A DNA stretch of 64,000 nt, from assembly GCF_014639315.1 (NCBI RefSeq), contig NZ_BMFY01000001.1:186001-250000 (forward strand). Direction: 5' to 3'. The number at the start of each line of letters is the position of its first letter. Positions within the stretch are counted from its first letter, which is position 1. The DNA comes from Sediminivirga luteola. Its GTDB lineage: Bacteria > Actinomycetota > Actinomycetes > Actinomycetales > Brevibacteriaceae. Both the position numbers and the translations under genes were made by a program. The notes beneath the pieces were generated by a model. That model searched no databases and had not been told where the DNA came from. It saw only the letters and a program-made list of their open reading frames with translations. This document shows, piece by piece, positions 1 through 64,000 of the stretch.

Positions 1-599
1 GCGCGCAGCTGGAGCTCACGCCCAAGGCCGACGGGATGCGCGGCGCCGTGCAGAAGGCCGAGGCCCTCGCTGCGGAGGGCGCGGTCCTGGTGCGGCAGTT
101 CGCCAATCCCGCCAATGTCGAGGTGCACCGGCGCACCACCGCCAAGGAGATCCTCGACGACACCGGCGGTGAGCTCTCTGCGTTCGTCTCCGGCATCGGC
201 ACCGGCGGGACCATCACGGGCGTGGGCCAGGTGCTCAAGGAGCACGACTCCTCCATCCAGGTGATCGCCGTCGAACCGGCCGATTCGCCGCTGCTGGCCG
301 GTGGGCAGCCCGGCGGCCACATGATCCAGGGCATCGGCGCCAACTTCGTGCCTGAGATCCTGGACACCGACATCTACGACGAGGTCATCGGCGTCACCAA
401 CGACGACGCCTTCGCCAAGGCACGCCAGCTGGCCAAGGACGAGGGCATCCTGGTCGGGATCTCCTCCGGCGCGGCCCTCACCGCCGCGCTGGAGATCGCC
501 GCGCGCCCGGAGCACCAGGGCAAGCGGGTCGTCGTCGTGCTCCCGGACTTCGGCGAACGCTACCTCTCCACGCCGCTGTTCGCGGAGTACATGGACTGA
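1..599 (+). CDS. cysK: Cysteine synthase (O-acetylserine sulfhydrylase), C-terminal part
   Basis: PLP enzyme that makes L-cysteine from O-acetylserine and sulfide in the cytoplasm. The frame is open from base 3 to the stop at 597-599, so only about 198 C-terminal codons are visible and the PLP-lysine lies upstream of the window. Visible landmarks are the GTGGTITG loop that holds the PLP phosphate and the GISSGAA segment near the end, both typical of the CysK/CysM fold. The next gene, cysE, starts two bases after the stop; it makes the substrate of this enzyme, and CysE and CysK form a complex in many bacteria. CysK rather than CysM or a cystathionine beta-synthase is favoured by the cysE pairing. 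The identification is firm; the exact paralogue is slightly less so because the N-terminus is missing. Confidence 0.95.
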
Positions 600-601
600 A
601 C

Positions 602-1264
602 GTGGCCCGTCCCGCAAAGACCCTGAAAACCCTCGCCGGGGTGGCTGCGGCGGCCACGCTCACCGCCGCCGCCACCCTGGCGTCCAAGAAGTCCGTCCGC
701 GAGACGCTCGCCGAGGATCTCGCCAATGCGCGCGAGCACGATCCCGCGGCGCGCAACGACCTCGTGACGCTGCTCAGTTACCCCGGATTGCACGCGATCT
801 GGGCCTACCGGGGGCTGCACCACCTGTGGCAGCGGCCCGGCGGGCAGGTTCCCGCCCGGCTGCTCTCTCAGTTCGTGCGCACCCTGACCGGAGTGGAGAT
901 CCACCCGGGGGCGAGCATCGGGCGCCGGTTCTTCATCGACCACGCCGCAGGCGTCGTCATCGGCGAGACCACCGAGATCGGCGACGGCGTGATGCTCTAC
1001 CAGGGCGTCACCCTGGGCGGCCGGTCGCTGGAGCAGGGCAAACGGCATCCCACCCTGGAGGACGATGTGGTGGTCGGCGCCGGCGCCAAAGTGATCGGCC
1101 CGGTCGTGATCGGCGCGCGCTCGGCCGTGGGCGCCAACGCGGTCGTGGTCAAGGACGTGCCGGCCGATTCCGTCGCTGTGGGCGTGCCGGCGCAGATCAA
1201 GCGCAGCCGGGAAGCGCGGGAGCCGGAGCATGATGTGCTCACGGATCCTGCCATCTGGATCTGA
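602..1264 (+). CDS. cysE: Serine O-acetyltransferase
   Basis: Transfers acetyl from acetyl-CoA to L-serine, the first committed step of cysteine synthesis. The C-terminal half is a left-handed beta-helix of hexapeptide repeats (for example [13 protein letters not shown] and [16 protein letters not shown]), preceded by the family helices ([14 protein letters not shown]). The protein ends in isoleucine (PAIWI). A C-terminal Ile is the residue that CysE inserts into the CysK active site, so complex formation with the preceding gene is likely. The GTG start gives 220 aa and a two-base gap to cysK. The first 30 residues are extra for this family and include a hydrophobic Ala/Thr/Leu stretch (about residues 12-28); I see no better start before the conserved region. 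Confidence 0.93.
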
Positions 1265-1511
1265 AGTCCCTCACCCGAGGCGGGGCCAGTCGCTGCCGCT
1301 GGTCGCCGTAGTCGGTTCGGGACGTGCCCTCGTTTCGGCACCCTTCAATCGCTACGGCCCCCTTAGATCGCCGCTGCACCCGTAGGTCGTCACCGCCCAG
1401 GTCTGGAGAGCGGCGATGTACGGGCGCGGCGACGACGTAACTTCTCGGGCAGGGCGCCAGGCAGGGCGCCACGTGCCGGTGGCGGCCGCCTGTCGATGGC
1501 AGAATGGCGCC

Positions 1512-2456
1512 ATGACGACCCTCGACATCTCCACCATCGCCTTCCCCGAGCCGGTCCTGCGGGACCGGGTGGCCCGCGAACTGCCAGCCGAGCACCGCGA
1601 GACCCTGGACCTCGTGGTGTGGTCGGCCGAGCATCCCGACGCCGATCCGGCCGGCATCGACGCCGTCATCCTGCCCTACCTGGATTCCGGCCGGACTCTG
1701 GCGAGGGCCGGGGAACTGACCCGGCTGAAGCTCGCCCACACGCAGACGACCGGGTACGACGGCGTTCCCGCGGCCGTGGGGGAGGGCGTGGCCATCGCCA
1801 CGGCCCGGGGCGTGCACGCCGCAGCCACCGCAGAGCTGGCGCTCGGACTGACCCTGGCCAGCCTGCGGGGCATCGACGAGGCGGCCCGGGACATGACCAC
1901 CGCCAGCTGGAACCATCTGCGCCGGCCCTCCCTGGCCGACCGCAGGGTGATGGTGATCGGCGTCGGCGGCATCGGCGAGGAGATCGCCCGCCGCCTGGAC
2001 CCCTTCGAGGTCGAGCTGATCCGGGTGGGCACGCGCGCCCGGCAGGACGCGCGGGGGCAGGTGCACGGCGTCGACGAGCTGCCGCAGCTGCTGCCGCAGA
2101 CCGAGGTGGTCATCCTCATCACGCCGCTGACCGAGCTGACCGAGCACCTAGTGGACCGCGAGTTCCTCGCCGCCCTTCCCGACGGCGCTCTGGTGGTGAA
2201 CGTCGCCCGCGGCCGGGTGGTGGAGACCGAGGCCCTGGTCGCCGAGCTCCGGACGGGCCGGCTGGCGGCCGCGCTCGACGTCACCGATCCCGAGCCGCTT
2301 CCGCGGGACCATCCGCTGTGGAGCACCCCCAACACGCTCATCACCCCGCATGTCGGCGGGGACACCAGCGCCTTCGAACCCAGGATCGTCGCGCTGCTGG
2401 CCGATCAGCTCACCCGCATCGCCGAAGGACGCGAGCTGCGCAACCTCGTCTCCTGA
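1512..2456 (+). CDS. D-isomer-specific 2-hydroxyacid dehydrogenase
   Basis: NAD(P)-dependent dehydrogenase of the D-2-hydroxyacid family, 314 aa; the physiological 2-keto acid is unknown. Seen: Rossmann motif VIGVGGIGEEIARR, the substrate-binding/catalytic Arg in NVARGRVVE, Glu in DPEPLP, and the catalytic His in TPHVGG. The frame is open upstream to about 1416, but the ATG at 1512 fits the family N-terminus and has a CAGAAT hexamer six bases before it, as in other probably leaderless genes here. It is a stand-alone gene between cysE and ilvD, about 250 bases from cysE. It is much shorter than SerA (no ACT domain; the real serA lies at 15.1 kb), so a glyoxylate/hydroxypyruvate reductase-like role is more plausible than serine synthesis. 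Confidence 0.85.
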   Translation: MTTLDISTIAFPEPVLRDRVARELPAEHRETLDLVVWSAEHPDADPAGIDAVILPYLDSGRTLARAGELTRLKLAHTQTTGYDGVPAAVGEGVAIATARGVHAAATAELALGLTLASLRGIDEAARDMTTASWNHLRRPSLADRRVMVIGVGGIGEEIARRLDPFEVELIRVGTRARQDARGQVHGVDELPQLLPQTEVVILITPLTELTEHLVDREFLAALPDGALVVNVARGRVVETEALVAELRTGRLAAALDVTDPEPLPRDHPLWSTPNTLITPHVGGDTSAFEPRIVALLADQLTRIAEGRELRNLVS

Positions 2457-2518
2457 CGGCGTCCGCCGGGGCGCCCGTCGACCGGCGGCGGTCCGCAGCG
2501 GACGCTGCCTTTGAAAAC

Positions 2519-2587
2519 CCACGGCTGTTTCGAATTCCCGCCGAATTCCCGCCGTAGATCAGCAGCGGGAATTCGAAATGGCCGTGG
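2519..2587 (-). repeat. Dispersed palindromic repeat, family 1, copy 1
   Basis: Two 23-base arms, 2519-2541 and 2565-2587, are inverted copies matching at 21 of 23 positions, with a 23-base loop. Both contain TTTCGAATTCCCG (or its complement), so single-stranded DNA or RNA would fold into a long hairpin. Read on the minus strand, the element aligns with 44075-44140 before murA: arm, then GCTGATCT, then a CGG-GG stretch, then GTGGGTTTT. The AT-rich core stands out from its 70% GC surroundings. Function unknown; a REP/MITE-like element is possible. Confidence 0.75.
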
Positions 2588-2650
2588 CTTTTCGATGCCG
2601 CGATCACCCCGGGGAGGCGTCGTCGGGGAGCGGCCCGTTCGGTAGTTCGC

Positions 2651-2826
2651 CGCGAGGGCGAGACCTGCCTACCGAGATTCTCGTGGACACCGAAAGGCGG
2701 GCTTCGGCGCCGATGCGTTCCGCGGCCGTCCGCAGGACCGGACCGGCCGTGCCCGGGCCCGCCATAGGGGGTCGTGACCTCGTCGCAAAGGCAAGACCTG
2801 CGTGCCGAAATTCCTGTGCCCACCGG
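2651..2826. repeat. Imperfect direct repeat, about 43 bp, two copies
   Basis: Bases 2651-2693 and 2784-2826 align at roughly three quarters of positions and share AGACCTGC, then CCGA, ATTC, GTG and CACCG in the same order. The copies are 133 bases apart. This looks like a decayed local duplication; no function can be assigned. Confidence 0.45.
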
Positions 2827-3059
2827 AATCCCGGACATCGGCAATGTCGCGACGCTAAGGCCGGACCGCTCTCAGGACCGGCCGCAGCGGTCGGACGATG
2901 GACGGGCAGCGGGCCGCGCGAACGCAGGAGAATCGCGGGTCTCCCCGTGCCGGGTGCGCTCGCAGGCACCGGCCGGAGGTCGCTCCGGGCGCACGGGGCG
3001 CGCCGGACACGGCAGTCTTAGCATGCGAAAGCCGGTCTCAGATTCTGCGCTGCTGGGCC

Positions 3060-3065
3060 TAGACT
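3060..3065 (+). promoter_or_regulatory. ilvD -10 hexamer (leaderless geometry)
   Basis: TAGACT ends seven bases before the ilvD ATG at 3073, and no Shine-Dalgarno sequence lies between. A transcript would begin at or next to the start codon. The same spacing is seen before several other genes in this window. Confidence 0.5.
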
Positions 3066-3072
3066 CCGTTCC

Positions 3073-4800
3073 ATGAGCGCTACCGATACCGGCGCGTCCG
3101 TGCCGGACGAGACCATCGATATCAAGCCCCGTTCACGCGACGTCACCGACGGCCTGGAGAAGGCCGCCGCGCGCGGCATGCTGCGGGCCGTGGGCATGGG
3201 CGACGAGGACTGGGAGAAGCCGCAGATCGGCGTGGCCTCCTCCTGGAACGAGATCACCCCGTGCAACCTCTCGCTGGAGCGGCTCGCCAAGCAGGCCAAG
3301 GAAGGCGTGCACGAAGGCGGCGGCTACCCCCTGGAGTTCGGCACCATCTCCGTTTCCGACGGCATCTCGATGGGCCACGAGGGCATGCACTACTCGCTCG
3401 TCTCCCGTGAGATCATCACCGACTCGGTGGAAGCCGTGATGAGCGCGGAACGGCTGGACGGCTCCGTGCTCCTGGCCGGCTGCGACAAGTCCATTCCCGG
3501 CATGCTGATGGCCGCCGGCCGCCTGGGCCTGGCCAGCGTGTTCCTCTATAACGGCTCCATCATGCCCGGCAAGGCCAAGCTCTCGGACGGCACCGAGAAG
3601 GAGGTCACGCTGATCGACGCCTTCGAGGCCGTGGGTGCCTGCCGCGCGGGCAAGATGAGCCGCGAGGACGTGGACGCCATCGAACGCGCCGTCTGCCCGG
3701 GCGAAGGCGCCTGCGGTGGCATGTACACCGCCAATACGATGGCCTCCGCCGCCGAGGCGATGGGCATGTCCCTGCCGGGTTCCGCCGCCCCGCCGGCCAT
3801 TCACCGGAACCGTGACTTCTACGCGCGTGAGTCCGGCAAAGCCGTGGTGGAGTTGCTCCGTCGTGGCATCACCGCCCGCGACATCATCACCCGCGAGTCC
3901 CTGCGCAACGCGATCGCGGTCGTGATGGCCTTCGGCGGCTCCACCAATGCGGTGCTGCACCTGCTGGCGATCGCCCATGAGACCGGCGTGGACCTGGGCC
4001 TGGACGACTTCAACGAGATCGGCGACCGCGTCCCGCACCTGGGCGATCTGAAGCCTTTCGGTCGTTACGTCATGAACGACGTCTTCAAGATCGGCGGCGT
4101 GCCCGTGGTCATGAAGGCGCTGCTGGATGCCGGACTGCTCAACGGCGACTGCCTGACCGTCACCGGCAAGACCGTCGCGGAGAACCTGGCGGACATCAAC
4201 CCGCCGGATCCGGACGGGAAGATCCTGCGGGCCCTGGACAACCCGATCCACGCGACCGGCGGCCTGACGGTCCTGAAGGGCTCCCTGGCCCCCGGGGGCG
4301 CCGTGGTCAAGAGCGCGGGATTCGACGCCGATGTGTTCGACGGCACTGCGCGGGTCTTCGATCAGGAGCAGCCAGCCATGGACGCGGTCCTGAACGGTGA
4401 GCTGAAGAAGGGCGATGTCATCGTCATCCGCTATGAAGGCCCCAAGGGCGGGCCCGGCATGCGGGAGATGCTGGCCATCACCGGCGCCATCAAGGGAGCC
4501 GGCATCGGCAAGGACGTGCTGCTCATCACCGACGGCCGGTTCTCCGGTGGCTCCACCGGCCTGTGCATCGGCCATGTGGCCCCGGAGGCGGTGGACGGCG
4601 GCCCCATCGCCCTGGTGCAGGACGGCGACCGGATCACGGTGGACATCGCCGCCCGGAGCATCGAGCTGCATGTGCCGCAGGACGAGCTGGACCGCCGCCG
4701 CGAGGCATGGACGGTGCCGCACAACCCGCGGCTCAACGGCGTGCTGGGCAAGTATGCCAAGCTGGTGAAGTCCGCCGCCATCGGCGCCGTCACCGGCTGA
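3073..4800 (+). CDS. ilvD: Dihydroxy-acid dehydratase
   Basis: Fe-S dehydratase that converts 2,3-dihydroxyisovalerate and 2,3-dihydroxy-3-methylvalerate to the 2-keto acids of valine and isoleucine. 575 aa, usual length for the family. Seen: the cluster cysteines in [16 protein letters not shown] and [14 protein letters not shown], and the [10 protein letters not shown] motif near the C-terminus. The ATG at 3073 has a TAGACT hexamer seven bases upstream. The gene stands alone; the other ilv and leu genes follow within the next 33 kb, interrupted by unrelated genes. The stop codon lies inside an 18-bp tandem duplication (4793-4833). Confidence 0.97.
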
Positions 4801-4833
4801 GCCCGACTCGCCGGCTGAGCCCGACTCGCCGGC
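4793..4833. repeat. 18-bp tandem repeat over the ilvD stop codon
   Basis: The unit CCGGCTGAGCCCGACTCG occurs at 4793 and again at 4811, followed by a partial third copy. The first unit contains the ilvD stop. Probably a replication-slippage duplication. Confidence 0.7.
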
Positions 4834-4916
4834 CGGCCCGTCCCGCCGGCTGGCGAGCCCGGCGATGACCGCGCGAGCGATGCGTGCCGGCGACGGTGCG
4901 GCTGGCCCGCGGCCTT

Positions 4917-5450
4917 TCAGTCGTCGTCGGCCGCGGCCAGCTGCCGCTGGGTCTTACGGGACCGGGCCTTGAGCGCGACGATCGCCGCCACCAGCCCGAC
5001 CACCGCGCCGATGCCGCCGCCGAGCACCGGCCCGAGGCCAGCGTCGTCGCCGATGTCGATGCGGATGTCTACGAGCGGGTTTCCCATCAGGATGTGGAAG
5101 GACAGGGCGCCGCCCCAGAGCAGGATGAACCCGAAGGTGCCCGCCCACATCAGCCGGGTGCGGCTTTTACTGGCCTTGTCCAGCAGCGCGACCAGGTCCA
5201 CGCCCTCTTTCGCCGCGAACCAGATCGCGGCCCAGGAGGGGATGCCCACGACGAAGATCGGGACGATCGACCAGAGCCCGAGGCCGACGACGGCCAGCAG
5301 GATCGAGGCCAGGAAGCCCAGGAACATGGCGAGGACGAGCGCGAAGGAATAGGACCGGAGGATGACGTCGCGCTCGCGCTCGTCGCCCATGGAGGGGTCG
5401 TTCAATCCGGTGAGGGCGTAGGCGGCGCGCATGGCAGAGGAGCGGGTCAT
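4917..5450 (-). CDS. Small membrane protein paired with an XRE regulator
   Basis: 177-aa integral membrane protein of unknown function. It has about four hydrophobic segments: two back to back near residues 32-75, one near 93-112 and one near 138-160, and a charged C-terminus ending in Ala-Asp residues. The ATG at 5450 overlaps the stop of the XRE gene as ATGA, so the two are translationally coupled. Such pairs of a tiny XRE regulator (YozG-like) and a DUF2178-like membrane protein are common in Gram-positive bacteria, where the membrane protein is thought to control the regulator or sense the envelope. The pairing and topology are seen; the role is inference. A longer frame extends upstream to 5690 but overlaps the whole regulator gene and is unlikely. 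Confidence 0.8.
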   Translation of the reverse strand: MTRSSAMRAAYALTGLNDPSMGDERERDVILRSYSFALVLAMFLGFLASILLAVVGLGLWSIVPIFVVGIPSWAAIWFAAKEGVDLVALLDKASKSRTRLMWAGTFGFILLWGGALSFHILMGNPLVDIRIDIGDDAGLGPVLGGGIGAVVGLVAAIVALKARSRKTQRQLAAADDD

Positions 5451-5668
5451 GAGGGTTCTCCTTCCAGGTGGAAGAGTTCTTCGACGGTGGAGTCGAGCTG
5501 AGCAGCGATGCGGAGCGCCAGGTACACGCTGGGGGCGTAGTCGCCGCGTTCGATCGAGATGATGGTCTGCCGGGAGACGCCGGCCAGCTGAGCGAGCTGT
5601 GCTTGGGTGAGGCCCCGGTCCTTCCGGCGCTCGCGCACGCCCACCCAGGCGGAAGTGTCTGGTGGCAT
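5447..5668 (-). CDS. XRE-family mini-regulator (HTH only)
   Basis: 73-aa DNA-binding protein consisting almost only of a helix-turn-helix domain: RERRKDRGLTQAQLAQLAGV, SRQTIISIERGDYAPS, then LALRIAAQLDSTVEELF. This is the YozG/Cro-like type that normally binds as a dimer. The ATG at 5668 has a GAGAGGGG ribosome site upstream. The stop overlaps the start of the downstream membrane protein (ATGA). Three copies of an 18-bp palindrome (TGTCAA-N6-TTGACA type) lie 17-82 bases upstream of the start, strongly suggesting autoregulation. It is the most clear-cut candidate operator set in the window. Confidence 0.92.
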   Translation of the reverse strand: MPPDTSAWVGVRERRKDRGLTQAQLAQLAGVSRQTIISIERGDYAPSVYLALRIAAQLDSTVEELFHLEGEPS

Positions 5669-5684
5669 CGGCGGCCCCTCTCGG

Positions 5685-5750
5685 TGTCAAGGATCGTTTA
5701 CATGAACCATGTTAAGCACTCTTGACATGCCGTGTCAAACATCCTTGACA
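5685..5750 (-). promoter_or_regulatory. Promoter and three 18-bp operators of the XRE/membrane-protein operon
   Basis: Three palindromes with 6-base arms and 6-base spacers, read on the plus strand: TGTCAA-N6-TTTACA (5685-5702), TGTTAA-N6-TTGACA (5710-5727) and TGTCAA-N6-TTGACA (5733-5750). Centre-to-centre distances are 25 and 23 bases. On the minus strand the distal site supplies a TTGACA -35 box, placing the sites over the promoter of the XRE gene. This suits cooperative autorepression. Confidence 0.75.
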
Positions 5751-5769
5751 TTCTTACGCTCCCTGCCTC

Positions 5770-5816
5770 GGTGGCCCCGGGTGCAGGTGACGGCCCCGCC
5801 CGCGCCCGGGGCCACC
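5770..5816 (-). terminator. GC-rich hairpin downstream of the PucR-type regulator
   Basis: Arms 5770-5784 and 5802-5816 pair at 14 of 15 positions (GGTGGCCCCGGG type), loop 17 bases. It lies about 200 bases after the regulator's stop and just upstream of the XRE promoter. There is no T-run, so rho-independent function is uncertain. Confidence 0.4.
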
Positions 5817-6016
5817 ACCTGCGCCCGGGGTCGTGCCGCACGGGTGCGCGGTGAAAGGTGCCGTAGGGCCGGGAGCAGGCGTCTCGGCTCCCGGGTGCGG
5901 GAAGGACCTGCTGCCACGCTCGCGTTCCCTGGCCGGCGGCCCCGGGTGTGGGCAACGGCCCCGGTTGCCACTGGGGCCGCCGACCGCAACGGGGGCCGCA
6001 CCGCTCGCGGCTCGGG

Positions 6017-7132
6017 TCAGCGCAGCAGCAGCCGGATCGTGGCGGCGTCCCACGGCACCGCGGGGTCCAGCCCGGTCAGCTCGGTGAAGCGGTGCAGGCG
6101 CTTGAGCACGGTGTTGCGGTGGCAGAACAGCGCGCGTGAGGTCTCCAGGATCGAACCGGAGCGCAGGTAGTGCCGGACCGTCGCCTGCAGATCCGCTCTG
6201 GCGTGCTCGGGCAGTTCGTCCAGGCGGCGCATCACATCGGCGCGGTGGGCCTCGACGGCGACCGCGAAGCCCTCGTCCAGCGCGCTCTCCCAGTGCTCGC
6301 CGAACTCGGCTCCGGCTTCGGCGGAGCGGACCTGCCTGGCCAGTCGGCGCGCGACTGGCCAGACATCGTGCAGCTCTCCCAGACTGCCCGGGCTCGGCGG
6401 GATCCCGGCCGGAAGCGAGCGCACGCGCTGCCATCCCTGAGCATCGAGGCGCCCGGAGTCCAGCAGGGCGACATCGGCGCCCTCGGCGGTGTGCACCTGG
6501 GCCTCCGGGAAGGCGCGCCGGAGGCCGGAGCGGAACTCCCGGCGATAGGCCGGCGCCGCTACCAGCAGGAGGATGCGGGCGTCCGGCTGTAAGCCGAGCG
6601 CCTCGGCGGCGTGGCGCAGCTGGTTCTCCTCGCGGACCTCGCCGGAGAGCAGCCGTTCGAGCAGGTACCCGCGTTCCGCCTCCAGCTCGCGGCGCAACTG
6701 CATGGACTCCTCGATATAGGCGGATTGCACCTGCGAGGTGTGCAGTTCCACCGCGTCCCAGATGGCCAGCACATCGGCGCTGAGCTCGGCCCGGCCGGCG
6801 GGGACGCGCTCCGGTACGAGCGCCTCCCAGAGGAAGCGGAAGTCCATGCGCACTGTGCGCAGCAGGGAGTCCAGCGGCAGCCCCTGGCGGGCGCGGCGGC
6901 GCCCGATGTCTTGGGAGTAGGCGGTCAGCTCTCGGTGCACCTCGTCGCCGGCGATGTGCCGCAGCAGGAGGGTGAGGACTTCGCGCGAGGTGCGGTCCAG
7001 CTCCGCGTCGGTGATGGCACTGGGCAGATACCCGGGAAGTTCGCGCACCGCGCCCCGGTACCGGATCACGAGCATGTCGATCCGCCTTAGCTGGGCGCGC
7101 GCGGCATGGGTGATCGATGCAGAGGTGTGCAT
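6017..7132 (-). CDS. PucR/CdaR-type transcriptional regulator
   Basis: 371-aa regulator ending in the PucR C-terminal helix-turn-helix: a helix with LQATVRHYLRSGS, then ALFCHRNTVLKRLHRFTELT, and the terminal IRLLL. The N-terminal part is a helical RsbRD/GGDEF-like sensory region (residues about 1-160) with a charged helix (QLRRELEAERGYLLERLLSG). Members usually control purine, amino acid or sugar-acid catabolism in response to metabolites. It is divergent from the M20 peptidase at 7280, which is therefore its likely target. I chose ATG 7132; a GTG two codons upstream (7138) is also possible. The same frame stays open far upstream across the peptidase gene, but that part is antisense to it and has no family features. 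Confidence 0.85.
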   Translation of the reverse strand: MHTSASITHAARAQLRRIDMLVIRYRGAVRELPGYLPSAITDAELDRTSREVLTLLLRHIAGDEVHRELTAYSQDIGRRRARQGLPLDSLLRTVRMDFRFLWEALVPERVPAGRAELSADVLAIWDAVELHTSQVQSAYIEESMQLRRELEAERGYLLERLLSGEVREENQLRHAAEALGLQPDARILLLVAAPAYRREFRSGLRRAFPEAQVHTAEGADVALLDSGRLDAQGWQRVRSLPAGIPPSPGSLGELHDVWPVARRLARQVRSAEAGAEFGEHWESALDEGFAVAVEAHRADVMRRLDELPEHARADLQATVRHYLRSGSILETSRALFCHRNTVLKRLHRFTELTGLDPAVPWDAATIRLLLR

Positions 7133-7279
7133 TCGCACATGATAGGCCGTGCCGCGGGTGCTGCGCTGCTCTCCCCAGGGGCGGGAAATCCGCACTAGCG
7201 TGGCAGGGGAGACGAAGATGCCGCCGCGCCACCGGGAACCGGACGGTGCGAGCGCTGCGCGCTGATCAGGAGGACGCCG

Positions 7280-8599
7280 ATGACCACCGAAGGAACCGCC
7301 CCCGCGACCGCTCCGGGGCCGCTCACGCAGGACCGCCGGGAACGGATCCTCCAGGCCGTCGACGCCGCCTTCGACGAGCAGATCCGCTTCACGCAGGAGC
7401 TCGTCCGGCATCCCTCCGTGCGGACCCGGGAGGCCGGCGCGCAGGACCTCATGTACGAGGCGATGCAGAGCCGCGGTCTGGAGATGGACCGATGGGAGCT
7501 CGATCCCGAGGAGCTGGCCACGCATCACGGGGCCGGCGTCGTCGAGGTCTCCTACGAGGGGGTCGACACGGTCGTGGGCACCTACTCGCCGGACGTCGAG
7601 CGTGGGCGCTCGCTGATCCTCAACGGGCACATCGACGTCGTCCCGGAGGGGCCCGAGGAGCAGTGGGAGCGCTCGCCCTGGGATGCCGCGATCAAAGACG
7701 GGTGGCTGTACGGCCGCGGCGCCGGGGATATGAAGGCCGGCCTCGCGGCGAATCTGTTCGCCCTCGACGCCCTGCGGGCCGCCGGCCTGAAGCCCGCCGG
7801 CCGCATCCACGTCGAATCCGTCCCCGAGGAGGAGTGCACGGGCAACGGCACGCTGTCCGCCCTGATGCGCGGGTACACCGCCGATGCCGTGCTGATCCCT
7901 GAGCCGGAGGAGGACATGCTGGTCCGCGCCAACGTCGGCGTCATCTGGTTCCGCCTGCGGGTGGCCGGTAATCCGACGCATCCGCGCGAGATGAAGAGCG
8001 GTTTCAACGCCATCGACGCGCTCTACTCGGTGGTGGCCAGGCTCCGGGAACTGGAGGAACGCTGGAACGCGCAGAAGGCCGAGCACCGGTACTTCGAGGA
8101 TCTGGACCATCCGATCAACCTGAACCTCGGCAAGATCAACGGCGGCGACTGGGGGTCCTCGGTGCCGGCCTGGTGCGAGGCGGACCTGCGCATCGCCCTC
8201 TACCCCGGGGTCAGCGCCGACGAGGCCTGGGCCGAGATCACCGCGCTGCTGGCAGGCATCACCCAGGACGCGGCGGGCAACGCCATCCAGGCCGCGGCCA
8301 CCCGGACCGGCTTCTACGCGGAAGGGTACGTGATCGAGGAGGGCTCCGAGGCGGAGGAGGCGCTGCGCCGCGCCCACCGGGCTGCCTTCGACGGCAGGGA
8401 ACTGCAGTCCTTCACCACCCCCGGCTACCTGGACGGACGGATCTTCGTGCAGTACGCCGGTATTCCCGCCCTCACCTACGGCCCCGTCTCCGAGCGGATC
8501 CACGGGTACGACGAGCGGGTCGAGCTGGAGTCGGTGCGCCGCATCACCAAGTCCATCGCCCTGTTCATCGCGGAGTGGTGCGGGGTCGAGGACGCCTGA
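7280..8599 (+). CDS. M20-family metallopeptidase/deacylase (ArgE/DapE type)
   Basis: 439-aa cytoplasmic zinc hydrolase of the ArgE/DapE/ACY1 family. Seen: metal and catalytic motifs NGHIDVVP, GRGAGDMKAG (Asp ligand) and VPEEECTGNG (general-base and ligand glutamates), a dimerisation lid region (about residues 215-340), and the late His ligand in SERIHGYDE. Substrate unknown: N-acyl or N-formyl amino acid derivatives are likely. True ArgE of arginine synthesis is less likely, since no arginine genes are near and the neighbour is a PucR-type regulator, which suggests catabolic use. ATG 7280 follows an AGGAGG ribosome site. A perfect 8-bp GC stem follows the stop. Confidence 0.88.
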   Translation: MTTEGTAPATAPGPLTQDRRERILQAVDAAFDEQIRFTQELVRHPSVRTREAGAQDLMYEAMQSRGLEMDRWELDPEELATHHGAGVVEVSYEGVDTVVGTYSPDVERGRSLILNGHIDVVPEGPEEQWERSPWDAAIKDGWLYGRGAGDMKAGLAANLFALDALRAAGLKPAGRIHVESVPEEECTGNGTLSALMRGYTADAVLIPEPEEDMLVRANVGVIWFRLRVAGNPTHPREMKSGFNAIDALYSVVARLRELEERWNAQKAEHRYFEDLDHPINLNLGKINGGDWGSSVPAWCEADLRIALYPGVSADEAWAEITALLAGITQDAAGNAIQAAATRTGFYAEGYVIEEGSEAEEALRRAHRAAFDGRELQSFTTPGYLDGRIFVQYAGIPALTYGPVSERIHGYDERVELESVRRITKSIALFIAEWCGVEDA

Positions 8600-8618
8600 G
8601 CCGATCGCGCGGTGACCG

Positions 8619-8640
8619 CGCCGTGGACGCGGCCACGGCG
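8619..8640 (+). terminator. Hairpin after the M20 peptidase gene
   Basis: Perfect 8-bp stem CGCCGTGG / CCACGGCG with a 6-base loop, 20 bases after the stop. No T-run follows. Confidence 0.45.
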
Positions 8641-8955
8641 GGAGCCGTACCGCCCGCGTCCACCGCACGGACGCACGCGTGGGTCGTCGAAAAGAGGGGT
8701 GGATCCTGTGAATACGGCGTCCCCTGCACGGGCGCACGCGTGAGCAGCCCGCTGCCGGTTCCACCGCCCACCCATGCCCGCGCTGCTTCGGCGCGCCGTT
8801 GAGGTCCGACAGGTAGGTTCCGGCCCCCGCGCCCGTGCCTGCGGGCCGGTTCCGCCGCCCGTGCAAAGCGAGATCCGGGCGGAAGAGGGAGCGGGGTCTG
8901 GGCCGGCCGCGCGCCGCGGCGCCCGTATCGCATGCTGGGATATTCCGACCGTCTG
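8641..8955. other. Intergenic region before the ilvB leader
   Basis: No supported gene. It holds two near-identical 17-base segments (GCACGGACGCACGCGTG-like) about 50 bases apart and otherwise GC-rich sequence without recognisable sites. Confidence 0.5.
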
Positions 8956-8984
8956 TTGACATGCTTGTAACGGCGTGAAACTCT
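8956..8984 (+). promoter_or_regulatory. Promoter of the ilvBNC leader
   Basis: A consensus -35 box TTGACA (8956-8961) is followed after 17 bases by AACTCT (8979-8984), a weak -10 that ends six bases before the leader-peptide ATG. This geometry predicts a transcript that starts at the ATG. An alternative -10, TCTAAT (8982-8987), would need a 20-base spacer. Confidence 0.6.
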
Positions 8985-8990
8985 AATGGC

Positions 8991-9047
8991 ATGCGTAAGA
9001 ACCTTGTCGTCGTCATTATGCAGCGCGCGGAGACCCCGCTCAGCTGA
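8991..9047 (+). CDS. ilvB leader peptide (attenuator peptide)
   Basis: An 18-codon reading frame encoding MRKNLVVVIMQRAETPLS. The run Leu-Val-Val-Val-Ile consists of exactly the three end products of the pathway, which is the hallmark of a branched-chain attenuator peptide. Ribosome stalling at these codons when charged tRNA is scarce would favour read-through of the terminator that starts 21 bases after the stop. There is no Shine-Dalgarno sequence, in line with a leaderless start. Similar short leader peptides precede ilvB in Corynebacterium glutamicum and Streptomyces. The coding function is inferred from composition and position. Confidence 0.9.
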   Translation: MRKNLVVVIMQRAETPLS

Positions 9048-9067
9048 CGCAGACGACGTCCCGCGCG

Positions 9068-9100
9068 CCCTTTCGAAGAAAACTTCGGAAGGGTTTTTTT
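9068..9100 (+). terminator. ilvB attenuator terminator
   Basis: Stem CCCTTTCGAAG / CTTCGGAAGGG (11 bp, one G-U pair), loop AAAA, followed directly by seven T residues: a textbook rho-independent terminator between the leader peptide and ilvB. The GTCGTCGTC stretch of the leader (about 9005-9013) can pair with GACGACG just before the terminator (about 9052-9058), providing a possible alternative fold. Confidence 0.9.
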
Positions 9101-9142
9101 ATGCCGAGTTGCACAACGAGTCATGGCGGTGACCACGACGAA

Positions 9143-9160
9143 CACCCCGCTCGCGGGGTG
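9143..9160 (+). promoter_or_regulatory. Short perfect hairpin in the ilvB leader
   Basis: CACCCCG / CGGGGTG stem with a CTCG loop, without a T-run. It lies between the attenuator and the second terminator-like hairpin and may take part in RNA refolding. Confidence 0.5.
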
Positions 9161-9177
9161 CTGTGACAGTACGGGAA

Positions 9178-9200
9178 CCGGACCTCAAGTCCGGCTTTTT
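9178..9200 (+). terminator. Second terminator-like hairpin before ilvB
   Basis: Stem CCGGAC / GTCCGG with loop CTCAA, followed by CTTTTT, ending 26 bases before the ilvB ATG. Its position downstream of the classical attenuator suggests a second decision point or a backup terminator. Confidence 0.65.
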
Positions 9201-9226
9201 CGTAAGAGGAACTGTGAGGAGTTTCG

Positions 9227-11184
9227 ATGGCCAGGACGTCAGGCCCGCAGCCTGCTGCCCAGGACAGGGCTGAGCAGTCTGAACTGCCCGGGCAGCCGGC
9301 ACCTGAGGGCGCTGCGGCGAGCCGCCTGCGCGCGGCTCCCTCCCCGGCGAAGATCGCGACCAGGAGCGCCCAGCACGGCGGTCCCGCCCACCTCGGTGCG
9401 GTACGGGACCAGGGGCGGCGCGAACCCGAGATCCTGAGCGGCGCTCAGGCGGTCGTACGCAGTCTCGAACTGCTCGGGGTCGACACCGTCTTCGGCCTTC
9501 CCGGCGGGACCATCCTCCCGACCTACGATCCGCTGATGGACTCGGAGTCCATCCGGCACATCCTGGTCCGGCACGAGCAGGGCGCCGGGCACGCCGCGGA
9601 AGGATACGCCGCGGCCACCGGCCGGGTCGGCGTGTGCATCGCCACCTCGGGTCCCGGTGCGACCAACCTCATCACCGCCATCGCCGATGCCCATATGGAC
9701 TCCGTGCCGCTGGTGGCCATCACCGGTCAGCAGGCCTCCCACCTCCTGGGCACGGATGCCTTCCAGGAAGCGGACATCGTCGGTATGACGATGCCGGTCA
9801 CCAAGCACTCCTTCCTGGTGACCCGCACCGAGGACATCCCGCAGGCCATCGCCCGTGCCTTCCACATCGCCTCCTCCGGCCGTCCCGGCCCGGTCCTGGT
9901 GGACATCACCAAGGACGCGCAGGTGAAGACGTCCGAGTTCCGCTGGCCGGAGAACATCGAGATGCCTGGCTACCGGCCAGTGATGCGCCCGCATTCCAAG
10001 CAGATCCGCGAGGCGGCTCGCCTGATCGCCGGGGCGCGCCGCCCGGTGCTCTACGTGGGCGGCGGCGTGATCCGAGCCGGCGCCCACGAGGAACTCCGCC
10101 GCCTGGCGGAGCTGGCCCGGATCCCGGTGACGACCACGCTGATGGCGCGCGGGGCCTTCCCCGACTCCCATCCGCAGCACCTGGGCATGCCCGGCATGCA
10201 CGGCTCCGTCCCGGCGGTGGTGAGCATCCAGAAGTCCGATCTGCTCATCGCCGTGGGATCCCGCTTCGACGACCGGGTCACCGGGGAGCTCTCCAGCTTC
10301 GCGCCCCGGGCGACGGTCATCCACGCCGATATCGACCCGGCCGAGATCTCCAAGAACCGGCACGCCGATGTGCCCATCGTCGGCGATGCGCGCGAGGTCC
10401 TGGCCCAGCTCTCCGAAGAACTGGAGAACTCCTGGCCGGAGGCGCTCCAGGACCGCCGCGAGGCGTGGTGGGCGCAGCTGGACCAGCTCAAGGAGACCTA
10501 TCCGCTGGGCTACGAGTCCAAGGACGAGGCCTGCGATCCGCAGTACGTCATCCAGCGAATCAGCGCGCTGACCGGCCCGGAGGCGGTGTACACCGCAGGG
10601 GTCGGCCAGCACCAGATGTGGGCCGCGCAGTTCGTCAGCTACGAGCGGCCCCGCTCCTGGCTGAACTCCGGCGGCCTGGGCACCATGGGCTACTCGGTGC
10701 CGGCGGCGATGGGCGCCAAGGTGGGGGAGCCGGACCGCGTGGTGTGGGCCATCGACGGTGACGGCTGCTTCCAGATGACCAACCAGGAGCTGGCCACCTG
10801 CGTGATCAACAACATCCCGATCAAGGTCGCCATCATCAACAACTCATCGCTGGGCATGGTCCGGCAGTGGCAGACGCTGTTCTACAACGGCCGCTACTCC
10901 AACACCGACCTGAACACCGGCCCGGACACCATTCGCGTGCCGGACTTCGTCAAGCTCGCCGAGGCCTACGGCTGCGCCGGGCTGCGCTGCGAGACGAACG
11001 AGGACATCGACGACACCATCCGCAAGGCGCTGGAGATCAACGACCGGCCGGTCGTGGTGGACTTCACCGTGCACCGCGACGCGATGGTGTGGCCGATGGT
11101 CGCCGCGGGCGTGAGCAACGACGAGATCCAGTACGCCCGCGGCGTGCGCCCGCAGTTCGACGGCTTCGAGGAGGAAGAGCAGGG

Positions 11185-11188
<4 letters not shown>
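9227..11188 (+). CDS. ilvB: Acetolactate synthase large (catalytic) subunit
   Basis: TPP- and FAD-dependent enzyme that condenses two pyruvates, or pyruvate with 2-ketobutyrate, in the first common step of valine/leucine and isoleucine synthesis. 653 aa. Domains in order: N-terminal TPP-binding ([20 protein letters not shown] with the catalytic Glu), central domain, C-terminal TPP domain ([28 protein letters not shown]). The first 68 residues are an extra Ala/Pro/Gln-rich extension before the conserved start ([15 protein letters not shown]). ATG 9227 follows a TGAGGAG ribosome site. The stop overlaps ilvN (ATGA). Expression is probably controlled by the leader-peptide attenuator upstream. Confidence 0.97.
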
Positions 11189-12797
<1,609 letters not shown>

Positions 12798-12920
12798 GGC
12801 CCCGGAATCCCGCGCACAGGCTGGGTACCGGGTGGGGGCTGTCAGGCCCCGTGGCGATTTCCTCGCCGCGGGTCCGCCGGTCGCCGCCCGGTATCCGGCT
12901 TGTCCCGTGCGTGGGCGAGC

Positions 12921-12990
12921 GACAGAACCACACGTAAGTGACGAAACGACACCGTAGACGGTGTGGTCCTGTCACTCAGGTGTGGTTTTC
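12921..12990. repeat. Dispersed palindromic element, family 2, copy A
   Basis: Four copies of a motif close to GACAGAACGACAC: direct at 12921-12933 and 12940-12952, inverted at 12961-12973 and 12980-12990. The two arms together form an imperfect hairpin of about 30 bp. It aligns along its whole length with 14677-14749 on the other side of the acetyltransferase gene. No T-run. Possibly a protein-binding array or a small mobile palindrome. Confidence 0.75.
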
Positions 12991-13089
12991 CGTACGTGCG
13001 GAGCTGCCCGGAACCGACCTTGCGAGGGAGCTGCCGGAGGCGTCGCCGCTTGATTCCGTTGCCGGTGCTGGGCACGCGGCCGGCGCCTA

Positions 13090-13095
13090 TAGGCT
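13090..13095 (+). promoter_or_regulatory. -10 hexamer of the Eis-like gene (leaderless geometry)
   Basis: TAGGCT ends six bases before the ATG at 13102 and no ribosome site is visible, so the mRNA probably starts at the initiation codon. Confidence 0.5.
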
Positions 13096-13101
13096 GACCT
13101 C

Positions 13102-14409
13102 ATGCCAGAACCCCAGCACGACTACCGTTTCGAGACCTTTCCCGCCGCGCTGGACCCCGCCAGCACCGAAGGGGACCCGGACGCGCGCACCGCCGCGTTC
13201 GTGCGCGCCGTGCGGGCCGGCTTCTACGACAGCGAACCGGACGCGGAACGACTGCGGAGCATGGCCGCATCCTTCGTCGCCGACCACCAGATGCTCACCG
13301 CGGCCTACCCCGCCAGCGCCCCGGAAGGAGCCCTGAGCGCGGAGGTCCCGGTCGCCACCTTCGTGACCTTTGGCAAGCGCATCAACACCGGCCATGGGCG
13401 GCAGCTCGGCGCGCACCTGATCACCGGCGTCACGGTCCGGCCCACCCATCGGCGCCGCGGCTTGCTGCGCAGGCTGATGGAGACGGACCTGCGCGCCGCG
13501 GCGGCTGCGGGCAAGCCGCTGGCCGCCCTGACCGCCAGCGAGGGAAGCATCTACAGCCGCTTCGGCTTCGGCCCGGTGGAGTGGCAGTCCGAGATCGAGA
13601 TCGACGCCAGTCCCGGCCTGGCGTTCCGCGTCGAACCCAGCGGCCGCGTGGAACTGGCCGAACCGGCCGCGGTCAAGCGCCTGGCGCCGCAGATCTATGC
13701 CCGGTTCCAGGAACGCACGCCCGGCGCGCTCGAACGCAAGCACGCTTACTGGCGGATCATCAGCGGCGAACTCGACCCGGAGAGCGGCAAACCGGATCCG
13801 GCCGTGCGCGCGGCGGTGCACTACGACCCCGAGGGCGCCCCGGACGGCTATGTGACCTACAAGTTCACCGGCTGGGAGCCGCCGACGGTGAAGGTCATCG
13901 ACCTGATCGCCGTCAGCGACGAGGCGTACCGTTCGCTCTGGCAGTTCCTGGGCACGCTCGACCTCGTCCAGGTGATCCGTTACGGCGACGCCGCCCGGGA
14001 CAGCGCCTTGCCCTGGCTGCTGGCCGACGGCCGGCGGATGCGGACCAAGACCAGCGAGGATGGGGTCTGGCTGCGCCTGCTGGATCTTCCGGCGGCATTC
14101 GAGGGGCGAGGCTGGGGGCCGGTGTCAGCGACCCTGCGGCTGCGGGTGAGCGATCGCCTGGGATTCACAGCGGGTACCTGGGAACTCACCGTCGCCGACG
14201 GCACCGCGCGCGTCGAAGCACTCAGCGAGGACGCGCCCGCGGACCTCGCACTGGACACCGGCGACCTCGCTTCCCTCTACCTCGGCGGCGCCGATGCGGC
14301 CCTGCTGGCACGCGCGGGACGCCTGACCGAGCTGGCACCGGGTGCCGCGGTGCGTGCGCGATCGCTGCTGGCCCTGGAACGACCGCCCTACGCCCCGAGC
14401 CACTTCTGA
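13102..14409 (+). CDS. Eis-like GNAT acetyltransferase
   Basis: 435-aa protein of the Eis (enhanced intracellular survival) family: an N-terminal GNAT domain with the acetyl-CoA motif VTVRPTHRRRGLLRRLM (about residues 110-128), a second GNAT-like domain, and a C-terminal SCP2-like domain. It ends in Phe (PYAPSHF). In mycobacterial Eis the C-terminal Phe carboxylate acts in catalysis, and that feature is kept here. Eis enzymes acetylate amines of aminoglycosides, peptides or proteins; the natural substrate here is unknown. The gene stands alone between ilvC and serA and is flanked on both sides by the family 2 palindromic elements. A 16-bp tandem array begins right after its stop codon. Confidence 0.87.
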   Translation: MPEPQHDYRFETFPAALDPASTEGDPDARTAAFVRAVRAGFYDSEPDAERLRSMAASFVADHQMLTAAYPASAPEGALSAEVPVATFVTFGKRINTGHGRQLGAHLITGVTVRPTHRRRGLLRRLMETDLRAAAAAGKPLAALTASEGSIYSRFGFGPVEWQSEIEIDASPGLAFRVEPSGRVELAEPAAVKRLAPQIYARFQERTPGALERKHAYWRIISGELDPESGKPDPAVRAAVHYDPEGAPDGYVTYKFTGWEPPTVKVIDLIAVSDEAYRSLWQFLGTLDLVQVIRYGDAARDSALPWLLADGRRMRTKTSEDGVWLRLLDLPAAFEGRGWGPVSATLRLRVSDRLGFTAGTWELTVADGTARVEALSEDAPADLALDTGDLASLYLGGADAALLARAGRLTELAPGAAVRARSLLALERPPYAPSHF

Positions 14410-14580
14410 GTCAGCTCGGTTTTGAGTAGGCCCGGTTTTGAGGTGGCCCGGTTTTAAGTCGACCCGGTTCTGAGGTGGCCCGGCTTTGAGTCGAGCTGGT
14501 TTTGAGTCGAGCTGGTCTTGAGCTGAGCTGGTTTTGAGTCGAGCTGGTTTTGAGTCGAGCTGGTTTTGAGTCGAGCCGGC
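14410..14580. repeat. 16-bp tandem array, ten units plus a partial one
   Basis: Units such as GTCGAGCTGGTTTTGA repeat head to tail from 14410 to 14569, then decay. The first five units are diverged (GGTGGCCCGGTTTTAA type) and the last five nearly identical. The array starts directly after the acetyltransferase stop. It is AT-richer than its surroundings. Open frames across it encode only the repeat and are not credible genes. Confidence 0.9.
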
Positions 14581-14676
14581 GCCGCCTGGGGCCGGATGCG
14601 CCGCATCGGCGGGACGACATGTGAGTGACAGGACAACGAGTAAGCCGTGACGCGTAAGCGCCAGAACAATACCCCG

Positions 14677-14749
14677 GTGACAGAACGACACTGAGTGACA
14701 GAACGACACCGTCTACGGTGTTGTTCTGTCACTGGGGTGTCGTTTTCTG
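14677..14749. repeat. Dispersed palindromic element, family 2, copy B
   Basis: Direct copies GTGACAGAACGACAC at 14677-14691 and 14695-14709 (identical), then inverted copies at 14718-14732 (one mismatch) and 14737-14749 (two-base insertion). The result is a nested palindrome of about 73 bp. It matches copy A at 12921-12990. Confidence 0.8.
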
Positions 14750-14761
14750 CGACTTCGTCGG

Positions 14762-14945
14762 GCACGGGGCTTGGCCGCACGGGTTCACCGGGCACGGGTT
14801 CGGCCGCGTGAGACCGTGGGTGCCGCGCGTGTCCACCCCGCACGGGTTCGGCCGCGCGAGGCCGTTGGCGCCGCGCGGGTCCACCTCGCACGGGTTCGGC
14901 CGCGCGGTTTCACGGGCACGGGGCTCGGCCGCACGGGCGTCCGGC
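14762..14945. repeat. GC-rich repeat block, 48-bp period
   Basis: The segment GCACGGGTTCGGCCGCG recurs at about 14792, 14840 and 14888 with a 48-base period, and degenerate copies flank it on both sides. The spacer also recurs (GCCGCGCG-GTCCAC). No gene is visible here. Confidence 0.75.
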
Positions 14946-14974
14946 CAGACGGGTGCTCACATCCTGAGCCGGTT

Positions 14975-15003
14975 CGTGAAAGTATTCACAAGCTGGCTAC
15001 CAT
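14975..15003 (+). promoter_or_regulatory. Possible serA promoter with a small palindrome
   Basis: GTGAA-AGTA-TTCAC (14976-14989) is the only AT-rich patch in this region. TACCAT (14998-15003) could serve as -10 with CGTGAA 17 bases upstream. It lies about 140 bases before serA. Confidence 0.35.
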
Positions 15004-15140
15004 GGTCTGCGGGCCGCTCGCACCGGCCCGGGTCCCGGGGCAGGCGCGCGTGCAGCCGCCGCACCGGACCGTGATCACCGCACCAGCACCGCAGACGCCG
15101 GACCGCCCGCGCGGCCCGCACAGCCCAGGAGGCCCCAGCC

Positions 15141-16733
15141 GTGACCAAGCCCGTCGTGCTCATCGCCGAGGAGCTCTCGCCCGCCACAGTCGAGGCGCTC
15201 GGACCCGATTTCGACATCCGGCACGTCGACGGCACCGATCGCGCCGCCCTGCTGGCGGCACTCCCGGGGGCCCACGCGGTCCTGGTCCGCTCCGCCACCC
15301 AGGTCGACGCCGAGGCCATCTCAGCCGGCAGCACGCTGAAGATCATCGCGCGGGCCGGCGTCGGCCTGGACAACGTGGACGTCCCGGCCGCCACCGCCGC
15401 AGGCGTCATGGTGGTCAACGCCCCGACGTCCAACATCATCTCCGCCGCCGAGCTGACCATGGCGCACATTCTCTCCAGCGCGCGGAACCTCGCCTCCGGC
15501 AATGCCGCGCTCAAGGGCGGGCAGTGGAAGCGCAGCGCGTACACCGGCGTCGAGTTGTACGAGAAGACCCTGGGCATCATCGGCCTGGGACGCATCGGCG
15601 CCCTCGTCGCGCAGCGCGCGCAGGGCTTCGGCATGAAGCTGGTCGCCTACGACCCGTACATCTCCGACGCCCGCGCCGCGCAGATGGGCGTCACCTTGAT
15701 GAGCCTGGACGAGCTGCTGGCCGAATCGGACTTCATCACGGTGCACATGCCCAAAACCCCCGAGACCATCGGGCTCCTCGGCGCTGAGGCCTTCGCCAAG
15801 GTCAAGCCGTCCGTGCGCATCGTCAACGTCGCCCGCGGCGGCATCGTCGACGAGGAGGCCCTGGCCGACGCCATCCGCTCCGGTCGCGTCGCGGGAGCCG
15901 GCATCGACGTCTTCGCCACCGAGCCGACCACGAGCTCGCCGCTGTTCGATCTCGACGCCGTCTCCGTCACCCCGCACCTGGGTGCCTCCACGCACGAGGC
16001 GCAGGAGAAAGCGGGAGTCGCCGTGGCGCGTTCGGTCCGGCTGGCGCTCTCGGGGGAGCTGGTGCCCGATGCGGTCAACGTCGCCGGTGGTCAGATCGAC
16101 GCCGACGTCCGGCCCGGCATCCCGCTCGTGGAGCGCCTGGGTCGCGTGGTCACCGCCCTGGCGGACTCCTCGATCACGGCCCTCGACGTGGAGGTACACG
16201 GCGAGATCTCCGAGAAGGACGTCTCGGTCTTCAAGCTCGCCGCCCTCAAGGGCCTGTTCAAGGACGTCGTCTCCGAGCAGGTCTCCTATGTCAACGCGCC
16301 GGTCCTGGCCGAGCAGCGCGGCGTGGACGTGCGGCTGCTGCAGGACGCCCACGCCGACGGGTTCCGCAATGTGATCACCCTGCGGGCCTCCACCGCCAGC
16401 GGTGGCCGGATCTCCGTCTCGGGAACCCTCACCGGGCCCAAGCAGGTGCAGAAGCTCGTCGAGGTCAACGGCTTCGAACTGGAGATCCCGCTGACGGACT
16501 TCCTGCTGGTCTTCCTGTACGAGGATCGTCCCGGCGTGATCGGCCAGCTGGGCCAGTCGCTGGGCCGCAGCAACGTCAACATCGCCGGGATGCAGGTCTC
16601 CCGGACCGATGAGGGCGGTCTGGCGCTGTCCGTGCTCGCGGTGGACTCGCCGGTGCCGGCAGAGGTCGTCGCCGCGGTCGCGGGCGCCATCGACGCCACC
16701 GACGCCTCCTCGGTGGTGCTGACCGAGGACTGA
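15141..16733 (+). CDS. serA: D-3-phosphoglycerate dehydrogenase
   Basis: Catalyses NAD-dependent oxidation of 3-phosphoglycerate, the first step of serine synthesis. 530 aa: long form with substrate/NAD domains, an intervening regulatory domain (about residues 315-450) and a C-terminal ACT domain (LYEDRPGVIGQLGQSLG, residues about 458-530) for serine feedback. Seen: GLGRIGALVAQRAQGFG, catalytic Arg in NVARGGIVDEEAL, Glu in FATEPTT and His in TPHLGASTHEAQ. GTG start at 15141. Serine links to cysE at the window start and to the glycine end of the betaine module. Upstream lies a 730-bp region full of repeats. Confidence 0.96.
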   Translation: MTKPVVLIAEELSPATVEALGPDFDIRHVDGTDRAALLAALPGAHAVLVRSATQVDAEAISAGSTLKIIARAGVGLDNVDVPAATAAGVMVVNAPTSNIISAAELTMAHILSSARNLASGNAALKGGQWKRSAYTGVELYEKTLGIIGLGRIGALVAQRAQGFGMKLVAYDPYISDARAAQMGVTLMSLDELLAESDFITVHMPKTPETIGLLGAEAFAKVKPSVRIVNVARGGIVDEEALADAIRSGRVAGAGIDVFATEPTTSSPLFDLDAVSVTPHLGASTHEAQEKAGVAVARSVRLALSGELVPDAVNVAGGQIDADVRPGIPLVERLGRVVTALADSSITALDVEVHGEISEKDVSVFKLAALKGLFKDVVSEQVSYVNAPVLAEQRGVDVRLLQDAHADGFRNVITLRASTASGGRISVSGTLTGPKQVQKLVEVNGFELEIPLTDFLLVFLYEDRPGVIGQLGQSLGRSNVNIAGMQVSRTDEGGLALSVLAVDSPVPAEVVAAVAGAIDATDASSVVLTED

Positions 16734-16754
16734 CCGCAGGCCTCCGCGTGGCCG

Positions 16755-16799
16755 TATTATGAGACCCAGGTGCACCGCAGAATGAGACTGGCCTAGGCT
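16755..16799 (+). promoter_or_regulatory. Two -10-like hexamers before leuB
   Basis: TATTAT (16755-16760) would give a leader of about 40 bases. TAGGCT (16794-16799) ends six bases before the ATG at 16806 and would give a leaderless mRNA. No ribosome site is visible, which favours the second. Confidence 0.5.
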
Positions 16800-16805
16800 G
16801 GGCGC

Positions 16806-17846
16806 ATGAGCAGCTTCAAGATCGCAGTCCTGCCCGGCGACGGAATCGGTCACGAGGTCGTGCCCGAGGGCCTCAAGGTCTTCCGCGCCGCGCTCGCCGC
16901 CCACGCGCCCGGCACCCAGGTCGAGTACTCGGACTTCGACGCGGGAGCCGAGCGGTGGCACCGCACCGGCGAGACCCTCACCGACGAGGAGCTCGAGCAG
17001 CTGCGCGGCCACGACGCCATCTTCTTCGGCGCCGTCGGCGACCCGAACGTCCCCTCCGGCACCCTGGAGCGCGGGATCATCCTCAAGATGCGGTTCGGAT
17101 TCGAGCACGCGGTGAACCTGCGGCCGTCGAAGCTCTATCCCGGCGTCCGCTCCCCGCTGGCGGACCCGGGGGAGATCGACTTCCTCGTCGTCCGCGAGGG
17201 CACCGAGGGCGCCTACGCAGGTCAGGGCGGCTCGCTGCGCTACAACACGCCGCAGGAGGTGGCCAACGAGGTCACGGTCAACACCTGGTACGGCGTCGAG
17301 CGTGCCGTGCGGTACGCCTTCGCCCGCGCGCAGGAGCGCCGGAAGAAGCTGACCTACCTGCACAAGCACAACGTCATGGTCCACGCCGGGCACCTCTGGC
17401 GCCGGGTCGTGGAGCACGTCGGCCAGGAATACCCGGACGTCACGGTCAACTACGAGCACACCGATGCCGCGATGATCTACCTGGTGCAGGACCCGGGCCG
17501 CTACGACGTCATCGTCACGGACAATCTCTTCGGCGATATCGTCACCGATCTGGCCGCCGCCGTCACCGGCGGCATCGGCCTGGCCGCCAGCGGCAACCTG
17601 AACGTCGAGGGCACCGGGCCCAGCCTGTTCGAGCCCATCCACGGCTCCGCGCCGGACATCGCCGGCAAAGGCATCGCCGATCCCACCGCGAGCATCCTCT
17701 CCGCGGCGCTCATGGCCGGCCACCTGGGCCTGACACAGGTCGCCGAGGCCATCGACCGCGCGGTGGAGGAAGACCTCGCCGCTCGTGGCGATGCCGCGCG
17801 CGGCACCTCTGAGGTCGGCGACGCCATCGCCGCCCGGATCGGCTGA
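16806..17846 (+). CDS. leuB: 3-isopropylmalate dehydrogenase
   Basis: NAD-dependent oxidative decarboxylation of 3-isopropylmalate to 2-ketoisocaproate in leucine synthesis. 346 aa, the actinobacterial type. Seen: [23 protein letters not shown], the catalytic Tyr/Lys region ([11 protein letters not shown]), the metal aspartates in [16 protein letters not shown], and the NAD loop [19 protein letters not shown] related activity such as D-malate dehydrogenase is less likely given the leucine and isoleucine genes around it. A perfect 14-bp hairpin follows the stop. Confidence 0.95.
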
Positions 17847-17880
17847 AGGCAGCCGGTCGCCCCCGCACACATGAGCCCGT

Positions 17881-17926
17881 CCCGGTCATCCGGCTGGCCC
17901 ACCCGATGTGCCGCCGGATGACCGGG
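17881..17926 (+). terminator. Strong hairpin after leuB
   Basis: Arms CCCGGTCATCCGGC (17881-17894) and GCCGGATGACCGGG (17913-17926) are perfectly complementary over 14 bp, with an 18-base loop, starting 34 bases after the stop. No T-run. Confidence 0.6.
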
Positions 17927-18203
17927 AGGAACCGCCTCACACCGCCTGCGTCCCGTCCGGGAAGGCAGGCGAGCGGCGCAGCCGAGGGAAGAAAGCCCTG
18001 TGCAGGCGCCGCGCACCACGACGGGCACCGTCACCCGGGCCGCACAGCCCGGCACGGTGGGCCTGGCTTCTCGACAGCACCGTCCCGCCGACTGCGCACG
18101 GGCCGGTGCTGCGCTAGTCTGAAGTGGCGTGGCCCACGTGTGGCTCTGCTGCACGTCCGGCAAGGACGCCACAGCCCGTATACACATTGAAAAGAGCAGC
18201 TAC
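17927..18203 (+). promoter_or_regulatory. ilvE upstream region with a -10-like box
   Basis: No gene is seen between the leuB hairpin and ilvE. TAGTCT (18115-18120) could be a -10 box, giving a leader of about 77 bases. An in-frame GTG at 18129 would add 25 residues to IlvE, but these have no match to the family N-terminus. Confidence 0.4.
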
Positions 18204-19295
18204 ATGTCCACTTTCGAGCTCCTCAAGCACGCGATGCCCACTCCGGAGCCGCTGCGTGAGAAGATCCTGGCCGATTCCGGCTTCGGCAAGCACTTCACCG
18301 ACCATATGGCGCACGTCCGCTACACCGAGGAACTCGGCTGGCACGGCGCGCAGGTCAAGCCCTACGGTCCGCTCGTCCTGGACCCGGCCGCCGCGGTGCT
18401 GCACTACGCGCAGGAGATCTTCGAAGGGCTCAAGGCATACCGGCACGCCGACGGCAGCGTGTGGACCTTCCGTCCCGAGCTCAACGCCCGCCGGTTCAAC
18501 CGCTCGGCGGCACGCCTGGCGCTGCCCGAGCTGCCGGAGGAACTGTTCCTGGAGTCCCTGAAGTCCCTGGTCTCCGCCGACAGCGCTTGGGTGCCCACCC
18601 CCAAGGACGACAACGACGAGGTCAGCCTCTACCTGCGGCCGTTCGCCTTCGCCTCGGAGAAGTTCCTGGGCGTGCGCCCCAGCGTTGAGGTCGACTACTA
18701 CGTGATCGCCTCGCCCGCTCAGGCGTACTTCAGCGGCACCGTCGGTCCGGTGTCCATCTGGGTGTCTCAGAAGGTCAACCGCGCCGCTCCCGGCGGCACG
18801 GGCTTCGCAAAGTGCGGCGGCAACTACGCCGCCTCCCTCGCCGCGCAGAAGGAGGCCGCCGAGCACGGCTGCGCGCAGGTGCTGTTCACCGACGCCGCCG
18901 AGAACCGGTACTTGGAGGAACTCGGCGGGATGAACCTTTTCCTGGTCTACGAGGACGGCCGTCTGGTCACGCCCGCCCTGGGGGATTCCATCCTGGACGG
19001 CGTCACCCGGCGCTCGCTGATCGAACTGGCCGAGCAGCTCGGCTACAAGCCCGAGGAACGGCTGGTCTCCCTCCAGGAATGGAAGGACGGCGTGGCCAGT
19101 GGCGAGATCACGGAGGCGTTCGCCTGCGGCACCGCCGCCGTCGTCACACCCATCGGGACGCTCAAGGCCCCGGACTTCGAACTGCAGCTCGGTGACGAGG
19201 CCGGCGAGGTCACGATGCAGCTGCGCTCGCGGCTGCTGGATCTGCAGTACGGCCGCGTGGAGGATGAGCGCGGCTGGCTCTACCGCCTTGCCTGA
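18204..19295 (+). CDS. ilvE: Branched-chain amino acid aminotransferase
   Basis: PLP class IV aminotransferase that makes valine, leucine and isoleucine from their 2-keto acids with glutamate. 363 aa from ATG 18204. Seen: FGKHFTDHM, HYAQEIFEGLKAYRH, the PLP-lysine region GFAKCGGNYAASLAAQ, and ACGTAAVVTPIG for phosphate binding. The chosen start fits the family N-terminus, which reads a short variable stretch and then FGKxFTDHM. It closes the branched-chain pathway present in this window. The downstream MFS gene overlaps its 3-prime end, so the two are probably co-transcribed. Confidence 0.95.
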   Translation: MSTFELLKHAMPTPEPLREKILADSGFGKHFTDHMAHVRYTEELGWHGAQVKPYGPLVLDPAAAVLHYAQEIFEGLKAYRHADGSVWTFRPELNARRFNRSAARLALPELPEELFLESLKSLVSADSAWVPTPKDDNDEVSLYLRPFAFASEKFLGVRPSVEVDYYVIASPAQAYFSGTVGPVSIWVSQKVNRAAPGGTGFAKCGGNYAASLAAQKEAAEHGCAQVLFTDAAENRYLEELGGMNLFLVYEDGRLVTPALGDSILDGVTRRSLIELAEQLGYKPEERLVSLQEWKDGVASGEITEAFACGTAAVVTPIGTLKAPDFELQLGDEAGEVTMQLRSRLLDLQYGRVEDERGWLYRLA

Positions 19296-20658
19296 GCAGC
19301 GGGATTCCGGTCTGCCGACCTCTGACGAGGTCGTCGCCGGGCTCCCGTGGAGGTGGCGCGTCCACGGCTCGATCTTCCTGATCGGCGGCCTGGGCTTCAT
19401 GTTCGATGCCTGGGACGTGGCGCTCAACGGATTCCTCATCCCGCTCCTGATGGAGGAGTGGGGCTTGAGCGCCGGTCAAGCCGCGTGGATCGCCACCTCC
19501 AATCTCCTCGGCATGGCGGTGGGCGCCTTCACCTGGGGTGGCATCGCCGATCGGATCGGCCGTAAGCGGGCGTTCTCACTGACGCTGCTGACCTTCGCGA
19601 TCTTCACGGTCCTGGGTGCGCTGAGTCCCAATCTCGTGGTGTTCTGCGTCTTCCGCTTCCTGGCCGGCTTCGGCCTGGGCGGCTGCATCCCGGTGGACTA
19701 TGCGCTCGTGGGAGAGTTCACCCCGCGGCGGCAGCGCGGTCGGGTGCTCACCGCGATGGACGGCTGGTGGCCGGTGGGCGTATCGCTGTGCGGCCTGGTC
19801 TCGGCCTGGCTGATCGCGCAGTTCGGCGATTGGCGGCTCATCCTCCTGGTGATGGTGCTGCCGGCGCTGCTGGTGTTCTTCGTCCGGCTGTACGTGCCGG
19901 AGTCCCCGCTGTACCTGGCCCGGGCTGGCCGGCACGAGGAAGCCGATCGGGTGGTCGCGGCACTCGTGCGGCGCACTGGCGGCACGCAGACCCGGTGGCG
20001 GCTACCCGAGCCGGGGGAGGGCGGTACGCAGACGGGTACCGCCTGGGCGGGGCAGCTGCTCGCCCTGTGGCGGTACTCTCCGCGGATCACCGCCACGTCC
20101 TGGCTGCTGTTCATCGCGATCCTGCTGCTGTACTACGCCGCGCTGACCTGGCTGCCGAACATCCTGCGGCAGCAGGGCATGGAGAACCACGCCGCGTTCC
20201 TGGTGACCTCCGCCATGACCGGCGTGGGCATCATCGGCGTCCTGGTCTGCGCCGTCCTGGTGGATCGCACCGGGCGCAAGTGGATGCTCGGGGCGACGAG
20301 CGTGCTCGCGGCGGTGTTCCTGGTGGCTTTCGCGGTGCTGCTGGAGCAGGGCACCGAGCTGAGCCTGGCCGCGCGCCTGTGCATCCTGGCGTTCGGGTTC
20401 CTCATCCAGATGTCCATTCCGGCGCTCTACACCTACGTCTCCGAGCTGTACCCGACCGAGCTGCGGGGCTCGGGCTTCGGCTGGGCGTCGGCCGCGTCGC
20501 GCGTGGCCATCGGCCTGGCGCCGCTGGCATTCGGCTCGCTGCTGTGGCCGGTGCTGGGCCTGCCGCTGACCTTCGCCCTGACCGGCGCCCTCGTGATCGT
20601 CGCGGTCCTGGTGATGGCTTGGTCCACCCGGGAGACCACCCACGAGATCCTCCGCTGA
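19264..20658 (+). CDS. MFS transporter (metabolite:H+ symporter type)
   Basis: 464-aa major facilitator with 12 predicted membrane segments. Seen: the loop 2-3 signature GGIADRIGRKRAF and its half-repeat VDRTGRKWML, an Asp in TM1 (FDAWDVALNGFL), RFLAGFGLGG in TM4, and PESPLYLARAGR in the central loop. These place it with the SV2/sugar-porter/aromatic-acid symporter branch; the substrate is unknown. The start is uncertain: ATG 19264 overlaps ilvE by 32 bases with GGAGG directly before it, while TTG 19288 overlaps by 8 bases. Its overlap with ilvE suggests co-expression, perhaps for export or uptake of a keto or amino acid. Confidence 0.85.
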   Translation: MSAAGSTALPEQRDSGLPTSDEVVAGLPWRWRVHGSIFLIGGLGFMFDAWDVALNGFLIPLLMEEWGLSAGQAAWIATSNLLGMAVGAFTWGGIADRIGRKRAFSLTLLTFAIFTVLGALSPNLVVFCVFRFLAGFGLGGCIPVDYALVGEFTPRRQRGRVLTAMDGWWPVGVSLCGLVSAWLIAQFGDWRLILLVMVLPALLVFFVRLYVPESPLYLARAGRHEEADRVVAALVRRTGGTQTRWRLPEPGEGGTQTGTAWAGQLLALWRYSPRITATSWLLFIAILLLYYAALTWLPNILRQQGMENHAAFLVTSAMTGVGIIGVLVCAVLVDRTGRKWMLGATSVLAAVFLVAFAVLLEQGTELSLAARLCILAFGFLIQMSIPALYTYVSELYPTELRGSGFGWASAASRVAIGLAPLAFGSLLWPVLGLPLTFALTGALVIVAVLVMAWSTRETTHEILR

Positions 20659-20752
20659 ACGCACGGGTGAAGGTGCTCAGCGGAGGAGGGCCGCCGGCGA
20701 CTGGGCAAGACCGGCCCACGGTGGACGACGCCCGTAGGTCGGCACCGATGGA

Positions 20753-21460
20753 TTAGCTAACAGTCCCCTGCAGGAGGGTCGTCACGGCCGCGATGTGTTC
20801 GCCCATGAAGTTTGCCGCCGCATCAGGATCGGCTGCTGCGATTGCCTCTGCGATGCGCCGGTGCTGTGTCACCAGGTCATCGCGATCGGGCGTGGCCTCC
20901 ACGACGCGAACGACCCAGACATCCAGAAGGGATTTCACGCTCTCAAGCACCGAAGCCAAGGGTGGATTCTGTGCTGCGTGAGCGATTTCGAGGTGAAAGG
21001 CTGTGTCTGCGCTAGCGAACGCTTCAGGTGTGCTCGCGTTCGCCATCTCGGCAAGGAGCTCTGTCAGCCGGCCCGCTACGTCTGGCCCGCGGCGAGTCGC
21101 CGCCAAACGCGCGAGGGTTACCTCAATGTAGTAGCGAGCCTCGATGAGTTCCTGCGCTTCGCGGGTCCCTAGCAGTAGGCCCCAGGACACCACCTGCGGG
21201 AGAACCTGCGATGCGTTGGCCGCGAGATAAGTGCCATCTCCTTGGCGAATCTCAATGAAGCCCAGAATATCGAGGCACTTCAGAGCTTCCCGGAGCGGGG
21301 ATCGGCCGACACCCAACATCTCGGTGAGGCGACGTTCCGGCGGCAGCCGGTCACCCGGCGCCATGCCGAGGGCGACCGTGCTTTGGACGACGTGCTGCAC
21401 GACGTCCGCCACAGAAGCGCGCCGTGCGTCCCTGATCGGCGGAAAAGCTCGCTCTGTCAT
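20753..21460 (-). CDS. GntR/FadR-type transcriptional regulator
   Basis: 235-aa regulator: N-terminal winged helix (PPERRLTEMLGVGRSPLREA, residues about 40-60) and an all-helical FCD ligand domain with the metal-binding pattern of the family (FHLEIAHAAQ and QHRRIAEAI). FadR-type proteins sense sugar acids, organic acids or amino acids. It is downstream of, and on the same strand as, the four-gene catabolic operon and shares its low GC content, so it is the likely regulator. A 22-bp palindrome at 25500-25521 over the operon promoter is its candidate operator. Ribosome site GGAGGA before ATG 21460. Confidence 0.92.
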   Translation of the reverse strand: MTERAFPPIRDARRASVADVVQHVVQSTVALGMAPGDRLPPERRLTEMLGVGRSPLREALKCLDILGFIEIRQGDGTYLAANASQVLPQVVSWGLLLGTREAQELIEARYYIEVTLARLAATRRGPDVAGRLTELLAEMANASTPEAFASADTAFHLEIAHAAQNPPLASVLESVKSLLDVWVVRVVEATPDRDDLVTQHRRIAEAIAAADPDAAANFMGEHIAAVTTLLQGTVS

Positions 21461-21773
21461 TCGCTCCTCCGTCGTTCTGACATGGTGTTTGATGCCGCTT
21501 GGCTCAGATTACAGGACCGCATCAATGCTGGTCAGCACAAGAACCAGGTGGAGCGAAAACCCTTCGGAACATGATGTCTCGCTGTCTTGACGCGGACTGC
21601 CTAGGCCGTGCCTGCCGCCGTTGTTTGCCCCGGTGAAATAGCGACGTCGCGGTGCGCATGGCAATGGGCGGGTCAACCGGCTACAAGAGCCAGCTGACCC
21701 ACCCATTGAGCGCCTCGTCACTGCGACTCCGTGGAACGAGTGTCTCAGCTACGCACGTTCGGTTATTTCGTTA
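21461..21773. other. 313-bp gap between regulator and aldolase genes
   Basis: No supported gene. It should hold the regulator's promoter (a TGTAAT -10-like box near 21509 on the minus strand) and the 3-prime end of the aldolase transcript. Short open frames here lack family features. Confidence 0.5.
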
Positions 21774-22553
21774 TCAGAACCAGCGGTGCCCTGTAGTCTC
21801 CTTCCCGAGTGCTTCGGCCATGGTCTTAATCTGCCGGATCATCAGCCCGATGTCCGATCCGAGAGATACCATTCCGAAGCCTTGGTCACGGCGCGTGATC
21901 GCTTCCTCGGTACTGCGGGCGACGATTCCTGAGGAAATTCCACGGTCGGTTGCGCGACGAAGGATGTCTAAGTTCATCTCCGCGACCCCTGGCCCTTCCC
22001 ACTCCCCGACAGCGCCGCGACTTGCTGACATATCGCCTGGGCCCAAGAAAACGGTCTCGAGCTTGTCAGCGGACAGGATCTCATCGAGGTTCTCATATGC
22101 GCGCTGTGTCTCGATCATCGGGATCAGCAGTAGCTCGTCGTTCGCGTTAGTGACGTATTGTTCTAGATCCAGGCCCCACTTCACACTGCGCTCGCCTCCG
22201 ATGCCGCGGCGCCCCAGAGGCGGATAATAGAAGTGTTCATGCACAGCATGAAGCTCCTCGGCCGAGTCAATAAGGGGAACAATCGCGCCGTGCGCACCTA
22301 CGTCAAGAGCCCGCTTGATCGGTTCGAGCTCCTGTGAGGGAGGCCGCACGAGTACTGTGAGGTTGGTGCCTCGTGCAGCGCTCAGATGCGTCTGGATATC
22401 GCGATAGTCAAGGTAACCGTGCTCCATATCGATGCAGATCCAGTCGATCCCGAGTAGACCGGCGACTTCGGTAACCGCCGAAGCTTCTGAGGTGACCCAG
22501 AGTCCGAACGCAGTCTCGTTTGCAGCCAGTTTGTTACGCAGTGCCTCGTTCAC
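21774..22553 (-). CDS. HpcH/HpaI-family aldolase
   Basis: 259-aa class II (metal-dependent) aldolase that cleaves 4-hydroxy-2-keto acids to pyruvate (or a pyruvate analogue) and an aldehyde. Seen: the catalytic His in MEHGYLDYRD, Arg in VLVRPPSQE, metal ligands Glu (MIETQRAYEN) and Asp (FLGPGDMSAS), and GAHGAIVPLIDSAEEL. The start is GTG 22553, preceded by AAAGGAG and overlapping the permease stop (GTGA). A frame extending further upstream runs into the permease gene and is unlikely. Natural substrate unknown; the KdgT-type permease next to it suggests a sugar-acid-derived keto-deoxy compound. GC is about 55-58%. Confidence 0.92.
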   Translation of the reverse strand: MNEALRNKLAANETAFGLWVTSEASAVTEVAGLLGIDWICIDMEHGYLDYRDIQTHLSAARGTNLTVLVRPPSQELEPIKRALDVGAHGAIVPLIDSAEELHAVHEHFYYPPLGRRGIGGERSVKWGLDLEQYVTNANDELLLIPMIETQRAYENLDEILSADKLETVFLGPGDMSASRGAVGEWEGPGVAEMNLDILRRATDRGISSGIVARSTEEAITRRDQGFGMVSLGSDIGLMIRQIKTMAEALGKETTGHRWF

Positions 22554-23650
22554 GTGTTGCTTCTCCTTTGGGGATCCGGCGTCCGCCGGGGTTCGTTCAG
22601 TTCTGTCTTTGGGCTGTGGTGAAAGTTCCACTCGTCTTCCGCTTCAGGCGAAACGCCTCGTCGCAATTGCCATCGGGAGACCAAGGCAACCAGGAATGGG
22701 ACGAGCAGCGCGGTGGTGATTGTTGCTGCGGCTACCTGCGCAGTAGCAACCGACTGGATTGCTTCGTACGATGGGTCGACCAGGGCAACTGCAGCTGGTG
22801 TCGCGATCGCGTTCCCGGCTGTAGTTGACTCGGCTGCTCCGGCGATCAGGTTTCGCGCTCTAGGTGGGCGCCGTCGAATGAGGTGCAGAAGATACAAGAG
22901 CGCCATGGAGCCGGCTCCGACCACGGTGAGCGTAATAAGGCCCAGTAGGATCCCCTGTAGTCCTGCTTGCCCGAGCGTGCTGAAGTCGATGCCACGCCCG
23001 ACCACGAAACCCAGGAACGGAATAAGCAGTGCCTCGCCGGGACGCAGGAATGTTCGTGCTGTGTTACTCGCGTTGCCGATGACAAAGCCAGCTGCGAGCG
23101 GGAGAAGTAGCCCGACGAGCATCTCAAGAGGAAAGTCCACTAGTCCCGCGGCGCCAAGCGCGATCAGGGTGATGAAAGGACCGTCGTTGATCGACAGGAT
23201 TGACACCGATCCGCGGTCACTCAAGTTGCCGAACTGTTTGGTTAGGGCGACGAACAGGGCGGAATTCGAGTTGGTGATCGCGGCGATCAGTGCGAGAGGA
23301 GTCAGGCCAATCAGCGAACCGTCCGGAGTGAGGAATGCGACCCCAAGCCCGATGGCCACTCCGATCCCGACCTTGGCCGTGAAGACCGTCACCCCTTTCT
23401 CGATGGTCACGAATCCTTGACGGAAGTCGATCTGAGCTCCCATGCAGAAGAAGAACAGGCCGAGGAGCGCTCCGGTGCCGTCTCGGAAGAGATCAGAGGT
23501 GAAGCTTCCGACGTCGAGTACTTGTGGGAAGAACGTATTGACGACTGCGCCAAGGAACAACGGGTAGATCATGAGCGCGCCGGGAACGGAGCCGGCTATG
23601 CGTGTTGCCCGTTTCCACCCGGGTTTTGGCGGTTGTCTGGTCGTCGACAT
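22550..23650 (-). CDS. KdgT-type 2-keto-3-deoxygluconate permease
   Basis: 366-aa transporter with about ten hydrophobic segments. The N-terminal third has the KdgT family pattern: PGALMIYPLFLGAVVNTFFP, then DVGSFTSDLF, then FFFCMGAQIDFRQG. Known members import 2-keto-3-deoxygluconate or related aldonic/keto-deoxy acids by H+ symport. ATG 23650 has an AAGGAGG ribosome site; its stop overlaps the aldolase GTG start. It defines the likely class of substrate of the operon: a sugar acid, not an aromatic. An isolated KdgT can carry other compounds, so the exact substrate is open. Confidence 0.88.
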   Translation of the reverse strand: MSTTRQPPKPGWKRATRIAGSVPGALMIYPLFLGAVVNTFFPQVLDVGSFTSDLFRDGTGALLGLFFFCMGAQIDFRQGFVTIEKGVTVFTAKVGIGVAIGLGVAFLTPDGSLIGLTPLALIAAITNSNSALFVALTKQFGNLSDRGSVSILSINDGPFITLIALGAAGLVDFPLEMLVGLLLPLAAGFVIGNASNTARTFLRPGEALLIPFLGFVVGRGIDFSTLGQAGLQGILLGLITLTVVGAGSMALLYLLHLIRRRPPRARNLIAGAAESTTAGNAIATPAAVALVDPSYEAIQSVATAQVAAATITTALLVPFLVALVSRWQLRRGVSPEAEDEWNFHHSPKTELNEPRRTPDPQRRSNT

Positions 23651-23664
23651 TGACGGCCTCCTTA

Positions 23665-25029
23665 TCAGGCGGAGCCTCCAGTTGTAAGACGTGCCCTGGC
23701 TTGTTCCTCGAGTTCACGGCGCAGGCTCACAGCAGCGCTGTCAGCAGGCGGAGTCACGTCGTCCCAAGTGACGACGGAACCGGCCGCCACTGGGCGTGTG
23801 ACAGTCAAGCCGTGTCCGAGCCCCATAGGAAGGGCACGGAACTGGAGGGAACGTTCTGCTGTGGTCAGTACGCCTCGGACTGTGTAGCCGCCTTCGCCGT
23901 CCAGGACCTCGCCGACGGCGAGGTCCTTCTTGGCAACGGCGACGACATCGGCCCGATAAGAGGCTGGCGCTCCGGTGGCCTCATGCCGCAGAGTCGCAGA
24001 TGCGATGCTCACGCCGAGCTCCATGCCGATCATGTGGTACGGGCGGAAGAGCGATGCATACTGACCGCTGGGGTCGGTGAGTACTCCGTACTCGGTGAAG
24101 CAGGTGCGGGCGTATTCCGTCTGAGCGCGGAATGTTACATAGACACCCCAGCGCAAATCGCGCGCAACTGGCGTGCCGTCACGGTGCAGGCTCGACACCA
24201 CTTCCACGGTGCCGCTCTGTTCGAGTACACCGCCATCTGCGGAGGGGATGAGGGTGTGCGGGAGATCGTCGACGTCGACCGGCGGGAACGTGAGCCCGTT
24301 TGTCGGAGCGACGAGGCCAGCGGCGTTTGCGACCGCCGCCATTTCAATCGCCGATTTCGTCCCGTCAAGGAATGAGTTAAACATCTGCGGATTCATTCCG
24401 CCACGGGCGGCTTGCTCGGGAGTAAGGCCGTAATGGTCCCATACGGTGTCGGGGGTCGAGGTTTCATAGGCGGGGAGATACTTAGTCCCCTTCCCTGCCG
24501 CGACAATTTCATAGCCCACCGTGCGACACCAGTCGACCAACTCCGCAATGAGAGCCGGCTGATCTCCGTACGCGAGCGTGTACACCACACCTGCCGCGTC
24601 GGCCTTTTCTTTCAGGACAGGTCCCACCATGCAGTCGGCTTCCACGTTGACCATGACTACGTGCTTGCCATTCTCGATTGCCGCAAGCGCGTGGCTGGAG
24701 CCGGCGAGAGGGTTGCCGGTTGCCTCCACGATGACCTCTACGTCCGGGTCGGTGATGAGTGCCGTCGAGTCGTCGATGACTGCTGTGCGCCCAGTTCTCT
24801 TTGCTTCTTTCAGGGGGAGCCGGCCGTATCGATCAGCTGACCATCCGGTGCGCGCGAGTGACTCTTCCGCGCGCTCGATCGCGAGATCTGCGAGGCCCAC
24901 TATGTGAAGCTGTGGCTGGTTAACAGCCTGAGTGAGGAACATTGAGGCGAACTTGCCGGCGCCGATCACACCGACACGGATAGGCCCCGACGTGTCGAAG
25001 CGACGCTGCATCAATGCGTGGAGGTTCAT
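23665..25029 (-). CDS. NAD(P)-dependent dehydrogenase with C-terminal SAF domain
   Basis: 454-aa cytoplasmic oxidoreductase. N-terminal Rossmann fold (RVGVIGAGKFASMFLTQAV), a homoserine-dehydrogenase-like central part with VEATGNP and KHVVMVNVEAD, and a C-terminal SAF domain (VAKKDLAVGEVLDGEGGY). Proteins of this build occur in sugar-acid and polyol catabolic clusters; several remain uncharacterised. ATG 25029 overlaps the NIPSNAP gene stop (ATGA), and only 14 bases separate it from the permease gene. It probably performs the oxidation or reduction step before aldol cleavage. The frame extends upstream to 25140, but the overlap and the family start favour 25029. Confidence 0.85.
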   Translation of the reverse strand: MNLHALMQRRFDTSGPIRVGVIGAGKFASMFLTQAVNQPQLHIVGLADLAIERAEESLARTGWSADRYGRLPLKEAKRTGRTAVIDDSTALITDPDVEVIVEATGNPLAGSSHALAAIENGKHVVMVNVEADCMVGPVLKEKADAAGVVYTLAYGDQPALIAELVDWCRTVGYEIVAAGKGTKYLPAYETSTPDTVWDHYGLTPEQAARGGMNPQMFNSFLDGTKSAIEMAAVANAAGLVAPTNGLTFPPVDVDDLPHTLIPSADGGVLEQSGTVEVVSSLHRDGTPVARDLRWGVYVTFRAQTEYARTCFTEYGVLTDPSGQYASLFRPYHMIGMELGVSIASATLRHEATGAPASYRADVVAVAKKDLAVGEVLDGEGGYTVRGVLTTAERSLQFRALPMGLGHGLTVTRPVAAGSVVTWDDVTPPADSAAVSLRRELEEQARARLTTGGSA

Positions 25030-25409
25030 CGTGAACCTCCACCGAGGGGGTTGAAGATTGTTCCCTCTTCGTCGTCGGCACGAACCGGCAGCTGACGGAT
25101 CGGTGAGAACGAGGTGGGATACATGATGCTGTTGTCCCATCGAATGATCATCGGCCGCACGATCTCAATGCAGGCCTGCCATTCGTGATCTGCTGCGAGT
25201 GCTGCTCTTCTCTGACGTCTGTCTTCGAGATCGCTGTACGCCCAGAAGTGGCGTACTTGGTTCTGCGTCCCGAACTCCGTGGTGAAGTAACCGAGGAATC
25301 CTCCAAGTATGCGCTTCTGCGCCGGTAGTCCAAGGCGTTCATAGTTGTCCAGGAAATCCTTCAGTGGTATTCCGGGTGAGATGTCGTACGTGCGTTGTTC
25401 AACCAGCAT
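25026..25409 (-). CDS. NIPSNAP-family protein
   Basis: 127-aa protein with the NIPSNAP fold (dimeric alpha-beta barrel): it opens with VEQRTYDISPG, contains LGGFLGYFTTEFG and NQVRHFWAY, and a RRQRRAALAADHEW helix. NIPSNAP proteins have no general assigned reaction. Here it is the first gene of a four-gene operon (ATGA overlap with the dehydrogenase), so an isomerase or lyase-like role in the same pathway is plausible. I chose ATG 25409, seven bases after AAGGAGG; ATG 25415 is two codons upstream but too close to that site. GC is clearly lower than in the flanking housekeeping genes. Confidence 0.8.
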   Translation of the reverse strand: MLVEQRTYDISPGIPLKDFLDNYERLGLPAQKRILGGFLGYFTTEFGTQNQVRHFWAYSDLEDRRQRRAALAADHEWQACIEIVRPMIIRWDNSIMYPTSFSPIRQLPVRADDEEGTIFNPLGGGSR

Positions 25410-25479
25410 GTGCATTCCTCCTTGAATGACATCGCGCGTGGTTCCAGGCTGCGAGCCGTAGAGCGGAACCCTTGATGCG

Positions 25480-25521
25480 ACGGTAGCCAACATTCCTCGA
25501 AACATCAACCGGTCGATGTTT
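25480..25521 (-). promoter_or_regulatory. Promoter and palindromic operator of the NIPSNAP operon
   Basis: On the minus strand, TTGATG (25508-25503) and TACCGT (25485-25480) are separated by exactly 17 bases, a good promoter about 70 bases upstream of the first gene. A perfect palindrome, AAACATC-N8-GATGTTT (25500-25521), covers the -35 box. It is a candidate site for the FadR-type regulator at 20.8 kb. Confidence 0.65.
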
Positions 25522-25854
25522 GCGGTTCGAGCGGCGCGGGACAGAGATCTCCCGGAGAAGAGCACAGCCGCCCGTCGTGCGGGTGCGCCCTCGATGTGGC
25601 CGGAATGGTCACGTTGCCCGTGAGGTCACGATCAACGCGAGACCATTTCGGGCACATCCAGCAACCGGCCGGCCGGGCAAGTCTGCCCCACGACCGACGA
25701 TGCCTGGCTCGGCTGCGCAGGCGCGGCACGATTGATCTGCGCCGGACGCTCCTCGGCCGCCCGGCGCCGAGTGGTCGGGTCGGTTAGGATTGAGCGGATC
25801 GCGCCGCCGATGCCGGGGGCCGACACACCGAAGCCGAAGCCTTGAAGGAGCGCC
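25522..25854. other. Intergenic region between the NIPSNAP operon and thyX
   Basis: No gene is supported. A TAGGAT box (about 25786-25791) may be the -10 of thyX, giving a leader of roughly 55 bases. GC content climbs back to the genome average across this stretch, marking the edge of the island. Confidence 0.45.
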
Positions 25855-26640
25855 GTGCGACAGGTCGAGCCGAGCGTGCAGTTGATCGCCAAGCCGCAGA
25901 TCGATTGGGACGAGATCAACGCGTATCTGGACGAGGTCGGCGGGTCCTCCTGGGCCGAACGCGTCCAGCAGGCCGATTCCCCCGACGGGGAAGACCTGCT
26001 CGAATTCGCCGGGCGCATGTGCTACCGCTCCTGGGAACCGGGCCTGAACCCCAACGTCTCGCGGGTGCGTACCGACTCAGCCTCCTACCTCGGCAACGTC
26101 ATCAACTCCCAGCACGGCTCGGTCCTGGAGCACGCCAACTACTCCTTCATCCTGCACAACGTCTCGCGCGTGCTCACGCACGAGCTCATCCGTCACCGCG
26201 CCGGCTGCGCCTACAGTCAGGAATCGCTTCGCTTCGTGCGTCTGGACGACATCCCGTTCTGGTTCCCCGAATGGGCGCGTGAGGACGAAGAGCTGATGCG
26301 TCGCTCGATGGAGCTGCTGGAGAAGATGGAGGAGCATCAGCGCTGGATGGCTGAGCATTTCCAGCTCGATGCCGAGGGCGTGCCGTTCTCGGAGAAGAAG
26401 CACAAGACCTCCTTCATGCGCCGCTTTGCTCCCGAGGGGCTGGGCACGGGCATCGTGCTCACTGCGAACCTCCGTTCCCTCCGGCACATCGTCGAGATGC
26501 GCACCGCACCGGGTGCGGAGGAGGAGATCCGCCTGGTGTTCGGCCGGATCGGCGAGATCATGCGCGCCGAGGCGCCCGCCATCTTCGCCGACTACACCGT
26601 CGAGGACGGCGCCTGGATCCCGGGAACGCGCAAGGCCTGA
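25855..26640 (+). CDS. thyX: FAD-dependent thymidylate synthase
   Basis: Converts dUMP to dTMP with methylenetetrahydrofolate, using FAD and NADPH. 261 aa. The ThyX signature RHR-x7-8-S is present as RHRAGCAYSQESLRFV, and FSEKKHKTSFMRRFAPEG and LRSLRHIVEMRTAPGAEEEI are typical. The GTG start at 25855 follows AAGGAG. Stand-alone gene at the right border of the low-GC island; its own GC is normal. Confidence 0.95.
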   Translation: MRQVEPSVQLIAKPQIDWDEINAYLDEVGGSSWAERVQQADSPDGEDLLEFAGRMCYRSWEPGLNPNVSRVRTDSASYLGNVINSQHGSVLEHANYSFILHNVSRVLTHELIRHRAGCAYSQESLRFVRLDDIPFWFPEWAREDEELMRRSMELLEKMEEHQRWMAEHFQLDAEGVPFSEKKHKTSFMRRFAPEGLGTGIVLTANLRSLRHIVEMRTAPGAEEEIRLVFGRIGEIMRAEAPAIFADYTVEDGAWIPGTRKA

Positions 26641-26892
26641 GCCTCCCTGCGGACAGGGGTGGCGCTGAAACGCCGCGCATGACGCATGACCCCCTCAGGG
26701 TTATCACGCACATACACCTGTCGCTACGCCCCTGCGGCACGGCGTAAAACTCTGTGGCAGGTCTCCTCAGGCCTCGCCGCGCAGTCTCTCGGCTGGTATG
26801 CGGAGGTCTGTCCGCCCGCGATGCGAAAGGTGCGGCTGCCGGCTCGTCATGAAAGGTGCGGTGGCCTGGCCCTCGCAGGGGACCGCCGGTAG

Positions 26893-27828
26893 TCACTGGT
26901 CCGGCTCCGGTGGCACCTTGAGCAGCGAGTGGCGGGCCGCTGCCTGGACGCTTGCCCGGAGCTCGTCCAGCGCCGCCCCGCCTAGGTTCCACTGGTGCCA
27001 GTACAGCGTGACGTCCATGTGCGCGGCACCCGGGATCTTCTCGAACGCGAGGTCGCGCGGGTGCTGGCCATCGTCATCGGCGACCACGTTCAGGAACTGA
27101 TTCGGCACCAGGGACCAGCCCATTCCCGCCGCCACCGCCACATGGAACTGGCGGGCCTCGGGCAGGAAGTGAGCCGGAGGCCGGAGCCTGCGGCCGAAGA
27201 TCCCGCTCAGGTAGTCGTATTGAAGCTCGTCGTTCGCATCGAAGTTCAGCATCGGCGCCCAGGCCACGGCCTCCTCGGTGAAACCGTCCGCGAAGTGCTC
27301 GGCGATGAAGTCCGGATGCGCCCTGGGCCAGTACCGCATCACGCCCAGCGGGGTGAGCGTGCAACCGGCGATGTCCCTCGGATCCGAGGTCACGGCGGCC
27401 ATCGCCTCCCCGCGCTGCAGTAGCCTGGCGCTGAAGGCCTGATCGACCCGGTGAACGGTGAACAGCACACCGGAGTTGATCGCGGCGTCGCTGAGCGCGG
27501 GCATCAGCCAGGTGGCGAGGGAGTCGGCATTGGCCGCCAGGGAGATGACGGTCCTGCCGACCGTGCCCAGCGCCTGACTCAGCGCGGTCTCGGTCTCCTG
27601 GCTCAGCAGCGCGAACTGCCGCGCCATCCGCAGCACGACCTCTCCCGCCGGAGTCGGCCGCAGCGGTTTGCTGCGCACCAGCAGTACCGCGCCGACCTCT
27701 GATTCCAGCGCCTTCATCCGCTGGCTCACCGCAGACGGGCTGATCCCCAGCTCGGCGGCCGCGGCGTCGAACGTGCCGTGGTCGATCACGGCCGCCAGCG
27801 TCCGCAGCTGACCGGCGTCGACATCCAT
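26893..27828 (-). CDS. lysG: LysR-type regulator of the ArgP/LysG group
   Basis: 311-aa LysR regulator. N-terminal helix-turn-helix: VIDHGTFDAAAAELGISPSA followed by VSQRMKALESEVGAVLLVR. The C-terminal effector domain has the ArgP/LysG character (NADSLATWLMPAL, GWSLVPNQ). It is divergent from a LysE-type exporter at 28300; this is the classic lysG-lysE arrangement, in which LysG activates lysE when intracellular lysine, arginine or histidine rises. The 470-bp space between them holds triplicate 60-bp repeats and an AT-rich promoter-like patch near 28050-28100. Assignment as LysG rests on sequence type and pairing. Confidence 0.88.
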   Translation of the reverse strand: MDVDAGQLRTLAAVIDHGTFDAAAAELGISPSAVSQRMKALESEVGAVLLVRSKPLRPTPAGEVVLRMARQFALLSQETETALSQALGTVGRTVISLAANADSLATWLMPALSDAAINSGVLFTVHRVDQAFSARLLQRGEAMAAVTSDPRDIAGCTLTPLGVMRYWPRAHPDFIAEHFADGFTEEAVAWAPMLNFDANDELQYDYLSGIFGRRLRPPAHFLPEARQFHVAVAAGMGWSLVPNQFLNVVADDDGQHPRDLAFEKIPGAAHMDVTLYWHQWNLGGAALDELRASVQAAARHSLLKVPPEPDQ

Positions 27829-28299
27829 CGGCGCTCCTCTCGGTGTGTCATGGCTACCGGCGGGTGCCCGCGCGCGACCGTCGGCAGCCCTGATGCGGGG
27901 TCGTCATCGTCCTGTGGGCCGGCTCGTACCCGCACAACCCTCGCCAGCCTTGGACGCGGGCAGTCGTGACCCTGCGGCTGGTTCGCACCGGTATGGAACC
28001 GTCGGCAGCCCTGATGCGGGCCGACGTGGTCCTGCAGATTGGGTCATATCTGCCCGAGTCGACGCTGACAACAGCTTTTCTAATGATACTGAAGAATATT
28101 TAGCTGGACGTGGTATCGCTGACCTCACTAGCCTGAACACATACGCAGCGAGTCGCCCGGCGCGGGGTGCTGAGGCATCGGGACAGCCGCCCTGGCTGGC
28201 AATTCACGGTGGCCGTGCCCGACGGGCCGTCCCCGGGGTTCCGCCGGCTTCGCTGCTTCCCGTCCTTCCTTCATGCACAGCGACGCCAGGAGGTCTGTC
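27829..28299. other. lysG-lysE intergenic region
   Basis: 471 bases without a supported gene. Holds the 60-bp triplicate repeat (27877-28056) and then an AT-rich patch (about 28050-28110) with CTGACA and TAATGAT-like boxes, the best place for the divergent promoters and the LysG site. Confidence 0.55.
27877..28056. repeat. 60-bp direct repeat, three copies
   Basis: ACCGTCGGCAGCCCTGATGC starts at 27877 and again at 27998; a diverged copy (ACCCTCGCCAGCCTTGGACG) starts at 27937. Similar downstream words (CGGG, then GT-GT/GA-CCTG and GG-T-GT) recur with a period of 60-61 bases. The array lies between lysG and its likely target lysE. Confidence 0.75.
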
Positions 28300-29295
28300 G
28301 TGCAATCCGTCGTGCTCACCGGCTTCATCACCGGCCTGGGGATCATCGCGTCCATCGGCGCGCAGAACGCCTTCGTCCTGAAACAGGCACTCAAGCGCCA
28401 GCATCTGCGCGTGATGCTTGCCATCTGCGTGCTCTCCGATGTCCTGCTGATCCTCGGCGGGATCGCGGCCGTGGCCTACCTGGACCGGATCGCTCCATGG
28501 TTCACCGTGGCACTGACCTGGGCTGGCGTGGCCTTCCTGACCCTGTACGGCATCCACGCCTCCCGTTCCGCGCTGTTCCCGGCCGCCGATGCCACACCGG
28601 CCACCGATGCCGCAACCGAGCAGTCGGTAATCCCCGGGGACCGGTCGCCTGCGGCAGGGGCCGCCCCCGGCATCGGGCATTCCGACGGCAACGGGTGTCC
28701 TCTCCGTACCGGAGCAGGGACACCCCGGCTCCCGCTCGCCGCGGATGCCGCGTCCGCCGATGGCAGTAATGGGACGGTCGCACATGAAAGCGCCCCGCCC
28801 TGCACGAACCGCGGCGAGGCGCCGTCACGTGCGCCCGCCTTCGGCGTCGTTCCTGACGGCACCGGCGATGCGGTCCTCACCGCAGAGGGGACGCACGGTG
28901 CGAACCGGGCCGGCGATGTGCCCGGCGGCGGTGCGGCCACCGCCGTGACCGCGCCGGCCTCCGGCACGACCACTGCCACCCGGGACCGCGTCAGAACGCC
29001 GATGCTGCCCGTGGTGCTCACGCTCCTGGCGCTGACCTACCTGAACCCGCACGTCTACGTCGACGTGATCGTGCTCCTGGGGACGCTGGCGAACTCCTAC
29101 GGCCTGGAGGGCCGCTGGTGGTTCGGGGCGGGCGCCATCGCCGCCAGTGCGGTCTGGTTCAGCAGCCTCGTCTTCGCCGCCAGCAGGATGAGCCGGTTCT
29201 TCCGCTCCCAGCGCGCCTGGCGCTGCATCGACGGCGGCGTCTCCCTGCTCATGTTCGCGCTCGCGGGCGGCTTGGTGCTGCACGCTCTGAGCTGA
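28300..29295 (+). CDS. lysE: LysE/ArgO-type amino acid exporter with an enlarged loop
   Basis: Exporter of basic amino acids of the LysE superfamily, inner membrane. 331 aa from GTG 28300, which follows AGGAGG with a six-base spacer; an upstream ATG at 28273 has no ribosome site. The N-terminal half keeps ASIGAQNAFVLKQALKRQ and three membrane helices; the C-terminal half keeps LALTYLNPHVYVDVIVLLG and the last helices. Between them (about residues 93-230) is a hydrophilic Ala/Gly/Thr/Pro-rich segment of about 140 residues. The corresponding loop in C. glutamicum LysE is only about 45 residues. The reading frame is intact throughout. Its end overlaps the convergent gene by 47 bases. Confidence 0.88.
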   Translation: MQSVVLTGFITGLGIIASIGAQNAFVLKQALKRQHLRVMLAICVLSDVLLILGGIAAVAYLDRIAPWFTVALTWAGVAFLTLYGIHASRSALFPAADATPATDAATEQSVIPGDRSPAAGAAPGIGHSDGNGCPLRTGAGTPRLPLAADAASADGSNGTVAHESAPPCTNRGEAPSRAPAFGVVPDGTGDAVLTAEGTHGANRAGDVPGGGAATAVTAPASGTTTATRDRVRTPMLPVVLTLLALTYLNPHVYVDVIVLLGTLANSYGLEGRWWFGAGAIAASAVWFSSLVFAASRMSRFFRSQRAWRCIDGGVSLLMFALAGGLVLHALS

Positions 29296-30163
29296 GCCGC
29301 CCCAGCGGGGCCAGGGCCTGGCGCAGCCGTGCGCGCAGCTCCTGGCCGCGCTCACTGAAACCGCGCTGCGCGGCCACGTACTCGGCCTTCCCTTCAGGGG
29401 TCTCCACAGGCACCGGCTTGAACCCCCAGTCCCGCAGATCATACGGGGAGGCGCGCATGTCCAGCTCGCGGATGTCACAGGCCAGATCGAAGCAGTCCAG
29501 CACGAGCGACGACGGCGCCGCCGGGCTGAGCTTCATCGCCCATTTGTACAGGTCCATCCCGGCGTGCAGGCAGCCGGGCTGTTCCATGGACCGCATGCCC
29601 TCGCGGCTGGGAGAGAGCTCGTTGCGCGGCGCCGCCTCCGGGGTGAAGAACCGGAAGGCGTCGAAGTGGGAGCACTTGATGCGGTGGCTCTCGACGACCT
29701 CATCGGTCCCCTCGTGCCCTAGCCGCAGGCCGGCGGCGCTGTGCCGCACGTCATCGGGACCGGTGCGGTAGACCATCGCCCATTCATGCATCCCGAAGCA
29801 GCCGAACTCCGCTCTGCGGGCCGCGGTGCGTTCCAGCAGTTCGAGCGTGAAACCCAGGCCGGTGCCGCGAGCAGCCAGGAACGCCTCCTCGTCCAGGGTG
29901 ACCGCCGGCCCGTGTTCCGTGGCCACCGTGCGGTAGAACTTCCGGTCCGCGTACTCCGGTGCTTCCAGCAGCGCGACACCCGCGCCGGGATGCCACTGCG
30001 CCAGCTTGGCGGGAGAGAAGGGGTAGTAGGTGAACAGGAAGTCCCAGACGGGATGCGCCTCACCGCGGGCACGGCGCTCGCGGTGCGCGGCGGTGCGCTG
30101 CTCGGCTGCCGCCCGATGCGCCTCGGCAGCCGGCCGCCACTGTCCGGGAGGGAGAACCTGCAT
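29249..30163 (-). CDS. Conserved actinobacterial protein, often labelled 3-methyladenine DNA glycosylase
   Basis: 304-aa soluble protein of a family common in actinobacteria. Visible conserved blocks: HPVWDFLFTYYPFSPAKLAQ, WHPG, FGCFGMHEWAMVYR, SHRIKCSHFDAFRFF, QPGCLHAGMDLYKWAMKLSP and YDLRDWG. The His/Cys/Asp-rich blocks (KCSHFDAF, CLHAGMDLY) suggest a metal or substrate site. The glycosylase name is widespread in databases, but I see no HhH or AlkA features, so the function should be regarded as unknown. Start MQVLPPGQW at 30163 matches the usual family N-terminus. It overlaps the convergent lysE by 47 bases. Confidence 0.75.
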   Translation of the reverse strand: MQVLPPGQWRPAAEAHRAAAEQRTAAHRERRARGEAHPVWDFLFTYYPFSPAKLAQWHPGAGVALLEAPEYADRKFYRTVATEHGPAVTLDEEAFLAARGTGLGFTLELLERTAARRAEFGCFGMHEWAMVYRTGPDDVRHSAAGLRLGHEGTDEVVESHRIKCSHFDAFRFFTPEAAPRNELSPSREGMRSMEQPGCLHAGMDLYKWAMKLSPAAPSSLVLDCFDLACDIRELDMRASPYDLRDWGFKPVPVETPEGKAEYVAAQRGFSERGQELRARLRQALAPLGRLSSERAAPSRPRART

Positions 30164-30233
30164 CCCTCCATTGTGCCGCCACGCATGCTTCGCCCGCACC
30201 CGGGCAGCCAGCCTGATGCCTCTCACCGCGCGT

Positions 30234-30239
30234 TAGACT
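30234..30239 (+). promoter_or_regulatory. -10 hexamer of the FAH hydrolase gene (leaderless geometry)
   Basis: TAGACT ends seven bases before the ATG at 30247; no ribosome site is present. Confidence 0.5.
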
Positions 30240-30246
30240 CGATGCC

Positions 30247-31056
30247 ATGCGCATCGCCCGTTTCATCTCCGGTGAGGATCCCGCCTACGGCGTCGTGGAG
30301 GGCGACCTCCCCGAGCCGGGCCCCGACGGCGAGCTGGACCTCTCAGGTCTGCAGCTGGCCGTCCTATCCGGGGACCCCTTCTTCCAGCCCACCCAGTCCA
30401 CCGGTGAGAGAATCCCGCTGGCGGACGTCCGGCTGCTCTCGCCCATCATTCCCCGCTCCAAGGTTGTGGGTGTGGGTAAGAACTTCGCCGATCACGCCAA
30501 GGAGATGGGCGGCGAAGTGCCGCCGAGTCCCCTCACCTTCTTCAAGCCGAACACCGCCGTCATCGGCCCCGGCGATCCGATCCGCCTGCCAGCGGTCAGC
30601 GATGAGGTCTCTTACGAGGCCGAGCTGGCCGTCGTCATCGGCAAGATCGCCAAGGGCGTGCCCGCGGAGAAGGCCCGCGAGCACATCCTCGGCTACACCT
30701 GCGCCAACGACGTGACCCTCCGGGACATCCAGCGCAGCGACGGTCAGTGGTCCCGCGCCAAGGGCTTCGACACCTCCTGCCCGCTGGGGCCGTGGATCGA
30801 GACGGAGCTGGACACCCGCGACCTGGCGGTTCGCAGCTGGGTGAACGGGGAACTTCGCCAGGACGGCACCACCGAGGACTTCGTCTTCGACATCCCCGAG
30901 CTCATCGCTCACATCTCCGAGACCATCACCCTGCTTCCCGGCGATGTGATCCTCACCGGCACCCCCGCCGGCGTCGGCCGGATCGACGCCGGGGACCAGG
31001 TGCGTGTCTCGGTGGAGGGCATCGGCGTCCTGGCGAACCCCGTCATGGAAGCCTGA
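30247..31056 (+). CDS. Fumarylacetoacetate hydrolase-family protein
   Basis: 269-aa metal-dependent hydrolase or decarboxylase of the FAH superfamily. Seen: [26 protein letters not shown], metal-ligand region [30 protein letters not shown], and [16 protein letters not shown]. Related proteins act as acylpyruvases, oxaloacetate decarboxylases or 2-hydroxyhepta-dienedioate isomerases; the exact role here is unknown. It directly precedes gltX (46 bases), an order conserved in many actinobacteria, so it is probably a housekeeping metabolic-repair enzyme rather than part of a catabolic pathway. Confidence 0.9.
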
Positions 31057-31102
31057 CCCTCCGGCGCCCCAGCATCAACCACGACCAAAGGAAGAGCACC
31101 TC

Positions 31103-32575
31103 GTGACCGTCCGAGTCCGATTCTGTCCCTCGCCCACCGGCACCCCGCATGTGGGGCTGGTGCGCACCGCGCTGTTCAACTGGGCCTACGCCCGGCACAC
31201 CGGCGGCACCTTCGTCTTCCGGATCGAGGACACCGACGCCGCCCGTGACTCCGAGGAGAGCTACGCGCAGGTCGTCGAGGCGCTGCGCTGGCTTGGCCTG
31301 GACTGGGACGAGGGCGTCGAGGTCGGCGGCCCGCACGGGCCCTACCGGCAGTCGGAGCGGGGTGAGATCTACCGCGAGGTGATCGCCAAGCTGCTGCAGG
31401 CCGGTCACATCTACGAGTCCTTCAGCACCCCGGAAGAGGTGGAGGAGCGGCATCGGGCAGCTGGACGGGACCCCAAGCTCGGTTACGACAACTACGACCG
31501 GGAGCTCACCGAGGAGCAGAAGGCGGCGTTCCGCGCGGAAGGCCGCGAGCCGGTGCTGCGGCTGCGGATGCCTGATGAGGACATCGTCTTCACCGATCTG
31601 GTCCGTGGCGAGATCACCTTCAAGGCCGGTGCGGTCTCGGACTACGTGGTGGTCCGCGCCAACGGGCAGCCGCTCTACACGCTGGTGAACCCGGTGGACG
31701 ACGCTCTCATGGAGATCACGCACGTCCTGCGCGGAGAAGACCTGCTCTCCTCGACGCCGCGCCAGATCGCGCTCTACCGCGCGCTGGAGGACATCGGCGT
31801 GGCCAAGCAGATCCCGGAGTTCGGGCATCTGCCATACGTGATGGGGGAGGGCAACAAGAAGCTCTCCAAGCGCGATCCCCAGTCGAACCTCTTCCTGCAC
31901 CGGGACAACGGGTTCATCCCCGAGGGGCTCATCAACTACCTGGCGCTGCTGGGCTGGTCGATCGGCCCGGAGCGCGATGTGTTCTCCGTGCAGGAGTTCG
32001 TCGAGGCGTTCGACATCAGGGACGTCAACCCCAACCCGGCGCGGTTCGACGAGAAGAAGGCCACCGCCATCAACGCCGATCACATCCGGGCCCTGGACGT
32101 GAGCGATTTCACCTCCCGCCTGGTGCCCTATCTGGCGGCCGCAGGCCTCGTCGACGAGGAGCCGACCCCTGCTCAGAAAGCCGTGCTGGATCAGGCTGCC
32201 CCGCTCATCCAGACCCGTGTGAACCTCCTGGGCGAGGCGCCCGGGCTCATCGGCTTCCTGTTCACTGCCGATGAGGACCTGGAGTTGACCGAGGACGGGC
32301 TCAAGACCCTGAAGGCCGATGCCCCGCAGGTCCTGGATGCCGCACTCGACGTGCTGGAGCCGCTGGAGGAGTTCGATGCCGGCCGGCTCCAGGACGTGCT
32401 CACGGGCACCCTGGTGGACGGGCTGGGAATCAAGCCCCGGCTGGCATTCGGGCCGCTGCGGGTGGGGGTTTCCGGACGCCGTGTCTCCCCGCCGCTGTTC
32501 GAGTCGATGGAGATCCTCGGCAAGGAGTCCACGCTCGCCCGGCTCCGGGCGCTGCGCGCAGCCCTGGGGAACTGA
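31103..32575 (+). CDS. gltX: Glutamyl-tRNA synthetase
   Basis: Class I aminoacyl-tRNA synthetase that charges tRNA-Glu. 490 aa. Seen: catalytic [19 protein letters not shown] (HIGH equivalent HVGL), [26 protein letters not shown] and the KMSKS-like [10 protein letters not shown]. The start is GTG 31103 after AAAGGAAG; the frame is open further upstream but that part overlaps the FAH gene. tRNA-Gln(CTG) and tRNA-Glu(CTC) follow directly. Most actinobacteria lack GlnRS and use a non-discriminating GluRS with GatCAB, so both tRNAs are probably substrates of this enzyme. Confidence 0.97.
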
Positions 32576-32656
32576 TCCGCCGCCCGGTTCCCATGGTGCC
32601 CCGACCTTCCGGATCCGCTGGCCTCGCGGTTGGAGCGCGGCGGTGCCCTGTCTTTC

Positions 32657-32700
32657 CTGGAACGGGCCCGTCCCAGCAGCCTGGAACAGGCCCGTTCCAG
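32657..32700 (+). terminator. gltX hairpin
   Basis: Arms CTGGAACGGGCC (32657-32668) and GGCCCGTTCCAG (32689-32700) pair perfectly over 12 bp, 80 bases after the gltX stop. No T-run. Confidence 0.6.
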
Positions 32701-32726
32701 TGGTGCGGAAGCCTGGCCGCCGCGTT

Positions 32727-32755
32727 TTGCACTCGCCGCGGCCGCCGGGTAAACT
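32727..32755 (+). promoter_or_regulatory. tRNA-Gln promoter
   Basis: TTGCAC (32727-32732), a 17-base spacer and TAAACT (32750-32755): a good housekeeping promoter about 57 bases upstream of the mature tRNA. Confidence 0.7.
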
Positions 32756-32811
32756 CGGTCGAGGCCGCGCGCCGGAGCCGATCTCAGATCGCCGCTTCGG
32801 GGCTGCAGTGG

Positions 32812-32883
32812 TGGGGTATGGTGTAATTGGCAGCACGAGTGATTCTGGTTCACTTAGTCTTGGTTCGAGTCCAGGTACCCCAG
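32812..32883 (+). tRNA. tRNA-Gln (anticodon CTG)
   Basis: Cloverleaf: acceptor arms TGGGGTA and TACCCCA, anticodon stem AGTGA/TCACT around loop TTCTGGT (anticodon CTG), T arm with GGTTCGAGTCC. Discriminator G; CCA is not encoded. Reads CAG codons, the main glutamine codon in this GC-rich genome. Confidence 0.95.
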
Positions 32884-32928
32884 CTCATCGACGGTCGTTC
32901 TTGACCGCCGGATGAAACCGGAACTGAT

Positions 32929-32957
32929 TTGGACATCTCCCGCGCAGCGGGTAAGGT
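32929..32957 (+). promoter_or_regulatory. tRNA-Glu promoter
   Basis: TTGGAC (32929-32934), a 17-base spacer and TAAGGT (32952-32957), 26 bases upstream of the tRNA. tRNA-Glu thus seems to have its own promoter. Confidence 0.7.
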
Positions 32958-32983
32958 AGCCAGGGTTGTTCCGGCAGGAACCC

Positions 32984-33056
32984 GCCCCCGTCGTCTAGGG
33001 GCCTAGGACGCCGCCCTCTCAAGGCGGAAACGGCAGTTCGAATCTGCTCGGGGGTA
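32984..33056 (+). tRNA. tRNA-Glu (anticodon CTC)
   Basis: Acceptor arms GCCCCCG and CGGGGGT (a G-U first pair), D arm with TCTAGGGGCCTAGGAC, anticodon stem CCGCC/GGCGG around loop CTCTCAA (anticodon CTC), T arm with CAGTTCGAATCTG. Discriminator A; CCA is not encoded. Reads GAG codons. A strong terminator follows eight bases later. Confidence 0.95.
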
Positions 33057-33063
33057 CCGAACG

Positions 33064-33097
33064 AAGAAGACCCGTGGAGGAATCCGCGGGTCTTCTT
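33064..33097. terminator. Bidirectional terminator between tRNA-Glu and ndgR
   Basis: Arms AAGAAGACCCG (33064-33074) and CGGGTCTTCTT (33087-33097) are perfectly complementary. The T-rich 3-prime arm on both strands lets it serve tRNA-Glu (+) and the convergent regulator (-). Confidence 0.8.
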
Positions 33098-33146
33098 GCA
33101 TTTCGCCTCAGCCTGCAAGCCCGGAATCGGGGTCACGGCTTTCGGG

Positions 33147-33860
33147 TCAGCTCTTGGCCAGGGCTTCGCTCAACGTCCGGGCGGCCTCCACCACCGCAGG
33201 AGCGTGCAGGCGACCGGGCTGCCGGGTCAGGCGTTCCACCGGGCCGGAGATCGACACGGCCGCCACCACGCGATTGGACGGCCCCCGTACCGGAGCGGAC
33301 ACCGAGGCCACGCCAGGCTCACGCTCGGCGACGCTCTGTGCCCAGCCCCGACGGCGCACGCCGGAGAGGACCGTGGCGGAGAAGCGGGCGCCGCGCAGGC
33401 CCGAATGCAACCGGTCGGGTTCCTCCCAGGCCAGCAGCACCTGCGCGGCGGAGCCGGCCTGCATGCTCAGGGTTGCTCCCACCGGCACGTAGTCGCGCAG
33501 GCCCACCGGCCGCTCGGCGGCGGCCACGCAAAGGCGCCCCTCGCCCTGCCGACGGTAGAGCTGGGCGCTCTCACCGGTGCGGTCCCGCAATCTGGCCAGC
33601 ACCGGGCCCGCGGCCGCGAGCAGCCGGTCCTCGCCCGCCGCGGAGGAAAGCTCTCCCAGTCGCGGACCCAGCACGAAGCGGCCCTGGAGATCGCGGCTGA
33701 CCAGCCGGTGATACTCCAGTGCCACCGCCAGGCGATGCGCCGTCGGACGAGCCAGGCCGGTGCCGGCCACCAGCTCCGCGAGGTTAGCCGGACCCGCTTC
33801 GAGGGCGGAGAGAACGAGGGAGGCTTTGTCGATCACGCCTACGCCGCTGCCAGAAGTCAT
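33147..33860 (-). CDS. ndgR: IclR-type regulator of leucine genes (NdgR/LtbR type)
   Basis: 237-aa IclR-family regulator: winged helix with ELVAGTGLARPTAHRLAVAL (residues about 25-45) and a ligand-binding domain (GSAAQVLLAWEEPDRL, PVRGPSNRVVAAVSISGP). It is divergent from leuC-leuD, the conserved position of NdgR in Streptomyces and LtbR in Corynebacterium, which control leuCD and other amino acid genes. ATG 33860 is chosen; an ATG three codons upstream is possible. TCTTGATA/TATCAAGA inverted copies (33877-33911) lie between the two genes and are the likely operator. Confidence 0.9.
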   Translation of the reverse strand: MTSGSGVGVIDKASLVLSALEAGPANLAELVAGTGLARPTAHRLAVALEYHRLVSRDLQGRFVLGPRLGELSSAAGEDRLLAAAGPVLARLRDRTGESAQLYRRQGEGRLCVAAAERPVGLRDYVPVGATLSMQAGSAAQVLLAWEEPDRLHSGLRGARFSATVLSGVRRRGWAQSVAEREPGVASVSAPVRGPSNRVVAAVSISGPVERLTRQPGRLHAPAVVEAARTLSEALAKS

Positions 33861-33876
33861 GCCCTCCATCTTGCAG

Positions 33877-33926
33877 TCTTGATAATTGAGATGCAACACC
33901 AGATATCAAGACGGCCTCTTTAGAAT
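33877..33926 (+). promoter_or_regulatory. ndgR-leuC intergenic operator and leuC promoter
   Basis: TCTTGATA (33877-33884) and TATCAAGA (33904-33911) form a perfect inverted repeat with a 19-base spacer, just upstream of the regulator start. TAGAAT (33921-33926) is a good -10 for leuC, giving a leader of about 80 bases. Confidence 0.6.
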
Positions 33927-34015
33927 CGGATGCCAAGGACAAGCATCCCGGCCGGCCGTGCCCGCTCACGAAGCGGACGCTGCACGCCCGGCCGGACCCG
34001 AGCGAGGGAGGGACC

Positions 34016-35485
34016 ATGGGCAAGACCCTGGCCGAGAAGGTCTGGGACGCGCACGTCGTGCGTTCCGGGGGCGGCAATGAGCCGGACACGATCTACATCG
34101 ACCTCCACCTCCTGCACGAGGTGACCTCGCCTCAGGCGTTCGAGGGACTGCGCCTGGCCGGCCGCAAGCTCCGCCGGCCGGACCTGACCATCGCCACCGA
34201 GGACCACAACACGCCGACGGCCGACATCTTCAAGCCGATCGCGGACCTCACCTCCCGGACGCAGATCGAGACACTGCGCAAGAACGCGGAGGAGTTCGGT
34301 GTCCGGCTGCACTCGCTCGGCGATGCGGAGCAGGGCATCGTCCACGTCGTCGGTCCGCAGCTGGGCCTGACCCAGCCCGGCATGACGGTCGTCTGCGGCG
34401 ATTCGCACACCTCGACCCACGGTGCCTTCGGCGCTCTGGCCTTCGGCATCGGGACCTCCGAGGTCGAGCACGTCATGGCCACCCAGACCCTGAGCCTGAA
34501 GCCCTTCAAGACCATGGCGATCACCATCGAGGGCGATCTGCCTGAAGGCTCGACGGCCAAGGACATCATCCTGGCGATCATCGCGAAGATCGGCACCGGC
34601 GGCGGGCAGGGCTATGTGCTGGAGTACCGCGGCAAGGCGATCGAGCAGCTGTCCATGGACGGCCGGATGACGATCTGCAACATGTCCATCGAGGCCGGCG
34701 CCCGTGCCGGGATGATCGCCCCGGACGAGACGACGTTCGAGTACGTCAAGGGCCGCCCGCATGCGCCCACCGGAGCGGACTGGGACTCGGCGGTGGAGTA
34801 CTGGAAGACGCTGCGCACCGACGACGATGCCGTATTCGACGCCGAGGTCGTGCTCCAGGCTGAGGACATCGAGCCCTTCGTCACCTGGGGCACCAACCCG
34901 GGGCAGGGCCTGCCGCTCTCCGCGCGCGTGCCGGACCCCCAGGACTTCGAGGACGAGACCGACCGCGTCGCGGCGGAGAACGCCCTGAAGTACATGGACC
35001 TGACCCCCGGCACGCCGCTGAAGGAGATCGAGGTCGACACGGTCTTCATGGGCTCGTGCACCAACAGCCGGATCGAGGACCTGCGCGCCTTCGCGTCCAT
35101 CATCAAGGGCCGGAAGAAGGCCGATGGCGTGCGCGTCATGGTCGTCCCCGGTTCCGCGAGGGTCCGGCTCCAGGCGGAGGCGGAGGGCCTGCACCACGTG
35201 TTCGAGGAGTTCGGCGCCGAATGGCGTTTCGCAGGCTGCTCGATGTGCCTGGGCATGAACCCCGACCAGCTTGCCCCCGGCGAGCGGTGCGCCTCCACCT
35301 CGAACCGCAACTTCGAGGGACGCCAGGGCAAAGGCGGCCGCACGCACCTCGTCTCGCCGGTGGTGGCGGCTGCCACGGCGGTGCGCGGCAAGCTGTCCTC
35401 CCCGGCGGACCTGCCACCGGCCGAGCCGACGGAAATCGGCGGTCCGGCCCAGCCGGATGTCACCATCGAGCGGAGGAGCGCGTAA
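34016..35485 (+). CDS. leuC: 3-isopropylmalate dehydratase large subunit
   Basis: Aconitase-family [4Fe-4S] enzyme subunit that, with LeuD, isomerises 2-isopropylmalate to 3-isopropylmalate. 489 aa. Cluster cysteines are seen in [15 protein letters not shown] and [32 protein letters not shown] is the family active-site block, and [20 protein letters not shown] lies in the N-terminal third. ATG 34016 follows GAGGGAGG. leuD begins three bases after the stop. Confidence 0.97.
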
Positions 35486-35488
35486 GCC

Positions 35489-36088
35489 ATGGAGAAGGTC
35501 ATCACGCACACCGGCATCGGCGTTCCGCTGCGGCGCAGCAACGTCGACACCGATCAGATCATCCCGGCGGTGTACCTGAAGCGGGTCTCCAAGACCGGAT
35601 TCGACGATGCGCTGTTCGCCGGCTGGCGGCAGGACGAGGAGTTCGTGCTCAACCGGGAGCCGTACTCCCGGGGCTCGGTCCTGGTGGCCGGACCGGACTT
35701 CGGCACCGGATCCTCCCGCGAGCACGCGGTCTGGGCGCTCAAGGACTTCGGGTTCCGCGCGGTGCTGGCGGCCCGCTTCGGTGACATCTTCCGCGGCAAC
35801 TCCGGCAAGCAGGGCCTCGTGGCCGGCGTCGTGGAGCAGGCCGACATCGAGCTAATCTGGAAGATCCTGGAGAACCAGCCCGGAACCGAGGTGACCGTGG
35901 ACCTGGAGACCAGGACCGTGCGGTGCGACACCGTCACGGTGCCCTTCGAGATCGACGACTACACCCGGTGGCGGCTGATGGAAGGCCTGGACGACATCGG
36001 GCTCACCCTGCGGCACGAGGAGGACATCACCGCCTACGAGGCCCGGCGCGAGTCCTGGCGGCCCACCACCCTGCCGGCCCGCACCTAG
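35489..36088 (+). CDS. leuD: 3-isopropylmalate dehydratase small subunit
   Basis: Swivel-domain partner of LeuC, 199 aa. Seen: [18 protein letters not shown] and [20 protein letters not shown], the substrate-binding loop of the family. Three bases after leuC, clearly one operon under NdgR control. The next gene is on the other strand. Confidence 0.97.
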
Positions 36089-36255
36089 CCCGAGACGCAG
36101 TACCACACGGCCGGCGCGGCGCTGACGGCGGCGCGGCTCCGGAGAGCGACTGGCCCCGAGCCGTCCGTGGGAGGGCAGGCGGAGCGCGGTCCGGCGCACC
36201 CAGCCGCGCGGCCCGCGCCCAGGACGATCCCGGGTCGCGCCCGCGGCCGGAGGGC

Positions 36256-37389
36256 TCAGCCGCCCAGGACCTCCTGCACCCAGGCGTGGAATCCGGCGAT
36301 GTGGTGCTCGCTGGGCACCAGCGCCCCGCCGCCGGCATAGGAGCGCGAGGACATCGCCGGCTGGGTCTTCTCGCAGGCGTCGAAGTCCTGCTCGTTGACG
36401 CGGTGGAACAGCTCCACCGAGCGTGAGACGTCCGTTCCGGCGTCGACCACCTCCGGCAGGAAGAGCCAGTCGCACTCGACCAGCGTGCGCGACTCCGAGA
36501 CCGGCGTCATCCGGTGCCAGATCACATGGTCCGGGACCATGTTGATGAACACCTGGGGCCGGACCGTGATGGCATAGTACTTGCGGTCCTGGTCCGGCGC
36601 GATCGTCGGCAGCGTGGACACCCCCGCCGAGCCGTCCACCGTGAATCCCCGCACCTCCTCGCCGAACGCCGCGCCGTGGATCTTCTCGCCGGCCTGGGAG
36701 GCCCACCCTTCGGCGAACTCCGGGATGACCTCGGTCAGCTCAGGGTGGATCGTCGCGCAGTGGTAGCACTCCATGAAGTTCTCGATGATGAGCTTCCAAT
36801 TGGCCTGAACATCGTAGGAGATGCGCTTGCCGACCTTGAGCCCGTCGATGCCGTAGCTGTCGATGCTGTGGGTGGTGCCCATCCGGTCGGAGACCTCGCC
36901 CAGGACCGTCTCCTCGAACGACGGCGGGTCCTCTGCGAGGCACAGCCACACGTAGCCGAGCCATTCGCGCACGGCGACCTTCCGCAACCCGTAGGACTCA
37001 CGGTCGACATCGGGCATCTTGGTCAGATTGGGCGCGGCGATGAGCGTGCCGTCCAGATCGTAGGTCCAGGCGTGGTACCCGCATTGCAGGGTGCGCGCAT
37101 TGCCGGCGTCTTCTGTGCACACGCGCATCCCGCGGTGCCGGCACACGTTGTAGTACGCGCGCAGCTGCCGGCGCCGGTTCCGGGTGACGATGATGCGCTC
37201 CCGCCCGACGGTGACCACCCGCCAGTCGCCGGGCGCGGTGAGTTCGTCCGCGCGCAGGACGCAGTTCCACATCTGCTCGAAGATCTTCTCCTGCTCCAGG
37301 GCGAACAGGTCGGGGTCTGTGTAGGAGTGCCCCGGCAGGGTCGGCATGAGCGAACCGGAGAGCGGGGCCTCGAGCTGATCGATGATCAT
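36256..37389 (-). CDS. Rieske oxygenase alpha subunit (glycine betaine/quaternary ammonium demethylase type)
   Basis: 377-aa terminal oxygenase. Rieske domain: VCRHRGMRVC and CGYHAWTYDLDG give the Cys-His pairs of the [2Fe-2S] centre (residues about 82-108). Catalytic domain: ENFMECYHCATIHPEL holds the two His ligands of the mononuclear iron. It resembles GbcA and stachydrine/carnitine demethylase-like oxygenases, which remove one N-methyl group as formaldehyde. Downstream enzymes for dimethylglycine and sarcosine make glycine betaine the best substrate guess, but proline betaine or others are possible. It is the last gene of a three-gene operon with its reductase and ferredoxin. Confidence 0.9.
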   Translation of the reverse strand: MIIDQLEAPLSGSLMPTLPGHSYTDPDLFALEQEKIFEQMWNCVLRADELTAPGDWRVVTVGRERIIVTRNRRRQLRAYYNVCRHRGMRVCTEDAGNARTLQCGYHAWTYDLDGTLIAAPNLTKMPDVDRESYGLRKVAVREWLGYVWLCLAEDPPSFEETVLGEVSDRMGTTHSIDSYGIDGLKVGKRISYDVQANWKLIIENFMECYHCATIHPELTEVIPEFAEGWASQAGEKIHGAAFGEEVRGFTVDGSAGVSTLPTIAPDQDRKYYAITVRPQVFINMVPDHVIWHRMTPVSESRTLVECDWLFLPEVVDAGTDVSRSVELFHRVNEQDFDACEKTQPAMSSRSYAGGGALVPSEHHIAGFHAWVQEVLGG

Positions 37390-37476
37390 GGGTGCTCCTT
37401 GCGGTGGATGTGAAGCGGATGAGGTGTCGTGCCCCCCGCCGGGCCGCCGGAGACCGCCGCCAGATGCAGCGGGCCC

Positions 37477-38724
37477 TCAGGCGGCGACGACGGCGGGCCG
37501 GCGCGCGCGGCCCCGGCGCCACCGGGTGACCTCGCGCGGCCGGTCCATCCCGAGGATCCCGGTCTCCTGTCCGTCCAGTTCGTAGACGAGGAGGAGGTCC
37601 GCGGTCTCGATGCCGCCGGCGCTCAGGCGGGGGTGGCCGATGAGGTGGCCGGCGGCCTGGAGCCGGACGCCGTGCTGTTCCGACCAGAAATACGGTGGCG
37701 GCAGCGCCGGCGGCCCGGAACCCAGGAGGGCGGCGCCGATGACGGTGGCGTGATCGACGGCGTCCTGCCAGTGCCCGCCCGCCGGCCGCGGCACCGGTAC
37801 CGGGCCCGATGGTTCCCAGTTCGCGCAGTCCCCGGCGGCCCAGACTCCGGGAAGCGAGGTGCGGCCGGCCGCGTCGCACAGGATGCGCCCGGCGCCGTCG
37901 AAGGCCAGGCCGGTCCCGGCGAGCCAGCCGGTGGTGGGGGCGGCGCCGAGTCCGCAGATCGCGATGTCCGCGCGCAGCTCGGCTCTCGCTCCATCGGCGT
38001 GCTGCAGCCGGACCGCGCGCAATCGCCCGCCGGCATCGGCGCTCAGGCCGTGGACGCGGGCGGGCGGGGCGAACCGGACACCGTGACGCAGGTGCAGCTC
38101 CCGCAGCGCATGCGCCGCCTCAGCGCCGATGCGGCCGGCCAGGGGAAGTGACTCCGGCGCGACGAGGGTGACTTCGGCCGCTTGCCGCGCGACGGCGGTG
38201 GCGGCAGCTTCGAGGGCGATGAAGCCGCCGCCGAGCACCGCCACGCGGGCCCCGGCGACCCGAGCCTGACGCAGGGCCACGGCGTCGTCCAGGCAACCGA
38301 GGACGAAGGCGCCCTCCGGCAGGCCGGCAGCGCCCCCGCCGACGGAATCCGCGCCGGCAGGACCCATGCCAGCGGGAATTCGCGGTGTGCAGCCGGTGGC
38401 CAGGACGACGGCCTCGGCGCGGTGGGTCGCGCCGGTGGAGGTGCGCACCGTCAGCGTGGCCGGATCCAGGGCCGCTGCAGGTGCGCCGAGCGACCACCGC
38501 GCCTGGAGCGGTGCTCCCGGATCGTCCAGCCCCAGATCGTGGGCGCTCATCGTGCCGGTCAGGAACTCCTTGCTGAGCGGCGGGCGGTCATAGGGGCGAT
38601 GCGGTTCGGCGCCGAGGATCTCGATTTCGCCGTCGTATCCGCTCCGCCGCAGCGTCGCCGCGAGCTGGAACCCGGCCAGGCCGGCGCCGACGATCAGCAC
38701 GCTGCCGGGAATGGACGCGGTCAT
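37477..38724 (-). CDS. FAD-dependent ferredoxin reductase
   Basis: 415-aa flavoprotein of the BphA4/rhodocoxin reductase type that passes electrons from NAD(P)H to the Rieske ferredoxin. Seen: FAD site LIVGAGLAGFQLAATLRRSG, RPYDRPPLSKEFL, the NAD site VAVLGGGFIALEAAATA, and the second FAD motif GVWAAGDCANWEP. The ATG at 38724 overlaps the ferredoxin stop (ATGA). Gap of 87 bases to the oxygenase gene. An unusually Ala/Gly-rich variant, but all motifs are intact. Confidence 0.9.
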   Translation of the reverse strand: MTASIPGSVLIVGAGLAGFQLAATLRRSGYDGEIEILGAEPHRPYDRPPLSKEFLTGTMSAHDLGLDDPGAPLQARWSLGAPAAALDPATLTVRTSTGATHRAEAVVLATGCTPRIPAGMGPAGADSVGGGAAGLPEGAFVLGCLDDAVALRQARVAGARVAVLGGGFIALEAAATAVARQAAEVTLVAPESLPLAGRIGAEAAHALRELHLRHGVRFAPPARVHGLSADAGGRLRAVRLQHADGARAELRADIAICGLGAAPTTGWLAGTGLAFDGAGRILCDAAGRTSLPGVWAAGDCANWEPSGPVPVPRPAGGHWQDAVDHATVIGAALLGSGPPALPPPYFWSEQHGVRLQAAGHLIGHPRLSAGGIETADLLLVYELDGQETGILGMDRPREVTRWRRGRARRPAVVAA

Positions 38725-39065
38725 GGCAGGGTCACCCCCGGCGGGAGGTTCGGCGCCGCGGTGGAGACTTCGACCCAGACCTCGCCATCGTGGACCTCCG
38801 CGCGGTGCACCCGCACGGGGCGGCGCGCCGGCGGCTGGTCCGCCTCTCCGGTCAGCAGGGAGAAGGCGCTCGCGTGGAGAGGGCATTCCACCCGGCAGTC
38901 CTCCACCCAGCCGGCGGCGAGTGAGGCATCTTGATGCGTGCACGTGTCGTCGATCGCGTGGACGGTGCCCTCCTCCGTGAGGAAGACGGCGATGGGCGGG
39001 CTGGTGTCGTCGATCCGCAATCCCTCACCGGGCTCCAGATCGTTCAGTGCGCAGACTCTCCGCAT
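38721..39065 (-). CDS. Rieske-type ferredoxin
   Basis: 114-aa soluble electron carrier with one Rieske [2Fe-2S] centre: CTHQDASL and CPLHASAFSLLTGEA provide the two Cys-His pairs. First gene of the oxygenase operon, with ribosome site GGGAGG before ATG 39065. A separate ferredoxin plus a BphA4-type reductase makes this a three-component system, unlike GbcAB of Pseudomonas, where one flavoprotein-ferredoxin supplies electrons. Confidence 0.92.
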   Translation of the reverse strand: MRRVCALNDLEPGEGLRIDDTSPPIAVFLTEEGTVHAIDDTCTHQDASLAAGWVEDCRVECPLHASAFSLLTGEADQPPARRPVRVHRAEVHDGEVWVEVSTAAPNLPPGVTLP

Positions 39066-39081
39066 GGGGGCCTCCCGCGAG

Positions 39082-39119
39082 TGTTGCTGATAGTGCAACA
39101 GTGTTCGTGATACACAACA
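39082..39119. promoter_or_regulatory. Two palindromic operators between the Rieske operon and its IclR gene
   Basis: TGTTGC-N7-GCAACA (39082-39100) and TGTTCGTGATACACAACA (39102-39119) lie side by side in the divergent promoter region. The GTGATACA core and the GTT/AAC ends recur at 40145-40167 before the dimethylglycine oxidase gene. Probable IclR sites. Confidence 0.7.
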
Positions 39120-39210
39120 ATTGTGATCCCGCTCACAGGGGGTTCGTCAAGGGGGTCTGGCGGTTTGTGGGAGGATTTCACCTGAGCGAAACACGTTGAG
39201 GAGGCCGTCG

Positions 39211-40017
39211 ATGGACCGCGAGCGCACCGAACGCCCGATGGAACCAGGGCTGGTGCAGTCGGTCGACCGGGCGGCGCGCATCCTGGAACTCCTGAGCGAG
39301 CAGCCCGCCATGGGTGTCAGCGAGGTCTCCCGGGAGCTCGGTGTGCACCGGTCCACCGCGTTCCGCCTGCTGGCCACGCTGGAGGCGCGCAACCTCGTCG
39401 AGCAGGTCGATGTGCGCGGGGACTACCGGCTCGGTCTGGGCGTGCTGCGGATGGCCGGGGCGCTCACCGCTCGCAGCGACCTCACTCGCGATGCGCAGGC
39501 CTGCTGCGACGAGATGGCCGGCCGGCTGAACGAGACCATGAACGTGTCCATCTTCGACGCCGATGCGGCGGTCACCATCACGCAGGCCTCCGGGGACCAG
39601 ATGATCGGCGTGGCCCGACAGTACGTGGGTCAGCGCGTGCCCCTGCACGCGACCTCCACCGGCAAGCTCCTGCTGGCGCACGCCGGCCTGAGCGAGCAGC
39701 AGCGGGTCCTGACCGCGCCGCTGGAGAGGTTCACCGCCTCGACGATCGTGGAGCCCGCGCAGCTGGCCGCGGAACTCGAACGCGTCCGTGAGCGTGGCTG
39801 GGCCACCGCGGTCGCGGAGTGGGAGGAGGGCACGAACGCCGTGGCCGTCCCGGTGCGCGGCGCCGGTGGCGCGGTGATCGCGGCTCTCTCCGTCACCGCC
39901 CCCAGCTATCGCCTGCCCGAATCGGGTTTCGAGGATGTCGTCGCGGCCCTGCGTGAGGGCGCCGATGACCTGGGCGCTCGTTCGGGATACCTGCGACCGG
40001 AGTCCGCAGCGCACTGA
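39211..40017 (+). CDS. IclR-type regulator of the betaine module
   Basis: 268-aa IclR-family regulator: helix-turn-helix with EVSRELGVHRSTAFRLLATL (residues about 33-52) and the effector domain ending in VPVRGAGGAVIAALSVTAP. It sits between the divergent Rieske operon and the dimethylglycine oxidase operon. Related palindromes are present in both promoter regions, so it is the likely regulator of both. The start is ATG 39211 with GAGGAGG nine bases upstream; a TTG at 39196 is less likely. Confidence 0.92.
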   Translation: MDRERTERPMEPGLVQSVDRAARILELLSEQPAMGVSEVSRELGVHRSTAFRLLATLEARNLVEQVDVRGDYRLGLGVLRMAGALTARSDLTRDAQACCDEMAGRLNETMNVSIFDADAAVTITQASGDQMIGVARQYVGQRVPLHATSTGKLLLAHAGLSEQQRVLTAPLERFTASTIVEPAQLAAELERVRERGWATAVAEWEEGTNAVAVPVRGAGGAVIAALSVTAPSYRLPESGFEDVVAALREGADDLGARSGYLRPESAAH

Positions 40018-40144
40018 GGGCCAGATCCTCGGTGCCTGCTGCGTGCCGCGCGGCGGGCTGCCGGCGTTACGTCCCGGTAAACAGTTCCGCCGGATCCCTT
40101 GTGCTCGTCGGCACGGCTTCCGTACGCTCGTTGCATCATGCACA

Positions 40145-40167
40145 GTTGCGTTCTGTATCACGCAACA
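40145..40167 (+). promoter_or_regulatory. Candidate IclR operator before the dimethylglycine oxidase gene
   Basis: GTTGCG-N10-CGCAAC (40145-40166) is a perfect 6-bp inverted repeat. Its complement reads TGTTGCGTGATACAG, nearly the same core as the site at 39102-39119. It lies about 40 bases before the gene start. Confidence 0.7.
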
Positions 40168-40207
40168 GTATCGGCGTCTCGAGTGACGCCCGGCAAGGAG
40201 CGGCCGC

Positions 40208-42757
40208 ATGGGAGCACAGCCACGCATCGTCGTCATAGGGCTGGGGGTAGTCGGCGCCGCCCTCGCCGATGAACTCGTGCTGCGGGGGATGGCGCGGGTC
40301 ACCGTGATCGATCAGGGCCCGCTCTACGTCACCGGCGGATCCAGCTCCCACGCCCCCGGATTCGTCTTCCAGACCACCCCCAGCCGCACCATGAGCCTGC
40401 TGGCCCAGCGGACCCTGGCGAAACTGGACGGCCGCACGCTGCCCGACGGCAGCTGGGTGGCGCGCCGCACCGGCGGCCTGGAAATCGCGACCACACCCGA
40501 ACGGCTGCGGGAGCTGCGCCGCAGGCACGGCCTCGCCTCCTCCTGGGGCATCCCGTCCCGGCTGGTCGACGCCGAGGAAGCGGCCAGGCTCTGGCCCGGC
40601 CTGGACCCCGGCCCCGTCCTGGGCGGGTTCTTCACCCCCACCGACGCGGTGGTCAAAGGCGTGCGCGCGGTCGAGTGGCAGGCGCGCCGCGCCGCGGACG
40701 GGGGCGCCCGGATCGTGGGGAGCACCCGTGCGGTGGGGCTGCGCACCGCGCACGGCCGCGTGACCGGCGTCGAGGTGGTCCCGGTCCGGTCAGGGCCACC
40801 GGATGACCGGCGAAGCGAGATCATCGACGCCGATGTGGTGATCGCCTGCGCGGGCCTGTGGGGTCCGGGTCTGACGCGCGAGCTGCTGGGCGTGGAGCTG
40901 CCCATGCAGCCGATGGAGCACGGTTTCGGCTTCAGCGAGCCCCTGCCGGCGCTGAGCGGCATCGGCGAGGCGGAGGAGGTGCGCCGCCCCATGCTGCGCC
41001 ACCAGGACCACGCCATGTACCTGCGCGAATGGGGCGACCGGATCGCCATCGGCGCCTATGAGCACCGCCCGATCCCGGTGCAGCCGGAGGGCATCGCCGG
41101 CCCGGACGAGTTCGCCGCGACCGGAATCCACCCGGCCGTTCACCCCTTCACCCCGGAGGACTTCGCGCCCACCTGGCGGGAAGCACAGCGGCTGCTGCCG
41201 GAGCTGCGCGAGGCCCGGCTGGATGCCTCCCGGGCGTTCAACGGCATCTTCTCCTTCACCCCCGACGGCGGTCCGCTGCTGGGGCCGGTGCCGGGCACCG
41301 CGGGGCTCTGGTCGGCGCAGGCCGTGTGGGTGACGCAATCGGCCGGAGTGGCGCAGGTGATGGCCGACTGGATCGTCCGCGACGAGCCCGGCATCGACAC
41401 CCACGGCCTCGACCTGAACCGGTTCGACCCGGCCGTGGTCAGCGCGGGCCTCACCCGGCAGCGCGGCGAGGAAGCCTATGACGAGGTCTACGACATCGTG
41501 CACCCCCGCGCCTCGACCGCGCGGATGAGGGGCATGCGCACCCCGCCGTTCCACGACCGCCAGGCCGCGCTGGGCGCCGTCTTCGCCGAGGCCGGCGGCT
41601 GGGAGCGGCCGCTGTGGTACGAGGCGAACGCTGGCCTCCTGCAGGATGCGGAACTGCTACGGGCCGGCCCGTATCCCGTTCGCGACGCCTGGGCCGGGCG
41701 GCACTGGAGCCCCATTGCCGCGGCTGAGGCCAGGGCGGCACGGGCCCGTGCCGGGCTGTTCGACATCTCCTCGCTCATGCGGGTCCAGGTCGCGGGGGAC
41801 GGGGCTACCGAGGCGCTCTCGCGGCTGCTGAGCAGGCCCGTGGGCAGGCCGGGCAGGATCGTCTACGCCCTGCTCCTAGATCGCAACGGGGGCGTCCTTT
41901 CCGACGTCACGGTCACCCGCCTCGGGGAGGAGGAACTCCAGCTCGGGGTCAACGGGCCCCTGGACACCGCCTGGCTGCGGGAGCGGCTACCCGGGCATCT
42001 GAGCGTCCGGGTGGTCTCCTCCGGGGCCTGCGGCCTGGGGCTGTGGGGACCGAAGGCAGCGGCGATCCTCGACGTCCTGGCCGCCGAGGACCGGCAGGAC
42101 ACCGGCTTCGGCTTCTACCAGGCCCGGCAGATGCGCCTGGCCGGCCTGCCGGTGCTGGCCCAGCGGCTCAGCTACGTCGGTGAGCACGGCTGGGAACTCT
42201 ATACGCCGGCGGAGTTCGGCCGGGCGCTGTGGGATGCGCTGTGGCAGGCCGGCCGGGAGCATGGGCTCGTCGCCGCCGGCAGGCGCGCCTTCGAGAGCAT
42301 GCGGCTGGAGAAGGGCTACCGGATGTGGGGTGCCGACCTCACCCGGGAGGACACCCCAGCGGAAGCCGGCCTCGGCTTCGCCGTGCGAGAAGGGCACTCC
42401 CCGGCCGCCGATGCCGCCCTGACCGCCCCCGTGCGGCGCCGGCTGGTCTGCCTGCTGCTGGACGATCCGGCCGCCGTGGTGCTCGGGCACGAGCCGGTCT
42501 ACGCCGATGGCGGCGAGTTGGCCAGCGCGGGTAGTGAGCCGGCGGAACCGTCCGGATACGTGACCAGTGCCGATCAGGGGTACACGACCGGCACCTCGAT
42601 CGCCTACGCCTGGCTGCCGCCGCAGCTCTCGGCTCCCGGCACGGCCGTGCAGATCGAATACCTGGGCTCCCGCCTGCCGGCGCACGTCGCCGGGGAACCG
42701 GTCTTCGACCCGGAGGGCGCGCGGATGCGACCCCAGGCGGCGCGGATCCCGGCATGA
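40208..42757 (+). CDS. Dimethylglycine oxidase/dehydrogenase-like flavoprotein
   Basis: 849-aa two-part enzyme. The N-terminal DAO-type FAD domain has VVIGLGVVGAALADELVLRG and GGSSSHAPGFV; the His in HAPG (residue 48) matches the residue that carries covalent FAD in dimethylglycine oxidases. The C-terminal GCV_T-type domain (about 430-730: LFDISSLMRVQVAG, LSYVGEHGWELYTP, SMRLEKGYRMWGADLT) binds tetrahydrofolate and captures the released C1 unit as methylene-THF. Length is close to Arthrobacter dimethylglycine oxidase. The predicted step is dimethylglycine to sarcosine, between the Rieske oxygenase and the sarcosine oxidase that follows. Whether O2 or another acceptor is used cannot be told. 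Confidence 0.88.
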   Translation: MGAQPRIVVIGLGVVGAALADELVLRGMARVTVIDQGPLYVTGGSSSHAPGFVFQTTPSRTMSLLAQRTLAKLDGRTLPDGSWVARRTGGLEIATTPERLRELRRRHGLASSWGIPSRLVDAEEAARLWPGLDPGPVLGGFFTPTDAVVKGVRAVEWQARRAADGGARIVGSTRAVGLRTAHGRVTGVEVVPVRSGPPDDRRSEIIDADVVIACAGLWGPGLTRELLGVELPMQPMEHGFGFSEPLPALSGIGEAEEVRRPMLRHQDHAMYLREWGDRIAIGAYEHRPIPVQPEGIAGPDEFAATGIHPAVHPFTPEDFAPTWREAQRLLPELREARLDASRAFNGIFSFTPDGGPLLGPVPGTAGLWSAQAVWVTQSAGVAQVMADWIVRDEPGIDTHGLDLNRFDPAVVSAGLTRQRGEEAYDEVYDIVHPRASTARMRGMRTPPFHDRQAALGAVFAEAGGWERPLWYEANAGLLQDAELLRAGPYPVRDAWAGRHWSPIAAAEARAARARAGLFDISSLMRVQVAGDGATEALSRLLSRPVGRPGRIVYALLLDRNGGVLSDVTVTRLGEEELQLGVNGPLDTAWLRERLPGHLSVRVVSSGACGLGLWGPKAAAILDVLAAEDRQDTGFGFYQARQMRLAGLPVLAQRLSYVGEHGWELYTPAEFGRALWDALWQAGREHGLVAAGRRAFESMRLEKGYRMWGADLTREDTPAEAGLGFAVREGHSPAADAALTAPVRRRLVCLLLDDPAAVVLGHEPVYADGGELASAGSEPAEPSGYVTSADQGYTTGTSIAYAWLPPQLSAPGTAVQIEYLGSRLPAHVAGEPVFDPEGARMRPQAARIPA

Positions 42758-42836
42758 TCGCTACGCATGCCTTCGGACTGCGGGGGTGCGATGCACGGCC
42801 CCGCCCGGGAATCTGAACGCAAGGGAAGGAATGCGA

Positions 42837-43994
42837 GTGGAGCACTACGAGGTGATCGTCCTGGGGCTGGGGTCGATGGGCGGCGCCGCAGCACACGCCC
42901 TCGCCGGCCGCGGCGTGCGGGTGCTGGGGCTGGAGACCTTCCAGCCCGGCCACGACCAGGGAGCCGCGCATGGCGGGAGCCGCATCATCCGGCAGTCGTA
43001 CTTCGAGCATCCCGCCTATGTGCCGCTGCTGCGCCGCGCCTACGAGGGCTGGCACGCGCTGCAGGAGGAATCCGGCCGGGACATCGTCACGCTGTGCGGC
43101 GGCATCTACCTGGGCGATGAGCGCAACCAGGTCTTCGCCGGCAGCCGCGCCGCCGCTCAGGAGCACGGCTTGCCGCACGAGGTGCTCACCGCGGACGAGA
43201 TCCGCCAGCGGTTCCCCACCATGGATCCGGAAGACGATGCGCTCGGCCTGTATGAGGAGAACGCCGGCTACGTGCGCCCGGAGGAGACCACCATCGCCAA
43301 CGCCGAACTCGCCGCCGCCAAGGGCGCCGTGCTGCGATTTAGCGAGCCGGTCACCTGGTGGGGCGCCGTGGGCGGCGGCGTCGAGGTGGTCACCACGCAG
43401 GGCCGCTACGGGGCGGACCGCCTCGTCATCACGCCGGGCCCCTGGGCCCCGGAAGTCCTCGCCGACCTCGGCCTGCCCCTGTCCATCCAGCGGATGGTCT
43501 TCCACTGGTTCACGCCGGACTTCTCCGCCGTCCCCTACGAGTCCTGGTCGCAGGAGCGGCATCCGGTCTATGTCGAGGAGACGCACGGCAACGAGCAGAT
43601 CTACGGCTTCCCCATGACCGACGGGCCCGAGGGCGGTTTCAAACTCGGGTTCTTCCGGCGCGGCACCCCGACCACGGCCCGCACCATCGACCGTCAGGTG
43701 TACCAGGAGGAGAACGCCGCGATGCAGGTCCGGGCCCGTCAGCTCTTCCCGCACCTGAGCGGTCCGGTGGTGCAGGCCAAGACGTGCCTGTACTCGGTGA
43801 CCCCGGACGAGCACTTCGTCATCGGCCCCCATCCCGCGCACCCGCAGGTCAGCGTGGCGTGCGGGTTCAGCGGCCACGGGTTCAAATTCGTGCCGGTGGT
43901 GGGGGAGATCCTGGCCGACCTGGCGACCACCGGGCGCACCGGACTGCCCATCGAGCTGTTCGATCCGCGGCGCGCTGCCCTCCAGGGCGTCTAG
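42837..43994 (+). CDS. Monomeric sarcosine oxidase-like N-methyl amino acid oxidase
   Basis: 385-aa flavoenzyme of the MSOX/N-methyltryptophan oxidase family that demethylates sarcosine to glycine, formaldehyde and H2O2. Seen: the FAD motif VIVLGLGSMGGAAAHALAGR, GSRIIRQSYFEHPAYVPL, and AKTCLYSVTPDEHFVIG, whose Cys is the covalent FAD attachment point of the family. I chose GTG 42837 (AAGGGAAGGA six bases upstream; the product MEHYEVIVLG fits the family); ATG 42831 sits directly on the ribosome site. About 80 bases after the dimethylglycine oxidase gene, probably the same transcript. Together they finish betaine demethylation to glycine. Confidence 0.9.
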   Translation: MEHYEVIVLGLGSMGGAAAHALAGRGVRVLGLETFQPGHDQGAAHGGSRIIRQSYFEHPAYVPLLRRAYEGWHALQEESGRDIVTLCGGIYLGDERNQVFAGSRAAAQEHGLPHEVLTADEIRQRFPTMDPEDDALGLYEENAGYVRPEETTIANAELAAAKGAVLRFSEPVTWWGAVGGGVEVVTTQGRYGADRLVITPGPWAPEVLADLGLPLSIQRMVFHWFTPDFSAVPYESWSQERHPVYVEETHGNEQIYGFPMTDGPEGGFKLGFFRRGTPTTARTIDRQVYQEENAAMQVRARQLFPHLSGPVVQAKTCLYSVTPDEHFVIGPHPAHPQVSVACGFSGHGFKFVPVVGEILADLATTGRTGLPIELFDPRRAALQGV

Positions 43995-44074
43995 CTGCAT
44001 CCGGCCGCGAGGCCGGTTGATCTGCCGGCCTCGCGGAGGGCTGGCATCCGCGTGGCCGGGTACTTCCCGGGAAT

Positions 44075-44140
44075 CCCACGGCTGTTTCGAATTCCCGTGG
44101 CTGATCTGCGGTGGCGATTCGAGACCGAAGTGGGTTTTCG
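44075..44140 (+). repeat. Dispersed palindromic repeat, family 1, copy 2
   Basis: CCCACGGCTGTTTCGAATTC (44075-44094), then CCCGTGGCTGATCTGCGG and a tail ending GTGGGTTTTCGG. It matches the complement of 2519-2587 before ilvD over about 65 bases. Here the right arm is diverged, so the hairpin is weaker. It lies 140-200 bases before murA. Confidence 0.7.
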
Positions 44141-44275
44141 GCGGTAGGCGGCGCGAGCGCGTCAGCGGGGGATGTGGGCTTCCCGGGCGTGCGGGAGGGC
44201 CGGAAATCGAGCGTGCGGGACGGTCAGAAATCTTCGGTAGCATCGAACAGTCACTGACCGATCCAAGGAGCGTCA

Positions 44276-45595
44276 ATGCTGAAAGTCGATGGCGGTGTCC
44301 CGCTGTCGGGCACGGTCCGCGTGCGCGGTGCCAAGAACCTCGTGCCGAAAGCCATGGTCGCCGCACTCCTCGGCTCCGGCCCGAGCGTGCTGCGCGGCGT
44401 CCCCGCCATCCGCGACGTCGAGGTCGTCACCGGTCTGCTGAATCTGCACGGCGTGCAGATCACCCAGCAGCCCGACGGCGACCTGCCCGACGGCCAGCTG
44501 ACCCTCGACCCCGCGAAAGTCGAGCTCGCCCGGGTCTCCGACATCGACGCCCACGCCGGCTCCAGCCGCATCCCGATCCTCTTCTGCGGTCCGCTCCTGC
44601 ACCGGCTGGGCGAGGCGTTCATCCCGGACCTGGGCGGGTGCCGCATCGGCGACCGCCCGATCAACTTCCACCTGGACGTGCTGCGTGCCTTCGGCGCCCA
44701 GGTCGACAAGACCGCCGGCGGGATCCGGCTCAGTGCCCCGCAACGACTGCGCGGCACCAAGGTGGAACTGCCCTACCCGTCGGTCGGCGCCACCGAGCAG
44801 GTGCTGCTGACGGCCACCCTCTCCGAGGGCGTCACCGAGCTCAAGGGCGCGGCCACAGAGCCGGAGATCATGGATCTGATCGCGGTGCTGCAGAAGATGG
44901 GCGCCATCATCACGGTGGACACCGACCGGGTGATCCGGATCGAGGGCGTGGACCGGCTCGACGGCTATGTCCACCGGGCTCTGCCCGACCGCATCGAGGC
45001 GGCCTCCTGGGCGTCCGCGGCGCTGGCGACCAAGGGGTCGATCATGGTGGAAGGCGCCCGCCAGCAGGACATGATCACGTACCTGAACACCTTCCGGAAG
45101 TGCGGCGGCCGCTTCGAGGTGACCGAGACCGGCATCGAGTTCTCCCACCCCGGGACCGCCCTGACGTCCCTCGTGCTGGAAACCGACGTGCACCCGGGAT
45201 ACATGACCGACTGGCAGCAGCCGCTCGTCGTCGCGCTCACCCAGGCCGAGGGGCTGTCCATCGTGCACGAGACGGTCTACGAGAACCGGTTCGGCTTCAC
45301 CGACGCGCTCATCCGCATGGGTGCCACCATCCAGGTCTACCGCGAGTGCCTGGGCGGGACCCCCTGCCGGTTCGGACGCCGCAACTTCCGGCACTCCGCG
45401 GTCGTCGCCGGCCCGGCCAAACTGCGCGGCACGGACTTCACCGTCCCGGACCTGCGCGGCGGCTTCAGCCACGTGATCGCCGCGCTCGCCGCGGAGGGCA
45501 CCTCCCGGGTGGAGGGCATCGGGATCATCAACCGCGGCTACGAGAACTTCATGGACAAGCTGGCCGGCCTGGGCGCGAGGTTCGAGATCGCATGA
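44276..45595 (+). CDS. murA: UDP-N-acetylglucosamine 1-carboxyvinyltransferase
   Basis: Transfers enolpyruvate from PEP to UDP-GlcNAc, the first committed step of peptidoglycan synthesis. 439 aa. Seen: VRGAKNLVPKAMVAALL (substrate Lys/Asn), the active-site loop LGGCRIGDRPINFHLD with the catalytic Cys (not the resistant Asp form, so fosfomycin binding is expected to be possible), and LRGGFSHVIAALAAEG. ATG 44276 follows AAGGAG. Its stop overlaps plsC (ATGA). Confidence 0.97.
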   Translation: MLKVDGGVPLSGTVRVRGAKNLVPKAMVAALLGSGPSVLRGVPAIRDVEVVTGLLNLHGVQITQQPDGDLPDGQLTLDPAKVELARVSDIDAHAGSSRIPILFCGPLLHRLGEAFIPDLGGCRIGDRPINFHLDVLRAFGAQVDKTAGGIRLSAPQRLRGTKVELPYPSVGATEQVLLTATLSEGVTELKGAATEPEIMDLIAVLQKMGAIITVDTDRVIRIEGVDRLDGYVHRALPDRIEAASWASAALATKGSIMVEGARQQDMITYLNTFRKCGGRFEVTETGIEFSHPGTALTSLVLETDVHPGYMTDWQQPLVVALTQAEGLSIVHETVYENRFGFTDALIRMGATIQVYRECLGGTPCRFGRRNFRHSAVVAGPAKLRGTDFTVPDLRGGFSHVIAALAAEGTSRVEGIGIINRGYENFMDKLAGLGARFEIA

Positions 45596-46431
45596 GCGGG
45601 ACGAACGGCAGGCCCCGCCGGATGAAGCTGAGCGCCGCCGAGCGCTCCCAGGGACGCTGGGGGGCCGTGGTCGCGAACCTCCTCAAACCCGTCACCCGGG
45701 GCCTGACCGGCCGCTCCTACGCCGTTCCCGATCACATCCCCACCGAGGGCCCGGCCATCGTCGCCGCCTATCACGCCAGCTACATCGACCCGGTGATCGT
45801 GGGTCTGCACGTGTGGGAGCGCGGCCGGCTGCCCCATTTCCTCGCCAAGGACTCCCTGTTCAACGGCGCCCTGGGCACGGTGATGCGCACGGTCGGGCAG
45901 ATACCGGTGGTCCGCGGCTCGGAGGACGCCTCACTGGCCCTGCTGCACGCCCGCGAGGCGATCCAGCGCGGGGAGGTCGTGGTCATCTACCCCGAAGGCA
46001 CGCTGACGAAGGATCCCGAGCTGTGGCCCGGCCGGGTCAAGAGCGGCACCGCACGGCTGGCCATGGAGACCGGCGCGCCCGTGATCCCGCTGGCCCACTG
46101 GGGCGCGCACGAGGTGCTGCAGTACCCGAAGAAGCTGCCCACCCCGCGCCCGGGCGAGCACGTGCGGGTGCGCACCGGGCCCCCGGTGGACCTCAGTGAC
46201 CTAGGGACCGGCGCCGAGGCGATCACGCCGGAGACCCTGCGGGTCGCCAATGAGCGCATCCTGCGCGCCATCGCCGTGGAACTGGCGACGCTGCGCAACG
46301 AGGACGTACCCGCGCGGTTCGGATCCGGTGAGGCACCAGCGTCGCCTGCGGACATCAGCGACGCGTCCGCCCGCGCGGCCGGGGACGCGCCTGAGGGATC
46401 TGGCACCGAGGACGAGGGAGAACGACGATGA
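45592..46431 (+). CDS. plsC: 1-acylglycerol-3-phosphate O-acyltransferase
   Basis: 279-aa membrane-associated acyltransferase of phospholipid synthesis. Motif I, HASYID (H-x4-D), is the catalytic pair; motif III, YPEGTLT, binds the phosphate; PVIPLAHWGAHEVL is the later conserved block. Couples to murA (ATGA) and to gpsA (ATGA), an order conserved in actinobacteria. The last 35 residues are an Ala/Ser/Glu-rich tail without homology. The longer frame upstream overlaps murA and is not real. Confidence 0.93.
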   Translation: MSGTNGRPRRMKLSAAERSQGRWGAVVANLLKPVTRGLTGRSYAVPDHIPTEGPAIVAAYHASYIDPVIVGLHVWERGRLPHFLAKDSLFNGALGTVMRTVGQIPVVRGSEDASLALLHAREAIQRGEVVVIYPEGTLTKDPELWPGRVKSGTARLAMETGAPVIPLAHWGAHEVLQYPKKLPTPRPGEHVRVRTGPPVDLSDLGTGAEAITPETLRVANERILRAIAVELATLRNEDVPARFGSGEAPASPADISDASARAAGDAPEGSGTEDEGERR

Positions 46432-47570
46432 GCGCCAGGCCTCAATCCTCGGCTCCCTCCGTGCCTCTGGCCGCCACTGAGCCGTCCGCCGAGCCGTCCG
46501 CCGCGGGATCATCGGCGGCCGAGCATTCCGCCGAGGGCGAGCGCGGTCCCGGCGGCACCGCGGGCCAGCAGCCGGCGGTCGCCGTGATGGGCTCGGGCAG
46601 CTGGGGGACCACATTCGCGCAGGTGGTCGCCGATGCCGGTACCCCGGTCATGCTGTGGAGCCGCCGCGAGGAGGTGGCCCGGGCGATCAACGAGCAGCAC
46701 CGCAACCCCGACTACCTCGGCGAGCTGCGGCTGCCGACGGCGGTGCGGGCCACCACGGACCCGGCTGAGGCGCTTCGCGGCGCGGCGTTCGTCGTCCTGG
46801 CGGTGCCGGCTCAGAGCCTGCGCGACAACCTCGCCGCCTGGCGCGAGCTGATGCCCGCCGGTGCCGTGCTCATCAGTCTCATGAAAGGCATCGAACGCAG
46901 CACCGGCCTGCGGATGAGCCAGGTCATCGCGAGCGAGCTGGGCTGGCCCTCGGAGCGGATCGCGGTGGTCTCGGGACCGAACCTCGCCATCGAGATCGCC
47001 GGCCGGCAGCCCACCGCCACCGTGGTGGCCGCCAGCTCCCTGCCGACCGCGGAGGCCGTGGCCGGGTTGACTGCGAACGCGTATTTCCGCCCTTACACGA
47101 ATGAGGACGTCATCGGCGTGGAGTTCGGCGGTGCGGTGAAGAACGTCATCGCCCTGGCCGTCGGCATGGCCTCCGGTCTGGGGCTCGGCGACAACTCCAA
47201 GGCGTCCATCATCACCCGCGGCCTGGCGGAGACGACCCGGCTCGCGCTCGCGGCCGGCGGGCGGCAGCAGACCCTGGCCGGGCTGGCCGGCCTGGGCGAC
47301 CTGGTCGCCACCTGCGCCTCGCCGCTGTCCCGCAACCGCACGGTCGGAGAGCTGCTGGGCCAGGGCCTGAGCCTGGACGAGGTGGTGCGGCAGACGAAGC
47401 AGACCGCCGAGGGCGTGAAGTCCTGCGCGGCGATCCTGGCGCTGGGGGAGGAGCTGGGCATCGACCTGCCCATCACCGAGGCCGTCGTCAATGTCCTCGA
47501 CGGGCGCCTGCCGGTGGCGGAGCTGCCCGCGGGGCTGCTGTCCAGGAAGCTGAAGTCGGAGCACCAGTGA
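46428..47570 (+). CDS. gpsA: Glycerol-3-phosphate dehydrogenase [NAD(P)+]
   Basis: Reduces dihydroxyacetone phosphate to sn-glycerol 3-phosphate, the backbone for PlsC-type acylation. 380 aa. Seen: GSGSWGTTFAQVVADAG, VVLAVPAQSLRDNL, LMKGIERSTGLRMSQV, and the catalytic-Lys region VEFGGAVKNVIALAVGMA. The first 48 residues are an Ala/Ser/Pro/Glu-rich extension absent from typical GpsA. The ATG overlaps the plsC stop, which supports the long start, since no other start lies before the conserved part in a better place. Confidence 0.95.
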   Translation: MSARPQSSAPSVPLAATEPSAEPSAAGSSAAEHSAEGERGPGGTAGQQPAVAVMGSGSWGTTFAQVVADAGTPVMLWSRREEVARAINEQHRNPDYLGELRLPTAVRATTDPAEALRGAAFVVLAVPAQSLRDNLAAWRELMPAGAVLISLMKGIERSTGLRMSQVIASELGWPSERIAVVSGPNLAIEIAGRQPTATVVAASSLPTAEAVAGLTANAYFRPYTNEDVIGVEFGGAVKNVIALAVGMASGLGLGDNSKASIITRGLAETTRLALAAGGRQQTLAGLAGLGDLVATCASPLSRNRTVGELLGQGLSLDEVVRQTKQTAEGVKSCAAILALGEELGIDLPITEAVVNVLDGRLPVAELPAGLLSRKLKSEHQ

Positions 47571-47654
47571 TCCGGCGGGGCCGGTAGACTGCCTGGACGA
47601 CCCGCCAGTGACTCGATGACCGGTGCCTTCGACGGTGCCGGAGAGGGAGGAACC

Positions 47655-48197
47655 ATGACGGCTGAGAACTCACCCTTCTGGAAGCTTCCGGAGGTGCCGC
47701 GATTCGCCTTGCAGAGTCCGGATCTGGAGGACGGCGGCGTGCTTGCCGCGGCCCAGACCTCCGGTCTCATGGGCGTCCCCGGCGGCCAGGACGTCTCGCC
47801 GGCGTTGCGCTGGTCGGGCGCCCCGGAGGGAACGAAGTCCTACACCGTCTTCGCCTATGATCCCGATGCGCCCACGACATCGGGTTTCTGGCATTGGGCC
47901 GTGGCCAACATCCCCGCCGAGGTGACCGAACTGCCGGCCGACGCCGGCAATCCGGACGCCGGGCTGCTGCCCGCGGGCGCGCTCACGCTGCGCAACGACG
48001 CCGGTGCTGCCAGGTACATCGGCGCAGCCCCGCCGGCCGGTCACGGCCCGCACCGGTACTACTTCATCGTCTCGGCGCTGAACGTCGAACGCCTGGACCT
48101 GGGCGAGGACGCGACCCCGGCGTTCCTCGGCTTCAACGTCTTCTCCACCGTGATCGGCCGTGCGTGGATCCACGGCACCTACGAAGCGACCGCATGA
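47655..48197 (+). CDS. PEBP/YbhB-family protein
   Basis: 180-aa Raf-kinase-inhibitor-like (phosphatidylethanolamine-binding) protein. Seen: [20 protein letters not shown] (the DPDAP ligand pocket) and [14 protein letters not shown] (GPHRY motif). Function in bacteria is unclear. ATG 47655 follows AGGGAGGAA; a TAGACT -10 box lies at 47585. Its stop overlaps the ddl start (ATGA), so it is co-translated with a cell-wall gene. Confidence 0.92.
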
Positions 48198-49345
48198 ACC
48201 ACGCGATGAACGCCGACGGCTCGGCCGGCGGGGCATCCGCCGCTCGCCGGCCACGGGTCGCGGTGCTGTTCGGCGGCCGGTCCGACGAGCACCCGGTCAG
48301 CTGCGTGACCGCCGCCGGCGTGCTCTCTGCCATCGATCCGGAGAAGTACGACGTCCTGGCCATCGGCATCACCCGTCAGGGCACCTGGCGGCTCGTCCCC
48401 GACGCCGTGGAGTTCGCCTTCTCCGGAGGCAAACCGCCCGAGGTGACCGAGGACGGCAGCGCCGTGTACCTGCCGCTGTCCGCTGACGGTGCCGCGGCGT
48501 TCGAGGTGACCGCCGAGGGCGAACGGCGCAGCCTGGGCGTCATCGACGTGGTCTTCCCCGTCCTGCACGGCCCCTACGGCGAGGACGGCACGGTGCAGGG
48601 ACTGCTGGAGCTCTCCGACACCCGCTACGTCGGGGCGGGGGTGTTCACCTCATCGGCGTCGATGGACAAGCACTACATGAAGGTGGTGCTGGAAGCCGCC
48701 GGCCTGCCGGTGGCGCCGTACGCCGTCATCACCGAGACGCAGTGGCGCCACGACCGGGAACGGTCCCTGGAGCGTGCCCTGGCGCTCGGCGAGGTGCTGT
48801 TCGTGAAGCCGGCGCGGGCGGGCTCCAGCATCGGGATCTCGAAGGTGACCGGGCGCGAGGAACTGCTGGCCGCTGTCGAGGCGGCACGCCAGCACGACCG
48901 GAAGGTGCTCGTGGAGCCGCAGATCGTCGGCCGCGAGATCGAGTGCGGCGTGCTGGCCGGGCTCGGTGGCGCCGCACCGGAGGCGTCCCTGCTGGGGGAG
49001 ATCGTGGTCTCCTCCGACCGTGAGTTCTACGACTACGAGGCCAAGTACCTGGACGGTTCCGCGGTGGACCTGCGCTGCCCGGCGGAGGTGGACCGCGGCG
49101 TGCAGAGCGCCGTGCAGGACGCCGCGGTGCGCACCTTCGAGGCGTTCGGCTGCGAGGGCATGGCTCGGGTGGACTGCTTCGTGCTCGAAGACGGCGGCGT
49201 CCTGGTGAACGAGCTCAACACCCTGCCGGGATTCACCCCGTCGTCGATGTTCCCCCTCATGTGGAAGGCGACCGGGCTGAGCTACCCGGCGCTGGTGGAC
49301 CGGCTGCTCGCCCTGGCACTGGAACGCAGCACCGGCCTGCGGTAG
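48194..49345 (+). CDS. ddl: D-alanine--D-alanine ligase
   Basis: ATP-grasp enzyme that makes D-Ala-D-Ala for peptidoglycan. 383 aa. Seen: [67 protein letters not shown]; Mg-ligand residues lie in [20 protein letters not shown]. The C-terminal YTPSSMF-type motif supports the alanine (not lactate) specificity group. The first 20 residues are a variable Ala/Gly extension. Coupled to the PEBP gene by an ATGA overlap. Confidence 0.96.
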
Positions 49346-49352
49346 GAGAGAT

Positions 49353-49478
49353 GTGACGGCACCGGGCTACGCTGCAGAAGTGCAACGGCAGATGCAAGTA
49401 GTCGCTGAGGCGGATCAGCAGGACGACACCATGGTGTGGCTGGATGAGACGCGCGCTGAATGGTGGGACGAGGACTAG
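49353..49478 (+). CDS. Putative small acidic ORF
   Basis: 41 codons starting with GTG eight bases after the ddl stop, with AGGAGAG just upstream. The predicted product begins MTAPGYAAEVQRQMQVVA and ends in DETRAEWWDED; it is strongly acidic at the C-terminus with three Trp. No family is recognised. It may be a real microprotein co-transcribed with ddl, or chance. The next gene is on the opposite strand. Confidence 0.4.
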   Translation: MTAPGYAAEVQRQMQVVAEADQQDDTMVWLDETRAEWWDED

Positions 49479-49496
49479 CGCGGCGCACAGCCGGGT

Positions 49497-49609
49497 TCAG
49501 CCGAGGATGCGGCGCATGCCGGGAATGCGGCCCCACACCAAGCTCAGCGCGAACGAGGCGGCGATGCACGCCAGCCAGCCCAACGTGAAGTAGGCCGGGG
49601 AGTCGCTTG
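49497..49609 (-). pseudogene. 3-prime remnant of a membrane-protein gene
   Basis: An open stretch of about 37 codons without an ATG or GTG start ends at the stop 49499-49497. It encodes a hydrophobic helix (AYFTLGWLACIAASFALSLV) followed by WGRIPGMRRILG, which looks like the C-terminus of an acyltransferase-type membrane protein. It begins inside the end of the pyruvyl transferase gene in another frame. Likely the leftover of a deletion at this variable locus. Confidence 0.35.
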
Positions 49610-49626
49610 CGGTGGCGTCAGGCGTT

Positions 49627-51219
49627 TCAGCGCTTGAGGCGCCGTTTCACGCCACGCGCGACGTTCTTCCCCAAGCGCACCGGCTGGGAGAGGGAGAACC
49701 GCTCAGCAGCGGTCAGCCGCGACCGCAGCTCCTTCACTTCGCGCTTGAGGTCTTGCCGTTCAGCCTCGTGCCGGCCCAAGGTGGCCCCGGATGCCGCCAG
49801 CTGGTCTCGGATCTCGGCGATCTCGTTATTCGCCTTGTCGAGCTGTGCGGAGCGTTCGCGCAGTTTGGCTTCCACTTCCTGCACCCGCTGGTCGAGTCGC
49901 TCTGTGGCATCCAGCAGCGCGCTCGTGGCCCACGCGCTGGGAAGACCGAGCGGGAAGGATTCCACCGGCTCGAAGACCGGCAGCTTACGCGGCCGCTTGT
50001 TGTTCAGCCGGGCGAGCAGGAAGTCCCACCAGACGCTGTGTTCGGCCAGCCGTTGCTCCTGCACGCGAGCACAGTGCCGTTCTAGCTCTTCCCGGCGCTG
50101 GAGCGCTACCCGGACCGCCTCTAGGACGGCCCCATGACGCCAGGAATCGATATCGAAAACGAACTCGTCCAAGCCGACGTTGCCATGTGCCCCGCGCATC
50201 CGGATGGATGAATACGCGTGCGGCGCCAACGAGATGGCCGGAACTCCGGCACGTACGGCGAAGATACCGGCGTGATACCGGCTGCCGATGACGAGCAAGG
50301 CCTGCTCCGACAGAGCGGCCAGCTCCCGCGCCGTGATCATGCGGACTGTTTGAACTCGATCATCGGCGGCGTAATGGGCGATGGTGGTGTTGGCGGACTG
50401 ATCACGGATGCTCTGCCCGGGCATGGGATGAGCACCGTGGGGTACGAGTAGCACCCGGCAATCGTGTTCCTGGGCGATCTGCGTCAGCGTCGAAGCGATC
50501 AGCCGATGGTAGTCGTCCTGGGTGATCAGCTTGCTCGACGGTTTCTCCGCAAAGCTCGCGATCACGAACGGGCCGTCGGTCAGGTCTGCGACCGCCTCGC
50601 GGTCCTCTTCACGCGGACCTAGCGAGAAGGCATCATCCACCATTCGGTACAGCACGCCGTCAGGCAGGTTGAAATCCGACAGCAGCGAGTGCGTGTGGGC
50701 TTCGCGAGCACCGACGAAAGCAGCCTTCGAGAAAACCTCCCGCAGCCGGCGCCGGTCGTCGGGGTCGACGCGCGGGCCCACGGTCTGGCTGGTGAACCCG
50801 TAAGGCACCTCGAAGTGCTGCGCAATCCGGCAGAGCGTCTCCCGCTCGAAAATGTGCTGCGGGAACATCGAATTGAGATTCCCTCCGCCGGCCACGAGGA
50901 CCGCGTCTGCATCCCGTACCGCCTCGATCACGGCGACGGCGGAATCATCTTCCCCCAGCGAGGTTTTGCCCTGAGCGTGTTCGAGGACCTGACGCTGCCG
51001 GCGCTCGTTGAAGCGACGGTCTCCGCCACGGAAACCTATGCGGCTGATGGATTCCACGTCGTACAGTTCCCGAGCATGCTCCGGATCGCCCGCGATCAAC
51101 GTGATCTGATCGCCGCTGTCGCGCCGCCGTAGCTCGTCGATCGCCAGCTCTGTCATCGCTTCGTCACCGAGATGGTAGAAGTTGCTCCAGCCGACGTCTC
51201 CGATGACGACGATTCGCAT
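49627..51219 (-). CDS. Polysaccharide pyruvyl transferase-family protein with C-terminal coiled coil
   Basis: 530-aa protein. The N-terminal two thirds form a polysaccharide pyruvyl transferase domain: VVIGDVGWSNFYHLGDEAM, LVAGGGNLNSMFP, TSQTVGPRVDPDDR, VIGSRYHAGIFAVRAGVPAI. Such enzymes (WcaK, CsaB type) add pyruvate ketals to cell-surface glycans. The C-terminal 100 residues are a charged heptad-rich coiled coil (about 435-515, RVQEVEAKLRERSAQLDKAN) and end in a basic tail (ARGVKRRLKR), perhaps for membrane or partner binding. GC is near 60%, lower than the flanks, and there are no other glycan genes nearby, so horizontal gain is likely. Confidence 0.85.
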   Translation of the reverse strand: MRIVVIGDVGWSNFYHLGDEAMTELAIDELRRRDSGDQITLIAGDPEHARELYDVESISRIGFRGGDRRFNERRQRQVLEHAQGKTSLGEDDSAVAVIEAVRDADAVLVAGGGNLNSMFPQHIFERETLCRIAQHFEVPYGFTSQTVGPRVDPDDRRRLREVFSKAAFVGAREAHTHSLLSDFNLPDGVLYRMVDDAFSLGPREEDREAVADLTDGPFVIASFAEKPSSKLITQDDYHRLIASTLTQIAQEHDCRVLLVPHGAHPMPGQSIRDQSANTTIAHYAADDRVQTVRMITARELAALSEQALLVIGSRYHAGIFAVRAGVPAISLAPHAYSSIRMRGAHGNVGLDEFVFDIDSWRHGAVLEAVRVALQRREELERHCARVQEQRLAEHSVWWDFLLARLNNKRPRKLPVFEPVESFPLGLPSAWATSALLDATERLDQRVQEVEAKLRERSAQLDKANNEIAEIRDQLAASGATLGRHEAERQDLKREVKELRSRLTAAERFSLSQPVRLGKNVARGVKRRLKR

Positions 51220-51369
51220 GGCGTGGCTCCTCAGGGGTTCGGGGTCACTCTCGCGCGGGGCGCGACGTGCCCTACATCCTAGTGGTTCGCATAGTTCCGC
51301 GCATCTTTGCTTTCGCGTGCCTGCCTGCGGGAAGATGCGCGCTGAACAGTCTATTGGCAGGGGTCGTTG

Positions 51370-51894
51370 TCAGCCCACCTGGGAGACCGTGAGCATCGTG
51401 AGGTCGGCGGGGCAGGTGTCCGGCAACGTCCCGGGGCGCTCGCCCGAAGGCTGCGCGTGATAGCCGCCTCCCATGGAGACGTGCGCGCCTTCCCCGTAGC
51501 GCTGACCGTCGAAGACGAGCCCCTCGTCCCAGTGCGGATCGCCCCAGCTGGGGAAGACGGGCAGGATCGTCTCCTCCTCTGTCATCCCGTCCATATCCAG
51601 GTCCATGACAAGGCAGCCGCCCTCGTCCACGCGCAGCCGGCCTTCGGCCAGGGCGGAGTCGCCTCCGCGCTGGCTCTGCTCGTAGCGCGCGACCGCGACG
51701 TCTTCCTCACTGGTCGCGGTTTCGTCGCCGGTACCGGGTTCTTCGGCGGTGGCGGCGGGCGCGGTCACCGGCGTGCCGTTGGCGGCGTCGTCTGCCCCGG
51801 GCTCGGGGCCGCCCGGAACCGCGCACGAACTCAGCAGCACCATGCCGGCGCAGGCGGGGAGGCCGATCATCCTCGCGGGAGTGCGGCGGAACAT
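51370..51894 (-). CDS. Putative lipoprotein
   Basis: 174-aa secreted lipoprotein of unknown function. Signal peptide with RR near the N-terminus, a hydrophobic core and lipobox LSSC (Cys24). A Pro/Ala/Thr/Glu-rich linker (about residues 27-65) precedes a compact domain with GCLVMDLDMDG, ILPVFPSWGDPHW and GQRYGEGAHVSMGGGY. Related small domains occur in other actinobacterial lipoproteins near cell-envelope genes. No operon partners. Confidence 0.8.
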   Translation of the reverse strand: MFRRTPARMIGLPACAGMVLLSSCAVPGGPEPGADDAANGTPVTAPAATAEEPGTGDETATSEEDVAVARYEQSQRGGDSALAEGRLRVDEGGCLVMDLDMDGMTEEETILPVFPSWGDPHWDEGLVFDGQRYGEGAHVSMGGGYHAQPSGERPGTLPDTCPADLTMLTVSQVG

Positions 51895-52072
51895 GGTTCG
51901 TCCTCCTTCGAACCGGGCACCGCAGCATGCGAGCCATGTGAGCCGTACTGTGCCGGGCGCCAGAGATGGGCTGCTGTTCCCATCCTCTCCGCCCTCGTCG
52001 CAGAAGGCCAGCTTCGGCCACGCCTCTCAGCCCTTGATCAGGTGCTCTCTCAGCCTTTGACCAGGCGCTCTT

Positions 52073-53080
52073 TCAGCCTTTCGGCAACGGTGCGAACGCG
52101 GCTGACCGGAGGCGCTCGTGACGGGTCGTGGCCACACCGAGCATCGTCCGGGACGCCCGGCGCAGCAGCTGCGGGGAGATCAGCCGGGTGGACTCGTAGC
52201 GGCGCAGCGCCCGGGACGTCGCACCCGCGGTGAGCGCCCGCCCCAGGACGAGCGCGTCCACCAGCGACTCGTTGGCACCGCGCCCCAGGTTCGGTGCCAT
52301 GGCATGCGCCGCGTCCCCGATCAGCACGGCATGCCCGCGCACCAGCCGTCCGGGCCACCGGGACTCCCATAGGTCGTTGACCAGCGTGTTCTCCGCATCG
52401 GCGTGGCGCAGGACCTCCGCTGGCCCAGCCGGGCCCTGGTCCCAGCGGGCGCGCAGCGCATCCAGGGCCTCGTCCCTGCCGGCGAACCGCTGCCGCGGAA
52501 CGGTGGCGAACCAGTTCACCCCTCCGCCCGGTCGCGGGGTGATGCCGAACAGCCCGTCGGCGCGCCAGATCTCCTGCAGGGCGTGCTCGCTCAGATCGGC
52601 GTCGATGACGCCCCTGAGCACGGTGACCGGTAGGGGCCGGGCGCCGGACCGGCGCCAGTGCTCCTGCCGGATGAGGCTGTGCACGCCGTCCGCGCCGACG
52701 ATGAGATCCCCGGCGAGGTCCCGGCTGGTCGCCACGGTGCGCCGGTGGACGCTCACCCGGCTGGGCAACCGGTCGCGCAGAAGCCCGATGAGAACGGGCC
52801 GCGGGATCAGCTGGACATCGGCGCCGCGCACCCGCGCCAGGACGCGGCCTGCACCGTCGCGCAGCAGCCCCTCGCTGATCTGCAGTGATTCCCTCCGGAG
52901 CGCCGCGCCGAGCCCCAAGGCCTCCAGTGCCCGGCGGCCACCCGTCTGGATGCCGAAGAGCGTCGGCACCGGCCGGGCATCCCAGTCGGCTTCGTGCAGA
53001 TGGACGTCCCAGCCGCAGCTGAGGAACCCGGCCAGGGCCAGGCCGGAGACCCCGCCGCCGACGATATGTGCTGTGCGCAT
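52073..53080 (-). CDS. FAD-dependent monooxygenase (aromatic hydroxylase type)
   Basis: 335-aa flavoprotein of the PHBH/FAD_binding_3 group. Seen: FAD motif AHIVGGGVSGLALAGFL, the DG motif LIVGADGVHSLIR, and GDAAHAMAPNLGRGANESL. Substrate unknown. ATG 53080 fits the family start. A perfect ACAACA-GA-TGTTGT palindrome sits directly upstream, and a TetR-family gene is divergent from it; this is the usual layout of a repressor and the detoxifying enzyme it controls. Confidence 0.88.
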   Translation of the reverse strand: MRTAHIVGGGVSGLALAGFLSCGWDVHLHEADWDARPVPTLFGIQTGGRRALEALGLGAALRRESLQISEGLLRDGAGRVLARVRGADVQLIPRPVLIGLLRDRLPSRVSVHRRTVATSRDLAGDLIVGADGVHSLIRQEHWRRSGARPLPVTVLRGVIDADLSEHALQEIWRADGLFGITPRPGGGVNWFATVPRQRFAGRDEALDALRARWDQGPAGPAEVLRHADAENTLVNDLWESRWPGRLVRGHAVLIGDAAHAMAPNLGRGANESLVDALVLGRALTAGATSRALRRYESTRLISPQLLRRASRTMLGVATTRHERLRSAAFAPLPKG

Positions 53081-53091
53081 GCCGCCACTGT

Positions 53092-53105
53092 ACAACAGAT
53101 GTTGT
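53092..53105. promoter_or_regulatory. Palindromic operator between monooxygenase and TetR genes
   Basis: ACAACA-GA-TGTTGT, perfect 6-bp arms, begins 11 bases upstream of the monooxygenase start. The likely TetR-repressor site. Confidence 0.65.
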
Positions 53106-53285
53106 TTCACGCCCCTGCTGAGGGAACGGGATCGGGGACCGCTGCGGTGTGCCGGGACAGGCGCGAGGCACCGTGCAGGACCTCGTTGCGGAGGCGGAAC
53201 GGCGCCCAGCTCGGGAGGCGACGCGAACTGGGGAGGGAGATGAGGGGAACGGAAACGGGAACGGGACGCATGGGATCATGTGGGC

Positions 53286-53819
53286 ATGTCCAGCCGCCGC
53301 CACGAGATCCTCGACGCCGCCGTCCGCGTCCTGGGGGCGGAGGGACCGCGGGGGCTGACGCATCGGGCCATCGACCGCGAAGCGGGGCTGCCGCTGGGCA
53401 GTACCGCGAACCTCTTCGGCCGTCGCACGGAACTGCTGCAGGGCATCGTGGCGCGGATGGAGGAACTCGACCGCGCCCAATGGAGCCACGACCCGGGCCC
53501 GGTGCAGGACCTCGAAGCCCTCGCGCACGCCCTGGAGCGCATGATCCGGGCCATCGCGGAGCCGCCCCTGAACCGGGTGCAGAAGGCGCGGTACTACCTG
53601 CAGATGGAACTCCCGGAAGAGACGGCGGAGACCAACCGGCGCCTGGGAGCCGAACTGCAGCAGATGGTGCGGGCACTCGGCGGGACGGCCGAGGACACCG
53701 GGGTGGTCCTCGCAGCGCTGGACGGCCTCATGCTGCGGGGAGTGACCTATGGGCCCGGCGCGCTTCCCGCCGAGGGGGAGATGGCCACCGCACTGCTCCG
53801 GCTCATGAGAGGCGACTGA
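53286..53819 (+). CDS. TetR-family transcriptional regulator
   Basis: 177-aa TetR-type repressor. N-terminal helix-turn-helix: RRHEILDAAVRVLGAEGPRG then LTHRAIDREAGLPLGSTANL (residues about 4-45); the C-terminal ligand domain is variable. Divergent from the flavin monooxygenase, whose promoter holds a palindrome. ATG 53286 chosen; GTG 53280 is an alternative. Confidence 0.9.
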   Translation: MSSRRHEILDAAVRVLGAEGPRGLTHRAIDREAGLPLGSTANLFGRRTELLQGIVARMEELDRAQWSHDPGPVQDLEALAHALERMIRAIAEPPLNRVQKARYYLQMELPEETAETNRRLGAELQQMVRALGGTAEDTGVVLAALDGLMLRGVTYGPGALPAEGEMATALLRLMRGD

Positions 53820-53927
53820 CAGCCACCTCTCGCCGGCCGCTGTCCCGCGACGTCATGCCGCGTGGCTGACCTGCTACCGCTGTGGCCGCCCCGCCCTAGG
53901 CCGCTCAGCCACAGGCCGCCGATGCGG

Positions 53928-54413
53928 TTACTGGCCTTCCTCGTCGACGACCGTGGCGTCCTCCACCGAGACGCATTCACGTTCCTGCTCCAGCACGGCG
54001 ACCGCACCGCTGAGCTCGGTGATCACGGTCTGGCCGCCCACCGCGTCATTGGAGACCAGCACCTCGACCGCCGGCTCGCGGCCGTAGGTGACGAAGAGCC
54101 AATGGTCCCCGGCCTCCTCGCTGAGCCAGTCCACGCCGTTGACCGAGACGCAGGGGGTGGTGGTCGGGCCCGGGGGCTCCACGCCGCACCGCAGGATGGC
54201 CGCGCTCGGATCGCCCCAGGCGGCAGTCGCCTGCGAGGTCGTATCGCGGCGTTCGTTCCCTCCGACCTCATCCGGCAGGCGGAGCATGACCTCCGCGCAG
54301 TCCGGATCGGCCGCATCGGCCGCCGGCTCCACCATCACGGCATGGGCGCAGGAACTCACCGACACCGCGGTGAGCATCACGAGGGCGGTGACGCGAAGGG
54401 TTCTCATCGGCAT
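53928..54413 (-). CDS. DUF3515-family lipoprotein
   Basis: 161-aa actinobacterial lipoprotein: hydrophobic signal with lipobox VSSC (Cys22) followed by a DUF3515-type domain (DPDCAEVMLRLPDEVGG, AAWGDPSAAILRCGVEPPGP, WLSEEAGDHWLFVTYGREPA). Located on the outer face of the membrane; function unknown. DUF3515 genes regularly sit next to ddl and thiL in actinobacteria. Here they are separated from ddl by the variable 49.3-53.8 kb segment. Divergent from thiL. Confidence 0.88.
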   Translation of the reverse strand: MPMRTLRVTALVMLTAVSVSSCAHAVMVEPAADAADPDCAEVMLRLPDEVGGNERRDTTSQATAAWGDPSAAILRCGVEPPGPTTTPCVSVNGVDWLSEEAGDHWLFVTYGREPAVEVLVSNDAVGGQTVITELSGAVAVLEQERECVSVEDATVVDEEGQ

Positions 54414-54484
54414 CCAGGATACCGCCCGCCAGCCGCGGGCCTGGAGCAGCGCCCGCAGCCGCTGGCCGTGGAACACTTAAGGGC

Positions 54485-55648
54485 GTGACCCTACGCTGCG
54501 CCGATCTCGGGGAGGACGGCCTCCTCGCCCGCATCCTGCCCCTGGTGGACCCTGACCGTCACCCGCCCGGACCAGAGCGTCCCTTTGCCGAGGCACGCGG
54601 CGGCGTGCTGCTCGGCCCCGGAGACGACGCAGCCGTCGTCCGCGCGCCCGGCGACCAGGTCATCACCACCGACATGCTCGTGGAGGGCCGGGACTTCCAC
54701 CGCGACTGGGGCGACGGCACCGCCCTGGGCATCAAAGCCGCCGCGCAGAATCTCGCCGATGTCGCCGCCATGGGCGCCCGGCCCACCGGCCTCGTCGTCG
54801 CCCTCGGACTGCCCGGCGACGTCCCCGTGGCCTTCGTGGAGAACCTGGCCTCGGGGCTGGCGGCTGAAGCCGCCCGGGGTGGTGCTGCCGTCCTCGGCGG
54901 TGATCTCTCCGGAGCCGGTGAGATCACGGTCTCGGTGACGGCGTTCGGCGCACTCGACGGGCGCCCGCCGGTCACTCGCTCGGGGGCGCGGCCCGGTGAT
55001 CTGGTGGCGCTCGCCGGCACCGTGGGGCGGGCCGCCGCCGGACTCGAGCTGCTGCTGGCCGGGTATCGCCCCGGTGCGTTCGGAGAGGCTGATTGCGGCC
55101 TCGCCGGGGCCGAACCGCACGCGCTCGACGCGCTCATCGGGGCGCAGCTGAGCCCCCGGCCGCCCTACCTGTCCGGGCCTGAGGCAGCCCGGGCGGGAGC
55201 GCGGGCGCTCATCGACGCCTCCGACGGCCTGGTCCAGGACCTCGGCCGGGTCGCCGCCGCCAGCGGAGTGCGGATCGAGATCGACGGCTCTTCTCCGGCG
55301 CTGCGCGCGCTCACCGCCGAGCTGCTGCCCGCCGCCAGGCTGCTCGGCACGGTGCGGCCGGAGGAAGAGGCAGCGGATGAGGCGGCACGGGAGGATGCGA
55401 CGCCGCAGGAACAGGCACGGCGCTGGCTTCTGGGCGGCGGTGAGGACCATGGCCTGCTGGCGGTGTTCCCTGCCACGGGCACACCGGAGCACGCGGGCAC
55501 ACCGGGGTGTCCGTCCCTGCCGGTAGGCTTTCAGATCGTCGGGAGGGTACTCGCCGCGGAGGACGGCCAGGCGCAGGCCGGCCTCGTGAGCGTCGACGGT
55601 GTTCCGGCCGATCCTCACTCCGGGTTCAGCCACTTCCGGCAGGGGTGA
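54485..55648 (+). CDS. thiL: Thiamine-monophosphate kinase
   Basis: Phosphorylates thiamine monophosphate to thiamine pyrophosphate, the cofactor needed by IlvB. 387 aa. Seen: LGPGDDAAVV, TTDMLVEGRDFHRDW, GGDLSGAGEI, ALIDASDGLVQDLGRVA and LLGGGEDHGLLAVF, all in the AIR-synthase/ThiL order. GTG start at 54485. An acidic Ala/Glu-rich insert (about residues 297-318) and a Gly/Ala-rich loop are additions. Confidence 0.95.
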   Translation: MTLRCADLGEDGLLARILPLVDPDRHPPGPERPFAEARGGVLLGPGDDAAVVRAPGDQVITTDMLVEGRDFHRDWGDGTALGIKAAAQNLADVAAMGARPTGLVVALGLPGDVPVAFVENLASGLAAEAARGGAAVLGGDLSGAGEITVSVTAFGALDGRPPVTRSGARPGDLVALAGTVGRAAAGLELLLAGYRPGAFGEADCGLAGAEPHALDALIGAQLSPRPPYLSGPEAARAGARALIDASDGLVQDLGRVAAASGVRIEIDGSSPALRALTAELLPAARLLGTVRPEEEAADEAAREDATPQEQARRWLLGGGEDHGLLAVFPATGTPEHAGTPGCPSLPVGFQIVGRVLAAEDGQAQAGLVSVDGVPADPHSGFSHFRQG

Positions 55649-55848
55649 GTTCCCGCACACGGGGCGGGGTGGCCCGAACGCGGCCGACGCCGGATACCCG
55701 GCCCGAACGTCCGCGCCGGTCCCGCGCGTCAGCCGGTGCCGCTGCCGGGCGGAAAAGGACGTGCGGGTAGCGCCGGAGGCAGGAACCGGTTCCGCCGCCG
55801 GGCGGGACCGGAACGCGGGGCGAACGGAAAGGGCAGGAAGGAGCAACG

Positions 55849-57567
55849 GTGAGCACCGGAAGCCGGGCCGAGCTCAGCGCGCGGGCAGCGCGGGCGTGGT
55901 CGCGCCGCTCCCTGGCCAATCTGCGCGATGAACGCAGCGCGATCGACGACATCAACGTCTTCCCGGTGGCCGATGGCGACACCGGCACCAATCTCTACTT
56001 CACCCTGCTCTCCGCCCACCGGGCCGTGGAACGGCTGCCGCACGAGGCTGCCCTGCACGAGGTGCTCAGCGCCATGGCGCGGGGAGCTCTGCGCGGGGCC
56101 CGCGGCAACTCCGGTCTGATCCTCTCGGTGGCGCTGCAGGGATGCGCCGATGCCTGGGAGGGGATCGCCGTCGCCGACGCCGGCGCGCTCGCCTCGGCGC
56201 TGGAACTCGCCGCCGCCCGCGCCCGCCGTGCGGTCGCCGCGCCGGTCGACGGGACCATGCTCAGCATCATGGATGCCATTGCGCGCGAAGCCAGAGCCCG
56301 CGCCGGAGCCGGACTGGAGGAGCAGATCCATGCCGTGCACCGTGCGGCCCGGGACGCCCTGGCGCGCACCCCGGAGCAGTTGAGCGTGCTCTCCGCCTCC
56401 GGAGTGGTGGACGCCGGCGGCATGGGCGTGCTCGAACTCGTCGATGCCCTCTACGTGATCGGCACCGGCACCATGCCGCCCGCCCGGACCGGGCTGCTGC
56501 AGCCGGTCAGCCGGCCGGAGCCGCTGCCGCTGCAGGTGGGGAGCGGTGATGAACCGCCAGCCGCGACGGCTCGCGCACCTATGGCCGGCGCTGCGGGCGA
56601 GGGGCAGACGGCCCTGGAGATCGTCGCGGACCTCATGGCGATGCCCGATGAGGACGCCTACCGGGCCCTGCGGGAACGGCTGGGCGCGCTCGGCGCGGAT
56701 TCGCTCGTGCTCTCGCCCCTGAGCCCGCCAGCGCTGGGAGCCGCGCGGCTGCACCTGCACCTCCCCGGTGAGGCGCCCGCCCGCCAGGCGTTGGCGATCC
56801 TCGCGGCACCGGCACCGCTGACCGCGCTGCGGATGGAACGGCTCGGGCGCGGACGTGAGCACGGTTTGCCGGGAGCCGCCGGCGCAGCCGGCTCCGGTGA
56901 GGAGGGCCCGCTGGTGGTGGCCTTCGCGAAGGAGACCTCCCTTGCCATGCTCTTCGCCCTCGGAGGCGCACTCGCCATTCCCCTGGACCCGGCGGCCGAC
57001 ACCGTGCCCGCGCATCTGGACGCGCTGCTGGCCGAGCACCCGGAGCGGCCGCTCATCGTCCTGCCCAACCACCGGGCCGCCCTGCAACGTGCCCGCACCC
57101 ATCTGCGCTCCTTGCCGCGGACGGCGCACGCGCACCTGCATCTCGTACGCAGTCGCGCGGCCGTCCAGGGACTGAGTGCCCTGGCGGTCCACGATCCTGC
57201 CGCCGAGGCCGCCGACCTCGCCGAGGACATGACCGAAACCGCTGCGGCCACCCGTACCGGCGCCGTGCGCCGGGCGACCTACGCCGGGAGTTCCCCTGCC
57301 GGCGAGGTCGCCATCGGCGATTACCTCGCCCGCATCGACGGTCGTACCCGCCTGGTGTCGGACCGGCTGCTCCCGGTCGCCCGTGGTCTGCTGGACCGGC
57401 TGCTGGGCGCCGGCGGTGAACTCATCACCCTCGTCACAGGCGCGGAGCTGCCGCCCGGTGTCGTGCCCGAGCTGCGTTCCTGGCTGGCGCAGCACCACCC
57501 CGAGACGGAGATCAGCGTCCTGGACGGGCACCAGTCGGCCGATCTGCTGCTGGTCGGAGTGGAGTGA
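55849..57567 (+). CDS. DAK2/YloV-family protein (FakA-like)
   Basis: 572-aa protein: N-terminal DAK2 kinase domain with DDINVFPVADGDTGTNLYFT, ARGNSGLILSVALQGCADAW, VDGTMLSIMDAI and GVVDAGGMGVLELVDAL, then a FakA-type middle and C-terminal domain. In Firmicutes, FakA phosphorylates fatty acids bound to FakB. Whether the actinobacterial version does the same is unknown. It precedes recG by seven bases, a conserved neighbourhood. GTG start at 55849 after AGGAAGGAG. Confidence 0.9.
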   Translation: MSTGSRAELSARAARAWSRRSLANLRDERSAIDDINVFPVADGDTGTNLYFTLLSAHRAVERLPHEAALHEVLSAMARGALRGARGNSGLILSVALQGCADAWEGIAVADAGALASALELAAARARRAVAAPVDGTMLSIMDAIAREARARAGAGLEEQIHAVHRAARDALARTPEQLSVLSASGVVDAGGMGVLELVDALYVIGTGTMPPARTGLLQPVSRPEPLPLQVGSGDEPPAATARAPMAGAAGEGQTALEIVADLMAMPDEDAYRALRERLGALGADSLVLSPLSPPALGAARLHLHLPGEAPARQALAILAAPAPLTALRMERLGRGREHGLPGAAGAAGSGEEGPLVVAFAKETSLAMLFALGGALAIPLDPAADTVPAHLDALLAEHPERPLIVLPNHRAALQRARTHLRSLPRTAHAHLHLVRSRAAVQGLSALAVHDPAAEAADLAEDMTETAAATRTGAVRRATYAGSSPAGEVAIGDYLARIDGRTRLVSDRLLPVARGLLDRLLGAGGELITLVTGAELPPGVVPELRSWLAQHHPETEISVLDGHQSADLLLVGVE

Positions 57568-57574
57568 GGCACGC

Positions 57575-59809
57575 ATGACCGCCACCGAGAAGCCGTTCCT
57601 GGACCGTTCCCTGTCCGCCTTCGTCCCGCCGCGCCAGGCCAAGGCCTTCCGCGAGGCGGGCCTGGCCACCGCCGGCGCGCTGCTGCGGTACTTCCCCCGG
57701 CGGTACATCGACCCCGGGGAGCTGACCGACCTGGCCGGACTGGAAATCGGCGTCGAAGCCACCGTGCAGGGCCGCATCGTCTCGGTGGGCTCCCGCCGGA
57801 TGCACTCGCGGCGCGGTCACCTCACCGAGGTGCGCCTGCGGGATGACTCCGGTGCGGAGCTGACGGCGACGTTCTTCAACCAGCCCTGGCTGGAACGCAA
57901 GCTCACCGGCCGCCGCTCCATGGTGCTCAGCGGCAAGACCGGCCTGTACCGCGGCAAACTGCAGCTCGCCTCGCCGCGCTGGCTCGACGAGCCCGGGGAG
58001 GTGGCCCTGGACGAGGAATCCGCGCTGGAAGTGGCGATCCGCCCCACGCCGCTGTACCCCGCCACCGCGGATCTGAGCACCAAGACCGTCATGACCGTGA
58101 TCCGGCAGCTGCTTGAGCTGATCCTCGTCGAGCCCGTCGACGATCCGCTGCCGGCGCCCCTGCGCCGCCGCCACGGCTACCCCGAGCTGGTCGAGGCGCT
58201 CCGCCTGGTGCACACCCCGGCCACCATGGAGGACGCCCACCGCGGTCTGGCCCGGTTCCGGTTCGAGGAGGCCTTCGCCCTGCAGACCGTGCTGGCCAGG
58301 CGCCGCGCCGACACCGCCGCGGCCAGTGCCGTGCCGCGCCCGCTTAGACCCGAGGACCAGGACAGTGTGTTGCGTGTCTTCGACGAGGCGCTCCCGTTCA
58401 CGCTCACCGCGGCGCAGCGGCGCGCCGGTGAGGAGATCGGGGCGGACCTCGCCCGGGAATCGCCCATGAACCGGCTGCTGCACGGCGAGGTCGGCGCCGG
58501 CAAGACCCTGGTGGCGCTGCGCGCCATGCTCCAGACCGTCGACGCCGGCGGCCAGGCGGTGCTGCTGGCGCCCACAGAGGTGCTCGCCGCCCAGCACTTC
58601 GCGTCCCTCACCGGGGCCCTCGGCGAACTCGGCGACCGGGTCAAGGTGGTCCTGCTCACCGGGTCCATGCCTCAGGCGCTCAAACGGCAGGCACTGCTGG
58701 ACATCGTCACCGGCGAGGCGGACATCGTGGTGGGCACCCACGCCCTGCTGGAGGACCGGGTCTCGTTCTTCCAGCTCGGCCTGGTGGTGGTGGACGAGCA
58801 GCACCGGTTCGGTGTCGACCAGCGTGAGGCGCTGCGCGGAAAAGGCGGCGACGCGGTGCCGCACACGCTCGTGATGACCGCCACGCCCATCCCGCGCACG
58901 GTCGCCATGACGGTCTTCGGCGATCTGGACGTCTCCGTGCTCGACGAACTGCCCTCGGGCCGCCGCGACATCTCCACCCACGCCGTGCCGCTGGGCTCGC
59001 ATCCGCACTGGATGGAACGCGTGTGGCAGCGGCTGGCCGAGCTCGTCGACGCCGGCCAGCAGGTCTACATCGTGGTGCCCCGCATCGGCGACGAGGCAGG
59101 CGGCAGGAGCGCAGCTGTGGACGGCGCCGACGAGGCAGCCGGCGTGGACGGCGTCGGTGAGCCGCCCGGTGCCGCCGAGGCCACCGGCGCCAAAGGCGGC
59201 TGGGGTGTGCAGGATGCGCTGGAGGCAGTCCTCGCGAGGCCGGAGTTCAACGGCCGTACCGCGGAGATCATGCACGGCCGGCTCCGTCCCGAGGAGAAGG
59301 ACGCCGTGATGGGGCGGTTCGCCCGCGGCGAGGTGGACGTGCTGGTGGCGACCACCGTCATCGAGGTGGGCGTGGACGTGCGCAACGCCACCGGGATGCT
59401 GGTGCTGGATGCGAACCGCTTCGGGATCGCCCAGCTGCACCAGATCCGCGGGCGAGTCGGCCGCGGCGGGCAACCGGGACTGTGCTTCCTGGTCACCGAG
59501 GACACGGAGGAATCCGAGGCGTTCCAGCGGCTGAGCGCGGTGGCCGGCAGTAACGACGGCTTCGAGCTCTCCGAGCTGGATGTCCGGCAGCGGCGCGAAG
59601 GCGACGTCCTGGGGCGCGACCAGTCCGGGCGACGCAGCGGGCTCAAGCTGCTGAGCGTCATCGACGACCACCGCGTCCTGGCCAGGGCGCGGGAGGAGGC
59701 GGTGGCGATCGTGGCCGAGGACCCCGGCCTGGAGGCGCACCCGGCCCTGGCAGCCCTGTGCCGTGAGATCCTGAGCGAGGACCGGGAGCAGTACATCGAC
59801 CTGGCCTGA
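57575..59809 (+). CDS. recG: ATP-dependent DNA helicase RecG
   Basis: Remodels stalled replication forks and Holliday junctions. 744 aa. N-terminal OB/wedge domain (about 60-160); helicase motifs GEVGAGKTLVALRAM (Walker A), VVDEQHRFGVDQR, MTATPIPRTVAMTVFGDLD, ATTVIEVGVDVRNA and QLHQIRGRVGRGG. An Ala/Gly/Asp-rich insert of about 35 residues lies between helicase lobes (near 59095-59205), absent from typical RecG. ATG 57575 is seven bases after the preceding stop; upstream codons overlap that gene. Confidence 0.97.
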   Translation: MTATEKPFLDRSLSAFVPPRQAKAFREAGLATAGALLRYFPRRYIDPGELTDLAGLEIGVEATVQGRIVSVGSRRMHSRRGHLTEVRLRDDSGAELTATFFNQPWLERKLTGRRSMVLSGKTGLYRGKLQLASPRWLDEPGEVALDEESALEVAIRPTPLYPATADLSTKTVMTVIRQLLELILVEPVDDPLPAPLRRRHGYPELVEALRLVHTPATMEDAHRGLARFRFEEAFALQTVLARRRADTAAASAVPRPLRPEDQDSVLRVFDEALPFTLTAAQRRAGEEIGADLARESPMNRLLHGEVGAGKTLVALRAMLQTVDAGGQAVLLAPTEVLAAQHFASLTGALGELGDRVKVVLLTGSMPQALKRQALLDIVTGEADIVVGTHALLEDRVSFFQLGLVVVDEQHRFGVDQREALRGKGGDAVPHTLVMTATPIPRTVAMTVFGDLDVSVLDELPSGRRDISTHAVPLGSHPHWMERVWQRLAELVDAGQQVYIVVPRIGDEAGGRSAAVDGADEAAGVDGVGEPPGAAEATGAKGGWGVQDALEAVLARPEFNGRTAEIMHGRLRPEEKDAVMGRFARGEVDVLVATTVIEVGVDVRNATGMLVLDANRFGIAQLHQIRGRVGRGGQPGLCFLVTEDTEESEAFQRLSAVAGSNDGFELSELDVRQRREGDVLGRDQSGRRSGLKLLSVIDDHRVLARAREEAVAIVAEDPGLEAHPALAALCREILSEDREQYIDLA

Positions 59810-60132
59810 GAGCCTGTCGCGTTCTGCTGCCGAGCTCTCCACGGACGGCCCGGGAGGTGCGCGTGACGCACCGGGGCGCCGGCACGGCGGGGGCTGGGCC
59901 CGTATTTCCGGAGCCGGGGTCCGCATTCCGGAGCCGGGATGGCGGATGGACGGGCATACGGCGCGCTTAAGGCGCACCCCAGCGCCGAGCTGGCGGGCGA
60001 AGCCGGTTCGCGACGCACGTGGGGGTGCGACCGGATCCGGCGCAGTGCAGAGACAGGTGCCGGACGAATACGGTGGTGGCGGCCGCGCAGGACCGACGGT
60101 CACGCGGAGCTGAGGAGCGGCGAGGAGCAGGG
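59810..60132. other. 323-bp intergenic region between recG and rsmD
   Basis: No supported gene. TTCCGGAGCCGGG occurs twice about 20 bases apart (near 59910-59940). The rest is GC-rich without recognisable promoter boxes. Confidence 0.5.
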
Positions 60133-60840
60133 ATGACGAGGATCATTGCCGGCGTGCACGGCGGTCTGCGGTTGCGCACGCCCAGGGGCGAGGGCACCCG
60201 GCCCACCAGCGACCGGGTCCGGGAAGCGCTGTTCTCCGCGCTGGAATCGCTGCACGCCATCGAGGGACAGCACGTCCTGGACCTGTTCGCCGGTTCGGGT
60301 GCGCTCGGGCTGGAGGCGGTCAGCCGCGGCGCTTCCTCCGCCGTCCTCGTCGATCCCGCACGTCCCGCGCTCACCGCGCTCCGGGCCAACGCCGCAGCGG
60401 TAGCGGGGGACCGCGTCGTCGTCGCCGGCCAGACGGCGCAGTCGTATCTGCAGCGCGCCAGCCAACCCGGCCAGCCCGCGGCGCTTCGGCGGCCCGGCCA
60501 GCCCGGCCGGCCTCTGCAATCCGGGCCATCGTCACAGCTCGGCGAGGACGGCCGGATCCCGCAGTCCGGTGAGGCCACCCGGCCCATGCAATCCGGGAAG
60601 AGCAACGGGTTCGGGCTGGTCTTCATCGACCCGCCCTACGACCTATCGGAGCAGGCGCTGAGCGAGGTGCTCACGGCTCTGCTTCCCCTGCTGAGCGACG
60701 AGGCCGTCGTCGTAGTCGAGCGCTCGGCGCGAAGCCCCCAACCGGAAGCCCCGACCGGACTGGAGACGTTCCGCCGGAAGACGTACGGGGAAACCGCGCT
60801 GTACTACCTGGAACCGGTACCGCCGGACGCTGACGGGTGA
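60133..60840 (+). CDS. rsmD: 16S rRNA (guanine-N2)-methyltransferase RsmD
   Basis: 235-aa SAM-dependent methylase of 16S rRNA G966 (E. coli numbering). Seen: RIIAGVHGGLRLRTP, TSDRVREALFSALES, DLFAGSGALGLEAVSRGA (SAM site) and the catalytic FIDPPYDLSEQAL. Between the SAM strands and DPPY there is an insert of about 50 residues (about 107-158) rich in Gln/Pro/Gly/Ser with repeated QPGQP and QSG words. ATG 60133 follows GAGCAGGG. Conserved neighbour of coaD. Confidence 0.93.
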   Translation: MTRIIAGVHGGLRLRTPRGEGTRPTSDRVREALFSALESLHAIEGQHVLDLFAGSGALGLEAVSRGASSAVLVDPARPALTALRANAAAVAGDRVVVAGQTAQSYLQRASQPGQPAALRRPGQPGRPLQSGPSSQLGEDGRIPQSGEATRPMQSGKSNGFGLVFIDPPYDLSEQALSEVLTALLPLLSDEAVVVVERSARSPQPEAPTGLETFRRKTYGETALYYLEPVPPDADG

Positions 60841-60899
60841 TGACGACTGCCGAAGCGCTGCCGCTGAACACATCGGTCCCCGAACACGCGCAGGCGGCG

Positions 60900-60905
60900 T
60901 AGGCT
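60900..60905 (+). promoter_or_regulatory. -10 hexamer of coaD (leaderless geometry)
   Basis: TAGGCT ends eight bases before the ATG at 60914; no good ribosome site is present. Confidence 0.45.
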
Positions 60906-60913
60906 TGGGAACC

Positions 60914-61393
60914 ATGCGAGTGGTGTGCCCCGGCTCCTATGACCCCGTCACCAACGGCCATGTCGACGTCTTCCTGCGCGCGGCGCGGCTGTTCGACGAG
61001 GTGATCGTGGCTGTGGTCCACAACCCGTCCAAGCCCGCCGGCATGTTCACCATCCCCGAGCGCTTCGCCTTCCTGGAGGAGGCGCTGCAGGACAGGGCGG
61101 CGAACATCCGGCTCGACGAGGTGCCCGGTGGCCTGCTGGCCGACTACTGCCGCCGCATCGAGGCCCCGGCAGTGATCAAGGGCCTGCGTTCGGGCACGGA
61201 CTACGAATACGAGCGCCGCATGGAGATGATGAACCGGCACCTGACCGGTCTGGAGACCCTCTACATCAGCGGTGACGCCGCGCTCGCCCATGTGTCCTCC
61301 TCCCTGGTCAAGGAAGTCGCCGTCAACGGCGGCGATGTGTCCGCGCTGGTTCCCCCCGTCGTCGCCCGGGCGCTCGCGGCCAAAGCCTCCTGA
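60914..61393 (+). CDS. coaD: Phosphopantetheine adenylyltransferase
   Basis: Makes dephospho-CoA from 4-phosphopantetheine and ATP. 159 aa, typical length. Seen: VCPGSYDPVTNGHVDVFLRA (nucleotidyl-transferase HxGH-type motif as NGHVDV), VIKGLRSGTDYEYERRMEMM, and HVSSSLVKEVAVNGGDVSAL. ATG 60914 fits the family start. Confidence 0.96.
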   Translation: MRVVCPGSYDPVTNGHVDVFLRAARLFDEVIVAVVHNPSKPAGMFTIPERFAFLEEALQDRAANIRLDEVPGGLLADYCRRIEAPAVIKGLRSGTDYEYERRMEMMNRHLTGLETLYISGDAALAHVSSSLVKEVAVNGGDVSALVPPVVARALAAKAS

Positions 61394-61544
61394 CGTCTCC
61401 GGTGACGCCTCGGCGTCACTGTGATGCTTGGCTGAATGCACGACCCCGGTTGCCGCGGGCCACCCGAGGTGCAACCGGCGTCAACAGCGACGACTGGGGT
61501 CGCTCGGGCCGCTGTTCACTTGGATAGGGCTGTGAAAGCTCGCT

Positions 61545-61574
61545 TTGGCCCGGGCTGGCACTGTGGGGTAGACT
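61545..61574 (+). promoter_or_regulatory. Promoter of the DUF177-rpmF-rnc operon
   Basis: TTGGCC (61545-61550), an 18-base spacer and TAGACT (61569-61574), giving a leader of about 70 bases before the GTG at 61653. Confidence 0.5.
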
Positions 61575-61652
61575 GGCGGCTGCTGAATTGTGCTGATCTG
61601 TGCGTTCGGCGCTGCCGAAGGGGAGCGTCGATCTTTCTTTGGGGAGGGGACT

Positions 61653-62186
61653 GTGAAGGGCTCGGCCAGCGAGCTCGTCCTCGGCCTGAGGGCGCTGAAC
61701 CTGTTCCAGAAGCCTGGAGCATGGGAACCGCTGCAGAAGACGGTACGTGCCCCCGGCGATCTGCGGATCGAAGTGATCGGCGTCGAAGAGGGCAGCGATC
61801 TTCACCTCGACCTCCAGCTGGAGAGCGTCGTGGAGGGCATCTACGTCTCGGGCACGGTGCGGGCAACCGCAGTCGGCACGGATGTGCGGACACTGGAGCC
61901 GCTCAGCCTGGACCTTGAAGTCCCGATCAACGAGTTGTTCGCTTACGACGCGGACGGCGAGGCGGAGGACGAGGTCTACGGCATCACAGGCGACCGGCTT
62001 GACCTGGAGCAGGCGATCCGGGACGCTATCGTGATGGCGTTGCCTTTCCAGCCGGTCGCGGCCGACGCCGATGAGGACTTCAGCTACACCACCGGGGCCG
62101 ACTGGGAACCGGAGAGTGAAGCAGAGGACGCCGACCCCCGCTGGTCGGCACTGAAGAGTTTGTTGGACGAGAAGAAAGAGAGCTAG
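61653..62186 (+). CDS. DUF177/YceD-family protein lacking the usual cysteines
   Basis: 177-aa protein upstream of rpmF, the conserved place of YceD/DUF177 proteins, which in other bacteria affect 23S rRNA processing. Recognisable parts: [58 protein letters not shown] and [20 protein letters not shown]. The family normally has a CxxC pair before EPL and a Cys cluster after the ALP motif; here these positions carry no cysteine, and the whole protein lacks Cys. GTG 61653 with GGGAGGGGA upstream. rpmF follows after two bases. Confidence 0.88.
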
Positions 62187-62188
62187 AC

Positions 62189-62392
62189 GTGGCAGTCCCG
62201 AAGCGCAAGGTTTCGCGCAGCAACACCCGCCATCGTCGTTCGCAGTGGAAGGCGAAGGCCCCGGCCCTCGTCAAGTCCGTCGAGAACGGCCGGGTCGTGT
62301 ACTCCCGCCCGCATCACGCAAAGGTCGTCGAGGACTCCGCGGGTACCCCGCTGTTCTTCGAGTACAAGGGCCGCAAGGTCGCCGACGTCTGA
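62189..62392 (+). CDS. rpmF: 50S ribosomal protein L32, cysteine-free form
   Basis: 67-aa ribosomal protein: [20 protein letters not shown] at the N-terminus is diagnostic. The zinc-finger cysteines of the classical form are absent; instead it has the [18 protein letters not shown] and [13 protein letters not shown] segment seen in Micrococcales. GTG start, two bases after the DUF177 stop; rnc follows after ten bases. Confidence 0.97.
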
Positions 62393-62402
62393 CCGGTCTG
62401 GC

Positions 62403-63212
62403 ATGGCTGACGGTACGACCGGCAGCGGAGCCGATCTGACGGCATTCACGGAGCGTCTCGGAGTCGACCTCGACCCCGAGGCGCTTCGTCTTGCCCTCAC
62501 GCACCGCTCCTATGCCTTCGAGAACGGCGACCTCCCGACCAACGAGCGGCTGGAGTTCCTCGGCGACGCCGTCCTGGGACTGGCCGTGACGGACGTCCTG
62601 TTCCGGGACAACCCCGACCTGCCCGAGGGACGCCTGGCCAAGATGCGTTCCGCCGTGGTCAACACCCGTGCCCTCGCGACGGTGGCACGGGACCTCGGCG
62701 TGGGCGAGTACCTTCTGCTGGGCCGCGGCGAGCAGGTGACTGGAGGGCGGGACAAGGACTCCATCCTCGCCGACGCCCTGGAGGCGATCATCGGCGCCGT
62801 GTACTCCACCCTGGGACCGGAGACGGCCGCCGCCTTCGTGCGACGCATCGTCGGACCCATGCTGGACGATGCGATCCGGCTCGGCGCCGGGATGGACTGG
62901 AAAACCACCCTGCAGGAGACCGCAGCGCAGCGCGGCCTGGGAGCGGTCAGCTACGAGGTCACCGGCGTCGGACCCGACCACCAGCGCGAGTTCACCGCCC
63001 TGGCGCAGGTGGGCGGCATCACCCGCGGCTCGGGAGTGGGTCCGAACAAGAAGACCGCTGAAGCCCGGGCCGCCGAGGCCGCCGTGCGCGCCATCGTCGA
63101 CGGTGAGCGCCTGGCCGCCGGCCGCAGCCGGGGTGTCCCGGACACTGAGGCCTCGCGGCCGCACGGGGAGCCGGAGCCAGCCGGCGACGCCGCCTCCCCA
63201 GCGCAGTCCTGA
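62403..63212 (+). CDS. rnc: Ribonuclease III
   Basis: Double-strand-specific endoribonuclease that matures rRNA and some mRNAs. 269 aa. Seen: the signature [20 protein letters not shown] with catalytic Glu/Asp, the second acidic site [17 protein letters not shown], and a C-terminal dsRNA-binding domain ([20 protein letters not shown], then [16 protein letters not shown]). The last 35 residues are a variable tail. Same operon as rpmF; mutM begins eight bases after its stop. Confidence 0.97.
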
Positions 63213-63220
63213 GCCGCGCG

Positions 63221-64000
63221 ATGCCTGAGCTTCCGGAGGTCGAGGTCGTCCGGGCCGGTCTGGCCCGCCACGTGCCCGGCCGGCGAGTCGAATCCGTCGA
63301 GGTACTCGATGCGCGCAGCGTCCGGCGCCAGCCCGACGGCCCGGCAGGCTTCGTCGCGGGCTTGACCGGCGCCGTGCTGGGTGAACCGGTGCGCCGCGGC
63401 AAGTTCCTCTGGATCCCGCTGCACGGGCGGGCCCTTCCGGTCGCGCTCGTGGCCCATCTGGGGATGAGCGGCCAGATCCTGCTGCACCGCGCCGATCAGC
63501 CGCCGGACCAGTGGCACCGGCACACCCGCATCGTGCTTACCCTCTCGGCGCCGGAACGAGCCGTCTTCGATCAGATCCGCTTCCAGGACCAGCGCATGTT
63601 CGGCGGCCTGCATCTGGCGCCGATGCTGCCCACCGCCGACGGCGCCCCGGCAGGCCATGCCGATGGCGTCGCCGAGGCCCTGCTGCCGGTGCCGGTGTCA
63701 CACATCGCCCGTGATCCGCTCGATCCGCACCTGGACCCGGCCGAGGTGCTGGCGCGGATGCGCCGTAGGCGGACCGGGGTCAAGCGGGCGCTGCTGGACC
63801 AGGGACTGATCTCCGGCATCGGCAACATCTACGCCGATGAGGCCCTGTGGCGAGCGGGCGTGCACTATGCCGCGCCCACCGACACGACGCGGCCCGCGCG
63901 GCTCGAAGCGGTCCTGCGTCACTGCGCCGAGGTGATGGAACAGGCCCTGGCCGAAGGCGGGACGAGCTTTGACGACCTCTACGTCAACGTCAACGGCGAA
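63221..64000 (+). CDS. mutM: Formamidopyrimidine-DNA glycosylase, N-terminal part
   Basis: Base-excision repair glycosylase/AP lyase for 8-oxoguanine and formamidopyrimidines. The first 260 codons are visible; the C-terminal end, including the zinc finger, is beyond the window. Seen: the catalytic N-terminus MPELPEVEVVRAGLARHVPG (Pro2 nucleophile, Glu3), RRGKFLWIPL with the conserved Lys, HLGMSGQIL, and the helix-2-turn-helix region LLDQGLISGIGNIYADEALW. Follows rnc, as in many actinobacteria. Confidence 0.96.
   Translation, partial: MPELPEVEVVRAGLARHVPGRRVESVEVLDARSVRRQPDGPAGFVAGLTGAVLGEPVRRGKFLWIPLHGRALPVALVAHLGMSGQILLHRADQPPDQWHRHTRIVLTLSAPERAVFDQIRFQDQRMFGGLHLAPMLPTADGAPAGHADGVAEALLPVPVSHIARDPLDPHLDPAEVLARMRRRRTGVKRALLDQGLISGIGNIYADEALWRAGVHYAAPTDTTRPARLEAVLRHCAEVMEQALAEGGTSFDDLYVNVNGE

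Follow-up and report, generated by a model that had tools for sequence, protein, structure and literature searches.

The window, a 64,000-nucleotide stretch of Sediminivirga luteola DNA, carries an island of five minus-strand genes, which we read, with a probability of about 0.45, as a module gained by horizontal transfer for the catabolism of a small hydroxy or sugar acid (C4–C6, possibly branched). This reading draws on the tight coupling of four of the genes, a syntenic counterpart in another organism, a palindrome shared by the two loci, the DLO2-type residues of the encoded dehydrogenase, the acid operons in which its relatives and those of the permease are found, the predicted fold of the NIPSNAP protein and the lack of the MEP pathway in this genome. 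The small operon sets a DXR-II-like oxidoreductase of family 2 (DLO2) and a NIPSNAP protein beside a transporter and an aldolase, downstream of a likely operator. Because of this placement in a self-contained operon, the roles of DLO2 and NIPSNAP should be testable by growth and a few enzyme assays.

Organization, composition and synteny of the island

The run NIPSNAP-dehydrogenase-KdgT-HpaI extends from the ATG at 25409, the 5′ limit of the operon, down to 21774 (Table 1). The NIPSNAP and dehydrogenase genes share an ATGA overlap, the dehydrogenase and KdgT genes are spaced by 14 nt, and the KdgT and HpaI genes share a GTGA overlap. These junctions bear out the coupled four-gene operon described in an earlier sequence-only reading, and Pfam confirmed all the families that it named. 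The FadR-type regulator that it placed after the operon is also present; however, 313 nt containing a strong hairpin separate this gene from the HpaI gene, and it probably forms a transcription unit of its own. The hairpin is a candidate terminator/attenuator or regulatory site.

Table 1. Features of the island, in window coordinates
Feature	Position	Strand	Evidence or remark
NIPSNAP-family small protein, predicted dimeric α/β-barrel, first gene of the operon	25026-25409	-	PF07978 2.8e-27
DXR-II-like oxidoreductase (DRL/DLO2 type), Rossmann + DRL catalytic + SAF domains	23665-25029	-	PF21135 (DRL_cat) 4.6e-58, PF08666 (SAF) 1.9e-8
KdgT-family permease	22550-23650	-	PF03812 3.6e-97
HpaI-family class II pyruvate aldolase, GTG start	21774-22553	-	PF03328 (HpcH_HpaI) 2.4e-32
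FadR-type (GntR-FCD) regulator	20753-21460	-	PF07729 (FCD) 3.8e-25, PF00392 (GntR) 3.8e-14
Operator-like palindrome TCAACCGGTCGA (TCGACCGGTTGA on the operon strand)	25505-25516		about 100 nt upstream of NIPSNAP
Hairpin with a 21-bp stem between aldolase and regulator	21662-21708	-	-43 kcal/mol for the folded 70 nt

A scan of GC content and codon usage showed that the island differs from its flanks. The GC content is 0.605 (0.554–0.634 in its genes), whereas 36 flanking genes have a mean of about 0.704 (sd 0.025, minimum 0.644), and the lowest value among 498 other 4657-bp stretches in the window is 0.680. The previous estimate of about 70% for the surroundings thus holds, but that of 55–58% for the island is too low, the average being about 60.5%. 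Compared to the flanks, the island genes also have a lower GC3 (0.62–0.70 versus 0.87) and a codon-adaptation score outside the flank range (0.39–0.46 versus 0.70, flank minimum 0.54). In addition, relatives possess lplA at this site without the island; no direct repeats of at least 14 nt were found at the island edges. With both GC and codon usage beyond the flank range, the gain by transfer suggested before is upheld, and the composition supports acquisition of the module from another bacterium.

The same five genes are found in the same order in Paeniglutamicibacter quisquiliarum, with identities of 50–77% (71, 67, 67, 77 and 50% in operon order, from NIPSNAP to the regulator). As this complete copy lies between flanking genes that differ from those of the island, we take the five genes as the unit. 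An identical 12-mer of the palindrome, which occurs once in the 64-kb window, precedes NIPSNAP by about 80 nt in the Paeniglutamicibacter locus (at position 8536), and a hairpin of different sequence occupies the same aldolase-regulator position. An exact palindrome copy in a further locus (L133) was dismissed, as it lies inside a DeoR coding sequence.

Among the best 80 loci listed in a genome-contig scan, the Paeniglutamicibacter copy is the one other complete module. Searches at E<1e-60, with HpaI across 396 genomes from the order and with KdgT across 397 from the phylum, found no second module, nor did plasmid searches with single genes and the whole island find a complete one. A NIPSNAP search at E<1e-10 in 397 genomes of the phylum yielded four relatives, none of which adjoins a DRL or KdgT gene, and one of which adjoins a 28% HpaI fragment. 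Co-occurrence of the families was confirmed in Paeniglutamicibacter, and the module is not a singleton.

Proteins encoded by the operon

The second gene product, previously called a SAF dehydrogenase, does contain a SAF domain. It is nevertheless a DXR-II-like protein, and as the one characterised branch of this superfamily is a reductoisomerase, a rearrangement is possible in addition to oxidation or reduction. It matches Brucella-type DXR-II (PDB 3upl/3upy) at 6e-72, from which a common fold is predicted, and shares with it Arg320/Tyr322 and, in a multiple alignment, the anchor lysines Lys191/193. By contrast, Thr229 and His250 (Brucella numbering), the DXR-II criteria given in PMC3847144, are replaced by Ser and Thr, respectively. 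In the same source, DLO2 is defined from sequence only, by Pro, Ser or Ala at position 229, and carries no assigned function. The dehydrogenase has the Ser of DLO2, as do 80 of 83 close relatives at this position, together with the common domain layout, and is about 53% identical to a plasmid homologue of Cupriavidus necator N-1, a strain listed there under DLO2. The link with NIPSNAP, KdgT and HpaI is a feature of the present module and does not figure in the consulted sections of PMC3847144.

In the phylogenetic tree, the dehydrogenase is sister to the Paeniglutamicibacter copy (support 97/99). It clusters with 37 DLO2-like rows, one of them the Cupriavidus N-1 homologue, and away from Brucella DXR-II, with support of 85/97 in a tree that has no verified DLO1 reference. 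Moreover, it possesses an NAD-type Asp48, conserved in 97/97 DLO2-like rows versus Ala in Brucella DXR-II, which suggests that the enzyme is NAD-dependent and works toward oxidation.

Foldseek search with the AlphaFold model of the NIPSNAP protein (pLDDT 85) returned the NIPSNAP crystal structures 5kak, 5k9f, 2ap6 and 1vqy, followed by LsrG (2gff) and YgiN (1r6y); the model thus points to a dimeric α/β-barrel fold and resembles both LsrG and ABM proteins. The bacterial NIPSNAP crystal structures among these matches have no function assigned to them. LsrG, the top non-NIPSNAP match, shares 13% identity in the fold alignment. In the degradation of AI-2, LsrG is a small dimeric-barrel protein that works with the aldolase-fold enzyme LsrF. 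The likeness to the module is an analogy; the family differs and the LsrG/LsrF substrate is phosphorylated. NIPSNAP may fill the role held elsewhere by ABM, another small dimeric-barrel protein.

The permease and the aldolase belong to the KdgT and HpaI families, as named before, but the names stand for families and not for specific functions, since both proteins score far below the equivalog cut-offs. The permease scores 193.8 bits compared to a cut-off of 453.8 for the kdgT equivalog TIGR00793, and the aldolase scores 155, 140 and 130 bits compared to 369, 407 and 441 for the NCBIfam equivalogs of HpaI, GarL and YfaU, respectively. The aldolase shares with these enzymes the EHG, VRPP, IET and GPGD motifs, which align with 2vws/7et8/1dxe (YfaU/HpaI/GarL structures) and whose conserved His, Arg, Glu and Asp are presumably catalytic. 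The nearest relatives of the permease sit in KdgT-DUF1537-PdxA operons (54–58%) or, in Rhizobium sp. WL3, between catA and benD of a benzoate/catechol cluster. Given these locations and the sub-cut-off scores, 2-keto-3-deoxygluconate is not the predicted cargo.

Proposed pathway and alternatives

Relatives of the dehydrogenase sit in sugar-acid operons with a DUF1537 kinase, TRAP transport and 3-hydroxyisobutyrate-dehydrogenase-like enzymes. They include GntR-MFS-DUF1537 kinase-ABM operons in Microbacteriaceae, and loci on rhizobial/rhodobacteral plasmids with ABM, a 3-hydroxyisobutyrate-dehydrogenase-like enzyme and a TRAP transporter; a class II aldolase also occurs with relatives, and some of their operons have no aldolase of the HpaI type. 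ABM proteins are present in 12/94 DRL loci, though directly adjacent in only four of these, where their placement is similar to that of NIPSNAP in the island, and NIPSNAP adjoins the DRL gene in only two of the DRL loci listed. As in tetronate (four-carbon acid-sugar) catabolism, in which a DUF1537 kinase is combined with PdxA or a class II aldolase, relatives of both permease and dehydrogenase co-occur with DUF1537 genes; the module, however, has an HpaI-type aldolase and lacks DUF1537, PdxA and a class II aldolase. The sequence-only reading is upheld in its catabolic operon, its likely acid substrate and its aldol cleavage step.

We propose that the permease would take up the acid and that the DRL/DLO2 enzyme would oxidise it with NAD+, binding its acid group where DXR-II holds phosphate and perhaps coupling the oxidation to a ketol-type isomerisation. 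NIPSNAP, with its LsrG-like fold, would isomerise an unstable oxo intermediate to a 4-hydroxy-2-oxo acid, which the aldolase would split into pyruvate (or hydroxypyruvate) and a short aldehyde. The FadR-type protein would repress the operon from the palindrome until the substrate appears. As the module has neither kinase nor dehydratase, the acid would have to become cleavable by the aldolase within one or two steps, unless enzymes encoded elsewhere contribute. This lack, unlike most operons of relatives, counts against the proposed pathway, as do the rarity of NIPSNAP-DRL adjacency, the permease relatives in aromatic-acid clusters and the single other complete copy listed.

It is rather unlikely that the DLO2 enzyme specifically works in the oxidative direction as an oxidoisomerase, converting a branched sugar acid to a linear one, and that NIPSNAP is the isomerase preparing aldol cleavage. 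If true, DLO2 and a bacterial NIPSNAP would each have a role for the first time, in a previously undescribed catabolic route. The literature searched, mostly non-subscription, yielded no function for either, nor any characterised pathway built from this set of genes. The earlier candidate for an "undescribed system" is new as a combination, made up of known families, but not as a kind of system.

A simpler route is doubtful yet realistic, in which the DRL enzyme is an NAD-dependent 2-hydroxyacid dehydrogenase yielding a 4-hydroxy-2-oxo acid for cleavage by HpaI, and NIPSNAP is an accessory for stability or side-product repair. A 2,4-dihydroxy acid needs just oxidation and cleavage, which fits the missing kinase and dehydratase, and nearly all other DRL loci listed lack NIPSNAP. 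However, NIPSNAP opens the operon, is translationally coupled and is well kept in the Paeniglutamicibacter copy, and DRL operons repeatedly contain ABM proteins, which share its fold. Distinctly unlikely is cleavage before oxidation, with KdgT importing a 2-oxo-3-deoxy acid, HpaI releasing pyruvate and an aldehyde, and the DRL enzyme oxidising or reducing the latter. Both families classically act on such acids, and the Rossmann domain is weakly similar to homoserine dehydrogenase, but the equivalog scores fall far short and some DRL relatives occur in operons that have no aldolase of the HpaI type. More improbable still is a cargo derived from aromatics or another non-sugar acid. The Rhizobium permease relative, the function of HpaI proteins in aromatic meta-cleavage and one NIPSNAP relative alongside CoA-transferase and HMG-CoA-lyase-like genes speak for it, whereas the module has no ring-modifying or ring-cleaving gene and DRL relatives associate with sugar-acid genes.

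Finally, the possibility that the enzyme works as DXR-II and supplies MEP for isoprenoid synthesis was rejected as practically negligible despite the shared superfamily and anchor lysines, since Thr229 and His250 are replaced, the operon and genome context rules out MEP synthesis, and the Sediminivirga luteola genome gave no match to DXR-I or IspF but two to HMG-CoA reductase. In this genome without the MEP pathway, the module argues that DXR-II-related enzymes can have catabolic roles.

Identity of the module dehydrogenase

The second gene of the island had been read from sequence as an SAF dehydrogenase. It does carry an SAF domain, but the enzyme is re-identified as a DXR-II-like (DRL) oxidoreductase, with matches to Pfam DRL_cat (4.6e-58) and to the Brucella structures 3upl/3upy (6e-72). 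According to PMC3847144, the DRL superfamily splits into three families: the MEP-making DXR-II, plus DLO1 and DLO2, both uncharacterised. Compared to DXR-II, the window enzyme has Thr229 replaced by Ser and His250 by Thr (Brucella numbering), and retains Lys191, Lys193, Arg320 and Tyr322. By the criteria of PMC3847144, the replacement of Thr229 and His250 rules out DXR-II, and Ser at 229 agrees with DLO2. In the tree, the enzyme is sister to the Paeniglutamicibacter protein (support 97/99) and groups apart from Brucella DXR-II; the nearest outside group to its clade of actinobacterial proteins plus one planctomycete protein consists of the relatives at loci L142, L107 and L143. All 97 DLO2-like rows have Asp48, where Brucella has Ala. 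The residue at this Rossmann position usually decides cofactor choice; Asp48 suggests that the enzyme uses NAD, which in turn would imply oxidation.

Isoprenoid synthesis was ruled out as its role, because neither DXR-I nor IspF was detectable in the window genome (they were found in 27 and 26 of 29 genomes searched, respectively), which gives two matches for HMG-CoA reductase. This genome appears to have swapped the MEP for the mevalonate pathway. The main new point is the identity of the dehydrogenase, through which the operon gives access to an enzyme family with no assigned function.

Gene layout and foreign origin

Pfam backs each of the five families named in the sequence-only reading, and the ATGA overlap, GTGA overlap and 14-nt gap described there are all present. 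The island is bordered by a plus-strand MFS transporter gene (end 20658) and by thyX (start 25855).

Genes of the island in transcription order (window coordinates)
Gene	Position	Strand	Remark	Basis
NIPSNAP	25409-25026	-	first gene	Pfam
DRL/SAF oxidoreductase	25029-23665	-	second gene	Pfam
KdgT-type permease	23650-22550	-	third gene	Pfam
HpaI-type aldolase	22553-21774	-	fourth gene	Pfam
GntR-FCD regulator	21460-20753	-	fifth gene, 313 nt past the aldolase	Pfam

The island is acquired: its GC is 0.605 compared to 0.703 in the remaining window, where the lowest value among 498 other stretches of island length is 0.680, and each of the five genes is lower than the lowest flanking gene in GC, in GC3 and in codon-adaptation score. 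The gain proposed in the sequence-only reading is supported. Five relatives whose fetched region spans both border genes lack the island between them. In one, the Pfam-scanned interval contains lplA; the other four have a recognisably lplA-similar gene there, two of them with further genes. No lplA-like gene was found in the window, where the island occupies its place in the MFS-thyX interval (20659-25854). A search at the island edges found no flanking repeat. Because the module of Paeniglutamicibacter quisquiliarum (locus L023) is close in GC to its own surroundings (0.600 against 0.61-0.63), a donor of such GC is plausible.

A second copy and the neighbourhoods of relatives

L023 was the only locus with the complete five-gene module in identical order among the best 80 DRL relatives retained from a genome-collection scan with the DRL alignment. 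Its proteins are 71, 67, 67, 77 and 50% identical to those of the window, in gene order, and its flanking genes (SDR and class II FBP-aldolase-family genes upstream, a transthyretin-family gene downstream) are unlike those of the window. The 12-nt palindrome TCGACCGGTTGA lies ~100 nt upstream of NIPSNAP in the window and ~80 nt upstream in L023, and occurs nowhere else in either. A 21-bp hairpin in the aldolase-regulator gap has a counterpart of different sequence at the same place in L023, so the regulator gene is probably a separate transcription unit. With at least two complete copies known, the island is conserved in a second genus; the module looks rare, as samples of 396-397 genomes (order, phylum) gave no further complete one. 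It combines known families in a way not found in the papers searched, in line with the earlier statement that no characterised pathway with this gene set was known.

In Microbacteriaceae, DRL relatives with 61-66% identity belong to operons of the form DRL-GntR-MFS-DUF1537, in some of which a gene of the small dimeric-barrel ABM family overlaps or closely trails the kinase gene. The DRL-GntR-MFS group recurs at five Microbacteriaceae/Arthrobacter loci (L031, L028, L038, L024 and L027), with the DUF1537 kinase in most and ABM in some; the papers searched gave no account of it. On rhizobial/rhodobacteral plasmids, DRL is directly followed by ABM, then by genes for a 3-hydroxyisobutyrate-dehydrogenase-like enzyme and a TRAP transporter. 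Altogether, ABM matches occur at 12 of 94 DRL loci, directly adjacent in four. NIPSNAP relatives occur in varied catabolic clusters, and the best matches of the NIPSNAP model (pLDDT 85) are NIPSNAP structures, followed by LsrG and by ABM proteins, YgiN among them.

KdgT relatives (54-58%) adjoin DUF1537 and PdxA genes in two same-phylum genomes, and plasmid relatives lie in a benzoate/catechol cluster or unrelated context. On a Rhizobium sp. WL3 plasmid (L105, 4977-6014), the permease gene sits between catA and benD, which suggests that the family also transports aromatic acids or muconate. Another KdgT-DRL pairing occurs in a low-GC operon of a same-family genome (L018, 8428-15307). It combines a KdgT relative (53%) with a divergent DRL and also includes a galactarate/altronate dehydratase-family protein, an FAA hydrolase and a regulator-like gene.

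Proposed working of the module and further DRL paralogues

We propose that KdgT probably brings the substrate in, the DRL enzyme probably performs an NAD-dependent oxidation, perhaps with skeleton rearrangement, NIPSNAP probably isomerises the product and HpaI probably performs the cleavage, under probable control of the FadR-type protein. The His, Arg, Glu and Asp motifs of HpaI line up with solved aldolases. The module contains neither kinase nor dehydratase, which favours a substrate that reaches a 4-hydroxy-2-oxo acid by a single oxidation, either alone or combined with an isomerisation.

Beyond the window, the genome has a second DRL paralogue (L016, G000:C1:282759-284069; 37-39% identical) in a sorbitol-type PTS operon, EIIBC-EIIA-GutM-DRL-E1alpha-E1beta-E2. 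Its homologues (49-63%) have PTS genes alongside in all eight other genomes found, and E1 genes inside the fetched 4.3 kb in three of these. The operon reads like a reversed MEP start, set against a genome without the MEP pathway: a polyol would be imported as phosphate, DRL would yield a deoxyketose phosphate, and E1/E2 would split this into acyl-CoA and triose phosphate. A third, divergent paralogue (L017, G000:C3:11064-12356) adjoins genes for a class II aldolase, a GntP permease and a DeoR-like regulator.
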